Shown in pieces: positions 1-56,624 of a stretch of 56,624 bases of DNA. The notes under the pieces are model-generated. The model searched no databases. It was not told the DNA's origin and worked only from the letters and a program-made list of their open reading frames with translations. The position numbers and the translations under genes are program-made. The stretch comes from an uncultured Prevotellaceae bacterium (GTDB lineage: Bacteria; Bacteroidota; Bacteroidia; Bacteroidales; Bacteroidaceae). Positions within the stretch are counted from its first letter, which is position 1. Every line of letters starts with the position of its first letter. The stretch lies in assembly GCA_900316445.1 (NCBI GenBank), contig ONCZ01000053.1:1-56624 (forward strand). The letters run 5' to 3'.

Positions 1-33
1 GGACTGAATATTTTACGTAAAGAAAACGCATAA
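1..33 (+). CDS. nqrA: 3' end of a probable nqrA (partial)
   Basis: The first 33 bases read as ten sense codons (GLNILRKENA) ending in TAA, four bases before the nqrB start. NqrA, the first subunit of the Na+-pumping NADH:quinone reductase, normally precedes nqrB, so this is probably its C-terminus. Only ten residues are visible, so identity rests on gene order rather than on similarity. Confidence 0.5.
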   Translation, partial: GLNILRKENA

Positions 34-37
34 AGAC

Positions 38-1195
38 ATGAGTGCTATAAGAAACTTATTCGACAAAATGAGGCCAAGCTTCGAAGAGGGCGGCAAGCTG
101 CATGCTTTCCGCAGTGTATTCGACGGCTTTGAGACGTTTGCGCTTGTGCCTAACGACACGTCAAAGTCTGGCGTCAACATTCACGACGCCATCGACTCGA
201 AGCGCATTATGAGTATGGTGGTCATCGCCCTGATGCCTGCCATGCTGTTCGGTATGTATAATATCGGCTATCAGAACTATCTCGCCGCAGGGACATTGGC
301 TACGGCTGGTTTCTTCGAGATATTCTTCTACGGCTTCCTGGCAGTGCTGCCCAAGATCCTCGTGAGCTACATCGTAGGTCTGGGCATCGAGTTTGCCTGG
401 GCACAGTGGAAGGGCGAGGAGATCCAGGAGGGTTACCTCGTTTCAGGTATCATCATCCCGCTGATCATCCCCATCGGCTGTCCGTTGTGGATGCTGGCCC
501 TGGCCTGCGCCTTCTCGGTGATCTTCTGTAAGGAGATCTTCGGCGGTACGGGTATGAACATCTTCAACCCTGCCATCGCTGCACGTATGTTCCTCTTCTT
601 CGCCTATCCTGCGAAGATGACGGGTGACACGGTGTGGGTGGCTCAGAGCTCAATCTTCGGACTGGGTAACGACCTGCCCGACGGATTCACCGCTGCCACA
701 CCGCTCGGACAGATGGCTCAGGGTATTGATCCCAATGCCTCTATCTGTGATATGATCTGCGGTTTTATCCCCGGTTCTATCGGTGAGACTTCACTCATCG
801 CCATCGCCATCGGTGCTTGTATGTTGCTCTTGATGGGCATCGCTTCCTGGCGTACGATGCTGAGCGTCTTCGTCGGCGGTGCTGTGCTGGCACTGATTTT
901 CGACAAGACAGGTCAGTCCATCACCTGGTGGCATCACTTCGTGCTCGGCGGTTTCGCCTTCGGTGCCGTGTTTATGGCTACCGATCCTGTGACATCCTGC
1001 CGCACCACGACGGGCCAGTATATCTACGGTTTCCTCATCGGTGCGATGGCTGTCATCATCCGTGTGATGAATGCCGGTTATCCTGAGGGTATGATGCTCG
1101 CCATCTTCTTTGGTAATATGTTTGCTCCCACGATCGACCACTTCATCGTGGAGCGCAATATCTCGAAACGCTTAAAGAGAGGAGGTACCAAATGA
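38..1195 (+). CDS. nqrB: Na+-translocating NADH:quinone reductase subunit B
   Basis: Inner-membrane subunit of the Na+-NQR pump, which moves electrons from NADH to quinone and exports Na+. The 385-residue protein is of family length and has about ten hydrophobic segments from residue 55 onward. The motif TAAT at 218-221 matches the [S/T]xAT flavinylation site, so T221 is the likely covalent FMN threonine. The conserved stretch GMNIFNPAIAARMFLFFAYP lies near 172. The stop overlaps the nqrC start (ATGA), indicating translational coupling within nqrABCDEF. FMN attachment by ApbE is family knowledge; no apbE is seen in this window. Confidence 0.97.
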   Translation: MSAIRNLFDKMRPSFEEGGKLHAFRSVFDGFETFALVPNDTSKSGVNIHDAIDSKRIMSMVVIALMPAMLFGMYNIGYQNYLAAGTLATAGFFEIFFYGFLAVLPKILVSYIVGLGIEFAWAQWKGEEIQEGYLVSGIIIPLIIPIGCPLWMLALACAFSVIFCKEIFGGTGMNIFNPAIAARMFLFFAYPAKMTGDTVWVAQSSIFGLGNDLPDGFTAATPLGQMAQGIDPNASICDMICGFIPGSIGETSLIAIAIGACMLLLMGIASWRTMLSVFVGGAVLALIFDKTGQSITWWHHFVLGGFAFGAVFMATDPVTSCRTTTGQYIYGFLIGAMAVIIRVMNAGYPEGMMLAIFFGNMFAPTIDHFIVERNISKRLKRGGTK

Positions 1196-1887
1196 AACTG
1201 AATACGAATTCGAATACGTACATTATTATATATAGTGCGATTCTGGTGGTTATCGTGGCCTTCCTGCTGGCATTCGTCTATCAGGCCCTGAAGCCGATGC
1301 AGGATGCGAACGTGGCCCTCGACATCAAGAAACAGATCCTTTACTCGCTGAACATCCGCGACCTCGACGGCGCTGAAGCTGAAGCCAAGTATGCCGAGGT
1401 GGTGAAGGAAGAAGCCGAGAAGGACGGACAGAAGTACTACCTTTGTGAGATCGACGGTGAGGATATCCTCGTGGTCGCCATGAAGGGTATGGGACTCTGG
1501 GGTGGCATCAGCGGTTACGTCTCCATCCACGGTGATGAGACGCCGACTGTCTATGGTGCCTACTTCAACCACGAGAGTGAGACCGCCGGCCTTGGTGCTG
1601 AGATCAAGGACTCTCAGGCCTGGCAGGAGAAGTTCATCGGCAAGAAGGTGTTTGTCGAAGGTACTCAGGATGTGGCCATCTCGATTGTGAAGAAGGTGGA
1701 GGATCCCACGACTCAGGTGGATGTCGTGACGGGTGCCACACTGACTTCTAATGGTGTGAATGATATGATCAAGGCTGGACTGAAGGATGCAGGCAAGAAT
1801 GCCGTCGAACTTTTTACGAAGATGATGTGTACACCTGAGCCTGCAGACTCTACAGTCACTGAAGAACCTAAAGCGGAGGAGGAGTAA
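1192..1887 (+). CDS. nqrC: Na+-translocating NADH:quinone reductase subunit C
   Basis: Subunit C of Na+-NQR, with one N-terminal membrane anchor (about residues 10-30) and a periplasmic FMN-binding domain. The TGAT motif at 180-183 is the flavinylation signature, so T183 is the predicted covalent FMN residue. The protein has 231 residues, slightly shorter than proteobacterial NqrC, and ends in an acidic tail (EEPKAEEE). It overlaps nqrB by four bases and lies three bases before nqrD, so it belongs to the same transcript. Confidence 0.96.
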   Translation: MKLNTNSNTYIIIYSAILVVIVAFLLAFVYQALKPMQDANVALDIKKQILYSLNIRDLDGAEAEAKYAEVVKEEAEKDGQKYYLCEIDGEDILVVAMKGMGLWGGISGYVSIHGDETPTVYGAYFNHESETAGLGAEIKDSQAWQEKFIGKKVFVEGTQDVAISIVKKVEDPTTQVDVVTGATLTSNGVNDMIKAGLKDAGKNAVELFTKMMCTPEPADSTVTEEPKAEEE

Positions 1888-1890
1888 ACT

Positions 1891-2446
1891 ATGGCATTAT
1901 TCAGTAAACAAAATAAGGAGGTTTTTACCAATCCATTGAACCTCGACCATCCTATCCTGGGCCAGGTACTGGGTATCTGTTCGGCATTGGCTGTCACTTC
2001 ACAGTTGAAGCCTGCCATCGTGATGGGTCTCGCTGTGACGGTCATCACCGCCTTTGCGAATGTGATTATCTCTATCATCCGCAACACCATTCCTAACCGC
2101 TTTCGCCTACGACGTGAGCGTTCAGCTGAGCGTGTATGTAGGTCTGATCATCACCAACTGTATCCTCATGGGGCGTCTGGAGGCTTTCGCCATGCAGAAC
2201 AAGCCCTGGCCTTCGTTCCTCGACGGTGTGGGTAATGGCTTAGGCTATGCCATGATCCTCGTCATCGTGGGTGCCGTTCGTGAGTTGCTGGGCCGTGGTT
2301 CGTTGCTGGGATTCCAGATCGTTCCCGATGCCTGCTACAGCATGGGCTATGTGAACAACGGTATGATGACGATGCCGGCTATGGCACTGATTCTCGTTGG
2401 TTGTGTGATTTGGGTTCATCGTGCTTACTTTTATAAGGAGAAATAA
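1891..2446 (+). pseudogene. nqrD: nqrD, broken by an internal out-of-frame deletion
   Basis: NqrD is a six-helix membrane subunit of about 208 residues. Here the first 70 codons (MALFSKQNKEV to NTIPNR) are good NqrD and then run into unrelated sequence ending at 2235. From about 2099 another frame encodes the rest ([20 protein letters not shown] onward, 115 residues). Compared with remembered Bacteroides NqrD, roughly 22 residues are absent between IPNR and AFAYD. A loss of about 68 bp with a 2-nt GC overlap at the junction (near 2099) explains both the missing helix and the frame change. Neighbours nqrC and nqrE are intact. A real null allele would disable the pump, so a sequence or assembly error is a serious alternative. 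Confidence 0.88.
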
Positions 2447-2449
2447 GAT

Positions 2450-3076
2450 ATGGATCATATAATTTCATTACTGTTTCGGTCGATATTCGTCGACAATATG
2501 ATCTTCGCCTTCTTCCTCGGCATGTGTTCCTACCTTGCCGTGTCGAAGACCGTGAAGACCTCGTTGGGCCTCGGAATGGCAGTGACCTTCGTGCTCACCG
2601 TCACCGTACCCGTGAACTATCTGTTGCAGACCAAGGTGCTGGGTCCTGACTGTCTCGTGGCAGGCGTAGACCTGAGCTACCTGTCATTCATCCTCTTCAT
2701 CGCCGTGATTGCAGGTATGGTGCAGCTGGTGGAGATGACGGTGGAGAAGTATTCACCCTCGCTCTATGCAGCCCTGGGTATCTTCCTGCCGCTGATCGCC
2801 GTGAACTGCGCCATCATGGGTGCCTCACTGTTCATGCAGCAGCGCATCCTCATGGATCCCTCCAACTCACAGGCCATCACCTCGATCGTCGATGCCATCG
2901 TCTATGGTTTCGGTTCCGGTCTCGGTTGGACACTGGCCATCGTGGCCATGGGTGCCATCCGTGAGAAGATGCAGTATTCGGATGTTCCCAAGCCCCTGCA
3001 GGGCCTCGGCATCGTGTTTATCACCGTCGGCCTAATGGCCATGGCGATGATGTGTTTCTCTGGCTTAAATATTTGA
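2450..3076 (+). CDS. nqrE: Na+-translocating NADH:quinone reductase subunit E
   Basis: Membrane subunit E of Na+-NQR, paralogous to NqrD. The 208 residues match family length and form six hydrophobic helices. Typical sequence includes [20 protein letters not shown] near the N-terminus and [11 protein letters not shown] in the middle. The cysteines in these segments (about residues 26 and 124) correspond to the pair that, with NqrD, holds the intramembrane FeS centre in solved structures. It starts three bases after the nqrD stop and ends six bases before nqrF. Confidence 0.97.
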
Positions 3077-3082
3077 TAAGGT

Positions 3083-4351
3083 ATGGCACAGTTTATAGCA
3101 TATAGTATCGGAGTATTCCTCATCGTCATACTCCTGCTCGTGATTATCCTGCTCGTGGCGAAGAAGTATCTGTCGCCCTCAGGAAACGTGAATATTGTGA
3201 TTAACGGCGACCGTACTATCTCCGTAGCCCAGGGTAACTCGCTGATGTCTACGCTCAATGAGAACGGTGTGTTCCTGCCCTCTGCCTGTGGTGGTAAGGC
3301 CTCCTGCGGACAGTGTAAGGTACAGGTGCTTGAAGGCGGCGGGGAGATCCTCGACTCTGAGAAGCCCCACTTCTCCCGTAAGGAGATCAAGGCCGGCTGG
3401 CGTTTAGGTTGTCAGTGTAAGGTGAAGGGTGACCTGAAAATTCATGTCGATGAGAGTATCCTCGGCGTGAAGGAGTACGAGTGTACCGTCATCTCGAACA
3501 AGAACGTGGCTACGTTCATCAAGGAGTTCAAGGTACAGCTGCCCGCTGGTGCCCACATGGACTTCCTGCCCGGTTCGTACGCCCAGATCAAGATCCCTGC
3601 CTTCGACTGTATCGATTACGACAAGGACTTCGACAAGAGTCTTATCGGTGACGAGTATCTGCCGTCGTGGGAGAAGTTCGGACTGTTCCCGCTGAAGTGT
3701 AAGAACCCCGAGCCCACCATCCGCGCCTACTCGATGGCGAACTATCCCGCAGAGGGTGATGTGTTCATGCTGACCGTCCGTATCGCCACGCCTCCGTTCA
3801 AACCCGACAAGAGCGGCTTCATGGAGGTGAACCCGGGTATTGCTTCATCATACATCTTCTCGCTGAAACCCGGCGACAAGGTGATCATGAGCGGACCTTA
3901 TGGAGACTTCCATCCGCACTTCGACTCGAAGAAGGAGATGATCTGGGTTGGTGGTGGTGCCGGTATGGCTCCGCTCCGTGCACAGATTATGCACATGACG
4001 AAGACCCTCCACACGACCGATCGCGAGATGCACTATTTCTACGGCGCACGTGCCCTCAACGAGGTATTCTATCTCGAGGACTTCCTCGGTCTGGAGAAGG
4101 AGTTCAAGAACTTCCACTTCCATCTGGCCCTCGACCGTCCCGATCCCGCAGCCGATGCCGCAGGCGTGAAGTACACTCCGGGATTCGTCCATCAGGTGAT
4201 GCTCAACACCTATCTGAAGGACCACGAGGCTCCCGAGGATGTGGAGTACTACATGTGCGGTCCTGGCCCGATGTCGGCAGCTGTCGTTTCGATGCTCGAC
4301 TCGCTCGGCGTTGAACCGGAAAGCATCATGTATGACAATTTCGGTGGCTAA
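3083..4351 (+). CDS. nqrF: Na+-translocating NADH:quinone reductase subunit F
   Basis: NADH-oxidising entry subunit of Na+-NQR. A single N-terminal helix (about 5-27) anchors a 2Fe-2S ferredoxin domain whose ligands are C69, C75, C78 and C110. A ferredoxin-reductase module follows, with the FAD-binding RAYS motif at 214-217, the NADH-binding run GGGAGMAPLR near 290-299 and MCGPGPM near the C-terminus. At 422 residues it is of normal length. It is the last gene of the nqr operon; a hairpin terminator follows 20 bases after its stop. Confidence 0.98.
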   Translation: MAQFIAYSIGVFLIVILLLVIILLVAKKYLSPSGNVNIVINGDRTISVAQGNSLMSTLNENGVFLPSACGGKASCGQCKVQVLEGGGEILDSEKPHFSRKEIKAGWRLGCQCKVKGDLKIHVDESILGVKEYECTVISNKNVATFIKEFKVQLPAGAHMDFLPGSYAQIKIPAFDCIDYDKDFDKSLIGDEYLPSWEKFGLFPLKCKNPEPTIRAYSMANYPAEGDVFMLTVRIATPPFKPDKSGFMEVNPGIASSYIFSLKPGDKVIMSGPYGDFHPHFDSKKEMIWVGGGAGMAPLRAQIMHMTKTLHTTDREMHYFYGARALNEVFYLEDFLGLEKEFKNFHFHLALDRPDPAADAAGVKYTPGFVHQVMLNTYLKDHEAPEDVEYYMCGPGPMSAAVVSMLDSLGVEPESIMYDNFGG

Positions 4352-4371
4352 GTAAAACTGAATATATTGTG

Positions 4372-4409
4372 AATATCCTCGCTCATCAGGCGGGGATATT
4401 TCTTTTTTT
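4372..4409 (+). terminator. Rho-independent terminator after nqrF
   Basis: An 11-bp stem (4372-4382 with 4390-4400, one G-T pair) with a 7-base loop is followed by a T-rich run at 4401-4409. It separates the nqr operon from the sensor kinase gene. Confidence 0.9.
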
Positions 4410-4430
4410 ATGGACTTTTTAGCAAAAAGT

Positions 4431-4461
4431 TTTGGTAGTTAAAAATTATTTCGTAACTTTG
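4431..4461 (+). promoter_or_regulatory. Bacteroidetes-type promoter of the sensor kinase gene
   Basis: TTTG at 4431-4434 and TAACTTTG at 4454-4461 are separated by 19 bases, a near-consensus Bacteroidetes primary sigma promoter. Its -7 box overlaps the GTG at 4461, which rules that GTG out as start codon and places the start at 4488. Confidence 0.85.
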
Positions 4462-4487
4462 TGCCCAATCATACGAATACAGAAAGT

Positions 4488-6047
4488 ATGAAACGGACAG
4501 GACTGATATTACTGCTGATGTGCTTTGCTCTCTTGGGCAAGGCTGTTAATCTTCGGTATTCGAACGAAAGGCCCCTGATTTTCGGTATCGATATGAACTA
4601 TCAGCCGTTGGAGTATGTCGACGATGCCGGTATCCCTCATGGTCTTGATGTGGAGTTCACCCAGGAACTGATGAGACGACTGCAACTGCCGTTCACCTAT
4701 GCACCCAATACGTGGGAAAACATTGCCGACGACATCATCAAAGGTCGTGTGGATCTCGGTATGATGGTCTATTCCTCCTATCGTAAGGACATCACCAACT
4801 ACTCCCGTCCCGTGTTCCGTCTGTATTATCAGATTGTCCATCGCGATACGGACAAGCCTCCCTATGGTCTTCGTGATGTCAGTGGGAAGGAGATTGCGAT
4901 GATGATGTCGCGCCCCATGAAGGATACGTTGGAGAAAGTCGGTGCTAAACCCTTCCTGATCAAAGACCTGACGAGAGCACTCACCGAACTCTCGAAAGGC
5001 AAATACGATGCGGTGATCTGTTTCCGTTATCAGGCCAAGTATCTGATTGAGAAAGAGGGATTGGATAATCTGGTGGCCACAGACCTGGCACTGATGCCAC
5101 GAGAGTATTGTTATGTCAGTCACGACAGGCATCTTATCGACAGGATTAACAATGAACTGGAGAAGATGGACGAGGATGGTGTCGTAGAAGATGTTTATGG
5201 TGACATTAAGACCACCTTCAGCGGACTCTATATCCCGATGTGGGTATGGCTCTTGATCACAGCCATCATCATCGTGGCGCTCATCTGCCTCATCGTTCAG
5301 CAACGCATCGGTCGCAAGCATATCCTCTTTGAGATGCAACGGGCACAGCAGAGTGAGGAGTTGAAGGATATCTTCCTCAACAATCTCAGCCACTCCCTCC
5401 GTACCCCGCTCAATGCCATCATCGGTTTCTCAGACCTGCTCATGTCCATGTCGAAGAACGATATGCCGGAAGAGGAATACCAGCATCTGCTGGAACTCAT
5501 CAACAATAATGGTCTGCAACTGCTCCATCTGATTAACGAACTGCTCTCACTCTCAGATATCGAGGGTAACAGACAGTTGTTTGAAAGAAAGGTGACGGAT
5601 ATCGACGATGAAATGACGGCCTATGCCACCGAGACTCGTATGCAGATAAATAATGGAGTTGAGCTGGAGGTCGTCGAACCTATCGGTGGTCTGCGAGCCA
5701 TGATTGATCCCAAACTGTTGAGGATTGTGACGATGCATCTGCTTGAGAACGCCCGTCAGCATACCACTGAGGGAAAGATCACCCTGAGCTATTACAGAAA
5801 AGAGGGTGGCCTGTACGTGGAGGTGAAGGATACGGGCAACGGACTGCCTGCCAAACTCAAGGATAATATCTTCGCCCTCCTGTCGGATAAGAATACATAC
5901 GTCCAGGAAGATACGCCGGGACTCGGTCTGAGCATCTGCAAGGCCATTCTGGAAAAGGGTAAGGGAAAGATCGGAGCCCGTGACAATGAGGAAGACGGAC
6001 ATGGTACCATCTTCTGGTATTGGGCACCTGTCGAGATTTTAAATTAG
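4488..6047 (+). CDS. Sensor histidine kinase with extracellular solute-binding domain
   Basis: Predicted inner-membrane sensor kinase of 519 residues. A signal sequence (about 1-20) leads to a periplasmic bacterial SBP_3-like domain (about 30-235, beginning PLIFGIDMNYQPLEY). One transmembrane helix follows at about 248-270, then a HisKA domain with phospho-acceptor H302 in LSHSLRTPLN, and a HATPase domain with N box HLLENARQH, G1 DTGNGLP and G2 GLGLSICKA. No receiver or output domain is attached and no response regulator lies nearby. ATG 4488 was chosen because upstream starts fall in the promoter. Such binding-domain kinases usually sense amino acids or related solutes; the ligand is unknown. 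The next gene starts nine bases downstream, so kinase and antiporter are probably co-transcribed. Confidence 0.9.
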   Translation: MKRTGLILLLMCFALLGKAVNLRYSNERPLIFGIDMNYQPLEYVDDAGIPHGLDVEFTQELMRRLQLPFTYAPNTWENIADDIIKGRVDLGMMVYSSYRKDITNYSRPVFRLYYQIVHRDTDKPPYGLRDVSGKEIAMMMSRPMKDTLEKVGAKPFLIKDLTRALTELSKGKYDAVICFRYQAKYLIEKEGLDNLVATDLALMPREYCYVSHDRHLIDRINNELEKMDEDGVVEDVYGDIKTTFSGLYIPMWVWLLITAIIIVALICLIVQQRIGRKHILFEMQRAQQSEELKDIFLNNLSHSLRTPLNAIIGFSDLLMSMSKNDMPEEEYQHLLELINNNGLQLLHLINELLSLSDIEGNRQLFERKVTDIDDEMTAYATETRMQINNGVELEVVEPIGGLRAMIDPKLLRIVTMHLLENARQHTTEGKITLSYYRKEGGLYVEVKDTGNGLPAKLKDNIFALLSDKNTYVQEDTPGLGLSICKAILEKGKGKIGARDNEEDGHGTIFWYWAPVEILN

Positions 6048-6055
6048 AGACTGAT

Positions 6056-7447
6056 ATGACACTGATAATAGTAATATTGCTGATTCTGGGCTATCTGCTC
6101 ATTGCCACCGGTCACATGACGGGTGTCAATAAGGCTGCCATCGCCATGTTCTTAGGCACGGTGGGGTGGGTGGTCTATATCTGTTGGGGTACCGACTTCG
6201 TGACGGATATGCACCCCGACGACTATGCCGAGTTCCTGAGTGGTGCCGAACCTACGAGTGACGCGGTGAAGGACTTCATCCACGACAATGTCTTTCTGTA
6301 TTATGTCGGTCGTGCGGCAAGTATCGTGATGTTCCTCTTGGCAACGATGTCCATCATCGAGATTCTGAACAATAACAGCTGCTTCGACTTCATCCAGAAA
6401 TGGATCAAAACGCGTAATCCGAAACGCCTGCTCTGGACCATCACCTTTGCAACGTTCGTCATCTCTGCCAATCTCGACAACCTGACCACTGCCACGATGA
6501 TGTTGGTGATTATGCACAGCATCGTTCAGAATCGTCGGCAGAGGATGCTCATCGGTTGCGCGATTGTCATTGCGGCCAACTGTGGCGGATGCTTCACGGT
6601 GATCGGTGATCCTACGGGACTGTTGCTCTGGGGTGACGGGGCCATCACGGCCACCAGTTTCTCATCGTATATGGCACTGCCGGCTATCCTGGCCTGGGTG
6701 ATTCCGACGATATTCATCAATCGTGCGTTGCCGGAGAGACTCGACACGCAGTGGTCGCCGATGCCTTATCGTGGCGATGATACGAACCTCAGTCCCTGGC
6801 AACGTGTCGTGATGCTTTTCGTGGGTATCGGCGGTCTCTGGTTCATCCCCACTTTCCACAACATTACCAAACTGTCACCGTTCCTCGGTGCCCTTTGTGT
6901 GCTGAGTGTATTGTGGGTGGTCAACGAGGCCTTTAACCGCAAGCTGATGAATGCAGACCAAATGTCACAACGTTTCATCCCCAGGGCCTTGCAGTATGGT
7001 TCCCTCCAGCAGATCCTCTTCGTGATGGGTATTATGCTGGGTATGGGTGTTGTCACGGAGACGGGTGTCTTCCCTGACGTGGCACAGTGGATGGATGAGA
7101 CGATCCATAACGTGTGGATCCTCGGCATCGTTTCGGGATTCCTCAGCGCCCTTGTCGACTCGTTCACCATCGCCATCAGCGATATCTCACTCTATCCCGT
7201 GGTCAAGGGTGCACTGCCCGGTGACTATATGGGCAGTTTCATCGCCAACGGTTCTTACTGGAAGATCATTGCCTACTGTACGGCAGTAGGTGGCTGTCTG
7301 CTCTCTGTGGGATCAGTCAGTGGTCTGGCACTGATGCAGATGGAACATATCCGTGTAGGCTGGTACCTCAGGAACATGACACTGAAAGTGCTGGCTGGAT
7401 GGGCTGTCGGACTGATAGTCCTTTGGTTGGAGATTTATTATGTATAA
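6056..7447 (+). CDS. nhaD: NhaD-type Na+/H+ antiporter
   Basis: Polytopic membrane protein of 463 residues from the ion-transporter superfamily, resembling NhaD sodium:proton antiporters. Diagnostic segments are SANLDNLTTATMM and CFTVIGDPTGLLLWGDGAIT in the first half and SALVDSFTIAISDIS in the second half. ATG 6056 is preferred over the upstream in-frame start, which lies inside the kinase gene. Family members exchange cytoplasmic Na+ for H+. Together with Na+-NQR immediately upstream this suggests a sodium-handling neighbourhood. Direction and ion specificity cannot be read from sequence. Confidence 0.88.
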   Translation: MTLIIVILLILGYLLIATGHMTGVNKAAIAMFLGTVGWVVYICWGTDFVTDMHPDDYAEFLSGAEPTSDAVKDFIHDNVFLYYVGRAASIVMFLLATMSIIEILNNNSCFDFIQKWIKTRNPKRLLWTITFATFVISANLDNLTTATMMLVIMHSIVQNRRQRMLIGCAIVIAANCGGCFTVIGDPTGLLLWGDGAITATSFSSYMALPAILAWVIPTIFINRALPERLDTQWSPMPYRGDDTNLSPWQRVVMLFVGIGGLWFIPTFHNITKLSPFLGALCVLSVLWVVNEAFNRKLMNADQMSQRFIPRALQYGSLQQILFVMGIMLGMGVVTETGVFPDVAQWMDETIHNVWILGIVSGFLSALVDSFTIAISDISLYPVVKGALPGDYMGSFIANGSYWKIIAYCTAVGGCLLSVGSVSGLALMQMEHIRVGWYLRNMTLKVLAGWAVGLIVLWLEIYYV

Positions 7448-7463
7448 CTAATTATTATAAGGT

Positions 7464-8441
7464 ATGGCAAAAATTAAGACTATTGGTATCCTCACCTCAG
7501 GAGGTGACGCACCAGGAATGAATGCGGCTATCCGTGCCGTGACACGTTCAGGTATTTACAACGGTTTTACAGTCAAAGGTATCTACCGTGGTTATGAAGG
7601 TCTTATTAATGATGAGGTAAAAACTTTCACGACAGAGAATGTTTCGGGTATCATCACCCGTGGTGGTACGATCCTGAAGACCGCCCGTTCGAAGGAGTTC
7701 ACGACACCCGAGGGCAAGCAGAAGGCCTACGAGACATGTCAGAAGGAGAAAATTGACTGCCTGGTCGTCATCGGCGGCAATGGCTCGTTGACTGGAGCCC
7801 GCGACTTCGGTATGGAGTTCGACTTCCCTGTCATCGGTCTGCCTGGCACCATCGACAATGACCTTTACGGCACAGATGCCACCATCGGCTACGACACGAC
7901 GATGAATACCATTATGGACTGCGTCGATAGAATTCGTGATACGGCGAACTCCCACGAGCGCATCTTCTTCATCGAGGTAATGGGTCGTGATGCCGGCTTC
8001 CTGGCACAGAATTGCGCCATCGCTTGTGGCGCCGAGGCTGCCATCGTTCCTGAGGAATCTACTGATGTGGACCAGTTGGCAGCATTTATGGGCCGTGGTA
8101 TCCGTAAGTCGAAGAAGTCGTGTATCGTCATTGTGTCGGAGAGTCCCAAGTGTGGTGCCCTCTACTATGCCGACCGTGTGAAGCACGAGTTCCCCGAATT
8201 CGATGTGCGTGTATCTATTCTTGGTCATCTGCAGCGCGGCGGTAGTCCCTCAGCGCGTGACCGTATCTTAGCCAGTTGTACAGGTGTCGGTGCTATCGAG
8301 GCCATCATACAAGGCCAGCGCAACGTTATGGTGGGTGTCCGCTACAACGAAGTGGTCTATGTGCCTTTCAGTGAGTGTATCCGCACCGACAAGCGCTTCG
8401 ACAAGCGTCTTATCAACGTGCTCGACGAACTCAGCATATAA
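7464..8441 (+). CDS. pfkA: 6-phosphofructokinase
   Basis: Glycolytic kinase converting fructose 6-phosphate to fructose 1,6-bisphosphate. Length (325 residues) and motifs fit group A Pfk: [15 protein letters not shown] at 8-22, PGTIDND at 127-133 with catalytic D131, and MGRDAGFLA near 174. The nucleotide loop is unusual: GGNGS at 104-108 replaces the GGDGS of typical ATP enzymes, so N106 stands where an Mg-coordinating aspartate is expected. The gene ends in TAATG, sharing one base with the next start, which implies coupled translation. Confidence 0.94.
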
Positions 8442-9544
8442 TGCCTGATATCAAGAAGATCGTATTGACGGGAGGACCTTGTGCCGGTAAGACTACGGCA
8501 CTGGTGAAGATCACTGAATACTTCTCGGGATTCGGCTACAAGGTGTTCAACGTGCCGGAGGTACCTACCATCTATAGTACCGCCGGCTGGAACTACCTGA
8601 CGCCGAACCGCGACCTGTATTATCAGGGAGAGCGGGCTATCTTGGAGACGCAGCTGGCTTTTGAAGACCAGTTTATGCGTCTCGCCGAGGTCTGCACGAA
8701 GCCGGTGCTTATCGTCTGCGACCGTGGTACGATGGACATCTCTGCCTATATCAAGCCGGAGGAGTGGGAGGAGATCACCGCTATGGCGGGTACCACTCCC
8801 AACGCCTTGATGGAACGCTATGATGCCGTACTGCATCTGGTGTCGGCTGCCGATGGTGCGGAACAGTATTATACCACTGCCACCAATGCCACCCGCTACG
8901 AACAGGCCAATGAGGAAGGACTGCGCATTGCCCGGGAACTCGACAAGAAGGTGATCCGTGCTTGGACTGGCCATCCCCATCTGCGTGTGATCAACAACCA
9001 CGATGACTTCGAGAACAAGCTCAACCGTGTGCTCAAGGAGATCTCGAAGGTTGTCGGACTGCCGCAGACCCCACACGACGAACGTGTCTATCGTGTTCAG
9101 ATCACCGGTGAGGTACCCGAGAGTTCCGACAGTATGATCACCCAGACCTATCTCGTGGCAGAGCCGGGCTGTGAGATTCGTTTGCGCCGCAGGGAATGGA
9201 GTGGGGGAAAGGTGGTCATCCTGCACCGTTCCACAAAGCGCATCTCCGACACGGAGGTCATCGAGACGGAGCGGAAGGTGGACAACAACCTCTACGAGCA
9301 GATGCTCCAGCAGGCCGATCCCTACCGTCAGACCATCGTCAAGCGGCGTCAGAGTTTCATCTGGAAAGGGCAGTTCTTCCAGATCGACACCTTCCTCTCG
9401 CCCGTCAACGATCTGGTCATCTTGGAGACGAAGGGAGTGGGCGAACAGGAAACCGTCAACTTCCCGCCTTTCATCAAGGTGCTTGAGGACGTGACAGGCA
9501 ATCAGACATATTATAACTATAATATCGCCCTGCGGAAGTCCTAA
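8441..9544 (+). CDS. P-loop NTPase fused to a CYTH-like domain (TTD14-like architecture)
   Basis: The 367-residue protein begins with a P-loop kinase-like domain (about 1-200; Walker A GGPCAGKT at 11-18, AAA_28 type). It continues with a domain (about 215-367) showing the charged strand pattern of CYTH/triphosphate-tunnel proteins: EIRLRRRE, TERKVD, IVKRRQSF and VILETKG. The canonical ExExK signature is not clear. The same pairing is known from eukaryotic TTD14-like proteins and, with another kinase type, from plant TTM1/2. ATG 8441 overlaps the pfkA stop; the longer in-frame ORF starts inside pfkA and is rejected. The function is unknown; nucleotide or polyphosphate-related chemistry is plausible. 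Confidence 0.75.
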   Translation: MPDIKKIVLTGGPCAGKTTALVKITEYFSGFGYKVFNVPEVPTIYSTAGWNYLTPNRDLYYQGERAILETQLAFEDQFMRLAEVCTKPVLIVCDRGTMDISAYIKPEEWEEITAMAGTTPNALMERYDAVLHLVSAADGAEQYYTTATNATRYEQANEEGLRIARELDKKVIRAWTGHPHLRVINNHDDFENKLNRVLKEISKVVGLPQTPHDERVYRVQITGEVPESSDSMITQTYLVAEPGCEIRLRRREWSGGKVVILHRSTKRISDTEVIETERKVDNNLYEQMLQQADPYRQTIVKRRQSFIWKGQFFQIDTFLSPVNDLVILETKGVGEQETVNFPPFIKVLEDVTGNQTYYNYNIALRKS

Positions 9545-9588
9545 ATTTCGCCGATTGTTGCGTATTTGAGTAAAAAACATCCAAAAAA

Positions 9589-9620
9589 TTTCCTCAATTC
9601 AAAAAATAACGCTATCTTTG
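9589..9620 (+). promoter_or_regulatory. Promoter of the ATP synthase operon
   Basis: TATCTTTG at 9613-9620 matches the Bacteroidetes -7 consensus; TTTC at 9589-9592 lies 20 bases upstream as a one-off -33 box. The atpD start follows about 53 bases later. Confidence 0.75.
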
Positions 9621-9661
9621 CAAACATAATTATAACTTAAAAACGAGTATAACTTAAATAA

Positions 9662-11200
<1,539 letters not shown>

Positions 11201-11238
11201 ATCGTATATTGTAAATCTGTAAATCGTAAATTACATTT
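11201..11238 (+). repeat. Short tandem repeats in the atpC leader
   Basis: The atpD-atpC gap consists of repeated TGTAAATC/CGTAAAT units. The 20-mer at 11212-11231 recurs exactly, on the opposite strand, at 32589-32608, where it forms the leader immediately before ispE. Confidence 0.8.
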
Positions 11239-11475
11239 ATGTTACAGTTGAAGATAGTTTCGCCCGAAAGGATTGAATTCACAGGTGAAGTGGAGTCTGT
11301 GAAGGTGCCCGGAACGCAGGGCAACTTCGAGATTCTCAGCAACCACGCCCCGATCATCTCCACGCTGACGAAAGGCGATGTGGAATATGCCGGCAACGTG
11401 TTGCCCATCCTCGGTGGATTCGTGGAGGTACAGAAGAATCAGGTTTCGCTCTGTGTGGAACTGAAGGAGGAGTAA
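11239..11475 (+). CDS. atpC: ATP synthase F1 epsilon subunit (short form)
   Basis: Epsilon subunit of 78 residues (LKIVSPERIEFTGEVESVKV onward), consisting only of the N-terminal beta sandwich. The C-terminal two-helix arm that inhibits ATP hydrolysis in many bacteria is absent, as is common in Bacteroidetes. It lies between atpD and the small membrane protein gene. Confidence 0.93.
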   Translation: MLQLKIVSPERIEFTGEVESVKVPGTQGNFEILSNHAPIISTLTKGDVEYAGNVLPILGGFVEVQKNQVSLCVELKEE

Positions 11476-11487
11476 TCGCGGCAATCC

Positions 11488-11751
11488 GTGGAATACTTCC
11501 TCTCCGTCCTCTTCTTCACCCTCTTAGGCGTGGCCTACGTGAAAGGCTATGATGTCGTCAAGCGACAGGCACCCGATCATCTGGTACACTTCTATCTGAT
11601 CATGGCAACGATACGTATGTTGCTCGTCGCGACGGTTGTCGGGCTCTACGTATCCTTCACCGAGAATAGAGAAGACGCCATCCGCTTCGCCGCCATATTT
11701 TTAATAATGTACGCGATAACGATGGTTGTGACACTGAAATTAAGACATTAA
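11488..11751 (+). CDS. Small membrane protein of the atp operon (AtpI-like position)
   Basis: An 87-residue protein with GTG start and three hydrophobic segments (about 3-20, 36-56, 66-84). It sits between atpC and atpB, where Bacteroidetes carry an AtpI-like assembly or ion-supply protein. Sequence alone does not prove homology to AtpI. Start choice is uncertain because no Shine-Dalgarno sequence is evident, as is common in this phylum. Confidence 0.6.
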   Translation: MEYFLSVLFFTLLGVAYVKGYDVVKRQAPDHLVHFYLIMATIRMLLVATVVGLYVSFTENREDAIRFAAIFLIMYAITMVVTLKLRH

Positions 11752-11763
11752 GTAGAAAGAATA

Positions 11764-12816
11764 ATGAATCACATCAAACGACTGCTATGCTTGTCACTCG
11801 TGCTGTTCGCACTGGTGCCGGCGATGCAGGCAGAGGATTTCTCAGCCAAGGAGGTGGTGCTTGAGCATATCAAGGACTCCCACGACTGGCACGTGACCGA
11901 CCTCGGTGAGGGCAAGTCACTGGTCATCCCCCTGCCCGTCATCGTCAACAGCTCCACAGGCTGGCACGTGTTCTGCTCCTCGAAGTTTGAGCACCATGCC
12001 GACGCAAACGGATTGCGCCAGGGGCCTTACGGACTGGCCATCGCTACAGAGGGTGACAACGCGGGCAAGATTGTCGAGAACGGCGAGCCCGTGCTCGACC
12101 TCAGCATCACCAAGACGGTCGCCGTGATGTTCATCAACGTCATCATCCTGCTCTGCTGCATCCTGTTCAGCGCCCGCTGGTACAAGAAGCGCAAGGCCTC
12201 CGATGGTGCGCCTGGTGGCTTCGTGGGATTCGTCGAGATGCTCGTGATGTACGTGGTCGATGATATCATCAAGCCCGGAGTAGGGAAAGGCTACGAGAAG
12301 TACACCCCCTATCTGCTCACGTGCTTCTTCTTCATCTTCACGTGCAATGTGATGGGACTGATCCCCTTCCCGCCGGGATCGGGCAACGTGACTGGTAACA
12401 TCGCCGTGACGTTCTTCCTCGCCCTCTGCACCTTCCTCATCGTGCAGTTCTCGGGCAACAAGCACTACTGGAAGGACATCTTCTGGCCTGAGGTTCCCAC
12501 CTGGCTCAAGGCGCCCATCCCCATCATCCCAGTCATCGAGTTCGTAGGTATCTTCACCAAGCCCTTCGCCCTGATGATCCGACTTTTCGCCAACATGATG
12601 GCAGGCCATGCCATCGCAGTGGCTATCACGTGTATCATCTTCCTCGTGGCCTCGCAGGCTGTCGCCGTACAGCTCTCGATGTCGGCCCTCAGCGTCATCA
12701 TGAGTGTCTTCATGATGTGCCTCGAGTGTCTGGTCTGCTTCATCCAGGCGATGGTGTTCACGATGCTCTCTGCCGTCTTCATCGGACTGGCACGTGTAGA
12801 ACCCGAACACGAGTAA
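11764..12816 (+). CDS. atpB: ATP synthase F0 subunit a
   Basis: Membrane subunit a, forming the ion half-channels. The 350-residue protein has a signal sequence (about 1-23) and an extended periplasmic N-terminal region before the five to six helices, a Bacteroidetes feature. The essential arginine is R273 in MIRLFANMMAGH, in the helix facing the c-ring. Downstream AQ-rich and EC-containing helices complete the family pattern. It is followed by an AT-rich leader and atpE. Confidence 0.95.
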   Translation: MNHIKRLLCLSLVLFALVPAMQAEDFSAKEVVLEHIKDSHDWHVTDLGEGKSLVIPLPVIVNSSTGWHVFCSSKFEHHADANGLRQGPYGLAIATEGDNAGKIVENGEPVLDLSITKTVAVMFINVIILLCCILFSARWYKKRKASDGAPGGFVGFVEMLVMYVVDDIIKPGVGKGYEKYTPYLLTCFFFIFTCNVMGLIPFPPGSGNVTGNIAVTFFLALCTFLIVQFSGNKHYWKDIFWPEVPTWLKAPIPIIPVIEFVGIFTKPFALMIRLFANMMAGHAIAVAITCIIFLVASQAVAVQLSMSALSVIMSVFMMCLECLVCFIQAMVFTMLSAVFIGLARVEPEHE

Positions 12817-13120
<304 letters not shown>

Positions 13121-13124
13121 AAGT

Positions 13125-13278
13125 GATTAAGGAGTTAGCAGAAGTTAACAGGAGTTAGACGGCTTCGCCGATAGGAGTTAACAGACAATAGTCTGAGGCT
13201 CCAAACGACAACAGAAGTAATGTCCGTTAACTCCAGAGGTCACAGACCTCTTAACTCCCAATAACTCCCATTAACTAC
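13125..13278. repeat. Inverted tandem-repeat array between atpE and atpF
   Basis: The left part carries GGAGTTA(AC) units three to four times (13131-13185) and the right part carries the complementary TTAACTCC units (13226-13275). Three small hairpins lie between or beside them: CGGC-TTC-GCCG, CAGAC-AATA-GTCTG and AGAGGTC-ACA-GACCTCT. It occupies the middle of an essential operon without an obvious T-tract. Confidence 0.8.
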
Positions 13279-13294
13279 AAAAAAGAATTCAGCT

Positions 13295-13745
13295 ATGGAT
13301 TTATTGATTCCGAGTACTGGCCTGCTGTTCTGGATGACCATCACGTTCCTCGTGGTGTTCTTCCTGCTGTGGAAGTTTGGCTTTCCTGTCATCACCGGTA
13401 TGGTGAAGGAGCGTCAGGCTTTCATCGACGACTCACTGCGCAAGGCGCATGAGGCCAACGAGCGGCTCGAAGCAGGCACAGATCCTTAAGGAGGCTGCCG
13501 AGACCCGCGATGCCATCGTAGAGAAAGCCCAGGACAAGGCCCGTGCCGAAGGAGCCCGTCTGATGGAGGACGCCCGCGTCGCCATCGAACAGGAGAAGAA
13601 GGCCGCCATCGCCGACATCCGCAAGCAAGTAGCTACCCTCAGCGTCGAGATTGCCGAGAAGATTCTCAAGGAGAACCTCAAGGGCGACAAGGCGCAGATG
13701 GATCTGATCGACCGTATGCTGGATGATGTCTCTACTGTTAATTAA
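13295..13745 (+). pseudogene. atpF: atpF (F0 subunit b), broken by an out-of-frame deletion
   Basis: Subunit b is the peripheral stalk: one N-terminal helix and a long charged coiled coil, about 165 residues in Bacteroidetes. Codons 1-59 (to EANERLE) are correct and then reach a stop at 13489. The continuation KQAQILKEAAETRDAIVEKA lies in another frame from about 13470 to 13745. The two parts sum to about 150 residues, so roughly 15 residues of coiled coil are missing at about 13472 together with the reading frame. GAAG occurs at the junction, compatible with slippage between short repeats. All other atp genes look intact, so an assembly fault is as likely as a mutation. Confidence 0.88.
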
Positions 13746-13756
13746 GCGATAAAGGT

Positions 13757-14293
13757 ATGGATATTGGAGTCATATCGGTAAGATACGCCCGAGCACTCTT
13801 GAAGAGCGCTATCGACGCGAAGGCCGAAGATGCTGTCTACACCGAGATGCAGCAGCTCGCCAAGAGCTATGCCGACGTGCCGCAGCTCAGGTCTGCGATC
13901 AACAACCCCATGCTCTCCAAGGCCGAGAAGGAGACGCTCCTGCTGACAGCCGTCGGCAAGAAGCCCTCCCCCCTGGCCAAGGCCTTCATCGCCCTTGTGC
14001 TCAAGGAGGACCGTGAGAGCGTGATGCAGTTCATCGCCCATTCGTACGTCACTCTTTACCGCCAACAGAAGAATGTCATCCGTGGCAGACTGATCACCGC
14101 CACAGCCGTCACCCCTGCCACCGAGCAGAAGATGCGGCAGATGGTGGAGAGCAAGACTAATGGAACTGTGGAGTTTGAGACCGAGGTGAACCCCGACATC
14201 ATCGGCGGCTTCATCCTCGAGTACGACACCTACCGCATGGATGCGAGTGTGAAGTCCAAGCTCAACTCAATTCTTAACACACTAAAAAAGTAA
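13757..14293 (+). CDS. atpH: ATP synthase F1 delta subunit
   Basis: Delta (OSCP) subunit linking the peripheral stalk to the top of F1. It has 178 residues and starts MDIGVISVRYARALLKSA, with the typical N-terminal helical bundle and a C-terminal strand region containing GGFILEYDTYRMDASVKSKL. It lies 11 bases after atpF and 6 bases before atpA. Confidence 0.95.
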   Translation: MDIGVISVRYARALLKSAIDAKAEDAVYTEMQQLAKSYADVPQLRSAINNPMLSKAEKETLLLTAVGKKPSPLAKAFIALVLKEDRESVMQFIAHSYVTLYRQQKNVIRGRLITATAVTPATEQKMRQMVESKTNGTVEFETEVNPDIIGGFILEYDTYRMDASVKSKLNSILNTLKK

Positions 14294-14299
14294 AATCAA

Positions 14300-15886
14300 A
14301 TGTCAGATAAGATTAAACCAAGCGAAGTATCCCAGGTACTGCTCGACCAGCTCAAGGGTATCTCCGGCGCCGAGAAGTTCGACGAGGTGGGTACCGTGCT
14401 GACCGTCAGCGACGGTGTGGCCCGTATCTACGGACTGCGCAACGTCGAGGCCAGTGAACTGCTCGAATTCGAGAACGGCACGATGGCCATCGTGATGAAC
14501 CTTGAGGAAGACAACGTCGGTTGTGTGCTCTTGGGCAACACCTCGGGCATCAAGGAGGGCATGGTCGTGAAGCGTACCCATCGTATCGCCTCCATCCGTG
14601 TCAACGACAACATGCTCGGCCGTGTCATCAACCCGCTGGGACAAGCTATCGACGGCAAGGGCGACATCGATCTGAGCGACGCCTTCGAGATGCCGCTCGA
14701 CCGCAAGGCCCCCGGTGTGATCTACCGTCAGCCCGTGAAGGAGCCACTGCAGACAGGTCTGAAGGCCATCGACTCGATGATTCCTATCGGCCGTGGCCAG
14801 CGTGAGCTCATCATCGGCGACCGCCAGACGGGTAAGACCGCCATCGCCGTGGATACCATCATCAACCAGAAGAGCTTCTATGAGGCAGGCAAGCCTGTCT
14901 ATTGCATCTATGTCGCCATCGGCCAGAAGGCCTCTACCGTGGCTGCACTCGTCTCTACGTTGCAGGAGCATGGTGCCATGGCTTACACCATCATCGTCGC
15001 AGCCACCGCTGCCGACCCAGCTGCCATGCAGTACTATGCACCGTTCGCAGGTGCCGCCATCGGTGAGTACTTCCGCGACCGTGGTCTGCCCGCACTCGTC
15101 GTTTATGACGACCTCTCCAAGCAGGCTGTGGCCTATCGTGAGGTGTCGCTGATCCTGCGCCGTCCTTCTGGACGTGAGGCATATCCCGGCGACGTGTTCT
15201 ATCTCCACTCCCGTCTCCTTGAGCGTGCAGCCAAGATGAACGAGCAGCAGGAGGTGGCTGAGCAGATGAACGACCTGCCCGAGTGTATGAAGGGCCATGT
15301 GAAGGGTGGTGGCTCGCTCACCGCTCTGCCTATCATCGAGACACAGGCAGGTGACGTGTCGGCTTACATCCCCACGAACGTGATCTCCATCACCGACGGT
15401 CAGATCTTCCTCGAGAGCAACCTCTTTAACCAGGGCTTCCGTCCCGCCATCAACGTCGGTATCTCCGTATCCCGTGTGGGTGGCTCGGCACAGATCAAGT
15501 CCATGAAGAAGGTGGCTGGTACGCTGAAGATCGACCAGGCACAGTATCGTGAGCTCGAGGCCTTCTCGAAGTTCTCCAGCGATATGGATGCTGTGACGGC
15601 AATGACGTTGGACCGTGGTCGTAAGAACAACCAGCTGCTCATCCAGCCGCAGTACAGCCCGATGCCCGTTGGCGAGCAGATCGCCATCCTCTATTGCGGC
15701 GTACACGGTCTGATGCGCGACGTGCCCATCGTCAAGGTGCGTGAGTGCCAGGATGCCTTCCTCGACAAGCTGCGCTCCTCCAGTCCCGAGGTCATCGAGA
15801 CCCTCGCCAGCGGAAAGATCGACGACGAGACGATGAAGAAGATCGAAGCCGTCATGGCCGACATCGCAGGAACGTACAAAAGCTGA
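14300..15886 (+). CDS. atpA: ATP synthase F1 alpha subunit
   Basis: Non-catalytic nucleotide-binding subunit of F1, 528 residues. Walker A GDRQTGKT lies at 173-180 and the family signature [17 protein letters not shown] near 390. The order atpH-atpA-atpG with 6-base gaps on both sides is standard. Confidence 0.98.
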
Positions 15887-15892
15887 TAGCCT

Positions 15893-16861
15893 ATGCCCAG
15901 CCTGAAAGAAATTAAAGGCCGCATTGCCTCAGTCAATTCCACGCGCAAGATCACGTCGGCCATGAAGATGGTGGCCTCCAGCAAGCTGCACCACGCACAG
16001 GTAGCCATTCAGAACATGCTGCCTTACGAGTCGCTGCTGGAGCACATCCTCAAGTCGTTCCTCGCAGCCGAGGCGGAGGCACACACCATCTTCGACCAGC
16101 CGCGCCCCATCAAGCGTGCGGCACTCGTGGTGTTCACCTCAAATTCCTCGCTCTGCGGCGGATTCAACAACAACACCATCAAGCTCATGATGCACGCCGT
16201 CGATGAATACGCCCAGACCATTGGACGCGAAAACGTCGAGATCTATCCCATCGGCCGCAAGGTCTATGAGAAGGCGCAGAAGTTGGGGTTGAATGTGCAA
16301 GGCGAATTCTCTGCACTGGCCGACAAACCCAATGTCGCGCAGTGCATCGACATCGCCATGGAACTTGGCACGAAATTCGCTGACGGTCAGATAGATAAGG
16401 TCGAACTCATCTATCATCACTTCAAGAGCGCAGGCTCGCAGATACTCACCCGGAAGACCTTCCTCCCCATCGACATCGAGTCGGAGCTGAAGGCCGACCA
16501 CGAGCGCGACCTCACCAGTGTCATTGCCACGAAGGAGTCGCAGGAGTATCTGAAGAAGCGTGGAGAGCGACAGACGGAGAGGGTAGAGGAGGAAGTCAAG
16601 CCGCTCAACGATAACTTCATCGTCGAGCCCGACATGAACACCGTCCTCTCGCAGCTCCTGCCGAAGATGGCGCATCTGATGCTCTACACGGCACTGCTCG
16701 ACTCCGTGGCCTCTGAGCACGCCGCCCGTATGGTGGCCATGCAGACCGCGACGGACAATGCCGATGAGTTGCTCCGTGAACTGAACCTTCAGTACAACAA
16801 GGGCCGCCAGCAGGCCATCACCACCGAGTTGCTCGATATCGCAGGCGGTGCCCAGAACTGA
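15893..16861 (+). CDS. atpG: ATP synthase F1 gamma subunit
   Basis: Central rotor shaft of F1. The N-terminal helix (LKEIKGRIASVNSTRKITSA) and C-terminal helix (MQTATDNADELLRELNLQYNKGRQ) form the usual coiled coil. At 322 residues it is longer than the E. coli protein but typical of Bacteroidetes. It is the last gene of the operon and is followed by a strong terminator. Confidence 0.97.
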   Translation: MPSLKEIKGRIASVNSTRKITSAMKMVASSKLHHAQVAIQNMLPYESLLEHILKSFLAAEAEAHTIFDQPRPIKRAALVVFTSNSSLCGGFNNNTIKLMMHAVDEYAQTIGRENVEIYPIGRKVYEKAQKLGLNVQGEFSALADKPNVAQCIDIAMELGTKFADGQIDKVELIYHHFKSAGSQILTRKTFLPIDIESELKADHERDLTSVIATKESQEYLKKRGERQTERVEEEVKPLNDNFIVEPDMNTVLSQLLPKMAHLMLYTALLDSVASEHAARMVAMQTATDNADELLRELNLQYNKGRQQAITTELLDIAGGAQN

Positions 16862-16885
16862 CAAGCTACTTCTACTATACCCGAA

Positions 16886-16924
16886 GAGAGCCCGAATGCT
16901 ACTATGCGTTCGGGCTCTCTTTTA
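16886..16924 (+). terminator. Terminator of the ATP synthase operon
   Basis: A perfect 11-bp stem (16886-16896 with 16909-16919) is followed by TTTT, 25 bases after the atpG stop. Confidence 0.92.
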
Positions 16925-16941
16925 CACCTTATTCCAATTTG

Positions 16942-17233
16942 TTAAATGAATCTGATGCAAAGTATGGTGAGGTCGTCGCTTTGTTCGGTGTCGCCGACAA
17001 AGTCATGGACGGCCTGTGTTATGTTCTCTATGATAGCCTTCGGAGAAAGTTGACCTTCCTGAATGGCAACATTCGCCACGTCGAGGATGCGTTGGTCGCC
17101 AAACAGTTCCTTGCTGCCATCCTCCACATTCTTTTTTACCGCCTCGTTCACTCCGTCAGTATAGAGCAGAATGGCGGTCTGGGGCTCTACACCCTATGAG
17201 CAGGACGAGCATGGTTAGTAATCTTTTCTTCAT
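16942..17233 (-). pseudogene. Relic: signal peptide joined to a SpoIIE phosphatase C-terminus
   Basis: On the minus strand, 17190 to 16942 encodes the end of a SpoIIE/PP2C phosphatase (LLYTDGVNEAVKK to EQSDDLTILCIRF). It is similar to the intact protein at 22734-25160 (LYTDGLTEA to EQSDDLTMLAIQY). Immediately upstream, from ATG 17233, a different frame reads a signal-like peptide (MKKRLLTMLVLLIGC). Everything between them is missing, so this is a deletion remnant. A -7-like TATTTTTG lies at 17280-17273. It stands convergent to the atp operon. Confidence 0.75.
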
Positions 17234-17345
17234 ATAATTTTAAATTTAATAAGTTATTATCTTATTTTGTTTGCAAAAATACAAAAATATCTTTTTACAG
17301 CTTTTATTCTTCCTTTATAGTTTGTTAAACGCACCAAATGAAGTA

Positions 17346-17376
17346 CTACTTCTACTATACTCAAAGAGAGTCCGAA
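17346..17376 (+). repeat. Duplicate of the atpG 3' flank
   Basis: 31 bases at 17346-17376 match 16866-16896 (downstream flank of atpG and the left half of its terminator) with three differences. The copies bracket the SpoIIE relic, suggesting that this segment was inserted with a duplicated end or that recombination occurred here. The longest frame across 17338-17565 resembles no known protein. Confidence 0.7.
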
Positions 17377-17586
17377 CATCGCACAGTAGGGATAGTCCCT
17401 ATTATGAGATTTGTACATGTATCAGCTCGAATCGACTACGATGATAGCCATTATGCCACATTAATGCTTCCAACTGTTGTCAGAATACTGAAATTCCGCG
17501 CCGCTGATGTGTTCGCCAAGAGAGGGAAAAAGCATCGGAATGAGGGGCTCGTAGATGTCTTTTGAGGCCTGTGAGAGCAGAATTTT

Positions 17587-18900
17587 GGCTCATCCGACAT
17601 TTCGAGTGATACGGCAGTCATGTAGTGCATAGAGTCTCAATCGAAAATACTTGTCATCTCTGAATCCGTATGCATTTCTTTTCATGACTTTTATCTTATT
17701 GTTGATTCCTTCTACTTTTGCTGTTGATATACTGACGTCATACCAAGCCAGGATTCCAGTTCTGTGTGCCATGATTGTTGCAGCAACCTTCTGCATAGGC
17801 TGTACGTTGCTTTCCTGGGCTCTTTTGCACCAATCCTCCAGTTTCGCTTCACCCATGGCCTTTGTCGGCTGTCGCCATATCTCCCTGAAGTCTTCTTTCA
17901 GATAGTAGGCTTTTGATAGAGGCTCATTCATTGCGAGTGCGTTGTCAAGCCTGGTTTTAAACTTACCGTCAAGGATGTCCTCTCCGTTCATCAGAAGTAG
18001 ATAGCGGTTGCCCTTGAGCACGTTGCGTTTGTTGATATCCTTTTCCATGGCGTATTGCTTGCGACGCACCTCATCCACAGCATCCTGCACGAGGTTGTTG
18101 GCGTGAAAGTGGTCGAAGACATGGATGGCATCAGGGGCATTCTCCATGACAGAGGCGGTAAAGGCCGCTGAAAGGTCGGTGGCCACGTACTTGATCTTGA
18201 TGCCAAGTTTCTTCACCCGCTGCCAGAACTTCTTTAAGGACTCTACTCCCTTTCCGTCACCCACATATACTATACGTCCACTCATCAAGTCGACAACGAT
18301 GGTCTTATATACATGTCCCTTCTTGACAGCAAACTCGTCAATGCCGATGCATTCCACGCCCTCTAAGGATGGCGGTGAGTAGTGTAACTGCAGGTAGTGG
18401 GTGTGTATCTCCTTTACCATGTCCCAACTTACGGAAAGCATATTGGCGACATCCTTCAGAGTGGCCATCTTCAACAAGTCCACTACATACTTGGCAAAAC
18501 GGTGCGTATAGCTGCGACTACCTGTGGCAAATGGTATATCCTCCTGCTGGTCATAGCCACATTCCTTGCATTTGTAACGCTGAATCTTCATCCGGATGAT
18601 GACGCGCTTCCTGCCTATTGGAAGACCCAAAAAGTCCCTAAAACGGTATCCATTCTTCACTAAATGGCGTTTTCCGCACTTTGGACACACTTTTTTCCGG
18701 TGTTGATAGCGGACATTTAAAATTAAATCACTACCTTTGTACTCTTCTCGATTGCATTCAAGCTTTTGAAGACCCCATGCATGATATAGAAAGCTGCTGT
18801 TCATTGTAATATTTGGATTTGGTCACACAAATATACAACAAAATGGCGGCTTTCTTCTTTATTAAACTATAATTCTATCACTCGAAATGTCGGATGAGCC
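17587..18900 (-). mobile_element. Intact ISL3-family insertion sequence (1314 bp)
   Basis: Perfect 25-bp terminal inverted repeats (17587-17611 and 18876-18900) flank one transposase gene. An 8-bp direct repeat AGAATTTT abuts both ends (17579-17586 and 18901-18908), the target duplication expected for ISL3 elements. Perfect ends and an undisturbed transposase imply recent insertion. Confidence 0.97.
17590..18804 (-). CDS. ISL3-family transposase
   Basis: Transposase of 404 residues. An N-terminal zinc-finger region has C40/C43 (CPKC) and C79/C82 (CKEC), followed by a helix-turn-helix segment (about 115-135). The DDE catalytic core is visible as D156 (GIDEFAVKKG), D210 (YVATDLSAAF) and E365 (AKVEGINNKIK). 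The stop codon lies within the left inverted repeat, leaving no extra DNA at that end. Expected activity is cut-and-paste transposition with 8-bp duplications. Confidence 0.96.
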   Translation of the reverse strand: MNSSFLYHAWGLQKLECNREEYKGSDLILNVRYQHRKKVCPKCGKRHLVKNGYRFRDFLGLPIGRKRVIIRMKIQRYKCKECGYDQQEDIPFATGSRSYTHRFAKYVVDLLKMATLKDVANMLSVSWDMVKEIHTHYLQLHYSPPSLEGVECIGIDEFAVKKGHVYKTIVVDLMSGRIVYVGDGKGVESLKKFWQRVKKLGIKIKYVATDLSAAFTASVMENAPDAIHVFDHFHANNLVQDAVDEVRRKQYAMEKDINKRNVLKGNRYLLLMNGEDILDGKFKTRLDNALAMNEPLSKAYYLKEDFREIWRQPTKAMGEAKLEDWCKRAQESNVQPMQKVAATIMAHRTGILAWYDVSISTAKVEGINNKIKVMKRNAYGFRDDKYFRLRLYALHDCRITRNVG

Positions 18901-19013
18901 AGAATTTTATACTTTCTGTCCCTTTTCCAAGGCTTGGCATCTTAGGGAAAGAGGGTTTGCTAATGTCGTATTTAATTGATTATCAGCCGTTTAGATGAAT
19001 CACTGATAACCAA

Positions 19014-19162
19014 GTATTCCAGTTATTCCAATTCCAGTTTGTATTTTTGACACACCAATTCTGCTTACTATATATATAACTATCTATATATCAATTAGTT
19101 ATATAATCTATAGAGCGAGTTGGCACCCTTATTTTCCTAATTGGAATTGGAATTATTGGAAT
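19014..19162. repeat. Inverted tandem-repeat array A with AT-rich core
   Basis: The left arm 19014-19039 has ATTCCAGTT-type units; the right arm 19139-19162 has complementary GGAATT units. Between them, 19068-19106 is an AT-rich core that matches 34 of 39 positions, on the opposite strand, with the core of the array at 52611-52757. It lies just upstream of the DUF3987-like pseudogene start, in the same relative place as the other array relative to the intact gene. Confidence 0.85.
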
Positions 19163-19208
19163 GATGGTCTCGTTAATGGTGGTCACGTTTTGCTGGCGAC
19201 CGATGGCG

Positions 19209-19403
19209 TCACGAATCGTTACCCCATGGTTTATGACCGTATGTTTCGTACGGCCATCTAACCAAAAGCACCATCGCGATTCGCGAGGGTGCTTTGGTAG
19301 TGGGTCCCTGTTTTAGGGAGTCATACTCATCTACGTGCATTGCCAGTGCATTCAGCGGCTTGCTGTACCCCAGTGCCTCGGCCACGTCCTTACCCACATA
19401 CAC
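19209..19403 (-). pseudogene. Bro-N domain fragment (phage antirepressor-like)
   Basis: The minus strand encodes YVGKDVAEALGYSKPLNALA and HVDEYDSLKQGP, characteristic of the BRO-N DNA-binding domain of phage antirepressors. The normal N-terminal strand is interrupted by a stop just upstream, and the frame drifts into unrelated residues after about 40 codons. No functional protein is expected. It lies upstream of array A and the DUF3987-like relic, so all three may derive from one element. Nothing further is recognised in 19404-19538. Confidence 0.7.
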
Positions 19404-19538
19404 AACTTCAGATATCTGTCCCCACGACTAATACATTCTTGCACACTTTGCCATTTTTGTGCATGACAAAGTCTTTACATTAATGTATTTTATTGAATGT
19501 TCTGATTTTCTCCAACATGGCAGCAGACTAGACGTATC

Positions 19539-21283
19539 TTATTTATCCAACTTACCGCCGCCGCCTTTCTGTGGGTTGCTGTCGAGTGCTTGCTCGTTGG
19601 TGTTGAGCCACTTGCCCCAGCCCGTCAGCTTGTGGAAGTCGCACTTCTCGTAGCCCTCATTGTAATTGTTCAGCGTTTTTAACTGTGGAGCATTCGTCTT
19701 GTAGTCGAAGGTGTAGAAGAGTTGCCTCAACAGACATACACTCAGCGTGTAGTGATCCAGATGCTCCTTGCTGTTATTCACGTCGCGATAGTGTACGAAA
19801 GCCTCCTTGAAGGCGTTGTCCAGCGTGGCAGAGATGTTTTTCAGCTCGACATCGTCGGTCTCTTTGGCCAACAGCTGGGCATAGTTAGCAATGTCGAAGA
19901 AGGGGGTGAGGAATTCGTTTTTATACTCATCGATAGGTTCGACGCGATACACGCTCTTGGTGGCACGGTCGATGGCCTCCTTCTCTGTGGGATAAAGTTC
20001 CAAGAGGCGGTCGCACAGCTGCTTGGCGGCATCGATGATAGCTTCGAACTTGTCTGTGCGAATCATCTTATAGTCGCCATTCCAGCATATTCCTTCTTTT
20101 TCATCTACATAACTGTTTTGCCATACAGGTGTACAGCGTTCGAACATCAGCCCTCCAGCCTGCACAGGATCGCCAGTCTCCACGAGTCCGCGCACAAATT
20201 CCGTCATCAGCTCGCCGTTGCTGCTAAGCACGTGGGCCGAGGCGAAGATATAGTCGGCAAACTTATATGCCTGTGTCAGTGTCTCTATATTGCCCATATA
20301 GCAGTTGTGGAACATGAGCGTGTTAAAATGGTCGATGCCTGCAGTCTTCATGGCATCATTCATTTGGTACATATCCATCCATTCGCCATCTACCCACTCG
20401 TCGGTCATCACACCACGTGAGAGATTCTTGATTTCATACTTGCCTGGCACATCGTTCATAGCATCAAAGCCAGAACCATGCCCCCAGATGCCCATCACGT
20501 AATCCTCGGCCGGACAATGCAGACTACTGAACTCAAGGAACAGGCGCATCGTGTTAGGATTGCATATCTTCAGCTGCTTGGCTTCCTCGCCCATGCCTAA
20601 AGCCTGCAGACCACTTTCTTTAATCTTGTTGAGGTCAGTCTTGTCGGTCAGTTCAAACCATACGATGTCACCAGGAGCTGCATATTTGCCCTTAAAGGGG
20701 TTTCCTGCATCCGGTTCGTCCTTACCATATTTATACATGCACATCACGCGCACGTTGTTGTGGTCGGTCAGGTACTTTTGTATTTTCTCCCAGAAGCCCT
20801 CTTCTATGGCATTATCCATTTTACCACCGGCATTGCCATAGACGAAAACGGTGTATTTGGCGGGCTGCGGCACGTCAATCATGTCCTTCGTCTTGCTCCA
20901 GGTGTCGAACTTGGCGGTCATGTCGCTGGTGGTCTTCTTGAAACTCTGGCTGGTGATATCATCGCTTAAGCGCAGTTCGTCGCCCGCTACCTGCCACTTG
21001 GCTTGCATGGCCTCCCTGTCCGTTGGGGCCATAGTCAGCACGCCGTCAGCAGAAGCCGTATAGCTGAAGTCTATCTTCTCGCAGCCGATAGCCTTATCAT
21101 CCAAGGTGTAATAGACACGGGTGCTGCCCGTTCCGTCGGCCTTGAACTCGGTGTTCTGCCACGTCTTGCCATAATTCCACTTGGCGTAGGTCATGCCTGA
21201 TATGTCAGAAAACCAGTTGCCAACGCCACGGTCATTGCGCAGCTAAGGATGGCTACGAGTGTCATTAGATACTTTTTAGTCAT
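19539..21283 (-). pseudogene. C11 (clostripain-family) peptidase with a frameshift after its signal peptide
   Basis: The main frame (551 residues from 21194) is a C11 cysteine peptidase: the histidine lies in IWGHGSGFD and the nucleophile cysteine in MFHNCYMGNIETL. Upstream, ATG 21283 opens a clear signal peptide (MTKKYLMTLVAILSCAMTVALA) in another frame. The frames meet at about 21218; loss of one base there would join ALA to NWFSDISGMTYAKW. Without correction the product would lack an export signal. Family members are secreted, often lipid-anchored. A promoter precedes ATG 21283. Sequencing error cannot be excluded. Confidence 0.82.
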
Positions 21284-21363
21284 AATACAAATATTGTAAT
21301 TAGTTCATTTTATACTGATTTCTTATCACAATGGGGACTGTCCCTTCTGTGCGTTTTATGCTG

Positions 21364-21394
21364 CAAAGATACAACTTTTTCCCGAAACAGCAAG
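21364..21394 (-). promoter_or_regulatory. Promoter of the C11 peptidase gene
   Basis: On the minus strand TATCTTTG occupies 21371-21364 and CTTG lies at 21394-21391, 19 bases upstream. A small GGGAC-TGTCCC-type palindrome lies in the leader at 21335-21345. Confidence 0.7.
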
Positions 21395-21410
21395 TATTTC
21401 GCCCAGCAAA

Positions 21411-21557
21411 ATCTTACATTCTTACATTCTTACAATCTTACACAGGGTAGGGTAAAATGTGGAAACGATAGTTTAATGATAATATATATTATCATTAATT
21501 TAACGAATACACAAAAATAGTAGGTCGTGTAAGAATGTAAGATTGTAAGATTGCAAG
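21411..21557. repeat. Inverted tandem-repeat array B with palindromic core
   Basis: Left arm 21411-21443 has CTTACATT/CTTACAAT units four times; right arm 21527-21557 has the complementary GTAAGATT units. The centre holds a perfect 22-bp AT palindrome at 21475-21496 (AATGATAATAT and its complement). Architecture equals arrays A and C but the unit sequence is unrelated. Confidence 0.85.
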
Positions 21558-21625
21558 AAAAACATGTCTTTTCCTGATTTCGGTTCAGAAAAAATTGTTT
21601 ACATCTTAGTGAGTGCGAATGTTGT

Positions 21626-21730
21626 CACTAAAACAGGGCCATTTAAACTCGAAGTTTGGTGCCTATAAAGTCGAGGTTTCAATAAAGCAAAGTCAGAGTT
21701 TGGGCTAAGGAAAGTCAATGGCGCGAAAAC
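21626..21730 (+). repeat. AAACT/AGTTT mini-hairpin repeat, copy 1
   Basis: About four 21-23-bp units built on TAAACTCGAAGTTTGGTGCC and TATAAAGTCGAGG. The same block occurs at 55099-55180 downstream of the toprim gene (for example TAAACTCAAAGTTTAGTGCC). It lies between array B and the DUF4248 gene. Confidence 0.75.
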
Positions 21731-21748
21731 GGCCTGAAAAATGGCAGT

Positions 21749-21928
21749 TTAAGGATGCCCTAAGTGTTGGTAAATAATGTTTACTTCGAGAGGAAGAAAC
21801 GTTCGGCGCTTGAGTTTTGTAAGGTGCGCGAGATCCGGATCTTCACTCAGCATAGATTTGAGTTTTTGCCAGGCTGAGCGTGGTTGGATGTAGGGAAAAT
21901 AACGTTGGGCGAGTTCCATACGGCCCAT
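21749..21928 (-). CDS. DUF4248-like small protein
   Basis: A 59-residue protein (MGRMELAQRYFPYIQPRSAW to IIYQHLGHP). It resembles DUF4248 of Bacteroidales, in which YGR-ELAQ-YFP, a tryptophan-containing helix and a C-terminal QHLGEP-like end recur. The function is unknown; such proteins accompany HU-like/DUF3987/toprim accessory modules. The frame stays open to 22060, so the start could be further upstream, but the upstream residues look unlike the family. Confidence 0.65.
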   Translation of the reverse strand: MGRMELAQRYFPYIQPRSAWQKLKSMLSEDPDLAHLTKLKRRTFLPLEVNIIYQHLGHP

Positions 21929-22089
21929 TGAACATTGACAATACCACCCGTTGGATTCGTTGAAGAAATCGGGCAGTTGGCTGAAAGGGCGGGAGAGTGG
22001 ATTAAACTTTGCGGGCGACGGAGAGTCAAAGAGACAGTTGCAACGCAAGAGATAATTCACAAAAATGTATCACAATTAAAAAACAAAAG

Positions 22090-22566
22090 ATGATGAAACA
22101 GATGATAATGACACTATTAGCCGCCGTTATGGTTAGCACGGCAGCCGTCGCACAGGACAAGGACTGCAACAAGCCGTCAGAGGACAACAACCGCAAGCAG
22201 GAGATGGTGAAACACCGCACGGACAAGATGGTGGAGGACTATCAGTTGAATGACAAACAAGCCAAGAAACTGCTGGAACTGAACACGGCGTATGCCGACA
22301 AGATGCGCCCACCACATCATGGTCACCACGGACCTCATGGCATGCGAGGACAACGCCCGGAACCTCCAAAGGGCGATATGAGGGGGGAGCGTCCGGAACC
22401 GCCAAAGGGTGAGCGTCAGGATCGCCGGAAGGAGATGATGGAGACGATGAAGGCCTACGATGCAGAACTGCAGAAGATCATGACGACAGAGCAGTATGAA
22501 AAGTACAAAGCCGACATGCAGCAGCGTCACGAGAAAGGTCATAAGGGTCCTCACGGACCTCAATAA
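22090..22566 (+). CDS. DUF4890/Spy-like exported protein
   Basis: A 158-residue protein with a signal peptide (to about A22, TAAVAQ) and a very polar mature part. Two LTxxQ-like motifs (LNDKQ and MTTEQ) in helical context recall Spy/CpxP periplasmic chaperone-like proteins. The middle holds a His/Gly-rich stretch (HHGHHGPHG) and a repeated RPEPPKG. Start 22090 is the first methionine giving a proper signal peptide. Metal binding through the histidines is possible but unproven. Confidence 0.7.
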   Translation: MMKQMIMTLLAAVMVSTAAVAQDKDCNKPSEDNNRKQEMVKHRTDKMVEDYQLNDKQAKKLLELNTAYADKMRPPHHGHHGPHGMRGQRPEPPKGDMRGERPEPPKGERQDRRKEMMETMKAYDAELQKIMTTEQYEKYKADMQQRHEKGHKGPHGPQ

Positions 22567-22596
22567 TATAATAAAGTGACCTGAACAAAACGAGGA

Positions 22597-22727
22597 TGTG
22601 TCAATATTAACCACAACGGATTTCACGGATTAAACGGATTATCTAAGTCGCTGATTATCAGCAGGGCTTAAATCCGTGAAATCCGTGAAATCCGTTGTTC
22701 TTATATAAATCTTGTGTTTTGACACAC
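22597..22727. repeat. Inverted tandem-repeat array with ACGGATTTC units
   Basis: Left arm 22613-22640 (ACGGATTTC, ACGGATT, ACGGATT) and right arm 22670-22698 (AATCCGTGA twice plus AATCCGTT) are inverted copies. An outer pair GTGTCAA (22597-22603) and TTGACAC (22721-22727) extends the stem. It lies between two convergent genes and may act as a bidirectional terminator, though no long T-run is present. Confidence 0.8.
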
Positions 22728-22733
22728 CTTACT

Positions 22734-25160
22734 TTATTTGTTGAGTTTCTTACGGAGGGTGAGGACGTTGAAGCCGCCGATGCGCTCGTAGTTCACACTG
22801 TCCATCAGCTGACGGACGAGATAGATACCGAGGCCGCCGATGGAACGGTCTTCTGCCGAGAGCGTCGTGTCGGCCTCAGCCACACTCGTGGGGTCGAAAT
22901 GCTTGCCGCTGTCGGAGATAACGAACTTCAGTCTGGCATCGTTCGCCTGGACCTCTATATTGACGCTTCCCGTCGTTCCCTCTGGATAGGCATAGTTCAT
23001 CACATTCACCACGGCCTCCTCGATGGCGAGGTTCATCTGCATGGTGGTCAGGTCGTCGAAGCCCATCGCCTCGCAGACGTTATCGACGAATTCTGCCAAC
23101 TGGGGCACCTGCTGGACGTCGTTGGTCAGCGTGAGGCTGCGCTGGTAGCGCACGTCGAGTTGCTGCTTCGTGTATTGGATGGCCAGCATGGTCAGGTCGT
23201 CACTCTGTTCGGCACCATTGACGAATTCCTTGACAGCCGTAGTCATATTCTCCACGAGCCGATGAGGGTCGTGATTGTTTGTAGCCAGGGATGTTTCTGC
23301 CACCTTCAAGATACGCTCCTCGGTGAACTGGTCATGCTTGATGTTCTCAGCCTCGGTGAGTCCGTCGGTATAAAGGAAAATGGTGGTGCCGGGATCTATC
23401 TGCGTTTCCTGCATCGTGAACTTCCAGTCGCCCATCACACCAACAGGCAGGTTGGAGTCGCAAGGCAACATGCCGATACCGGACCCGATGAGCAGGGGTG
23501 AGTCATGGCCGGCATTGCAATAACGCAGACGTCCTGTCGGCAGGTCGAGCACGCCCACGAAGAGCGTCACGAACATGTTGGAGTCGTTGCCCTCACTCAT
23601 CGTGTCATTCAGACGGGTGATGATACGTTCCGGCATTGACTCATGGGCTGAGACTGTACGGAACTGGGCACGGGTGACGGCCATCACCAGGGCGGCGGGC
23701 ACACCCTTGCCCGAGACGTCGCCGATGCAGAAGAAGAGCTTCTCGTCGCGGATGAAGAAGTCGAAGAGATCGCCACCGACGGCCTTCGCCGGTGTCAGCT
23801 GTCCGAAGATATCGATATCGTCACGATCGGGATAGGCGGGGAAGATCTTCGGCAGCATGGACATCTGAATGTCGCTGGCTACCTTGAGCTCACTCTCGAT
23901 GGCTGCCTTCGAGGCGGTGGAACGACGCAGTTCCTCCATCTGCTGCTTCAGAGAGGTCTGCATGAGTGAGAACGACTGGCTCAGACGAGCCATCTCGTCC
24001 TTGGTCTTGATGTCGGGCAGCGTCGCATCCAGATTTCCTTTAGCAACCTCGTCGGCAGAGTCGGCAAAGCGTGCCAACGGACGGGTGATGCGCATGACCA
24101 CCGAGTTACAGATGAGGAAGAGCACGACCAACCCTATAAACATAATGAGCAGGACAAGGTAACTGAGCAACTGCGAACTGCCATAGATGATCTTGGCAGG
24201 TATAACCGTAGCCATCGACCATCCTGTGCGCTCGATAGGCGCATAGCAGATGAGGAATTTCACGCCGTCGCGGATGATTTCACGCATACCGGAGAGACCG
24301 TCCACCATATCGTAACCAATCTGTGCATCGATGGAGTCGTTCGTCTCCATGGAGTAAACGAAGTAGGTGTCGTTCAGGATTCGTTCGCTCATGGGGTGGG
24401 TGATATAGGTGGCACCACGTCCGATAATGAATGAATAGGCATGCGTATACAGAAACTGATCATTGATCTTTAGTCCGGTTGTATCCTGAGCACCCTGAAG
24501 TTTGGAATTCAGTTCGATGTCGCTCTTCGCCACCAGCTCCGTCAGCCAGTTCAACGAGACGTCTGCTGTCAGTATGGCAATCATGTTGCCATTCTTGTCA
24601 TAGATAGGATGCGAGTAGGTGGTCATCATCTGCTCACCGCCGCCTGTATCGTAATAAGGTTCACTCCAATAGCTCTTCTTCAGAAGTTTGGGTATCTGAT
24701 ACCAGTCCATGTAGTGGTATTCATATTCCGACGAGCCCAGTTGCTTGGTGCAGATAGAGTCGTTCACCGTCCGGTAGGCGTAGGGTGAGAAGTGCTCGCC
24801 TTTCTGAGGGAAATAGTTGGGCTCAAAGGCAATGGCAGAGCCGATGATGGGTTGATTGAGCTCCAGAATCTTTTGAACCATCGCATAATACTGGTCGGGG
24901 TTCTCCAGATTTTCCAAGACCTCTGGTATGACGTTATTCACAGCCACTTCCACTCCCACGAGTATACTGTTGATGTGCTGATTGGCAATCTCGATACGGC
25001 TTTTCGCATTCTCCTCGGAACTGCTCAGGAGTGCTTTACGGATGACGTTGGTGATGATGATGGTGATGAGGACGAAGACGGCCAATACCGTCAGCATGAC
25101 CCATAGCGTCAACCTGGAATGCAACGAACGGAATCCTTTCGCTTTTTTTGTCTGGATCAT
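22734..25160 (-). CDS. Sensor SpoIIE-family phosphatase fused to anti-sigma-type kinase
   Basis: An 808-residue membrane regulator. A TM helix (about 15-40) leads to a periplasmic dCache-like domain (about 45-330), a second TM helix (about 340-362) and HAMP. The PP2C/SpoIIE phosphatase follows, with GGDLFDFF, GDVSGKGVPAAL, LYTDGLTEA and EQSDDLT. The C-terminus is an RsbW-like HATPase with EEAVVNVMNYAYPEG, ISDSGKHFDP and GGLGIYLVRQ. Phosphatase and kinase of a partner-switching pathway are thus in one chain. The target STAS protein and sigma factor are not in the window. Its start overlaps the stop of the binding-protein gene (ATGA), so the two are co-translated. Confidence 0.93.
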   Translation of the reverse strand: MIQTKKAKGFRSLHSRLTLWVMLTVLAVFVLITIIITNVIRKALLSSSEENAKSRIEIANQHINSILVGVEVAVNNVIPEVLENLENPDQYYAMVQKILELNQPIIGSAIAFEPNYFPQKGEHFSPYAYRTVNDSICTKQLGSSEYEYHYMDWYQIPKLLKKSYWSEPYYDTGGGEQMMTTYSHPIYDKNGNMIAILTADVSLNWLTELVAKSDIELNSKLQGAQDTTGLKINDQFLYTHAYSFIIGRGATYITHPMSERILNDTYFVYSMETNDSIDAQIGYDMVDGLSGMREIIRDGVKFLICYAPIERTGWSMATVIPAKIIYGSSQLLSYLVLLIMFIGLVVLFLICNSVVMRITRPLARFADSADEVAKGNLDATLPDIKTKDEMARLSQSFSLMQTSLKQQMEELRRSTASKAAIESELKVASDIQMSMLPKIFPAYPDRDDIDIFGQLTPAKAVGGDLFDFFIRDEKLFFCIGDVSGKGVPAALVMAVTRAQFRTVSAHESMPERIITRLNDTMSEGNDSNMFVTLFVGVLDLPTGRLRYCNAGHDSPLLIGSGIGMLPCDSNLPVGVMGDWKFTMQETQIDPGTTIFLYTDGLTEAENIKHDQFTEERILKVAETSLATNNHDPHRLVENMTTAVKEFVNGAEQSDDLTMLAIQYTKQQLDVRYQRSLTLTNDVQQVPQLAEFVDNVCEAMGFDDLTTMQMNLAIEEAVVNVMNYAYPEGTTGSVNIEVQANDARLKFVISDSGKHFDPTSVAEADTTLSAEDRSIGGLGIYLVRQLMDSVNYERIGGFNVLTLRKKLNK

Positions 25161-26107
25161 AGTTGTGTAATCTGATGATAGGTGATTTCTTTTTTGATGA
25201 ATCCGCTCTCCATCAGGATGCGGTTAGCCAGTTCTACGGATTTCGGCTCCAGCTTGTAGGAGCGTAGACCGCTATCCTTGTCGGCCAGTTGGTTCAGAAT
25301 CTGTTTCAGCATCCATTCCTGCGCAATCATATTGCCGATGGCACCACTCTGTCGCATGGTGACCATCACGATGTCGAGTGCCTCATCAGGATGCTCCACG
25401 GCCCATTCCCAGCCCTTGCGGGTGGCCTCAGCAAACTTTGTTACGAGATCCTTGTGTTTGCGATAGAATTCTGCTGTCACATAGACACCATCTTCTGGCA
25501 CGTTGTAACCGATGTCACGCATATACAACAATTGCTCATCCTTGATGCGCTGTCCGGCCATCTTCAGCTGGAAGAACTCGTTGTAGCTCATGGCCACTGT
25601 AGCATCGATGGCGCCGGAGATATAGAGGTTGACGTTCGAGATGAATGGTACCCACTGAATGCCGAGCCCGAACTTCTTATCCATCGCCATTGGCAACTCA
25701 CTGAAGCCAGACTTCCAATGGCCCACCTTCTTGCCACGAAGGCTCTCCTTGCCATTCAACGGTGTGTGGGAGACTATCATCAGGTTGTTCTGTTGAGACA
25801 TCTGCAGGACGTTTACCAAAGGTATGCCATTGTCTATAAAACTCATGGCCGTCACCAGATTCAGCGTGATGAACTGGCTCTCGCCTTCTGTCAGGTAATT
25901 TATACTTGGTTTCGAAGCTGAGGGGTGCCTGATCACCACGTCGAGACCCGCTTCTTGATAGAACCCCATGCTATTCGCCACATAAAAACCCACGAACTGC
26001 GACTGAGCCGTCCATTGTGGGGTGAAGACCAGCTTCGGTTGGGCATTCACGACGCAGGCAGCGCAAAACACCAGTGCGACGCACAGCCAATGTTGATACT
26101 TATTCAT
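25157..26107 (-). CDS. NMT1/THI5-like ABC-type substrate-binding protein
   Basis: A 316-residue exported protein with a signal peptide (about 1-22, ending VVNAQ). The NMT1/THI5-like fold is shown by QWTAQSQFVGFYVANSMGFYQEAGLDV, typical of ThiY/SsuA proteins. No permease or ATPase gene is nearby. Instead it is coupled by a 4-base overlap to the SpoIIE regulator, so it may act as the periplasmic ligand sensor for that protein rather than in transport. The ligand is unknown; pyrimidine precursors, sulfonates or nitrate are typical of the fold. Confidence 0.85.
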   Translation of the reverse strand: MNKYQHWLCVALVFCAACVVNAQPKLVFTPQWTAQSQFVGFYVANSMGFYQEAGLDVVIRHPSASKPSINYLTEGESQFITLNLVTAMSFIDNGIPLVNVLQMSQQNNLMIVSHTPLNGKESLRGKKVGHWKSGFSELPMAMDKKFGLGIQWVPFISNVNLYISGAIDATVAMSYNEFFQLKMAGQRIKDEQLLYMRDIGYNVPEDGVYVTAEFYRKHKDLVTKFAEATRKGWEWAVEHPDEALDIVMVTMRQSGAIGNMIAQEWMLKQILNQLADKDSGLRSYKLEPKSVELANRILMESGFIKKEITYHQITQL

Positions 26108-26129
26108 CTATTTGTCATTTAGTTGTGTG

Positions 26130-26161
26130 CAAAGTTAGTTATTTTTCATGATATTACCAAA
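26130..26161 (-). promoter_or_regulatory. Promoter of the binding-protein/SpoIIE operon
   Basis: On the minus strand TTTG (26161-26158), 20 bases, TAACTTTG (26137-26130): a consensus Bacteroidetes promoter about 23 bases before ATG 26107. Confidence 0.85.
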
Positions 26162-26209
26162 TTCTACCTCAAATATTTGCAAAGTTCAAATAATCTTCCT
26201 ATCTTTGCA

Positions 26210-26217
26210 TCTTGAAA
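26210..26217 (+). promoter_or_regulatory. -7 element upstream of the BspA-like gene
   Basis: TATCTTTG at 26210-26217, 41 bases before the start. No good -33 box is found at the proper distance. Confidence 0.6.
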
Positions 26218-26258
26218 ATAGTATAATTAAGGTATAAATCATAAAGTCATATCATAAA

Positions 26259-29200
26259 ATGAGAAGATCATCTTTATTTGCACTGATGTTCATCATAGCC
26301 CTGTCGGCATTCTCGTATGGTGCCGTTATGGCAGATGGTGACGATCCCTCTGACGACGAAGAAAAGGAGGCTGTAGAGAACTTTACCGTCGATGATGTCA
26401 AGTATCATGTGACAGATGAGGGCGTGGTAGAAGTCGAGGGTGTTGAGGATGCTGCCACCAGTATTGTCATCCCCAAGGAAGTGACCTTTGAGGAGACGAG
26501 CTATAAGGTGAGTGCCATGACGGAGGATGCTTTCTCCGGAAATTCAAAACTGACCTCCGTGAATATTGCAGGCAGCGTGAAGGAGATTCCCAAAGAATCC
26601 TTTAAGGGATGTAATAGCCTGACAAAGATCGAGTTAGGCGATGGCGTTGAAGAGATTGGTGAATCTGCCTTTAGCGGCTGTAGCAGTCTGACCACGATCG
26701 ATATTGCTAAAAGCGTGAAGAAGATCGGTGATTCGGTCTTCGACGGCTGTACGAAACTGGAAAGTATTGTCATTCCGGAATCCGTGAAGGAACTGGGTAA
26801 AGGCCTTTTCAAGGATTGTACTAATCTGAAGACTGTAGAGATTGACTGCGATGTCGAGGAGATTAATGAGGATTTCTTCAAGAACTGCACCAGTCTGGAG
26901 GATATTGAGATCAAGGGCGACATCAAGAAGATTGTCGAGTCGATGTTTGAGGGCAATAAGAAACTGAAGTCTGTCAAGCTTACCGGCGACATCGACGAGA
27001 TCGGCAAGAATGCCTTTAAGGAATGTACCAGTCTGGAGACCTTTGAATTCGGTGAGAAAACGAAGGTGAAAGAGATAGGTGAATCAGCCTTTGAGGGCTG
27101 TAGCAGTCTGAAAGAGATGGTTATTCCCGGCAGTCTGAAGTTGATTGACAAGACGACCTTCAAGGACTGTACCAGTCTGGAAAAACTAGAAATAGAGACA
27201 GGCGTGGAAGAGATTGCAGAGTCAGCCTTCGAGGGATGTACGAGTCTGGAAGAGGTGACTATTCCCAGCACAGTGAAGAAGGTGGGAGAGAAGGCCTTTA
27301 AGGACTGTACCAGCCTGACCAAAGTAGAACTGGAGGAAGGTGTGGAAGAGATCGGTGATTCTGCCTTTGAAGGTTGTGGTGAACTGAAAGTGGTGACTAT
27401 CCCTGCCTCTGTGAAAGATATTGGTGAGTCGGTCTTCGACGGCAGCAGTCTGGAGGAAGTGACCATTCCTGCCTCAATGAAGGTGATCAAGGACGGTGCG
27501 TTCAGGGGCTGTAAGGAACTGAAGAAGCTCACGATTGAAAATGGCGTCGAAGAGATCGGCAATTCTGCCTTTGATGGTTGTATCAGCCTGACAGAGGTGG
27601 AAATCCCGAAGTCGGTGGAGAAGATCGGCAATTCTGCTTTTAAGGATTGTGAGAAGATAGAATCGCTGTTGTTGGGCGAGGGACTGAAAGAACTCGGCGA
27701 CTCTGCCTTTGCAGGCTGTATCGCCCTGCCTTATGTGGCCCTGCCAGAGGAACTCACAGCGATTGCCAAGGCAACGTTCCTGGGTTGTGAGAAGATGGAC
27801 TCCGTCACGATAGCCGATAAGATGAAGGAGATTGGCGAGTCAGCCTTTGAGGGTTGTACCCGTCTGGATTCCTTGAAACTCCCAGCTACCATGGAGAAGA
27901 TTGAGAAGGCAGCCTTCAAAGATTGTGACAGTCTGAGGTGGGTACAGGTAGAATTCAAGAAACCGTTTGAAATTGATCTGAGCGTGTTTGAGGGTATCTA
28001 TGAAAAAGCTACTCTGAAGGTGCCCAAAGGTTCAAGAGCCGCCTTTATGAATGAAGAAAGCTGGGCCAGACAGTTCTATAAGATCATCGGTGGTGAATTT
28101 AAGATCACCATTCTGTCGAAGGGAGACGGTCAGGCCATCTGTAAGGGTGACTCTCTGATGAACATGGTCGATTCGCTGGTCAACGACTCGCTTATCATCA
28201 GGAACGACTCCATTGAGTACACCTTTATGGAGGGTGACTCTCTGATAGTGGCCTTCGTCTCGGATAAGGGCTATCAGATTATGGATGTGGCGGTGAATGA
28301 TACCATCATCAGCGACAGTCTGTTTGCAGACATCTATGCTGCCGACACGCTGACAACGGAGAAACCCAGATTCGGCGAATATGCCATTGCCTATATCGAT
28401 CAAGACTATAAGGTGGCTGTGATGTATGAGAAGATACACTATCGCCTGATCGTCACCTCGATCGGTAAGGGTACCGTCAACATCCAGGACAAACAGGTGG
28501 AAGACACGACGGAAGTGTTCAGAATAGAGGACGGTGTGGATGCCTTCATTACCTTCAGTCCTGGTGACAATTGGCGTATCAAGCAAGTCATGCTCGACGA
28601 TCTGGATATCACCTCGGAGTTGGGTAAATACCAGTATTCCATCAAGAATCTCAAGAAGAATACGGCACTTGTTGCCGAATATGAGGAGATTCCTGTCAAT
28701 AAGTATATCCTGACGGTCTATGTCGCAGGAAAAGGTGAGGTAGCCGTCGACGACAATGTCATCCTCCGCGACAGATCATGGTCGGCATATTTCAATGAAG
28801 ACACTACAACGGTGCTGACCTTCATACCGGATGAAGGCTATATGACCAAATCGCTGAAAGTGAATGGTAGCGACGTGACCTCGGCCATCGTTGATAACCA
28901 TTACACGATTAACAGTATTCGTGCTGATATCAATGTGAACATCTCATTCGAAGCGATGGAGATGACATTTGAAAAGGACGGTATCCACTATCTGGTGTCT
29001 TCGTTTGCAGATCATCAAGTTACTGTGACATCGGGTGACAATCAGCAGGTTCTGGAGGTACCGGCGAAAGTGGCATACGCTGATAACCAATGGGAAGTGA
29101 CTGGCATTAGGGAGGATGCGCTGTCGAACTGTACGGATTTGGCTGCCGTCATCTGGAATCCCTCTACACAGTTCAAGGCCATTGTCGGCAATCCGAATTT

Positions 29201-30062
29201 CCTGCTCTATGTGAGCGATGCGAAGTATGTGGCGTGGGCTGACCAGAACGCTGTGGTAGATGGTGTCGCCAAGAACGTCGTACTGACCGACGGTAAGGAA
29301 GGCAACGACTTCTACTGTCCGCGTTCCTTCAAGGCAGAGAAGATTTCTTATACCCATAACTATTCGATGGAAACCGGTATCACGGAGCCGAAGGGATGGG
29401 AGACCATCGCCCTGCCTTACGATGTGCAGACCATTAAGCACGCCAGCAAAGGCACCATCCTCCCGTTCAAGAAGTGGACATCAGAAAGTGAGGAGAAACC
29501 GTTCTGGTTGTACGAACTGACATCCGGTGGCTATCAGGAGGCAGAAGGCATCAAGGCCAATACACCTTATTTAATTAGTATGCCGAACAACGCCTTCTAT
29601 CTGACGGACTATCGGATTGTCGGCAAGGTGACGTTCGAGTCGGAGAATGTGGAAGTCAAGAAATCAAGTGACGTGAACAGCGTCAAGTTCAGCGACCGCA
29701 CATTCGTTCCTAACTATGTCAACAAGAATGATGACGCCATTCTGGCTCTGAACGTGAATAACGACATCGTGACCTACTCGCAGGCAGACAAGGGTAGCAA
29801 GTTCGTGAAGGGACTCCGTTCCGTGTATCCCTTCGAGGCTTATATGACCACCACCTCGAACACCCGTTCCATCGGTGTGCTGGATGGTATGACTACCGGC
29901 ATTAAGTCCGTGAGGAATATGGTCGATGAGACTGCCGAGGGTGTCAGAGTGTATGATATGCGGGGTGTGCTGGTCAAGAGCTGTGCCTCAAAGACTGACA
30001 TCAGAAACGGACTGAAGCCTGGTGTCTATGTGGTAGAAGGAAAGAAAATGATCATTAAATAG
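26259..30062 (+). CDS. BspA-like leucine-rich-repeat surface protein
   Basis: A 1267-residue exported protein. A signal peptide (about 1-25) precedes an acidic segment and more than twenty LRR_5 repeats of about 23 residues (pattern IGESAFEGCSSLKEMVIPxSLK) covering about residues 60-590. Beta-rich domains with recurring ITSIGKGTVNI and YILTVYVAGKGEV (InlB-like repeats) follow to about 900. The C-terminus (VRVYDMRGVLVKS to LKPGVYVVEGKKMIIK) resembles a type IX secretion sorting domain. Relatives mediate adhesion in oral and gut Bacteroidetes; a role here is inference. The repeat array makes the locus prone to length variation. Confidence 0.93.
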   Translation: MRRSSLFALMFIIALSAFSYGAVMADGDDPSDDEEKEAVENFTVDDVKYHVTDEGVVEVEGVEDAATSIVIPKEVTFEETSYKVSAMTEDAFSGNSKLTSVNIAGSVKEIPKESFKGCNSLTKIELGDGVEEIGESAFSGCSSLTTIDIAKSVKKIGDSVFDGCTKLESIVIPESVKELGKGLFKDCTNLKTVEIDCDVEEINEDFFKNCTSLEDIEIKGDIKKIVESMFEGNKKLKSVKLTGDIDEIGKNAFKECTSLETFEFGEKTKVKEIGESAFEGCSSLKEMVIPGSLKLIDKTTFKDCTSLEKLEIETGVEEIAESAFEGCTSLEEVTIPSTVKKVGEKAFKDCTSLTKVELEEGVEEIGDSAFEGCGELKVVTIPASVKDIGESVFDGSSLEEVTIPASMKVIKDGAFRGCKELKKLTIENGVEEIGNSAFDGCISLTEVEIPKSVEKIGNSAFKDCEKIESLLLGEGLKELGDSAFAGCIALPYVALPEELTAIAKATFLGCEKMDSVTIADKMKEIGESAFEGCTRLDSLKLPATMEKIEKAAFKDCDSLRWVQVEFKKPFEIDLSVFEGIYEKATLKVPKGSRAAFMNEESWARQFYKIIGGEFKITILSKGDGQAICKGDSLMNMVDSLVNDSLIIRNDSIEYTFMEGDSLIVAFVSDKGYQIMDVAVNDTIISDSLFADIYAADTLTTEKPRFGEYAIAYIDQDYKVAVMYEKIHYRLIVTSIGKGTVNIQDKQVEDTTEVFRIEDGVDAFITFSPGDNWRIKQVMLDDLDITSELGKYQYSIKNLKKNTALVAEYEEIPVNKYILTVYVAGKGEVAVDDNVILRDRSWSAYFNEDTTTVLTFIPDEGYMTKSLKVNGSDVTSAIVDNHYTINSIRADINVNISFEAMEMTFEKDGIHYLVSSFADHQVTVTSGDNQQVLEVPAKVAYADNQWEVTGIREDALSNCTDLAAVIWNPSTQFKAIVGNPNFLLYVSDAKYVAWADQNAVVDGVAKNVVLTDGKEGNDFYCPRSFKAEKISYTHNYSMETGITEPKGWETIALPYDVQTIKHASKGTILPFKKWTSESEEKPFWLYELTSGGYQEAEGIKANTPYLISMPNNAFYLTDYRIVGKVTFESENVEVKKSSDVNSVKFSDRTFVPNYVNKNDDAILALNVNNDIVTYSQADKGSKFVKGLRSVYPFEAYMTTTSNTRSIGVLDGMTTGIKSVRNMVDETAEGVRVYDMRGVLVKSCASKTDIRNGLKPGVYVVEGKKMIIK

Positions 30063-30076
30063 GAAAGGAGACAGAT

Positions 30077-30487
30077 ATGATTGAGATGATGAAGAAAACA
30101 ACGATATTTCTGTTGATGATGATTGCATTCGTTGCCTGTGGCGGTGACGACGATGATGCCGATTCTGGCAAGAAACCTGACTATATCGCTGCCAGCGAGG
30201 AATTGACCATGTCGGATACAAAAGAGAATATCCTGTCTATCAAATCCAACTGTAAGTGGAATCTTGCTGCGGATGTAGATTGGTTGTTCCTTGATCCCGC
30301 CTCTGGAGAGGGCAACGGTAAGGTGACCATCACCGCCAGTCCGAATAAGACGGATGGCACCAGATCGGGTATCATCTATATGAGAAATGAGACGAACACC
30401 GTGGAGAGAACCGTTGTCGTCTATCAGAAGAGAGCAGCAGAGAACAGCTTTGTTCCGGAGGCAGGTGAGAACCCGTTCCCGGAGTGA
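30077..30487 (+). CDS. BACON-domain lipoprotein
   Basis: A 136-residue lipoprotein: signal peptide with lipobox FVAC (C21), a GGDDDD spacer of the type favouring surface exposure in Bacteroidetes, then one BACON domain (NCKWNLAADVDWLFLDPASGEG to ERTVVVYQKRA). BACON domains are common in carbohydrate- or mucin-related proteins. It starts 14 bases after the BspA-like gene with a good AAGGAGA upstream, so it is probably co-transcribed with it. Confidence 0.85.
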   Translation: MIEMMKKTTIFLLMMIAFVACGGDDDDADSGKKPDYIAASEELTMSDTKENILSIKSNCKWNLAADVDWLFLDPASGEGNGKVTITASPNKTDGTRSGIIYMRNETNTVERTVVVYQKRAAENSFVPEAGENPFPE

Positions 30488-30545
30488 AGCGGGCAGCTGG
30501 CTTCGCCCTGAATGATGAATGATAAATGATAAATAACAAAGATAA

Positions 30546-31586
30546 ATGAAACAGACAATTTTAGTAACAGGCGGTACGGGCTTCATAGGAAGCCATACAA
30601 CCGTCGAACTGCAGGAAGCAGGTTATGAGGTAGTGATTATCGACAACCTCTCGAACTCGAACATCAATGTGTTGGACGGTATCGAGAAGATCACAGGCAT
30701 TCGTCCTGCTTTTGAGAAAGTGGACTGCTGCGACTTCGAGGCCCTTGAAGGGGTGTTCAAGAAGTACCCGAAGATTGAAGGTATCATCCATTTCGCTGCC
30801 TCGAAGGCCGTAGGTGAGAGTGTGGAGAAACCGTTGCTCTATTATCGCAATAACCTGACGTCACTCATCAACCTGTTGGAACTGATGCCGAAGTACGATG
30901 TGAAGGGTATCATCTTCTCGTCGAGCTGCACCGTCTATGGTCAGCCTTCACAGGAGAACCTGCCTGTCACGGAGAATGCACCCATCCAGAAGGCGATGAG
31001 TCCTTACGGCAACACGAAGCAGATCAACGAGGAGATCATCCAGGACTATATCCATTCGGGTGCTCCCATCAAGAGTATCATCCTGAGATACTTCAACCCC
31101 ATCGGCGCCCATCCCTCAGCACTCATCGGCGAGCTGCCCAACGGTGTGCCCATGAACCTCATTCCCTTCGTGACACAGACGGCCATGGGTATCCGTGAAC
31201 AACTGAAGATTTTCGGACACGACTACAACACTCCCGACAAGACTTGTATCCGCGACTATATCTACGTGGTGGATCTGGCTAAGGCCCATGTGAAGGCTAT
31301 GGAGCGCGTACTCGACAAGCCCGAGACTGATGCTGTGGAGGTATTCAATATCGGTACGGGCAAAGGTCTGTCTACCTTAGAGGTGGTCGAGGGCTTTGAG
31401 AAGGCCACAGGCGTGAAAGTGAACTGGACCTATGCGCCCCGTCGTGAAGGTGACATCGAGCAGGTGTGGGGTAACGTCGATAAAGCCAATAAAGTCTTAG
31501 GCTGGAAGGCTGACACACCCACGGAGGAGGTTCTGAAGAGTGCCTGGAAATGGCAGAAGAAACTCCGCGAAGACGGTATTCAGTAA
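30546..31586 (+). CDS. galE: UDP-glucose 4-epimerase
   Basis: Interconverts UDP-glucose and UDP-galactose, feeding the Leloir pathway and surface polysaccharides. NAD-binding GGTGFIG at 9-15, SSS at 125-127 and YxxxK at 154-158 (YGNTK) mark the extended SDR fold; 346 residues is normal. Its leader (30508-30545) consists of repeated GATAAATGAT-like units ending directly at the ATG. Confidence 0.96.
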   Translation: MKQTILVTGGTGFIGSHTTVELQEAGYEVVIIDNLSNSNINVLDGIEKITGIRPAFEKVDCCDFEALEGVFKKYPKIEGIIHFAASKAVGESVEKPLLYYRNNLTSLINLLELMPKYDVKGIIFSSSCTVYGQPSQENLPVTENAPIQKAMSPYGNTKQINEEIIQDYIHSGAPIKSIILRYFNPIGAHPSALIGELPNGVPMNLIPFVTQTAMGIREQLKIFGHDYNTPDKTCIRDYIYVVDLAKAHVKAMERVLDKPETDAVEVFNIGTGKGLSTLEVVEGFEKATGVKVNWTYAPRREGDIEQVWGNVDKANKVLGWKADTPTEEVLKSAWKWQKKLREDGIQ

Positions 31587-31602
31587 CCTCTTCTCCCCCT
31601 AA

Positions 31603-31721
31603 GTTAGGGGGAGCCAGAGGGGGTCTGAACGATGGATAATTCTTGCTTTTTTTGATTCCATGCAGTAGCAAGCGCAAAGCCGAGCGCAGACCACCCCTAA
31701 CCCCTCCTAACTTAGGAGGGG
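31603..31721. repeat. Composite palindromic repeat between galE and ispE
   Basis: Read on the minus strand it consists of palindrome P1 (CCCCTCCTAAGTTAGGAGGG plus G) with TTAGGGGTGGTCTG (31721-31687), then a variable core, then TTCAGACCCCCTCTGGCTCC and palindrome P2 (to 31603). The core (31636-31686) contains ATAATTCTTGC and GTAGCAAGCG...GAGCGC, which recur inside the nitrilase gene. The same composite, with another core, lies at 40675-40778. Confidence 0.85.
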
Positions 31722-31727
31722 AAATAA

Positions 31728-31750
31728 AAACTCTGGAAATTCCAGAGTTT
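31728..31750. terminator. Bidirectional terminator between galE and ispE
   Basis: A near-perfect palindrome (AAACTCTGGAA/TTCCAGAGTTT) flanked by A-rich sequence on the left and T-rich on the right, lying between convergent genes. Confidence 0.8.
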
Positions 31751-31751
31751 C

Positions 31752-32588
31752 TTATTTAAGAAGGATGACAGCTTTAAACGTGCCTTCGGCATTAAACTCA
31801 TCGAGGGAAACCGGTTCTCGGAAAAGCCCGAAGAGGGAAGAACCTGATCCTGACATCGCTGCATAGACAGCCCCCATGTCATAGAGACGATCCTTGATTG
31901 CCCCAATTTCTGGATGAAGAGCAAAGACACTCTTCTCGAAGTCGTTGGTCAGACAGTCACGCCAAGTCTCTACAGACTGCATGACGATGTCACGACAGTT
32001 CAGTGCAGGATGCTGTGGGGTGATGAGTGAGAAGGCTTCCTTCGTAGAGACGGGGATGTCTGGACGGACTACTGCCAGATACCAACCACGCAGAGAGAGA
32101 CTGATGGGCTCAAGCTTCTCACCAATACCCTCGGCATAAGATGGCTTATTCAAAATGAAGAATGCACAGTCGGCTCCCAGTCGGGCAGCATAGTCAATCA
32201 TCTGCTGATCAGAGAGCCCCAGTTGGAACATCTGATTAAGCAGTGTGATCATAAAACCACAGTCGCTGCTGCCACCTCCCATACCGGCCTGAGTGGGTAT
32301 ACCTTTATATAAATGCGCGTGTATACGCGGCAGGGTAGGGAAGTCCTGCTTCAAAAGGTTGTAGGCACGCACCACAAGGTTCTTCTGCTCATCGCCGTCA
32401 ATCACAATGTTCGTCACCTTCAGGTCACAATCTACAGCAGAAGGGAACTGCTCGTCCATCTCAAACACCTCAAGGGCATCACAGATGGGAACGGGATAGA
32501 ATACGGTCTCCAGGTTATGGTAACCGTCAGCACGGCGCTCAACGACGTTAAGCCCGAGGTTGATTTTGCAGATAGGATGAGTTAGCAT
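31752..32588 (-). CDS. ispE: 4-diphosphocytidyl-2-C-methyl-D-erythritol kinase
   Basis: GHMP kinase of the MEP isoprenoid pathway. It starts MLTHPICKINLGLNV, has the ATP loop PTQAGMGGGSSD (98-109) and GYHNLETVFYPV near the N-terminus. The 278 residues match IspE. The ATG is preceded directly by the 20-base leader repeat shared with atpC (32608-32589), which overlaps the last codon of the helicase gene. Confidence 0.95.
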   Translation of the reverse strand: MLTHPICKINLGLNVVERRADGYHNLETVFYPVPICDALEVFEMDEQFPSAVDCDLKVTNIVIDGDEQKNLVVRAYNLLKQDFPTLPRIHAHLYKGIPTQAGMGGGSSDCGFMITLLNQMFQLGLSDQQMIDYAARLGADCAFFILNKPSYAEGIGEKLEPISLSLRGWYLAVVRPDIPVSTKEAFSLITPQHPALNCRDIVMQSVETWRDCLTNDFEKSVFALHPEIGAIKDRLYDMGAVYAAMSGSGSSLFGLFREPVSLDEFNAEGTFKAVILLK

Positions 32589-32608
32589 ATTTACGATTTA
32601 CAGATTTA
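32589..32608 (-). repeat. Leader repeat of ispE identical to the atpC leader
   Basis: Exact 20-base match (minus strand) to 11212-11231. In both places it ends within 0-7 bases of the start codon. Confidence 0.85.
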
Positions 32609-33949
32609 CGATTGATTACCTTGGCCGTTGTCCTTAGGACGGTGATGACGTTTCTTCTTCTTTGCGCCATCCTGACCCTTGGATTTTGCCTGGCTGTTCT
32701 GTCCCTTGGCCTTGGATTTTGCCTGACTGTTCTGACCATTGCCTTTCGAGTGCCAACGGCCATAACGACGGGTGTTGGAACGTTTCTTCTCGCGTTTGGT
32801 ATAGACAGGTGCCTCGCCGAGTCCTTCAGGCAGAGGAATCTTCTCCACCTCCTTACCCAGGAAATGCTCTATCTGCTGGAAACGGTAAATGTCTGCCTCG
32901 CTGATGAACGTGATGGCCTCTCCGTCACGGTCTGCACGGGCCGTACGACCAATACGGTGGACATAGTCCTCAGCATCATGGGGGACATCGTAGTTGATGA
33001 CGGTGCGGATGTCATCGATGTCAATACCACGGGCCACGATGTCTGTGGCCACCAACACATCCGTCTGTCCTGCCTTGAAACGGTACATCACCTCATCACG
33101 CTCCTGCTGGGAGAGGTCTGAGTGCATCTGGTCGCAGTTGATGTGCATCTGTTTCAGACTTCGGGTTATCTCCTTCACCTTCTCTTTCTTTCCGGAGAAG
33201 ATGATGACACGCTGCAGGTCTCCCTTTTTGAAAATGTGGTTGATGATCTTCAGCTTCTGCGGATCATAACAGACATAGGCACTCTGGCGGATCTTCTCTG
33301 CAGGTTTGGAGACGGCAATCTTCACCTCCACGGGGTTGTGGAGCAGGGTGACGGCCAGTTCACGGATCTTCGGCGGCATCGTGGCAGAGAACATGATACG
33401 CTGACACGACTGCGGCAACTGCTGCACAATCTTCATGATGTCGTCGATGAATCCCATGTCAAGCATTCGGTCTGCCTCGTCGAGGACGAAGAAGCTGCAA
33501 CGGGAGAGGTCGAGGTTTCCCACTTTCAGATGACTGAGCAGACGTCCTGGTGTAGCGATGAGCACATCGGCACCAAGGCGCATGCCACGCAGTTCCTGTT
33601 CATATCGTCCACCGTCGTTGCCACCATAGACAGCCACAGACGACACACCGTCGAGATAATAGCCGAAGCCTTGCATGGCCTGGTCTATCTGCTGGGCAAG
33701 TTCTCGGGTGGGGGACATAATGATGCAGTTGATGGCATCCTTGGGATAGTCACCGTCATCCAGCTGTGAGAGGATGGGCAGCAGATAGGCGGCTGTCTTA
33801 CCCGTTCCCGTCTGTGCCACTCCCAGCACATCGTAACCGTCAAGAATCTCAGGGATACAACGTTCCTGTATTGGCGTCATCTCGTCGAAGCGCATGTCAT
33901 AGAGCGCATCGAGGATATTATCGTTCAAATATGTTTCTTCAAATTTCAC
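32606..33949 (-). CDS. DEAD-box RNA helicase (RhlE-type)
   Basis: A 447-residue ATP-dependent RNA helicase with Q-motif phenylalanine FEETYL and PIQ, motif I AQTGTGKT (45-52), PTRELA, LDEADRMLDMGF, SAT, and HRIGRTAR. The C-terminal tail (about 375-447) is strongly basic and low in complexity (QAKSKAKGQNSQAKSKGQ), likely an RNA-binding extension. It uses a GTG start that is itself part of the upstream AAAAGGTGAAA tandem repeat. Likely roles are ribosome assembly or RNA turnover. Confidence 0.94.
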   Translation of the reverse strand: MKFEETYLNDNILDALYDMRFDEMTPIQERCIPEILDGYDVLGVAQTGTGKTAAYLLPILSQLDDGDYPKDAINCIIMSPTRELAQQIDQAMQGFGYYLDGVSSVAVYGGNDGGRYEQELRGMRLGADVLIATPGRLLSHLKVGNLDLSRCSFFVLDEADRMLDMGFIDDIMKIVQQLPQSCQRIMFSATMPPKIRELAVTLLHNPVEVKIAVSKPAEKIRQSAYVCYDPQKLKIINHIFKKGDLQRVIIFSGKKEKVKEITRSLKQMHINCDQMHSDLSQQERDEVMYRFKAGQTDVLVATDIVARGIDIDDIRTVINYDVPHDAEDYVHRIGRTARADRDGEAITFISEADIYRFQQIEHFLGKEVEKIPLPEGLGEAPVYTKREKKRSNTRRYGRWHSKGNGQNSQAKSKAKGQNSQAKSKGQDGAKKKKRHHRPKDNGQGNQS

Positions 33950-34013
33950 TTTTACTTTTTTACCTTTTTACTTTTTCACCTTTTTACCTTTTCACCTTTT
34001 CACCTTTTTACCT
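33950..34013 (-). repeat. Tandem AAAAGGT(G/A)AAA repeats before the helicase gene
   Basis: The whole gap between the permease and helicase genes is a tandem array of 10-11-base purine-rich units on the coding strand. It provides several AAGG segments ahead of the GTG start. Confidence 0.8.
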
Positions 34014-35198
34014 TTAATTCGGCGCCTGTCTGTAGCAGAAGTATGCAATGATGGCATAGAGAACATTCGGCATCCATGCGGCAATGATCGGTGGCGTGTC
34101 GGCATTGATGGCAAACGTCGAGCTGATGGTCTGCAGTAGGATATAGGAGAACGAGAGTGCCAGACCTGTACCCAGATAGACGCCCATACCTCCCTTTCGT
34201 TTCCTGCTGGACAGACTGACGCCGATCACCGTTAGGATGAACGACGCGAAGGAGGTGGCGATGCGTTTGTGATACTCCACCTCATACTGCACCACATTGG
34301 TCGAGCCACGCTCTATCTGCTTCGAGATGTACTGTCGTAACTCGTCGGAAGTCAAAGTCTCCTGCTGTCCGTCCGAATAGACCAGATCCATCGGTTCCAT
34401 GTGGATGATGGTGTCTATGACCGCTCCCGATTTGATCTCTTCGCGCAGACCTCTCAATGTTCGGATCTTGTAATTCTGCGCCTTCCAATGGAATCGGTCC
34501 TCGCTGATGGAGTCGTAGCGGATGGTAGAGGCGGTCATGTGACTGACGAGCTTCTTCTTCTCAAACTTGTCGAGCGAGAAACCATAACCGCTCTTCGTGT
34601 TGTTATCATACTGCTGGATATAGGCAATCACACCTGGTCCCACCATCAACTGCACGTTACTGGCGGAGGTGATCTTCTTGTTGTTCTTGTACTTCGCCTC
34701 AAAATCCTGTCTGACTATCGTTCCATGGGGGATGATATAGGAACCAAGGTAGTAGTTCACCAAGGCTATCAGAGCCGCAGAGAGTAGGTAGGGCCGCATC
34801 AGCCGTTTGAAACTCACACCAGCCGCCAGCATCGCGATGATCTCAGAGTTTCCTGCCAGTTTTGACGTGAAGAAGATGACGGCGATAAACACGAACAACG
34901 GCGAGAAGAGGTTGGAGAAATAGGGCACGAAGTTAGCGTAGTAGTCAAAGACGATTGCCTTCAACGGGGCACCTAAGGTCGTGAACTTCGACAGGTTCTC
35001 GTTGATGTCGAAGACGATGGCAATGGAGATGATGAGGATGATGGAGTAGATATAGGTGCCGATGAACTTGGAGATGATATACCTGTCGAGGCGTGACAGT
35101 AGCCGTAAGGGGTTCAGGTATCGCAACCAACGGAGATATTTCCGCAGGAGGCGTCCCGTCTTCCGGAACCATACTCTGATGTACTTGCTCTTTTTCAT
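34014..35198 (-). CDS. LptF/LptG-family permease
   Basis: A 394-residue membrane protein of the YjgP/YjgQ family, part of the LptBFG transporter that extracts lipopolysaccharide from the inner membrane. It has helices near 40-65, 85-115 and three near the C-terminus (about 310-390), with a periplasmic beta-jellyroll region between. It follows tgt by 26 bases, an arrangement common in Bacteroidetes. Whether it is LptF or LptG cannot be decided here. Confidence 0.9.
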   Translation of the reverse strand: MKKSKYIRVWFRKTGRLLRKYLRWLRYLNPLRLLSRLDRYIISKFIGTYIYSIILIISIAIVFDINENLSKFTTLGAPLKAIVFDYYANFVPYFSNLFSPLFVFIAVIFFTSKLAGNSEIIAMLAAGVSFKRLMRPYLLSAALIALVNYYLGSYIIPHGTIVRQDFEAKYKNNKKITSASNVQLMVGPGVIAYIQQYDNNTKSGYGFSLDKFEKKKLVSHMTASTIRYDSISEDRFHWKAQNYKIRTLRGLREEIKSGAVIDTIIHMEPMDLVYSDGQQETLTSDELRQYISKQIERGSTNVVQYEVEYHKRIATSFASFILTVIGVSLSSRKRKGGMGVYLGTGLALSFSYILLQTISSTFAINADTPPIIAAWMPNVLYAIIAYFCYRQAPN

Positions 35199-35224
35199 CC
35201 TTTTATCCTTCTCTCCTTACTCCT

Positions 35225-36367
35225 TTACCTCCTTACTCCTAATTTCTCAATCACCGACCCTTTCCATTGCACGAAGTCTCCTGCCACGATATGCTGACGG
35301 GCATCCGTCACCAGTCGCAAGTAGAAGGCGAGGTTATGGATTGAGGCGATCTGCATAGCCAGCAGTTCCTGGGCCTTGAAAAGATGATGGAGATAGGCCT
35401 TCGAGTGGATACGGTCTATCTCACAGCCCTCTGGATCGATGGGCGAGAAGTCGTCCTCCCATTTCTTATTACGCATGTTCATCGTTCCCTCGTAGGTGAA
35501 CAGCATGGCGTTACGGCCATTACGGGTGGGCATCACACAGTCGAACATGTCCACACCACGCTCGATGGCTTCGAGGATGTTCTGCGGCGTACCGACGCCC
35601 ATCAGATAACGGGGACGGTCCTTGGGAAGAATCTCATTCACCACCTCGATCATCTCATACATCACTTCCGTCGGTTCTCCCACAGCCAAGCCACCGATAG
35701 ATGCGCCACCACCGTCGTTCAACCTGGCCAGCATATCACACACATGCTTGGCAGCATCCTGACGCAGATCCTTATAGGTACAGCCCTGCACGATGGGGAA
35801 CAACGTCTGGTTGTAACCATAAAGAGGCTCTGTCTCGTTGAATCGTTTTACACATCGTTCCAGCCAGCGCTGTGTCAGCCGCAGACTCTTTTCGGCATAC
35901 TGGTAGTCGCTCTGTCCTGGTGGACACTCGTCGAAGGCCATCATAATATCTGCACCAATCACACGTTGGGTGTCCATTACGTTCTCCGGCGTGAAGATAT
36001 GCCGCGAGCCGTCGATATGGCTCTGGAACTCACAACCCTCCTCACGCAACTTACGGATACCTGTCAGCGAGAAGACCTGAAAGCCGCCTGAGTCTGTCAG
36101 TATCGGACGATCCCAGGTGTTGAACCGATGTAGTCCGCCAGCCTTTCGGAGAATGTCAAGACCAGGCCGCAGATAGAGATGATAAGTATTGCCGAGGATG
36201 ATCTGTGCCTTCACCTGTTCGCGCAGTTCGGAGAAATGGACACCCTTGACACTGCCCACCGTACCGACGGGCATGAAGATAGGCGTCTGAATCGGACCAT
36301 GAGCGGTCTGTATCAGACCAGCCCTGGCGTTACTCGCATTGTCACTATGTTCTACTTCAAATCTCAT
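35225..36367 (-). CDS. tgt: tRNA-guanine transglycosylase
   Basis: Exchanges guanine 34 of GUN-anticodon tRNAs for preQ1 in queuosine synthesis. Motifs: PILTDSGGFQVFSL, GGLAVGEP and the catalytic MFDCVMPTRNGR. ATG 36367 is preferred over the preceding TTG. Near the C-terminus, where the E. coli enzyme has CxCxxC plus His for zinc, this protein reads EGCEID before HSKAYLHHL, so only one of three cysteines remains, with the later IHNL histidine. 380 residues is normal. Confidence 0.94.
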   Translation of the reverse strand: MRFEVEHSDNASNARAGLIQTAHGPIQTPIFMPVGTVGSVKGVHFSELREQVKAQIILGNTYHLYLRPGLDILRKAGGLHRFNTWDRPILTDSGGFQVFSLTGIRKLREEGCEFQSHIDGSRHIFTPENVMDTQRVIGADIMMAFDECPPGQSDYQYAEKSLRLTQRWLERCVKRFNETEPLYGYNQTLFPIVQGCTYKDLRQDAAKHVCDMLARLNDGGGASIGGLAVGEPTEVMYEMIEVVNEILPKDRPRYLMGVGTPQNILEAIERGVDMFDCVMPTRNGRNAMLFTYEGTMNMRNKKWEDDFSPIDPEGCEIDRIHSKAYLHHLFKAQELLAMQIASIHNLAFYLRLVTDARQHIVAGDFVQWKGSVIEKLGVRR

Positions 36368-36394
36368 CAATTAATACAACAACTCTTTCTATTT

Positions 36395-36475
36395 ACGACA
36401 ACATAGACAACCAAGACAACTGTTACGGTCTTTGACCGTTAAGGAAAAAGTTGTTATTGTTGTCATAGTTGTCGT
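36395..36475. repeat. Inverted tandem-repeat array between lon and tgt
   Basis: Left arm 36395-36420 (GACAAC three times) and right arm 36450-36475 (GTTGT(C/T) units) are inverted. The centre holds the palindrome ACGGTC-TTT-GACCGT. It fills the lon-tgt gap of about 110 bases and adjoins the lon stop codon. Confidence 0.8.
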
Positions 36476-36476
36476 T

Positions 36477-38984
36477 TTATTTCTTCTTGTTGTTTTCTTT
36501 TTCATCCTCTTCTGGAATCGTGAAGTCGAGCGGGTGCTCCACGATTTCATTGGTGAGGGCAAAATCCCACACGTCCTGCACGTTCTCCACATAGTGGAAT
36601 GTCACCCCCTTCAGATAGACATCGGGAATCTCATTGATGTCCTTTTCGTTCTCACGGCACATCACGATATCCGTAATGCCAGCCCGCTTGGCAGCAAGGA
36701 TCTTCTCCTTGATACCACCTACAGGGAGTACCTTTCCGCGAAGGGTGATTTCACCCGTCATCGCCGTGTTCTTACGCACCTTCCGCTGGGTGAGGGCAGA
36801 GGCGATGGAGGTGGCGATGGTGATACCTGCCGACGGTCCGTCCTTCGGTGTCGCTCCTTCTGGCACGTGGATATGGATGTTCCAGTTGTCGAAGATGCGG
36901 TAGTCAATATTCAGCTTTTCGGCATGGGCCTTCACATACTCCAGCGCCAGAATGGCACTCTCCTTCATCACATCACCCAAGTTACCAGTCAGCGTGAGCT
37001 TCGCACCCTTGCCCTTCGAGAGCGAAGTCTCGATGAAGAGGATCTCACCGCCGACACTCGTCCAGGCCAGACCTGTGACGACGCCTGCATAGTCGTTGCC
37101 CTGATAGATATCGCGATAGAATGGGGGCTTTCCTAACAGATCCTCAATCTCCGTAGGCGTGATCTTCTGATAGCGGTTGCTTTCCCCTCCTGAGTAGGAG
37201 GGGTCAGGGGTGGTCTGATCCGCCTCCATCTGCCTCTTAAATGCAATCTTACGGAGCGCCTTATCTATCTGCTTCTCCAACTGCCTGACGCCACTCTCCC
37301 TCGTATATCGCTCAATAATCATCTCAATAGCCGCCTTGTTGAATGTCGGTTTCAGACTGCGCGTCTTCAGACCTGTATTCTCCAGCTCACGAGGTATCAA
37401 GTGTCGCTTCGCGATTTCGTACTTTTCCTCTGTGATATAGCCACTTACCTCTATCACCTCCATACGGTCGAGTAGGGGACGGGGAATGGTGCTGAGGTTA
37501 TTCGCCGTGGCGATGAAGAGCACCTTCGACAGGTCGTAGTCCACATCGAGATAGTTATCGTGGAAGGCGTTGTTCTGTTCAGGGTCGAGCACTTCAAGCA
37601 GGGCGGAGGCAGGATCGCCGTTGTGCGTCATCTGCGTTACCTTGTCGATTTCATCGAGGATAAACACGGGATTACTCGAGCCGGCTTTCTGGATGCTCTT
37701 GATGATACGTCCCGGCATGGCACCGATATACGTACGGCGGTGACCACGGATCTCCGCCTCGTCGTGCAGGCCACCCAACGACATACGCACATACTTGCGT
37801 TTCATAGCCGAGGCGATGCTCTTGCCCAGCGAGGTCTTACCGACACCCGGAGGACCATAGAGGCAGATGATCGGACTCTTCAGGTCACCCCTCAGAGCCA
37901 GCACAGCCATATATTCGAGGATGCGCTCTTTCACCTTCTCCATACCGTAGTGGTCCTGATCGAGGATCTTCTGCGCACGTTTCAGGTTCAGGTCGTCCTG
38001 TGTGTATTCGCCCCAAGGCAGACTGACGAAGGTCTGCAGATAGTTCAACTGCACGTTGAAATCGGGACTCTGCGGATTCAGGTTGTCCAACTTGTCGGCC
38101 TCCTTATAGAACACCTTGCTCACCTCATACGGCCATTTCTTTCCTTCGGCCTTGCGCAGCAGTTCGCGCTTCTCGGGTGTCGACTCGCCATTGCCCATCT
38201 CTGCCTGCAGGTTCTTGATCTGCTGCTGGAGGAAGTAGTTACGCTGCTGCTCGTCGATGTCCTCACGCGTCTTGTTGCGGATGTCGGCCTTCAGGTTCTG
38301 GAGGTTGATCTCACGGTTCAGGATCTTCATCACGCTGAACAGGCGCTCCTTCACGTGTTCCATTTCCAGCAGGGCCATCTTCTCCTTCACGGGGAACGGC
38401 ATATTCGAACACACGAAGTTCAGGGCCATCACGTTGTTGGAGATGTTCTTCACGGCGAACGTTGCCTCGTCAGGAATGTCCTCGCTGACATTGATATACT
38501 GGTTCACCATATTGCGGAGATCGTCGATGGCCGTCTTGAACTCACGGTCTTTCTTCTCCGGCTCGATGTCTTCCAACTGTTCTACGATTCCTTCGAGATA
38601 GGGAGTGGTCTTCACGATCTTATCCAGACGGAAACGACCCAAGGCCTGGATGATGGTGGTCAGGTTGCCATTGGGCAGCGTCAACTGTTTCATCACCTTG
38701 CCATAGACACCGATCTCGTAGAGATCCTCCTGCAGGGGGAAGTCCACATCTGGGTCACGCTGACAAACAATACCGATGACTTGGCCTGTTTTCTCGGCTT
38801 TCTGCACTAATTTCTTACTCGAATCACGGCCGATGAGGATAGGGGAGACCACCCCTGGGAACAACACAAGGTTTCTCACGGCGAGGATAGGTACCGCCTG
38901 GGGTACCTGCACGTTGAGCAGGTCTTTCAGGTCTCCGTCAACGTCTGCAATCATCTGAAATGCGTTATTATTCTGATTACTCAT
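36477..38984 (-). CDS. lon: ATP-dependent protease Lon
   Basis: An 835-residue LonA protease: N-terminal substrate domain ([19 protein letters not shown]), coiled coil, AAA+ ATPase with [15 protein letters not shown], and a protease domain with the S718-K761 dyad (DGPSAG and GGIKEK). Residues about 588-601 ([12 protein letters not shown]) are encoded by an interspersed palindromic DNA repeat inserted in frame just before the protease domain. It heads a likely lon-tgt-lptF/G-rhlE-ispE run on the minus strand. Confidence 0.96.
37184..37220. repeat. 37-bp palindromic repeat inside lon
   Basis: Palindrome P1 (CCCCTCCTGAGTAGGAGGGG) plus TCAGGGGTGGTCTGATC on the plus strand. It differs at one base from the copy at 41336-41372 upstream of the HU-like gene. 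Within lon it is translated as part of [11 protein letters not shown]. Confidence 0.9.
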
Positions 38985-39023
38985 ATTTCTTTTATTTGCC
39001 TTATTATTCTAACAAATTGGCTG

Positions 39024-39031
39024 CAAAGATA
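39024..39031 (-). promoter_or_regulatory. -7 element of lon
   Basis: Minus strand TATCTTTG at 39031-39024, about 40 bases before the lon start. A -33 match is not clear. Confidence 0.6.
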
Positions 39032-39106
39032 CGAAAAAAGCCACAGATTCCACCTATTTATATTATTAATCTGTGTTAATCCACGCATTCTATGACTTAA
39101 AATAAG

Positions 39107-39114
39107 TATCTTTG
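39107..39114 (+). promoter_or_regulatory. -7 element of trmN6
   Basis: TATCTTTG at 39107-39114, ten bases before ATG 39125, which implies a very short leader. No -33 match at the right distance. Confidence 0.6.
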
Positions 39115-39124
39115 CAGACTGAAA

Positions 39125-39835
39125 ATGGCAAACGGATACTTCCAGTTCAAACAATTCACCGTCCATCAGCAGCATTGTGCGATGAAAGTCGGCACCGATG
39201 GAACCCTCCTGGGAGCCTGGGCTTTAGCGTCTGCCGGACCATGCCGTGTGCTCGACGTCGGCACAGGCACAGGACTCATCGCCCTGATGATGGCTCAGCG
39301 CTATCCAGAGGCTCAGGTCATCGCCATCGACATCGATGAAAAGGCGGTCTTTCAGGCTCGGGAGAATGTCCTGACATCGCCTTTTGACGATCGGATTCAG
39401 GTCTTGGAGGCTGATGTCCAGACATTTGAGGATTCGGAAAAGTTCGATTCCATCGTCTGCAATCCGCCCTTTTTCGAGGATTCTCTCGTCTGTCCTGATC
39501 CCCAGCGCACGGAGGCAAGGCATACCGTCTCGTTGGGTTATCGCCAGCTGGTGGAGTCCGCCTTCAGACTGTTGAAAGAAGACGGTCGATTCTCGGTCAT
39601 CATTCCAGCCGACTGCCGTTCGCGTCTGGAGAGCGAGGCACACCTCAGAGGGTTCTTCATCAGCCGTCTCTGCAGCGTTCAGACCACGCCCAAGAAATCT
39701 CCAAAGCGTTACATGATTGAATTTGCGAAACATCCTGTCAATGAGATTGATATCACTCATGGAGTACTCGAATCTTCGCCCCAAATCAGGAGCGATTGGT
39801 ATCGGGAACTGACTCAAGAATTCTACATCAAATGA
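39125..39835 (+). CDS. trmN6: tRNA1(Val) A37 N6-methyltransferase
   Basis: A 236-residue class I SAM methyltransferase. FKQFTVHQQHCAMKVGTDGTLLGAW at the N-terminus, SAM motif LDVGTGTGLIALMM, and catalytic NPPFF (about 116-120) are those of YfiC/TrmN6. The stop overlaps the next start by four bases (ATGA). Confidence 0.93.
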   Translation: MANGYFQFKQFTVHQQHCAMKVGTDGTLLGAWALASAGPCRVLDVGTGTGLIALMMAQRYPEAQVIAIDIDEKAVFQARENVLTSPFDDRIQVLEADVQTFEDSEKFDSIVCNPPFFEDSLVCPDPQRTEARHTVSLGYRQLVESAFRLLKEDGRFSVIIPADCRSRLESEAHLRGFFISRLCSVQTTPKKSPKRYMIEFAKHPVNEIDITHGVLESSPQIRSDWYRELTQEFYIK

Positions 39836-40668
39836 AGACAACCATCATACAACTTGACATCGAGTGGGGTAGTCCCCTTGCGAACATTCGTCGTGTGGAG
39901 CGCCTTATGGCCGAAGCCCCAGGCAGCGACCTCTACGTACTGCCCGAAATGTGGAGCACCGGCTTTGCCACAGAACCCGATGGAATCGCCGAATCCGAAT
40001 CCACCAGTGTCTCCTTGTCCTGGATGCGCACCACCGCCCGCCGCCTAAACTGCGCCATCTCCGGCAGTTTAGCCATCTCTCTAAGTAATCATAATTCTTG
40101 CGTCCCTTCGGTAGCAAGCGAGCAAAGCTCGAGCGCTCAATTCTCAATTCTCAGTTCTCAATTCTTCGTCAACCGTCATTATTTCATCGACGGCCGTTCT
40201 GGCAGCGAGACATATTATGATAAACACCATCTCTTTACTTACGGCCACGAAGACCGTTACTATCAGCCCGGTTCGTCCCATTCCATCGTGGAATACTGTG
40301 GTTTCCGCATCCTGCTGCTGACCTGTTACGACCTGCGTTTCCCCGTCTGGAGCCGTTATTCTGACGCCTTGGCCTACGATGCCATCATTGCCGTGGCGAA
40401 CTGGCCCGAGAGTCGTCAGAATGCCTGGCAGATTCTCACACGAGCCCGTGCGATGGAGAATCAGGCCTATCTCATCGGCTGCAACCGTGTGGGCGATGAC
40501 AAGTATTCTCATTACCGTGGCCAGAGTGCGATTATCAGTCCCATCGGCAAGACGCTCGCCTCATGCCAGCCAAATAAAGAGCAGACCGTTTCCTTCACTC
40601 TCGATCTGGAAACAGTCTGCCATCAACGTTCAAAATTCAAGGTTCTCGACGACCGCGATATCCGGTAA
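39832..40668 (+). CDS. Nitrilase-family amidohydrolase (omega-amidase-like)
   Basis: A 278-residue carbon-nitrogen hydrolase. The catalytic triad is visible as Glu in LPEMWSTGF, Lys in YDKHHLF and Cys in LLTCYDLRFPVW. Closest in pattern are omega-amidases acting on alpha-keto-glutaramate. Start 39832 overlaps the trmN6 stop. Residues about 87-114 (NSCVPSVASEQSSSAQFSIL) are encoded by repeat DNA also found between galE and ispE, followed by TCAATTCT tandem repeats. This is an in-frame insertion in a surface loop before FVNRHYFID. Confidence 0.88.
   Translation: MKTTIIQLDIEWGSPLANIRRVERLMAEAPGSDLYVLPEMWSTGFATEPDGIAESESTSVSLSWMRTTARRLNCAISGSLAISLSNHNSCVPSVASEQSSSAQFSILSSQFFVNRHYFIDGRSGSETYYDKHHLFTYGHEDRYYQPGSSHSIVEYCGFRILLLTCYDLRFPVWSRYSDALAYDAIIAVANWPESRQNAWQILTRARAMENQAYLIGCNRVGDDKYSHYRGQSAIISPIGKTLASCQPNKEQTVSFTLDLETVCHQRSKFKVLDDRDIR
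40091..40172. repeat. Repeat insertion inside the nitrilase gene
   Basis: 40091-40139 carries ATAATTCTTGC, GTAGCAAGCG and CGAGCGCTCA in the order seen in the core of the composite repeat at 31636-31688. 40138-40172 is a TCAATTCTCAATTC tandem run. Total length keeps the reading frame. Confidence 0.8.
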
Positions 40669-40674
40669 TCTCTT

Positions 40675-40778
40675 CCCCTCCTAAGTTAGGAGGGGTTAGG
40701 GGTGGTCTGAACAACGGCTGATGCCAGAAGACATTCGCTTCTTCAGACCCCCTCTAGCTCCCCCTTACTAAGGGGGAG
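40675..40778. repeat. Composite palindromic repeat after the nitrilase gene
   Basis: P1 plus TTAGGGGTGGTCTGAAC (40675-40712), a ~30-base core, then TTCAGACCCCCTCTAGCTCC and P2 (to 40778). It has the same layout as 31603-31721. P1 and P2 are independent hairpins; the flanks GGTCTGAAC and TTCAGACC also pair. Confidence 0.9.
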
Positions 40779-40780
40779 AA

Positions 40781-41265
40781 TTAGTTACCGCCGCCTCCGG
40801 AATTGTCTGCCTGGGGTGCGAGCACGTAGCTGATCGGTGTCTTCTTCTGGAAGCGCTTTTTCTTGCCACCGATGGTGCGAACCTCGCTCTCCACCACGTA
40901 GCCCCATTCGAAGACGCACTCTTTCTTCAGCGCACGCGAGGTGAGCTGCTCACCCTTCGTGTTCTCGGGCGTGAAGTTGATGCGGATGCCGTTGATCATC
41001 GCGTCGGCACCACCGGCCACGGCCGTCTCGATGTCGTTCTTGCCGTTGCCCTGACCAGTACGAGGCACTTCACCATTTCGCCCAGCACCAGGTTGCACAT
41101 CTCCTCAGAGGAGATTTTACCGTGCTCCATCATGTGTTTTGCCAGACCCTTCAGGTTCAAGGGTTCCTTGGCGTCGACCTCGGCGAAGTACTTACCGAAG
41201 GCCGTTGAGTCATCATTCGTGTTCTGACGAAGGTTGATGACCATTGGAATGTTAGATCTTGCCAT
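40781..41265 (-). pseudogene. HU-like DNA-binding protein gene with an internal frame break
   Basis: From ATG 41265 the frame reads MARSNIPMVINLRQNTNDDS to NLVLGEMVKC, typical of the Bacteroidetes HU-related family. It then leaves the family at about 41062. Another frame continues GQGNGKNDIETAVAGGADAM through INGIRINFTPENTKGEQLTS to the stop at 40781. The segment expected in between (about 20 residues with a GxGTF-like turn) is absent, so an out-of-frame deletion of roughly 60 bp is inferred. It heads the minus-strand HU end of the accessory region and has its own promoter. Sequence error is possible. Confidence 0.8.
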
Positions 41266-41335
41266 ACTGTTTAATTTTTTATGGTATTAAATTATTATGC
41301 CAGGAATTACTCCGAGTCGCTGGCTCTCGCTTGTT

Positions 41336-41372
41336 CCCCTCCTGAGTAGGAGGGGTCTGGGGTGGTCTGATC
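41336..41372. repeat. 37-bp palindromic repeat in the HU-like gene leader
   Basis: P1 plus TCTGGGGTGGTCTGATC, 36 of 37 bases equal to the copy inside lon. It lies between the predicted promoter and the start codon, so it would be transcribed as a hairpin in the leader. Confidence 0.9.
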
Positions 41373-41414
41373 ATGCTCTACTGCCGTCTTTCCTTTCCCC
41401 TTGTTTTCTGCCTA

Positions 41415-41446
41415 CAAAGTTACAACTTTTTTCTGAATTACGCAAG
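41415..41446 (-). promoter_or_regulatory. Promoter of the HU-like gene
   Basis: Minus strand CTTG (41446-41443), 20 bases, TAACTTTG (41422-41415). Confidence 0.75.
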
Positions 41447-41508
41447 CATTTTGCCAATTATTTTTGTTAAATAATATCAACAAAATCTCACAAGGTGTTC
41501 ACAAGGGG

Positions 41509-41961
41509 TCAGACCCTTTGTGAGGTAGTATAGTACCCGATCCGGACATAGTGACGTGGTGCTGCGAAAGGGTTCCAAGAGATATGGAGCCAGCCGTTTC
41601 CTGTCAGGAGTTGGTCAGTATATTCCCAAGACTTGAAGAAATCGACCAAGTGCTGGAACTGCGATGGATCTTTCGGGCGGATGTCGGCGGCTTGACCAAG
41701 CAGGTGCTGAGAATTTTTGACGCCTCCTACCTTGCGATTGACAGCCTCATTCCGATAGCCCGAGTTGATGATGATGGGGCCAACAATCAGCCTTGCCGGT
41801 TCCAGCAGCTGATGACAGCCGTAGGGCAGATTTACAACATCTTGCATCGACGGGATGTTCTCTGGGTATTTACCAAAATTGAGAAATTCGCCCAGCTTAA
41901 AATGAGGCGAAAGTCTCACATTATTATAATTCATGATCTTTCGTGTTTCATTCATGGTCAT
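41509..41961 (-). CDS. Peptidase M15A-type D,D-carboxypeptidase/endolysin-like
   Basis: A 150-residue protein with the M15_3 pattern: SPHFKLGEFL, SGYRNEAVNRKVGG (67-80), zinc ligands H86, D93 (HLLGQAADI) and H126 (WLHISW). No signal peptide is seen, as in phage-like lysins. It is one of the usual companions of HU-like and smalltalk genes in Bacteroidales. It begins five bases after the preceding membrane-protein gene. Confidence 0.88.
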   Translation of the reverse strand: MTMNETRKIMNYNNVRLSPHFKLGEFLNFGKYPENIPSMQDVVNLPYGCHQLLEPARLIVGPIIINSGYRNEAVNRKVGGVKNSQHLLGQAADIRPKDPSQFQHLVDFFKSWEYTDQLLTGNGWLHISWNPFAAPRHYVRIGYYTTSQRV

Positions 41962-41966
41962 TCGTG

Positions 41967-42188
41967 TTAAGATTGTTTTTCGTGATAATGCTTATTAATG
42001 ATTCTAATGTACTGATCCAGTCCGAAGATCGACCCTGCCAGCAAAAACGACTGCGCCACATAATACAGCAACCCGCCTGCCACATCGTCGATATGGACTA
42101 CCTGATACGCCACGAGCGCGATACTGCTCACGATGAGCAATACCGCACAGGCGTACTGAGAGATCTTAAAGCCTTTCTGGTTTTCCAT
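41967..42188 (-). CDS. Small two-helix membrane protein
   Basis: A 73-residue protein with hydrophobic segments at about 10-30 and 38-58 and a charged C-terminus (YIRIINKHYHEKQS). Its position before an M15 endolysin-like gene would suit a holin or spanin-like role, but there is no sequence support for that. It starts three bases after the smalltalk stop. Confidence 0.65.
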   Translation of the reverse strand: MENQKGFKISQYACAVLLIVSSIALVAYQVVHIDDVAGGLLYYVAQSFLLAGSIFGLDQYIRIINKHYHEKQS

Positions 42189-42191
42189 GGC

Positions 42192-42278
42192 CTAAAGCAT
42201 CGCTTCTCCTGCTGCACCAAGAATGGCAGCGATAACATAACTGATCACCTGAAGGATCGTTCTAACTGTTTTACTCAT
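42192..42278 (-). CDS. smalltalk protein
   Basis: A 28-residue hydrophobic peptide (MSKTVRTILQVISYVIAAIL, then GAAGEAML). This is the pattern of the Bacteroidales 'smalltalk' family, recurrently found with HU-like and amidase/peptidase genes; no function is known. It is too short for standard ORF calling. ATG 42278 follows a consensus promoter by about 70 bases. Confidence 0.85.
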   Translation of the reverse strand: MSKTVRTILQVISYVIAAILGAAGEAML

Positions 42279-42349
42279 AATTTTACATGTTTTAAATGGT
42301 GAATAATTAGGGTTATTTATATAGCTCATATAGAACTTTTATCTGCCTA

Positions 42350-42381
42350 CAAAGTTAAGAAAAATATCCGAGATCACCAAA
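42350..42381 (-). promoter_or_regulatory. Promoter of the smalltalk/membrane/M15 operon
   Basis: Minus strand TTTG (42381-42378), 20 bases, TAACTTTG (42357-42350). Confidence 0.85.
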
Positions 42382-42431
42382 TAGATTCTCAATTATTTTC
42401 TAAAAAAAACGGGCATGAATCTGGATTGCTA

Positions 42432-42570
42432 CAAAAAGGAACTCCGCTCAAATGGCCTTGCTTGCCGGACCAACCGGGGCTATCCATCTGAAGCGGAGGT
42501 TAAAAGTGCTTCTATTTACATAAGTCGCTTGCCAGACCAACTGGGGCTCTTATCCTAATAGGTTCCTTTC
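42432..42570 (-). ncRNA. Candidate small RNA with twin GGTTGGTCCGGC motifs
   Basis: On the minus strand a -7 box TAATTTTG (42584-42577) is followed by two copies of a 22-base motif (42549-42528 and 42471-42450; AGCCCC, A/G, GTTGGTC, T/C, GGCAAGC). In both copies the hairpin pairs, and the change CCGG to CCAG is compensated by CCGG to CTGG. The second copy sits in a long stem (AACCTCCGCT with AGCGGAGTT) that ends in TTTTT at 42437-42433, like a terminator. No protein is evident. The transcript is predicted, not known. Confidence 0.5.
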
Positions 42571-42647
42571 ACGCTGCAAAATTACGACTTTCTTCTGAAC
42601 AAACAATCTGTTTCCATACTTTTTTTAATAAAAAAGCGATAAATCCT

Positions 42648-42677
42648 TTTGGTTATCGAAATCTTTTTGTACTTTTG
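42648..42677 (+). promoter_or_regulatory. Promoter upstream of the structured leader RNA
   Basis: TTTG (42648-42651), 18 bases, TACTTTTG (42670-42677). Start of transcription is expected near 42684. Confidence 0.8.
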
Positions 42678-42683
42678 CAATCA

Positions 42684-42988
42684 AGTATTGGCTAATCGTC
42701 GTGACACGTTTGAATCCTCTTTACGCAAGAGGGCGACGTAAGCGGGAGTTGCGGCTGTCTAAACGGTCACAATTCAGCGAGCCTCAGAGGAGGTGCCGAT
42801 GCGATTTTTGTTGGAATAATCATAGCGTTAGTGCTATATTCGGTAGTGTCCCTGAACCTAGCAACTTCACAGACATATACGAAACGAATAAGTGCCAACG
42901 TCTGCGCGATAGCGTAGACTGGACTTATCTTCGTATATGGGTTTTGCTAGGACCTTGGGACATTGATGAGCGCCAATCTGCGCTTTTT
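42684..42988 (+). ncRNA. Candidate ~305-nt structured RNA upstream of the helicase gene
   Basis: Nested pairings support an RNA gene. A 5' domain closes with GTGAC/GTCAC (42701-42705/42766-42770) and CGTTT/AAACG and holds CCTCTT/AAGAGG. ATAGC/GCTAT forms a small hairpin at 42822-42837. The long central arm pairs TGTCCC/GGGACA (42847-42852/42957-42962), CCTAGCAA/TTGCTAGG (42857-42864/42944-42951), ATATACGAA/TTCGTATAT (42875-42883/42930-42938) and ATAAGT.../...ACTTAT (42888/42928). A terminator ends it at 42988. The 110-codon frame across it lacks protein character. After the terminator two more hairpins (42999-43016 and 43030-43054) precede ATG 43064. No known RNA family was recognised. Confidence 0.65.
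42969..42988 (+). terminator. Terminator of the candidate RNA
   Basis: AGCGC-CAATCT-GCGCT followed by TTTT. If efficient it separates the RNA from the helicase gene; if leaky it acts as an attenuator. Confidence 0.75.
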
Positions 42989-43063
42989 CGTGTCCTGAGG
43001 TCTTATCGCATAGACCCATTTTCTCCGAGATAGTCCTTTCGCTCCTAAGACTATAGCGTAGAT

Positions 43064-46000
43064 ATGGCAGACATACCTATTTCTTCCCATTTCTTTACTA
43101 ACAGGGATGGGAACACGTTGATGAAGGAGTTTGAGGGTATCCTTGCTAACAACCCTCAAGTGAAGAACCTTGATGCTGTCGTGGGCTTTCTCCGGGCATC
43201 GGGCTATTTTTCCTTGCGGCCTTTCCTCGATGGTATCAATAAGGTTCGCATTCTGATTGGCATCGATGTTGATAAATACATTGCAAAAGCCAACCAGAAA
43301 GGCGAATTGTTCTTTGGTGCAGAGGAAGAAGTAAAAGAAGAATGCCTCAGGCTGTTAAAAGAAGACATAGAACAGTCACACTACACCAAAAAGGTGGAGG
43401 ACGGTATGCTCCAGATGGTTCAAGATCTGGTTGATGGAAAACTGGAGTTGCGTGCCCATCCTTCGAAAAAGATTCATGCCAAGCTCTATATTCTCTATCC
43501 GGATAATTACAACCGGCATTGCTTTGGTGCTGCCATTACTGGTAGTAGCAATCTGAGTGGCAACGGATTGGGTATCAGCGAAGAAAAACAATACGAATTC
43601 AATGTCAAACTTGAGCGTTACGATGATGTGCAGTTTGCCAAAGACGAGTTTGAATTGCTATGGGAAGAAGCCAAGAATGTGCCAATCAACGCAGAAGACT
43701 ATCAAACCACTCTTGATAAGACCTACCTGAAAGGTGATGTAACACCTTACGAGCTCTACATTAAGATGCTCATGGAATATTTCAGCGACCGCGTGTTGGC
43801 TATCGACCAAGAAGATCCTTTCGACATGCCTACGGGTTATACCAAATACGACTATCAAGCAGATGCTGTCGTAGAGGGTTATCAGAAATTGCTTCGCTAT
43901 GACGGTTTCTTCCTGGCAGATGTGGTCGGTCTTGGTAAGACAGTTATTGCCACAATGATAGCTAAGAAATTCCTGATTGAGAATGGCCCTGAACATACAA
44001 AGATATTGGTGGTCTATCCGCCAGCCGTCGAGCAGAACTGGAAGACCACCTTCAAGGATTTCGGACTCGAAAAGTATACTTGTTTCGTAAGTAATGGCAG
44101 TCTATCCAAAGTGCTTGATGAAAGTAACTACGACGTTTGGAATGCTGACGAATACGACTTGGTATTGGTAGATGAGGCCCACAAATTCCGTAATCACACA
44201 ACAGGAACTTTCAACCAGCTGCAGGAAATCTGTAAGATGCCTCGTTTGGAAACGGGCTATATTCCTGGCTATAAGAAAAAGGTGATGCTGATTTCTGCTA
44301 CGCCCATGAACAATACGCCTGCAGATATTTATAATCAGATACTGATGTTCCAAGACCCTCGCCATTGCACCATTGACGGCGTCCCCAATCTGACAGCCTT
44401 CTTCTCTCCTTTAGTCGTTGAATTCCGTAAGTTCCGCAAGCAGGAGAATTTCGATTTGAAACAATTCAAGAAATTGGCAGAGAGGGTTCGTGACAGAGTG
44501 ATCAAGCCTCTTACCGTCCGCAGAACGAGAACAGATATCGAGGGCATCGCCCGATATAATAAAGATGCGAACGGATTCCCGAAGGTAGATAAGCCCGTCA
44601 AAAAGGACTATGAGTTGAACGACCATTTGGCAAATCTGTTTGAAGAGGCTATGAACATCCTCGACAAGAGACTGACCTATGCCCGCTATCAAGCCATTGC
44701 CTACCTGAAACCAGATGCTGCTCCTGGCCTGTATGATAATGCAGAGGTTATCAGCCGCAGTTTGGCAGGCATTCGTAAGAACGGCCTGGTAAAGCGTCTG
44801 GAAAGTAGTTTCTATGCTTTCAGTAAATCGCTCAAGGCATTCCGTCAGGCTAATGAGAATATGATAGACATGTGGGAGAATGATAAGATATATATTGCCC
44901 CCGACTTGGATATTAATGCACTTATAGAGGCTGGCTACAGCGAGGAAGAGATTGAACAGAAGATGAACGAGAAAGCGGAGGTGAATCCCAAGAACGCCTC
45001 CTTCAAACGAGAACACTTCAATGAAGAATACATAGACAAGTTGAGAACTGATCAAGAGCTTCTGGATAATATGTGGTTGGAGTGGGAATACATTAGCGAT
45101 GATGATGATTCGAAATTTGCCAAGTTTGAAGACCTACTAAAACATGAATTGTTTAAGAAAGACAAGAATCCGGAAGGGAAACTCGTCGTGTTCTCAGAAT
45201 CTGTCGATACGGTAGAATATCTGGAACGCCGAATTAATCGTAAGGATGTGCTTGTGATTTCTTCTAAGAACAGGAGTCAGCTTTTCAAGACCATTCGTGA
45301 GAACTTTGATGCTAACTGGAAAGAGAAGAAAGATGACTATAACATCATCCTCACCACAGACGTGTTGGCTGAGGGTGTGAACTTGCATCGCTCCAATATC
45401 ATCATCAACTACGATACACCCTGGAATAGTACCAGATTGATGCAGCGTATAGGTCGTGTGAATCGTATTGGTTCTAAGGCTGGCGTCATCCATAACTATG
45501 TTTTCTATCCCTCACGACAAGGTAATCAGGAAATCAAACTGAATCAGATAGCCCTAAGTAAGATTCAGACTTTCCACACCACTTTTGGTGAAGATAATCA
45601 GATCTATTCTACAGAGGAAATTATTGATCGCGACCTCGATAAACTCTTCAAGGAGAGTATCAAACGTGAACAGGAAGACCGCAATCTTGAATTGCCGTTC
45701 TACGAGGAACTGCGAGCACTCTATCAGCAGAACCGAAAGGAATATAAGCGTATTGAAAAACTATCATTGAGAAGCCGGACTGGTCGTGCGCCACGAGAAT
45801 TGGATGGTGTCACGCTGGCTGGCGATTCATTGGTATTTCTCAAAACCAACTTCCGCAAACTATTCTATCTGGTGAACGACCAGCAGACGCGCGAATTATC
45901 TGTACTCGATGCGTTGAACTACTTCAAGGCTACACCTGAAGAAAAGGCCGTGCCCAGACTGGAGCAACATCATGAACATGTGGAAAAAGCCCTGAATGCA

Positions 46001-46387
46001 TTTAACAAAGCCAAAGAGCAGGAGATACAAGAGGAAGAATCCAACCAAAACCAACGTAGCAATCTTGGCGCTCAGGTCACAACGGCTGTCAGTTTGTTGA
46101 ATGGAATGTTGCCTCATATCGAAGATGGTGACACACGCCTGAAAATCATTCAGTTGAAAGAATTGGCTGAACGAGGCACGATTACTTATATAGCAAAACG
46201 CTTGCAACGTATTCAGAAAGACCTTCAGCGTCAGGGAGGCAGCAAGGCTAAGCTAACCTTTGAAGATGCCTTGAAGCAAGTGCTCGATATGGCCAACAAG
46301 TACAACACCTATTACAGAGAAATGCAGCATGCAGAAGAGGAGTCTGCTGCTACCATCATATTGTCAGAATCATTTCAAAATAACTAA
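43064..46387 (+). CDS. PLD-nuclease/SF2 (SNF2-like) helicase fusion
   Basis: A 1107-residue protein. The N-terminal phospholipase-D-like nuclease domain (about 1-210) shows the HxK motif H138-K140 (KIHAKLYIL) and GSSNLS (160-165). An SF2 helicase follows: DVVGLGKT (286-293), VDEAH (369-373), SATPMNNTP, and motif VI MQRIGRVNRIGSK near 793-806. The C-terminal ~250 residues are charged and helical. It is followed five bases later by a DNA methyltransferase gene, so the pair looks like a restriction-modification or DISARM-like phage-defence unit in which this protein cleaves unmodified DNA. No Shine-Dalgarno is seen; a structured leader precedes it. Confidence 0.88.
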   Translation: MADIPISSHFFTNRDGNTLMKEFEGILANNPQVKNLDAVVGFLRASGYFSLRPFLDGINKVRILIGIDVDKYIAKANQKGELFFGAEEEVKEECLRLLKEDIEQSHYTKKVEDGMLQMVQDLVDGKLELRAHPSKKIHAKLYILYPDNYNRHCFGAAITGSSNLSGNGLGISEEKQYEFNVKLERYDDVQFAKDEFELLWEEAKNVPINAEDYQTTLDKTYLKGDVTPYELYIKMLMEYFSDRVLAIDQEDPFDMPTGYTKYDYQADAVVEGYQKLLRYDGFFLADVVGLGKTVIATMIAKKFLIENGPEHTKILVVYPPAVEQNWKTTFKDFGLEKYTCFVSNGSLSKVLDESNYDVWNADEYDLVLVDEAHKFRNHTTGTFNQLQEICKMPRLETGYIPGYKKKVMLISATPMNNTPADIYNQILMFQDPRHCTIDGVPNLTAFFSPLVVEFRKFRKQENFDLKQFKKLAERVRDRVIKPLTVRRTRTDIEGIARYNKDANGFPKVDKPVKKDYELNDHLANLFEEAMNILDKRLTYARYQAIAYLKPDAAPGLYDNAEVISRSLAGIRKNGLVKRLESSFYAFSKSLKAFRQANENMIDMWENDKIYIAPDLDINALIEAGYSEEEIEQKMNEKAEVNPKNASFKREHFNEEYIDKLRTDQELLDNMWLEWEYISDDDDSKFAKFEDLLKHELFKKDKNPEGKLVVFSESVDTVEYLERRINRKDVLVISSKNRSQLFKTIRENFDANWKEKKDDYNIILTTDVLAEGVNLHRSNIIINYDTPWNSTRLMQRIGRVNRIGSKAGVIHNYVFYPSRQGNQEIKLNQIALSKIQTFHTTFGEDNQIYSTEEIIDRDLDKLFKESIKREQEDRNLELPFYEELRALYQQNRKEYKRIEKLSLRSRTGRAPRELDGVTLAGDSLVFLKTNFRKLFYLVNDQQTRELSVLDALNYFKATPEEKAVPRLEQHHEHVEKALNAFNKAKEQEIQEEESNQNQRSNLGAQVTTAVSLLNGMLPHIEDGDTRLKIIQLKELAERGTITYIAKRLQRIQKDLQRQGGSKAKLTFEDALKQVLDMANKYNTYYREMQHAEEESAATIILSESFQNN

Positions 46388-46392
46388 GCCCT

Positions 46393-49300
46393 ATGGATTA
46401 CAGACCTGTTATCGAATCAAAATACAATCGTCAGAACTGGCAAACCCTGTTACACGATATATTTGGCAGTAGGATCAAGTTCTGGAACTCGCCATCAGCC
46501 GTTTCTGCTAATAGTCAATATGCCAAACAGGCATTATGGCTTGGGACCATCACTCTAAGTGACGAGCAGACCATAAGTGTCTATGAAGTAGAACTATCTG
46601 ATAGTGTAGATATCGAGCGCAACCGCAGAGGTATCCGTGATATGCTGCTTACAACTTGGCGTAGTAACGGCAATGCAGGAGCCTTTATGTTCTGTTATCG
46701 CAAGAACGAGAGTGTGCTTCGCTTTTCGTATGTCAGCGAGGCTTGGACGTTTGCCGACGATGGAGCATATCAGAAGGAATCGACAGATGCCAAACGCTTC
46801 ACCTATCTGCTTGGTGAGGGCCATCGCAGCCGCACGGCCATTCAGCAGTTTGAGAAGCTGAAAGCCAGTAGCCAGAAGCTGAAAGACCTGACGAAAGCAT
46901 TCTCCGTAGATGCCGTCAGCGATATGTTCTTTGACGAATATAAGAAGAACTACGAGGACATCATCCAGTTCATTACGGGCAAGCGGATGGTGAAGGTAAA
47001 CAACAAGTGGGAGGAGCAAGTGAAAAACGATCCATGCGAATACATCATGCAGGAGTTTGCTGCTTTTGCGAATCCTGAAAAGGCCGTGCGTGACTATGTG
47101 AAGAAATTGATGGGCCGCCTTGTCTTCCTTCAATTCCTACAGAAGAAAGGTTGGCTTGGTGTTCCGGCAAATGCAGAATGGGGTAGTGGTGATCCTGAAT
47201 TTATCCAGAACCTTTTCGCTCAGACTGCAGACAAAGATCACTTTATCGACAATGTGTTGGAGTCGCTCTTCAACGACCTCAATAGCGAGGATGTGAGAAA
47301 ACTGCCTCAATATCGCACACCATACTTGAACGGTGGTTTGTTCGAGCGTGATGCCTCAGACGAAACAAACTTCCCTCTGCCTGCCAAGTATATGCAGCAG
47401 ATGCTTGACTTCTTCAGCAGCTACAACTTCACCATTGACGAAAACGATCCTGACGATGCAGAAGTTGGCGTTGACCCAGAGATGTTAGGGCGCATCTTCG
47501 AGAATCTGTTGGAAGACAACAAGGATAAAGGAGCCTTCTATACGCCAAAGGAAATCGTTACTTATATGTGTCGCGAAAGCCTTATAGCCTATCTACAAAC
47601 TGATGTTGAGGATGAGCCAACAAAGGAAGCCATTCGTCAGTTTGTAACCACCCGCGATGCTGCAACTCTTGGCAATATTGCAGACGATATAGACCAGCGA
47701 TTAAAGGACGTGAAAATTTGTGACCCTGCCATTGGCTCTGGCGCATTCCCCATGGGCTTGCTAAAAGAACTCTTTCTTTGCCGTACAGCCCTTGAAGGCA
47801 TCAGCCAGCATCAAGCCGCAGAAATCAAGAAGCATATCATTCAGCAAAATATCTATGGCGTTGATATCGAGCGTGGTGCCGTTGATATCGCCCGCCTCCG
47901 TTTCTGGCTATCTCTTATTGTTGATGAAGAAACACCCCAGGCATTGCCCAACCTCGACTTCAAGATTATGCAAGGCAACTCGCTTTTGGAACAGTATAAG
48001 GGTATTGACCTTTCAACGATGACAGAAAGGAAATACGATAAGAAAGAAGGGTTAAGTTGGTTCGATAACATGGTGGATGTCTATCGTGAAGAATTACGCA
48101 ATATGCTTGCTAAATATTATAATTGCACAAGCCACAACGAGAAAAATCAACTTCGCACCTCAATTATTAATAATGTAAAGAAGCAACTCAAAGAGCAGAG
48201 CATTAATGTGGACTTTGGCGACCTCGACCTCTCGGGTAATAATCAGTTCATGCTTTGGCACACTTGGTTCTATGATGTGTTCTCACAAGGTGGCTTTGAT
48301 ATTGTGATTGGTAATCCTCCCTATATCCGTGTGCAAAATCTTCCACATCATCTAATCGATTTGTATAAAAAAGTCTTTTCTACAGCTTGGAAACGTGTTG
48401 ATATTTCAACATTGTTTATAGAACAAATGATAGGTCGCATTTCCCCAAAAGGAATTTTATGTTATATAACATCAAACCAATTTGTATCAGCAGAATATGG
48501 GCGACTAATGAGAAAGTTTATAGTTAAGGAGAGGCTTCTTAATAAAATTGTAGACTTCGCTGGACTTCCTGTATTTGAAAGTGCAATTACATATGTCAGC
48601 GTGTTTTTCCTATCCCATTTCCAAACAGAGTCATTTGATTATTACAAAGTTCCTCAGTTACCATTTGTTATTCCAGGAGAATTTAAAAAGTGTAAATATG
48701 ATGATTTTACTGATGAGCCTTGGTCTTTTGTTTTTAGTAAAGATAAAGACCTTCTAAAAAAAATACAATCGTACCCTCCTCTTTCTGATATAGCATTTGC
48801 AAAAGGTGGAATTATTACAGGAAATGATGATAGCTATATTTTTGAACCCGAATCCTTTCCTGCAGAAGAAGAGGTATCTCTTGATTTAATAAGAACGGAT
48901 GATATACAACGCTATTATCTTGGATCACCAAAACTAAAGATGTTTTATCCATGTACTTATGCCAGTAATGGTGACACGGAAGTAATACCACTTGATACAA
49001 TCAAACAATTATACCCACGAGCATATAGTCACATTCAAAATAAGGAATTAGTCTTAAAATCTAGAAAAGATTCTAGAAATGTAATGGGGGATAAGAAGCA
49101 TTGGTATCAGCCAGTAAGATTTGGAACACTAAGATTGTTTAAAGGGAAAAAGATATTAGGCCCTGGTATTGTAAATCACAACAAATTTGTTCTTGATGAT
49201 GAAGGTTATGCATTTTCGTTTGGTAACATGTATGCAATAGCAACAAACAATACTAATATCGAAATAAAAGTTCTTCTTGGAATATTAAACTCTAAATTAG

Positions 49301-49566
49301 TTGAATTTTATCTTCATAAAGTCGCACCAGTTAAGCAAGGCGGTTATTTTTCCTATGGAGCAACTGTGTTAGAAAAGATTCCGTTAAGTTACCCCCAAGG
49401 CGAAATAGCGAAAAAAATATTGTATATAGTTGAAATAATCATCTCAGAGAAGAAAAAGGATAGTTCTTCTGACACAACAACTTTGGAATCTGAAATTGAC
49501 CGTCTCGTTTATCAGCTCTACGGACTGACAGAAGAAGAAATTAAAATTGTTGAAGGTTGCGAATAA
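46393..49566 (+). CDS. Eco57I/PglX-like adenine-specific DNA methyltransferase
   Basis: A 1057-residue class I MTase. SAM motif I is DPAIGSGAF (444-452) and catalytic NPPY lies at 641-644 (IVIGNPPYIRV), with an N-terminal helical region resembling type IIG/BREX PglX proteins. A C-terminal TaqI-like specificity region (about 650-1000) includes GYFSYGATVLEKIPL near 1000. No nuclease motif was noticed at the N-terminus, so cleavage would fall to the partner helicase/PLD protein. From about 48330 codon use turns clearly AT-rich, the part expected to determine target recognition, suggesting replacement of that domain. Confidence 0.9.
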   Translation: MDYRPVIESKYNRQNWQTLLHDIFGSRIKFWNSPSAVSANSQYAKQALWLGTITLSDEQTISVYEVELSDSVDIERNRRGIRDMLLTTWRSNGNAGAFMFCYRKNESVLRFSYVSEAWTFADDGAYQKESTDAKRFTYLLGEGHRSRTAIQQFEKLKASSQKLKDLTKAFSVDAVSDMFFDEYKKNYEDIIQFITGKRMVKVNNKWEEQVKNDPCEYIMQEFAAFANPEKAVRDYVKKLMGRLVFLQFLQKKGWLGVPANAEWGSGDPEFIQNLFAQTADKDHFIDNVLESLFNDLNSEDVRKLPQYRTPYLNGGLFERDASDETNFPLPAKYMQQMLDFFSSYNFTIDENDPDDAEVGVDPEMLGRIFENLLEDNKDKGAFYTPKEIVTYMCRESLIAYLQTDVEDEPTKEAIRQFVTTRDAATLGNIADDIDQRLKDVKICDPAIGSGAFPMGLLKELFLCRTALEGISQHQAAEIKKHIIQQNIYGVDIERGAVDIARLRFWLSLIVDEETPQALPNLDFKIMQGNSLLEQYKGIDLSTMTERKYDKKEGLSWFDNMVDVYREELRNMLAKYYNCTSHNEKNQLRTSIINNVKKQLKEQSINVDFGDLDLSGNNQFMLWHTWFYDVFSQGGFDIVIGNPPYIRVQNLPHHLIDLYKKVFSTAWKRVDISTLFIEQMIGRISPKGILCYITSNQFVSAEYGRLMRKFIVKERLLNKIVDFAGLPVFESAITYVSVFFLSHFQTESFDYYKVPQLPFVIPGEFKKCKYDDFTDEPWSFVFSKDKDLLKKIQSYPPLSDIAFAKGGIITGNDDSYIFEPESFPAEEEVSLDLIRTDDIQRYYLGSPKLKMFYPCTYASNGDTEVIPLDTIKQLYPRAYSHIQNKELVLKSRKDSRNVMGDKKHWYQPVRFGTLRLFKGKKILGPGIVNHNKFVLDDEGYAFSFGNMYAIATNNTNIEIKVLLGILNSKLVEFYLHKVAPVKQGGYFSYGATVLEKIPLSYPQGEIAKKILYIVEIIISEKKKDSSSDTTTLESEIDRLVYQLYGLTEEEIKIVEGCE

Positions 49567-49577
49567 TGTGGATTGTT

Positions 49578-49620
49578 CATCAAATAAGATCGTTGCAGCA
49601 ACGACCTTATTTGATGTTTT
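49578..49620 (+). terminator. Terminator after the methyltransferase gene
   Basis: Stem CATCAAATAAG...TCGTTG-CAG-CAACGA...CTTATTTGATG (49578-49616) with one internal mismatch, then TTTT. Confidence 0.92.
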
Positions 49621-49623
49621 CAT

Positions 49624-49740
49624 TATCTTTGTATTCAAGTATCAGCTAATATACAAAATATTCATTGTTGCTATAATGCATGTCGGCAAAGCCCTCGCTG
49701 ATTATTTTGTGTATTGTGTATGGTCTGACATGTTGTGAGG
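49624..49740 (+). other. Intergenic segment with a -7 box and possible pseudoknot
   Basis: TATCTTTG (49624-49631) and the following TTCAAGTATCAGCTAAT resemble 42674-42696 upstream of the structured RNA (18 of 23 bases). ATACAAAATA (49652-49661) can pair with TATTTTGTGTAT (49702-49713), and CATGTCGG (49678-49685) with CTGACATG (49725-49732). The two pairings cross, so they are alternatives or a pseudoknot. No coding potential is seen. Confidence 0.4.
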
Positions 49741-49750
49741 CAAAGTTTTT

Positions 49751-49766
49751 TGGCACACTTTTTGCA
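49751..49766 (+). promoter_or_regulatory. Sigma-54 promoter
   Basis: TGGCAC-ACTTT-TTGCA is an exact match to the -24/-12 consensus of RpoN promoters (GG to GC spacing correct). Transcription would begin near 49777, about 65 bases before the unknown gene pair. An activator of the NtrC type is required; none is in the window. Confidence 0.75.
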
Positions 49767-49841
49767 ATGGCATCAATTATAAGATGCCCCTATGGCTAAA
49801 AACTTTGCATTTACATTTTAATCAATTTTAATCTCAATTAG

Positions 49842-50831
49842 ATGAACGATTACATCATCCACAACATCGACATAACTGTAACTCCCCAGTTATTTCATTA
49901 TGAAAATGTTGAGCCAGACAAATCCGTAGAACGCTTTCCCAATTATTATTTGGGTAGAAGCATTGGTGACAAAGGTAGTGAACTTGATTTGAAACGCATC
50001 AGACGAAATGGCGAAGAGGAACATGTACCTAACTGCGTCCTAAGAAATGAGGATGGTATAGCCTTACTCCGAATACACAACAAGGAAAATTTCACCTTTT
50101 ACGACCTGCCAGAGAATACGGGAAACGAAGTCAAGGATTGTATAGGTGTTCCACAATCAAACTATCCCTTTGGTTATGTTGTGGTCGATTATCGTGATGG
50201 CAAATGCCAGATGGCCATAGAGAAAACCTCTGCATGGGACAGTAAGACGATCACAATCAAGAATAGCCTTGAAGGTTTCTTCAATGACAAACTCTCAAAA
50301 AGCATGGGAATTGATATAAAGCTCAAAGAGAAACCAGAACCAACAACGTTTGATGAATTCGTTGACCAACGCACCATAGACCATGGAGATGTGGTTGAAT
50401 CGTTTACATTTGAGTATGTTAATTTAAAACGTAAGCCAACAGCCAGAATACCAGAATCTCTGACAGAACAGATGGATTATCATTCCAAGATTCTGGAATT
50501 CTATAATGCCATAAGTGGCGCAACAACCATGAAAATGGGATCGACTGTTGATAACGATAAACTTAAGCAACTATCAACGGTTGTTACTTATTCTACGGAT
50601 AACGCATTTGACTTGACGGTCAAATTCAGAGATTATGGTGATTATACCGTCAGTAAAGGAATAGTTGCAAAATATCCTATGAACGATGTAGTTGTCAGCA
50701 ATTTTAAGGATTTTATCACTCCTGATATTGTTACGAGCGATTTCGATTTGAGATCATGGCTGGATGAAGTATTTGAGAAGGTAAAAAAAGGAAAAGATGG
50801 CGAAGAGATACCAACAAAACCAATGGAGTAA
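49842..50831 (+). CDS. Unknown protein, first gene of a sigma-54 pair
   Basis: A 329-residue soluble protein without signal peptide or membrane helix that I do not recognise. It starts MNDYIIHNIDITVTPQLFHY and has mixed alpha/beta character, with charged helices at the C-terminus (LDEVFEKVKKGKDGEE). It overlaps the next gene by 35 bases and stands between a two-gene restriction-like system and DUF3987-like/toprim genes. A defence or effector role is inference from place only. Codon use is more AT-rich than in the housekeeping genes. Confidence 0.7.
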   Translation: MNDYIIHNIDITVTPQLFHYENVEPDKSVERFPNYYLGRSIGDKGSELDLKRIRRNGEEEHVPNCVLRNEDGIALLRIHNKENFTFYDLPENTGNEVKDCIGVPQSNYPFGYVVVDYRDGKCQMAIEKTSAWDSKTITIKNSLEGFFNDKLSKSMGIDIKLKEKPEPTTFDEFVDQRTIDHGDVVESFTFEYVNLKRKPTARIPESLTEQMDYHSKILEFYNAISGATTMKMGSTVDNDKLKQLSTVVTYSTDNAFDLTVKFRDYGDYTVSKGIVAKYPMNDVVVSNFKDFITPDIVTSDFDLRSWLDEVFEKVKKGKDGEEIPTKPME

Positions 50832-51873
50832 GGTAAAAGAGCATTTTCGCGAGCACCCTTACTACAAGTTGTGTAAGACGGTATTTGGTGAGTTCCAGAA
50901 GTTGTGTCCTACGATGGTTATGACTCCAGAACAGTTGTTCGTTGATGCTTCGTTGACATTGGATAGCATCATACATACAGGAGATAAATTGACCGAGCTA
51001 TGCCACAGTTTGTGGACAGAGAAGTACAACCAATATCGCACGCAAGACCAAATGACGGGTAGACCAGAAGATACAAAGACTGAAGTTGCCATGTTGTTTT
51101 ACATGGTGATGTATGGTGTAGCGACTGTCAATCATTCACATTATCGTGGCACTCTTCAGAGAGTACTTCATGATTGTATTTGCAAATTCTATGGCATTAA
51201 AGAATGTCTGAATATTGAGCAAAAACTTCGTGAGCCGGTTAATCAGCACACGACGGAAATGATGGCATGGATGGCAGAATATTTTGTGTCAGCACGAAGC
51301 TTGACCAAGGAAATTGAAGAGGTCCTTCATCCACAAAAGCCTAAAAAACCAAAGAAACCTACAAAAGCAGATGATAAGACTCCATACGTAATGAAATATA
51401 TCTGCAACGATGAAACAACTCGCACAAACAGGCTCCAACGTGCTATGATATTGATGCAAAACTGGGGATGGATAGTAGAACCTAAAAAAGCCGATGATTT
51501 CTACGACTTCTTCAACGGAGAACATCGGGCATGTAACTTGAAATGGATTGGAAAACCTCAAACTATTCTGACCCTTCTGATTCAAAGTCTAAATGAGTTG
51601 CCTTTCTTTAAAAAACAGACTGGAGCCAGCGAATCAGCCATTATTAAAAATCAGTTTGGACTGAAATCTGTTAATTATAATTTTGAACGAATATCTGCTG
51701 AAGATAAAAATCGTATAGCCTTGATTATTGTCGTCCTTGACCCAGATGTCGCACTTAAGGCATTGCCCACAAAAGGTCGTGGTGACGGTTTTGATTATAG
51801 CGATTCTGTTATGAATGCGGTATATAAGCAAGAACTTCATGTCATAAAAGACTTGAATAAATGGTATGAATAA
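50797..51873 (+). CDS. Unknown two-domain protein, second gene of the sigma-54 pair
   Basis: A 358-residue soluble protein that I do not recognise. An N-terminal helical part (about 1-180) with several conserved-looking aromatic and Cys residues is joined by a lysine/proline linker (QKPKKPKKPTKADDK, about 182-196) to a C-terminal helical part (about 197-358). The 35-base overlap with the upstream gene implies a common transcript and coupled translation. A terminator-like hairpin follows at 51933-51963. Confidence 0.68.
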   Translation: MAKRYQQNQWSKVKEHFREHPYYKLCKTVFGEFQKLCPTMVMTPEQLFVDASLTLDSIIHTGDKLTELCHSLWTEKYNQYRTQDQMTGRPEDTKTEVAMLFYMVMYGVATVNHSHYRGTLQRVLHDCICKFYGIKECLNIEQKLREPVNQHTTEMMAWMAEYFVSARSLTKEIEEVLHPQKPKKPKKPTKADDKTPYVMKYICNDETTRTNRLQRAMILMQNWGWIVEPKKADDFYDFFNGEHRACNLKWIGKPQTILTLLIQSLNELPFFKKQTGASESAIIKNQFGLKSVNYNFERISAEDKNRIALIIVVLDPDVALKALPTKGRGDGFDYSDSVMNAVYKQELHVIKDLNKWYE

Positions 51874-51881
51874 TAAGGTAG

Positions 51882-52030
51882 GCTGTTAGATGAACTGTTA
51901 GAAACAAGCATTTTTCTGAATATTTTTTGTAGGCCGAAATTCTGCTAAATGTAGAGTTTCGGCTTTGTTGTGATAGAAAAATTGTCTGTTAGAATTTGTT
52001 TGTTAGAAAAATCGATAATTCTTCTAACAG
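51882..52030. repeat. Scattered CTGTTAGA repeats
   Basis: CTGTTAGA or TTGTTAGA occurs four times on the plus strand and once inverted (TCTAACAG) between the unknown pair and the next gene, partly around the hairpin. Possible iteron-like or regulator sites; significance unproven. Confidence 0.5.
51933..51963 (+). terminator. Terminator-like hairpin after the unknown pair
   Basis: GCCGAAA-T-TCT/AGA-G-TTTCGGC with a 9-base loop, followed by TTTGTTG. Confidence 0.65.
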
Positions 52031-52083
52031 AATCAGGCATTTCCACCCCATTGCTGAGGGCAACAATAACTGCCCTAAGCAAA

Positions 52084-52605
52084 ATGAGAAAAAATAAGAA
52101 TTCTCGCGTGAGGTCTGAAAAACAGTACGAGCCTCGCATCGTAGGAGAAATCCTACACGACTATTTGGAGAACAGCAACGAACCTTTGGCAGTTGCTTAT
52201 CGTGGACACACAACCGAAAGTGAAGAACAAGGTTGGAACCGCAACACGCATTTGGGCGTGGATCTGAAAACTCTGCTTCGTAGCGACAGTAAGATGAAGG
52301 TAGGTAAGGACTATCAGGGAATCTTACGCCGCGACGAGATCTGTGAGGAATTCCGCTACGATGAACACTTCACGTTCGTCGAGACTGTCGCCCAAGGCGT
52401 TGAGAAGCGCAACCCGCACGTCTATGTCGGCCAGTACATCACCATCACCCGCAGGGACGACGGCACCTACCGCCCGAATTTCAGACCCGTGAAGATGGGG
52501 GCAGATTTCAGCGTCGAGAAGTATGCTGCCGGTGTCTCCAACGAACTGCTCTGGGCTCTTGAAGACCTTATAGAGAATGGATCGGTGGAGGCCGAGAGTA
52601 AGTAA
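52084..52605 (+). CDS. Unknown accessory protein preceding array C
   Basis: A 173-residue protein from MRKNKNSRVRSEKQYEPRIV onward, basic at the N-terminus (nucleic-acid binding is possible), then DYLENSNEPLAVAY and a beta-rich middle (FTFVETVAQG, VYVGQYITITRRDDGTY). The ORF is open to 51970, but upstream residues derive from the repeat-rich spacer; ATG 52084 is preferred. Codon use shifts to GC-rich halfway. I do not recognise a family. It stands directly before the inverted array and the DUF3987-like gene. Confidence 0.65.
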   Translation: MRKNKNSRVRSEKQYEPRIVGEILHDYLENSNEPLAVAYRGHTTESEEQGWNRNTHLGVDLKTLLRSDSKMKVGKDYQGILRRDEICEEFRYDEHFTFVETVAQGVEKRNPHVYVGQYITITRRDDGTYRPNFRPVKMGADFSVEKYAAGVSNELLWALEDLIENGSVEAESK

Positions 52606-52610
52606 GACTT

Positions 52611-52757
52611 GTGACAGTTACAGTTGTGACAGTTAGGTTTCTCAGACTCACCAAATCTTATAAAAGTTATATAACTTACTGATATACAGATAATTATATA
52701 TATATTTAAGGTTTTTGCGAGAAAAAGAAAGTATACTGTAACAACTGTAACTGTAAC
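52611..52757. repeat. Inverted tandem-repeat array C with AT-rich core
   Basis: Left arm 52611-52636 (GTGACAGTTA, CAGTTGTGACAGTTA) and right arm 52736-52757 (ACTGTAAC units) are inverted. Core 52667-52705 (TTATATAACT, GATATA, AGATA, TTATATATAT) matches array A at 34 of 39 positions on the opposite strand. The DUF3987-like start lies 41 bases beyond, so the array is its promoter/leader region as well. Confidence 0.87.
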
Positions 52758-52797
52758 GGGCAGGTCAGTAGTAAATTATCTAAAAAGCTGAATATCA

Positions 52798-54099
52798 ATG
52801 AAATACGACATTACAAAAACAACAGCACCTAAGATGCCGAACCTCGGAAAGGGCACAGAATGCATCAAACTCTTGCTCTCACAGGCATCAAAAGACATCC
52901 AAGAACCCCTGGTTCCGATGTTTTTCCCCTCTCTTGGCGCACATGTGAGCGGCGCAGAATTTCAGTATCCTGACAATTCCTGGAAGGAGTTATGTGGCCT
53001 GATGGCCAACTTAGTTGGCGATTCGGGCTGTAACAAGGGCCAATTGTCACCACTTGTGGAAGCTATTTGCCGTGATTTCCGTCTGCATGACAAGGCCGTA
53101 ACAAATCAACTTGTGGCGTGGCAGAGACAGTCGAATGTCAATGGCGGCAAGGACAGTACCGCCCGACCAGACGTTGCACTCTGGTTCCCCCCGGTAGATA
53201 CGACGGCAGCTGGCTTTCTTCTGAACAGCATGGCTCTGGAGCCGGAACGCCGCACGCAATACTTCAATCTGCCTGAGGTGGAGATGGCCGACGGCCTCTG
53301 CGGCGGTCATAAAAAACTGTCTCATATGATCAGGAACATCTATGATATGGCTCGCGCCGGTGCTCTCAGGGCAACGAAAGACGGTGTCACGGGAAACCCG
53401 ATTCTGAGAGCCAGCATGACGCTTTCTGCCAACCCCTACTCAGCACGTGACTTCTACAAGAACGAGCTCTTCAACGGTACTTTTGGACGCATGGTGTTCT
53501 CCTATAAGCCACGCACGAGCCGTGACGGTCGGATACCAAGGCAGGGCAAGTATGATGATGAGTTCTACCGCAAGTTGGATGAGTATCTGGCTCGTCTGGG
53601 CAACTGTAAGGGCCGCTTCATCATCCGCCCGCTGAACAAACTGGCTGACAAACTGGCCGCAGATATGGCCTCGCTGGCCGACCTGGTCGACGACGACATC
53701 CTCTGGGATCTCAGCAAAAGAGCCTTGCACTCAGCTTGGAAGGCAGGCTGCATACTTTGGATTCTCAATAATCAGGTCTTTACGCGGTCTATGGCTGATC
53801 TGGTAGAATGGCTTTGTTATCGTGACATCTGGAGCAAAATGCAGATATTTTCTGATATGTTAAACTCTAAGGACGCCAACTTAGTGAGCGAGGCTCAGCG
53901 CCGTGGTCCGAAGAACATGCTCGACGGCCTGCCCGAAACGTTCAACGAGGCGCAGCTGAAGGCTCTGCGCGTCAAACTCGGTAAGAGTGAAGAGGGTGCC
54001 AATGCACAGTTACGCCAATGGGTGTTCCGCAAGTTCATCACGTACTCGAACCAGACGGGACTTTACACCAAGACGGAGGAGTACCTGAAGAATGCATAA
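52798..54099 (+). CDS. DUF3987-like protein of an accessory replication module
   Basis: A 433-residue protein resembling the DUF3987 family (primase/helicase-associated proteins of Bacteroidales mobile regions). The N-terminal third contains a degenerate P-loop-like GDSGCNKGQL (about 74-83), followed by a RecA-like pattern (PDVALWFPPVDTTAAGFLLN) and helical C-terminal half. The usual VirE/BT4734 N-terminal domain is absent. It is followed 23 bases later by a CHC2/toprim primase gene, supporting a role in DNA replication of a mobile element. A truncated, IS-split copy lies at 17412-18976. Confidence 0.65.
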   Translation: MKYDITKTTAPKMPNLGKGTECIKLLLSQASKDIQEPLVPMFFPSLGAHVSGAEFQYPDNSWKELCGLMANLVGDSGCNKGQLSPLVEAICRDFRLHDKAVTNQLVAWQRQSNVNGGKDSTARPDVALWFPPVDTTAAGFLLNSMALEPERRTQYFNLPEVEMADGLCGGHKKLSHMIRNIYDMARAGALRATKDGVTGNPILRASMTLSANPYSARDFYKNELFNGTFGRMVFSYKPRTSRDGRIPRQGKYDDEFYRKLDEYLARLGNCKGRFIIRPLNKLADKLAADMASLADLVDDDILWDLSKRALHSAWKAGCILWILNNQVFTRSMADLVEWLCYRDIWSKMQIFSDMLNSKDANLVSEAQRRGPKNMLDGLPETFNEAQLKALRVKLGKSEEGANAQLRQWVFRKFITYSNQTGLYTKTEEYLKNA

Positions 54100-54122
54100 T
54101 TCATAATGCATAATGCATAATT

Positions 54123-55037
54123 ATGGATAAGTTTGAACTTCAAAAGCTTCGCGATCTCCCGATAGAGGGGGTCGCGGAGCGGCTCGGACTGAGTGTGAGC
54201 AGGCATAAGTGTTTGTGTCCGTTTCACGATGATCATCACGCGAGTTTGTCGTTTAGTGTTAAGCGCAACAGCTACCGTTGCTTTGTGTGCGGGGTCAGCG
54301 GGGGGACGATAGATTTGGTGATGAGATATATGAATAAGGACTTCAAGGAGGCCTGCAGGTGGCTGGCAGATGAGGCGGGGGTAGTGATGAACAATCCGTT
54401 GTTCAGACCACCCCAACCCCTCCTAACTCAGGAGGGGAAAGAAGTTACCTTTGAGGCGGCGAGGTATGAACGGTTCTTCGAGCGGCCGTGGCTGAACGAG
54501 GCGGCAAGACGGTTTCTGTTCGAGGAGCGCAGGATTGATGCAAGAGTCGTGCGCTGGTGTAGGCTCACGTCGTGGACCGATAGGGGAGGGGTCGCCTGGC
54601 TGCAGATACCTTATTATAACAAGGAGGGCCGTCTGGTGGGCATCCAGAACCGTAACCTGATAAAGGGCGCGACACCTCGTTTCCGTTTCCCCAGCGGGTC
54701 GCAATGCGGTATCTACAATCTGCCCGTGCTGAACAGGCTCCGTCCCGGCGACGAGCTTTATATCACCGAGGGCTGTTCCGACTGCTGGGCGATGCTCTCA
54801 GCCGGTCATAAGGCCATCGCGATCCCGTCAGCCACGTTGCTAACGAAGAAGGACATAGAACAATTGTCAACTGTCAACTCTCAATTGTCAACAGAGTTCC
54901 ACATGTATCCAGATCGCGACGAGCCAGGCGAACGACTCTTCATGCAGTTGCAGAAAGTTTTTCCCAATCTGGAGCATCATCAACTGCCGCCGGGTTGCAA
55001 GGATTTCAGCGATTATTATCTATCAATTACGAAATGA
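54123..55037 (+). CDS. CHC2 zinc-finger/toprim primase-like protein
   Basis: A 304-residue DnaG-like protein. The zinc finger has C32-H35 (CPFH) and C53-C56 (CFVC); the toprim domain has LYITEGCSDCWAML and the acidic DRDEPGERLF near 260. It would synthesise primers for the DUF3987-like partner. Two DNA repeats are translated within it: residues about 93-106 (RPPQPLLTQEG, palindromic repeat) and about 246-257 (QLSTVNSQLST, tandem TTGTCAAC repeat) just before the DxD motif. Its leader (54100-54122) consists of ATAATGC tandem repeats. Confidence 0.88.
   Translation: MDKFELQKLRDLPIEGVAERLGLSVSRHKCLCPFHDDHHASLSFSVKRNSYRCFVCGVSGGTIDLVMRYMNKDFKEACRWLADEAGVVMNNPLFRPPQPLLTQEGKEVTFEAARYERFFERPWLNEAARRFLFEERRIDARVVRWCRLTSWTDRGGVAWLQIPYYNKEGRLVGIQNRNLIKGATPRFRFPSGSQCGIYNLPVLNRLRPGDELYITEGCSDCWAMLSAGHKAIAIPSATLLTKKDIEQLSTVNSQLSTEFHMYPDRDEPGERLFMQLQKVFPNLEHHQLPPGCKDFSDYYLSITK
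54401..54437. repeat. 37-bp palindromic repeat inside the toprim gene
   Basis: Minus-strand reading is CCCCTCCTGAGTTAGGAGGG, G, TTGGGGTGGTCTGAAC: the P1 half-element seen at four other places. Here it is read in a different frame from the copy in lon (RPPQPLLTQEG versus [11 protein letters not shown]). Confidence 0.9.
54860..54892. repeat. TTGTCAAC tandem repeats inside the toprim gene
   Basis: Four TTGTCAA/CTGTCAA-type units in frame, encoding QLSTVNSQLST. Similar tandem repeats otherwise form leaders of genes in this window. Confidence 0.75.
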
Positions 55038-55098
55038 AATTTGAAATGAAATATTTATACAATCATAAAGACAGGAAATTATGAAGAATTTTCCCCAG

Positions 55099-55180
55099 AC
55101 TAAACTTGGAGTTTAGTTAGTGTAAAGTCGGACTTTAGTTAGTCTAAACTCAAAGTTTAGTGCCTGTAAAGTCAAAGGAA
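55099..55180 (+). repeat. AAACT/AGTTT mini-hairpin repeat, copy 2
   Basis: Four units of about 22 bases, three of them perfect small hairpins: CTAAACT-TGG-AGTTTAG, TAAAGTC-GG-ACTTTA, CTAAACT-CAA-AGTTTAG. It follows the toprim stop by about 60 bases and is homologous to 21626-21730. The rest of 55181-55400 shows no gene. Confidence 0.8.
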
Positions 55181-55403
55181 TGATTTCGTGGCGATTTCGG
55201 ACACTTTTAGAGAGTTAGGAATTGTATGAAATATGTCAACAAGGTTTATGACTACAAAATTATTAGAATCAGCATTATGATAAATAAAAGAAATTGGAGT
55301 CTCACCTACTTTTTTAAAAAAGTGTACTGTGAGCCTGTGGCCGCCTTTCGTTAAAGTATGTAGATTATTCCAAAGAATTGCAACGAATGTGTGGAATTAT
55401 TCG

Positions 55404-55411
55404 TATCTTTG
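55404..55411 (+). promoter_or_regulatory. -7 element of the nucleoside hydrolase gene
   Basis: TATCTTTG at 55404-55411, 46 bases before the start; no convincing -33 box. Confidence 0.55.
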
Positions 55412-55418
55412 CCGGTAA

Positions 55419-55460
55419 TTACAATTTAAACGATTATGATTACAATTTAAACGATTATGA
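55419..55460 (+). repeat. Perfect 2 x 21-bp tandem duplication over the start region
   Basis: The unit TTACAATTTAAACGATTATG plus A occurs at 55419-55439 and 55440-55460. Each copy ends in ATGA: the first ATG opens only MITI before a stop, the second (55457) starts the hydrolase gene. Recent slippage duplication of the leader. Confidence 0.9.
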
Positions 55461-56509
55461 GAAGAATCATGAACTGGGTGTTTTTCTTCACCCTCGTCTG
55501 CAGTAATATGGTGCTGACCTCATGCTCGAACAAGGATGAGACTGTGGCACCGGACAAAACGTACACGGGCATACCGCTTGTCATTCTCGATGCTGACATC
55601 GGTTCATCGACAGACGACCTCTTCGCGCTGGAGATGCTCTATCGCTATGACGAACAGCGGTTGTGCAGGTTGCTGGGCGTGGTAGTGGACCGCGAGGGCG
55701 AAGCGAATGCTGATTTTACCGATGTGATGAACACGTATTTCGGTCATCCCTATGTTCCTATCGGTCTGGTGAAGGATGGCATCAAGAATCCGAAGGTGTG
55801 GATAGACTATGCAAAGGTGGCCTATATGACAGAGGCGGATGGCACCACTCCGATGTTCCCGCGTACCATCGACCGACACGAGAGTATCCCCGACGGCTAT
55901 AAGCTCTATCGCCAGCTGCTTGCTCAGCAGCCCGACCACTCGGTGAGCATCGTGACAACTGGCTTCGTCACGTGCCTGGCACAACTGCTGCAATCGGGTG
56001 CTGATGAATATTCCGTTCTCAACGGTGTGGAACTTGTTCGTCGGAAAGTGAAATGCATCTACATGCAGGGCGGAGTCTTCGATAAAGCCGAAGAGCCCGA
56101 CTACAACTTTCTTCAGGGCATCACGTTCGCTCTAGCTTTCTTCGACTTATGGCCGAAGGATGTGGACATGGTCTTTTCACCTATGGAGGTGGGACAAACC
56201 GTGGAATACACCCCCGAGCAAGTCATCGCCGACGTGTCGTGGACTGACCGCCACCCCATCAAGCAGGTGTATATGACATGCGACTGCAATACGGGACAAC
56301 GGATGTGGGACCCCATGTGTGTCATTCAGGCTATAGAGGGTGATTCGCTCTTCACCCTCAGCGAACGCTTCACCATCGACATTACACCGGAGGCCTACAC
56401 CGTCTTTACCCCCACTCCCGCAGGAAACGCGCGCTACCAGAAGCCCGGCGATGCCCAGTGGGCCGCCATGATGCTGGAGAAAATCAGAACGATGAACAAA
56501 ATGAAATAG
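55457..56509 (+). CDS. Nucleoside hydrolase-family lipoprotein
   Basis: A 350-residue IUNH-type protein, cleaving ribonucleosides to base and ribose. Signal peptide with lipobox LTSC (C23); active-site calcium motif DADIGSSTDD at 45-54 (classical DTDPGIDDA); MTCDCNTGQRMWDPM near the C-terminus supplies a further Asp. Several positions deviate from the consensus (Gly-Ser-Ser in the loop), so the substrate may be unusual. Its lipid anchor suggests periplasmic scavenging. No neighbouring salvage genes are present. Downstream 56510-56624 holds only a repeated CAAAATGCGTAAAT pair. Confidence 0.85.
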   Translation: MRRIMNWVFFFTLVCSNMVLTSCSNKDETVAPDKTYTGIPLVILDADIGSSTDDLFALEMLYRYDEQRLCRLLGVVVDREGEANADFTDVMNTYFGHPYVPIGLVKDGIKNPKVWIDYAKVAYMTEADGTTPMFPRTIDRHESIPDGYKLYRQLLAQQPDHSVSIVTTGFVTCLAQLLQSGADEYSVLNGVELVRRKVKCIYMQGGVFDKAEEPDYNFLQGITFALAFFDLWPKDVDMVFSPMEVGQTVEYTPEQVIADVSWTDRHPIKQVYMTCDCNTGQRMWDPMCVIQAIEGDSLFTLSERFTIDITPEAYTVFTPTPAGNARYQKPGDAQWAAMMLEKIRTMNKMK

Positions 56510-56624
56510 AGGGCGTGCCATGAATTTATAAACTATCATAAATTTCAAGTCCAAAATGCGTAAATCTCGCGCAAAATGCGTAAATTTGCTCAGTTAAAAC
56601 AACATCATTTAAGATTATGGCAAT

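Follow-up and report, generated by a model that had tools for sequence, protein, structure and literature searches.

Layout of the leader and its operon

The window, i.e., the whole stretch of 56,624 nt that was analysed, carries an operon in which the gene for a PLD-like and SNF2 helicase protein of 1107 aa (43064-46387) is followed by that for an Eco57I/type IIG-like methyltransferase of 1057 aa (46393-49566). The leader under study spans 42684-43063 and, as is expected of an attenuator, lies between a promoter and the downstream gene on the same strand; all features described here are located on the + strand. Its 5' domain (42684-42810) is predicted to be closed by pairing of GTATTGGC (42685-42692) with GCCGATGC (42795-42802), which enclose hairpins in the computed fold. 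The conserved core (42823-42995) was captured as the covariance model R1 of 174 positions, and the portion behind the U-run (42989-43063), delineated from sequence and alignment, contains hairpins at 42999-43016 and 43030-43054 and reaches the start codon. The 5' domain was found in full or in part in members of the same genus, with partner changes spotted by eye, and none was visible by eye in the phylum-level loci.

An upstream TTTG is part of the Bacteroidota promoter pattern, and the consensus promoter that had been proposed for this locus (42648-42677) agreed with it, having TTTG at 42648-42651 and TACTTTTG at 42670-42677. The word TAnnTTTG, named in a passage of PMC9723704, was detected at 118 of 141 loci in the 220 nt preceding the core (77 of 100 upon exclusion of the 41 loci that had been retrieved with a promoter-containing query), as compared with 11% of base-shuffled upstream stretches, and was absent from 23 loci. 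A co-directional ORF of at least 75 aa starting with ATG was present within 250 nt of the core in 124 of the 141 loci, with a median distance of 68 nt from the core end to the ATG, and was lacking in 17; a divergent ORF was present in 28. Such placement was clear within the genus (ORF in 69/71 loci) and less clear at the phylum level, where 14 co-directional and 11 divergent ORFs were counted at 19 loci.

The frame lying over the leader had been regarded as non-coding, and examination of ORF conservation, which revealed no conserved ORF, upheld this view. Of 41 same-genus sequences, 35, among them that of the window, had the frame homologous to the ORF at 42701-43033 broken inside the core, and a sense frame open across the whole core occurred at 16 of 141 loci (11%) versus 9% of shuffles. 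The broken homologous frame and the shuffle-level occurrence of open frames ruled out a protein-coding reading.

Structure and distribution of the core

The folding energy of 42684-43063 was -145.2 kcal/mol, as compared with -109.9 ± 5.8 kcal/mol for shuffled sequences (n = 100; z = -6.1), none of which equalled it, and the extensive pairing suspected from the sequence was thus shown to exceed chance. The stems TGTCCC/GGGACA, CCTAGCAA/TTGCTAGG, ATATACGAA/TTCGTATAT, ATAAGT/ACTTAT, and CCTCTT/AAGAGG named in the original prediction were all found to be present, and the first four were supported by both-sided changes in relatives. Homologues with compensatory changes, on whose existence the original prediction had been made to depend, were numerous: 44 of the 48 modelled pairs changed on both sides, double-changed cells in the model alignment amounted to 1087 versus 317 in shuffles, and 88.4% of the cells were paired versus 33-49% when the partners were slid.

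Judging from these sequence comparisons, the core is a junction of helix P1, two small hairpins that kiss through their loops (8 pairs), and an arm P3-P4-P5. It starts with the hairpin ATAGCGTTAGTGCTAT (42822-42837), corresponding to helix 1 of the model, in which 65.3% of the cells were paired and 4 of 5 pairs were double-changed; helix 1 and helix 8 were the weakest helices of the model. The 5' strand of P1 (42846-42852) has its partner at 42957-42963 (helix 2), with 98.6% of the cells paired and 6/6 modelled pairs double-changed. Hairpin Hx (42853-42869; TGAA/TTCA) exposes CCTAGCAA (42857-42864) in its loop, and hairpin Hy (42939-42955; GGGT/ACCT) likewise exposes the partner TTGCTAGG (42944-42951), each furnishing one half of the kissing pairing P2. 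Between them, the segment 42875-42906 consists of the 5' strand of P3 (42875-42883) and strand U (42887-42906), which holds the 5' strands of P4 and P5, and the 3' strand of P3, TTCGTATAT, occupies 42930-42938 (helices 4/5: 94.2% and 93.1% of the cells paired, 9/9 pairs double-changed). The CCTAGCAA/TTGCTAGG pairing had been taken for one of several consecutive helices; the pairing itself stood, with 95.3% of the P2 cells and 87.8% of the Hy cells paired, and its placement did not, being best read as a loop-loop contact between 42853-42869 and 42939-42955. The Hx and Hy pairings lay outside the covariance model. Of the five measures applied, two (double-change pairs and pair types) were not above shuffles, whether Hx was assessed by itself or jointly with Hy and P2.

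The covariance-model search of relatives envisaged at the outset was carried out with the model of 42823-42995 and returned matches in 209 of the 299 genomes of the same genus, in 129 of the 393 at the order level, and in 33 of the 395 at the phylum level. Cultured carriers are among the hosts, as members were present in records of Prevotella sp. tf2-5, Xylanibacter brevis ATCC 19188, and Segatella copri Indica. Several copies per genome were common; the window's own genome harbors six (E up to 1), which by eye show the same strands and a co-directional gene. A blastn search of phage and plasmid collections with 42640-43063 gave no match, and none of 44 viral stretches bearing an exact short core pattern was matched by the model (E up to 0.1), a screen by which viral relatives devoid of the pattern would be missed. 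On these two results a phage or plasmid element was rejected.

Comparison with Rfam 15, which has families for such RNAs as T-box and epsC, gave no match at the gathering score for the whole window, a single chance match on the opposite strand for 42600-43100 (E up to 5), and none for 20 related loci (E up to 1). The likewise structured Bacteroidota RNAs Flavo-1, Bacteroidales-1, Bacteroides-1, and Bacteroid-trp, given with Rfam numbers in a portion of PMC2864571, were unmatched in the same region and loci at the same thresholds.

Alternative pairings of strand S

Strand S (42907-42929), composed of the P5 loop and the 3' strands of P5 and P4, is able to pair either with U (42887-42906) or with strand D (42965-42984), which runs into the U-run (42984-42988). 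In the latter case the segment 42965-42988 and S constitute an alternative terminator stem. Among 40 divergent loci (<60% identity, relatedness being handled by this redundancy cut only), both U-S and S-D were found to co-evolve, with z values of -10.0 and -11.8, respectively, in permutation tests. The energy of the cognate S-D duplex was -20.5 versus -15.3 for permuted partners (sd 0.44; 0/10000 as low) and that of U-S was -16.5 versus -12.3, and the control pairings were flat (U-D, z = -0.3; S with reversed D, z = -0.6). The S-D pairing lay outside the covariance model; 39 of 41 loci had an S-D stem of 14 to 22 pairs, L168 and L331 being two loci with strong ones, and the best 8-nt window of D held at least six T in 101 of 121 loci versus 21% of shuffled D strands. 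As in an attenuator, the stem is directly followed by the U-run, and the terminator stem and the upstream fold are mutually exclusive and both conserved.

Some loci and pairings departed from this pattern. Two of the 40 loci (L159 and L317) had almost no S-D duplex in the strands as cut, and on average 15% of the D strands of other loci bound S better than the cognate D. Co-variation with the post-U-run leader, meant as a control, was seen for S (z = -6.8) and for D (z = -4.5) and is unexplained. Pairing of the 3' strand of P1 with bases behind the U-run, for which 74.8% of the cells were paired and a degree of co-variation was seen, was too inconsistent to be claimed, and GATAAG/CTTATC taken alone, although 90.3% paired, had only 14 double-changed cells and is sensible only within the whole S-D stem. 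The recurrence of ATAGCGT that had drawn attention earlier was confirmed to the extent that copies occur in the hairpin 42822-42837, in S, and just before the ATG; the S copy alone is explained, namely by its two partners.

A rho-independent terminator had been assigned to 42969-42988, inside the D segment. The local hairpin does exist in the window (-7.7 kcal/mol), and it could stop transcription in either state; as a conserved terminator it was rejected, its mean energy over 121 loci being -3.2 kcal/mol versus -20.1 kcal/mol for S-D. In nested-energy calculations, S-D pairs were missing from the best fold of 40 of 41 loci, and the median advantage of this fold over the one with S-D was 13.6 kcal/mol; in the window the difference was 17.3 kcal/mol from the core to the U-run and 18.7 kcal/mol for 42684-42988. 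One locus (L167) preferred S-D as an exception, and two others (L327 and L171) were near ties. Since the non-terminating fold was computed to be the more stable, formation of the S-D stem would need help or kinetics.

Gene contexts and proposed function

The leader preceded restriction-modification or related defence genes in 65 of 71 same-genus loci, and these were of unrelated kinds, namely type I, II, IIG, and III systems and helicase/methylase pairs. In other Bacteroidota the family is also found before genes for secreted proteins, TonB receptors, and others: at the order level at least 12 of 49 loci, clearly not all, adjoin restriction genes, and at the phylum level no restriction gene was detected among ten proteins scanned from 19 loci or by eye in the rest. 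Specificity for defence genes throughout the family therefore fails at the order and phylum levels, and, on the question whether covariance matches sit upstream of the same helicase gene, unrelated genes were found to follow the leader. The leader of one locus (L031) was 90% identical to that of the window over 289 bases, whereas the helicases behind the two were ~24% identical, indicating that leaders and genes have been re-assorted.

The leader is a real, strongly conserved structured RNA, which Prevotella-like gut bacteria carry ahead of widely differing restriction operons. As it has two mutually exclusive folds, one of which is terminator-shaped, it probably acts as an RNA on/off switch of an undescribed kind. 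The comparative evidence speaks for the original proposal, namely that a structured RNA so far unannotated lies ahead of the operon, has a promoter of its own as well as a terminator, and possibly acts by attenuation. We estimate at about three in four the probability that it serves the helicase/methylase mRNA as its 5' leader and belongs to a family of cis-acting attenuator RNAs with two states that extends across Bacteroidota. State A, the presumed default 'on' state, would consist of P1, the kissing Hx/Hy, and the arm P3-P4-P5, with S held by U; in most members D would then have no strong partner, and the polymerase would read into the operon. In state B, S-D would form a long stem directly before the U-run, and transcription in the cell would end after ~305 nt. 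The balance may be set by a signal common to the copies of a cell, conceivably through a ligand, a protein, or another RNA by which state A is stabilised or disrupted. In the window's genus, the family has been taken up as the shared leader of restriction-modification operons, such that these could be co-switched in their expression.

Among the other explanations, a stand-alone small RNA, which would be made from its own promoter, end at the U-run, and act in trans, with the proximity to genes incidental or due to some read-through, would suit the promoter, the U-run, and the multiple copies per genome. We nevertheless consider it improbable, as orientation and spacing are mostly kept (see above), the stop stem uses a strand hidden by the main fold, for which a plain small RNA has no need, and a strand on average matches its cognate partner better than it does the strands of other copies, a result that points to pairing in cis. 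Still less credence is given to leader-peptide attenuation, in which translation of a short ORF would choose between the folds: the attenuation architecture is present and some members have a short frame behind their 5' domain, but neither this frame nor its start is kept among members, short frames in the 5' part having been judged by eye alone, and no frame stays open over the core. A DNA-level site for recombination or cassette exchange, at which restriction genes would be swapped and the hairpins would act in DNA, could account for the L031 leader with its divergent helicase; it is at most comparably improbable, because conservation in the same genus spans the promoter to the start codon, and exclusive pairings, a U-run, and kissing loops are features of RNA. 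That the leader is a working part of the restriction system, such as a guide, antitoxin, or template RNA, as the original prediction had also entertained, is very improbable and was dropped, since in spite of its directly adjoining the operon and of a retron-type reverse transcriptase lying 444 nt downstream of one copy (L321, one of the 19 phylum-level loci), the same leader heads unrelated restriction systems and, outside the genus, non-defence genes, with no shared protein seen that is able to use the RNA, and in the window it is followed by a helicase and a methylase instead of the adjacent reverse transcriptase that marks a retron ncRNA (msr-msd).

The two-state attenuator reading invites comparison with known regulators. 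Restriction-modification genes can be controlled by C proteins or antisense RNA, each specific to single systems; the leader would likewise regulate restriction-modification operons and differs in being one RNA common to unrelated systems. Its kissing-loop junction presumably resembles riboswitch aptamers in general layout only. Riboswitches and attenuators with a terminator platform, such as the crcB and pfl classes, for which a portion of PMC2864571 describes overlapping terminators, share with the leader the 5' position, a compact loop-loop junction, a strand common to the fold and the terminator stem, and several gene contexts, whereas the leader is found with restriction operons and with surface or secreted genes instead of a single metabolic pathway, and it has no Rfam 15 match. 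Unnamed structured leaders and RNAs, partly from Bacteroidota, also make up the 64 structured 5' regions of Flavobacterium psychrophilum (PMC9723704) and the 3161 candidate structured RNAs of human microbiomes (PMC8040213) in the passages concerned; family members could be among these candidates, and the same passages mention neither the leader's fold nor its two-state pairing and draw no connection with restriction genes. Literature searches confined to open PubMed Central papers turned up no description of the leader.

A wider reading, which we hold tentatively and as somewhat less probable than its negation, is that the family forms a phylum-wide, riboswitch-like Bacteroidota class in which the kissing-hairpin junction would read one common cellular signal and set transcription read-through, and which in Prevotella would act as a general on/off control of restriction, switching the unrelated type I, II, IIG, and III systems of a cell together.

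If the attenuator reading is true, a regulatory RNA family common in Bacteroidota, and often present in multiple copies, has been without an Rfam 15 model. The occurrence of the same kind of leader in front of outer-membrane receptor, secreted-protein, and other genes elsewhere would make the common signal itself of interest. For the window's genus, the same reading would suggest that a single type of RNA leader jointly controls restriction systems whose origins are unrelated; the way in which cells tune or delay their restriction would then become directly testable, with relevance to phage resistance and to genetic work in gut Prevotella.

The structured leader and its relatives

The RNA at 42684–43063 was calculated to fold at −145.2 kcal/mol, as against a mean of −109.9 kcal/mol for shuffled sequences (sd 5.8; z −6.1; 0 of 100 as low), in good agreement with the structured RNA of the original prediction. 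The promoter of its own that had been claimed was likewise found, as a Bacteroidota-type promoter at 42648–42677 just after which the RNA starts, while the 3′ border is the ATG of the gene for the 1107-aa PLD/SNF2 helicase, followed by that for a 1057-aa Eco57I/type IIG-like methylase. The 110-aa frame over the RNA was rejected as a protein and its supposed non-coding nature upheld, since the homologous frame was broken within the core (42823–42995) in 35 of 41 same-genus sequences. Rfam 15 gave no match in the window at gathering score, and the sole match in 42600–43100 at E up to 5, a worm snoRNA on the other strand, was taken for chance.

With 42640–43063 as query, blastn found matches in 66 of 299 same-genus genomes, most of them falling into two blocks, namely the promoter with the RNA start and the 3′ two thirds. 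From these places 40 loci (L031–L070) were picked by hand, comprising most top-scoring matches that spanned the 3′ part and some at the promoter end only, with many promoter-end matches left out. In all 41 loci including the window, TAnnTTTG occurred at least once in the 520 nt before a script-called ORF start, and a long ORF lay downstream. A covariance model of the core, R1, built from 34 of the 41 sequences after two near-duplicates had been set aside by hand, along with five among the most divergent, matched at least 209 of 299 same-genus genomes (E up to 1e-3), at least 129 of 393 order-level genomes across at least 79 of 206 genera (E up to 0.01), and at least 33 of 395 phylum-level genomes (E up to 1e-3). 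Six places were detected in the window's own genome at E up to 1 (the last three at 0.003 to 0.01), and these were accepted as genuine on inspection by eye, as they repeat the same strands. A core-pattern scan of named genomes yielded at least 80 loci, including Prevotella, Segatella, Xylanibacter and Porphyromonas. Of the 80 listed, 55 were matched by R1, none of them among the 19 listed under organisms outside Bacteroidota.

The RNA family is real and, as far as open papers and Rfam 15 were searched, undescribed. No description was found in the open papers searched, mostly by titles and abstract starts, nor in passages of PMC8040213, PMC2864571, PMC9723704 and PMC6429828, and the text of PMC11109978 contained none of the Bacteroidota or restriction words looked for. 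Many unnamed structured RNAs or leaders are reported in PMC8040213 and PMC9723704, whose supplementary lists may include members of the family.

Just upstream of the leader, a second structured element was observed on the minus strand (42425–42584), in which two copies of TTGCCRGACCAACYGGGGCT, their stems differing by a compensatory change, lie within a long fold (z −3.3 on the minus strand, −2.3 on the plus strand). With a TAnnTTTG word at 42577–42584 (minus strand) and a U-run at 42433–42437, it looks like a putative small RNA read leftwards. The stretch 42405–42600 was partly matched in 38 of 200 same-genus genomes, many matches covering the promoter end only, and Rfam returned only two chance-level matches for the element.

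The conserved fold and its hairpin loops

In the R1 alignment of 100 loci (window, L031–L070, L120 and L130–L187), 44 of 48 modelled pairs had changed on both sides, and the homologues with compensatory changes that a covariance model was to reveal are thus present. Double-changed cells numbered 1087 versus 317 ± 18.5 in shuffles, and 88.4% of cells were paired versus 66% when shuffled and 33–49% with slid partners. Because the alignment was fitted to R1, which favours modelled pairs, unmodelled pairings weigh more. In hairpin Hx (TGAA 42853–42856 with TTCA 42866–42869), 86.7% of cells were paired versus 73.5% in shuffles, with 66 double-changed cells versus 28; in hairpin Hy (GGGT 42939–42942 with ACCT 42952–42955), 87.8% were paired, and one pair showed 24 changes from U-A to C-G. 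Against these pairings, the counts of double-changed pairs and of pair types did not exceed shuffles, either for Hx alone or for Hx, Hy and the pairing of their loops taken together, the stems being short and in part invariant.

The loops of Hx and Hy hold CCTAGCAA and TTGCTAGG, and the two strands are 95.3% paired, a complementarity that we read as kissing of the two hairpin loops. Stem P1, Hx, the arm P3-P4-P5 and Hy form one junction with short linkers. In alignment A2 (99 distinct sequences), the kissing helix (42857–42864 with 42944–42951) changes freely, yet G-U was never used in seven of its eight pairs, which suggests a demand for exact Watson–Crick geometry.

Two exclusive partners of strand S

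In distant members, the bases 5′ of the U-run could pair with the 3′ strands of P5 and P4. Strand S (42907–42929), which begins at the P5 loop and ends with P4, was compared with its upstream partner U (42887–42906) and with D (42965–42984), which extends from after P1 to the U-run. Over 121 loci, cognate S-D duplexes averaged −20.1 kcal/mol versus −16.1 with permuted partners (z −16.5), and cognate U-S duplexes −16.2 versus −12.9 (z −15.0). Among 40 divergent loci, selected for less than 60% identity, the averages were −20.5 versus −15.3 for S-D (z −11.8; none of 10000 permutations as low) and −16.5 versus −12.3 for U-S (z −10.0), and the control pairings in these loci were null (U-D, z −0.3; S with reversed D, z −0.6). 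The leader 3′ of the U-run, meant as a further control for S, was non-null (z −6.8), as was D against it (z −4.5), which may reflect a folding role of the downstream leader, or relatedness. A copy of part of S, ATAGCGTAGAT, stands directly 5′ of the ATG (43050–43063), where many same-genus members retain it. Its pairing with D is possible in the window but, by eye, inexact in L032 and L033, and it lies in a leader part with which S and D weakly co-vary.

The S-D stem comprised 14 to 22 pairs in 39 of 41 loci (10 in L317, 7 in L159), with 20 unbroken pairs in L168. The best 8-nt window of D held at least five T in 119 of 121 loci versus 60% of shuffled D, and at least six in 101 versus 21%. The local terminator hairpin originally proposed stood in the window (−7.7 kcal/mol) but not across the family, where the hairpin inside D was weak (mean −3.2 kcal/mol).

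The duplex evidence for both U-S and S-D thus gives S two conserved, mutually exclusive partners, and, judged from these pairings, the choice of D would make a stem right before the U-run. Attenuators and many riboswitches are built with a strand having two exclusive partners, one of which gives a stem before a U-run. An attenuator mechanism is likely for the leader family.

Under nested energy rules, with the kissing pairing handled as a nested stem, the best fold lacked any S-D pair in 40 of 41 loci (L167 prefers S-D; L327 and L171 are near ties) and lay below the best S-D fold by a median of 13.6 kcal/mol over the 41 loci, and by 18.7 in the window (42684–42988). Given this lower energy, read-through would be the resting state, and something would have to loosen the upstream fold for termination. 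Ligands, or the order in which the RNA is made, can overturn this, and we think it the weakest part of the proposal.

Genes after the leader and their re-assortment

Genes were surveyed at 141 loci, made up of 41 found by blastn with the window, 30 others of the same genus, 49 at order level, 19 at phylum level and 2 more from the own genome. A co-directional ATG ORF of at least 75 aa started no more than 250 nt past the core end in 124 (median 68 nt; 41, 28, 40, 14 and 1 by group), and a divergent ORF lay on the other side in 28 (3, 6, 8, 11 and 0). The promoter word TAnnTTTG occurred within 220 nt upstream of the core in 118 of 141, versus 11% of shuffled stretches.

Within the genus, restriction-modification or related defence genes followed the leader at 65 of 71 loci (39 of 41 blastn-found, 7 of 10 of L178–L187, 19 of 20 of L332–L351), as assigned by family scans of representatives and blastp clusters rather than by scanning each protein, in a sample biased to leaders near the window's or to top R1 ranks among the matches listed. 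The six exceptions were L037 (TPR protein and Schlafen-type helicase), L056, L182, L183, L187 and L336. The defence kinds are unrelated to each other, including helicase/methylase pairs, type I (L034), type III (L042, L049), type IIG/MmeI (L062, L069, L178), an AlwI-like gene with two D12 methylases (L055), EcoRI-type methylases (L065, L344) and further kinds.

At order level outside the genus, restriction genes followed in at least 12 of 49 loci, the genes of L120, L153, L164 and L167 being left unclassified; others encoded BspA-type repeat proteins, PKD/Por-tail secreted proteins, CsgG, PAP2 or a mechanosensitive channel, and some had no Pfam match. At phylum level, where protein scans covered 10 of 19 loci, Pfam identified TonB-receptor genes at L318 and L324, and two more were recognized by eye at L325 and L328; a response regulator (L329) and, by eye, small proteins with signal-like N-termini were also found. 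At L321, also phylum-level, a retron-type reverse transcriptase follows a family member at a distance of 444 nt. In the window, the methylase is followed by four ORFs of 211–433 aa (49842–54099), which gave no hit to Pfam (E up to 1e-3) or to PADLOC models, and then by a 304-aa DnaG-type zinc-finger/Toprim protein (54123–55037) that PADLOC ties to reverse-transcriptase defence models.

Over 289 bases the leader of L031 shares 90% identity with that of the window, and the two helicases only about 24%; nine operons with helicases 92–94% identical to the window's (L032, L033, L035, L038, L041, L044, L048, L051, L052) carry leaders 76–86% identical in the matched parts. Because leader and helicase identities disagree, leaders have moved between operons, or operons under leaders; on these sequence comparisons, leaders and genes have re-assorted.
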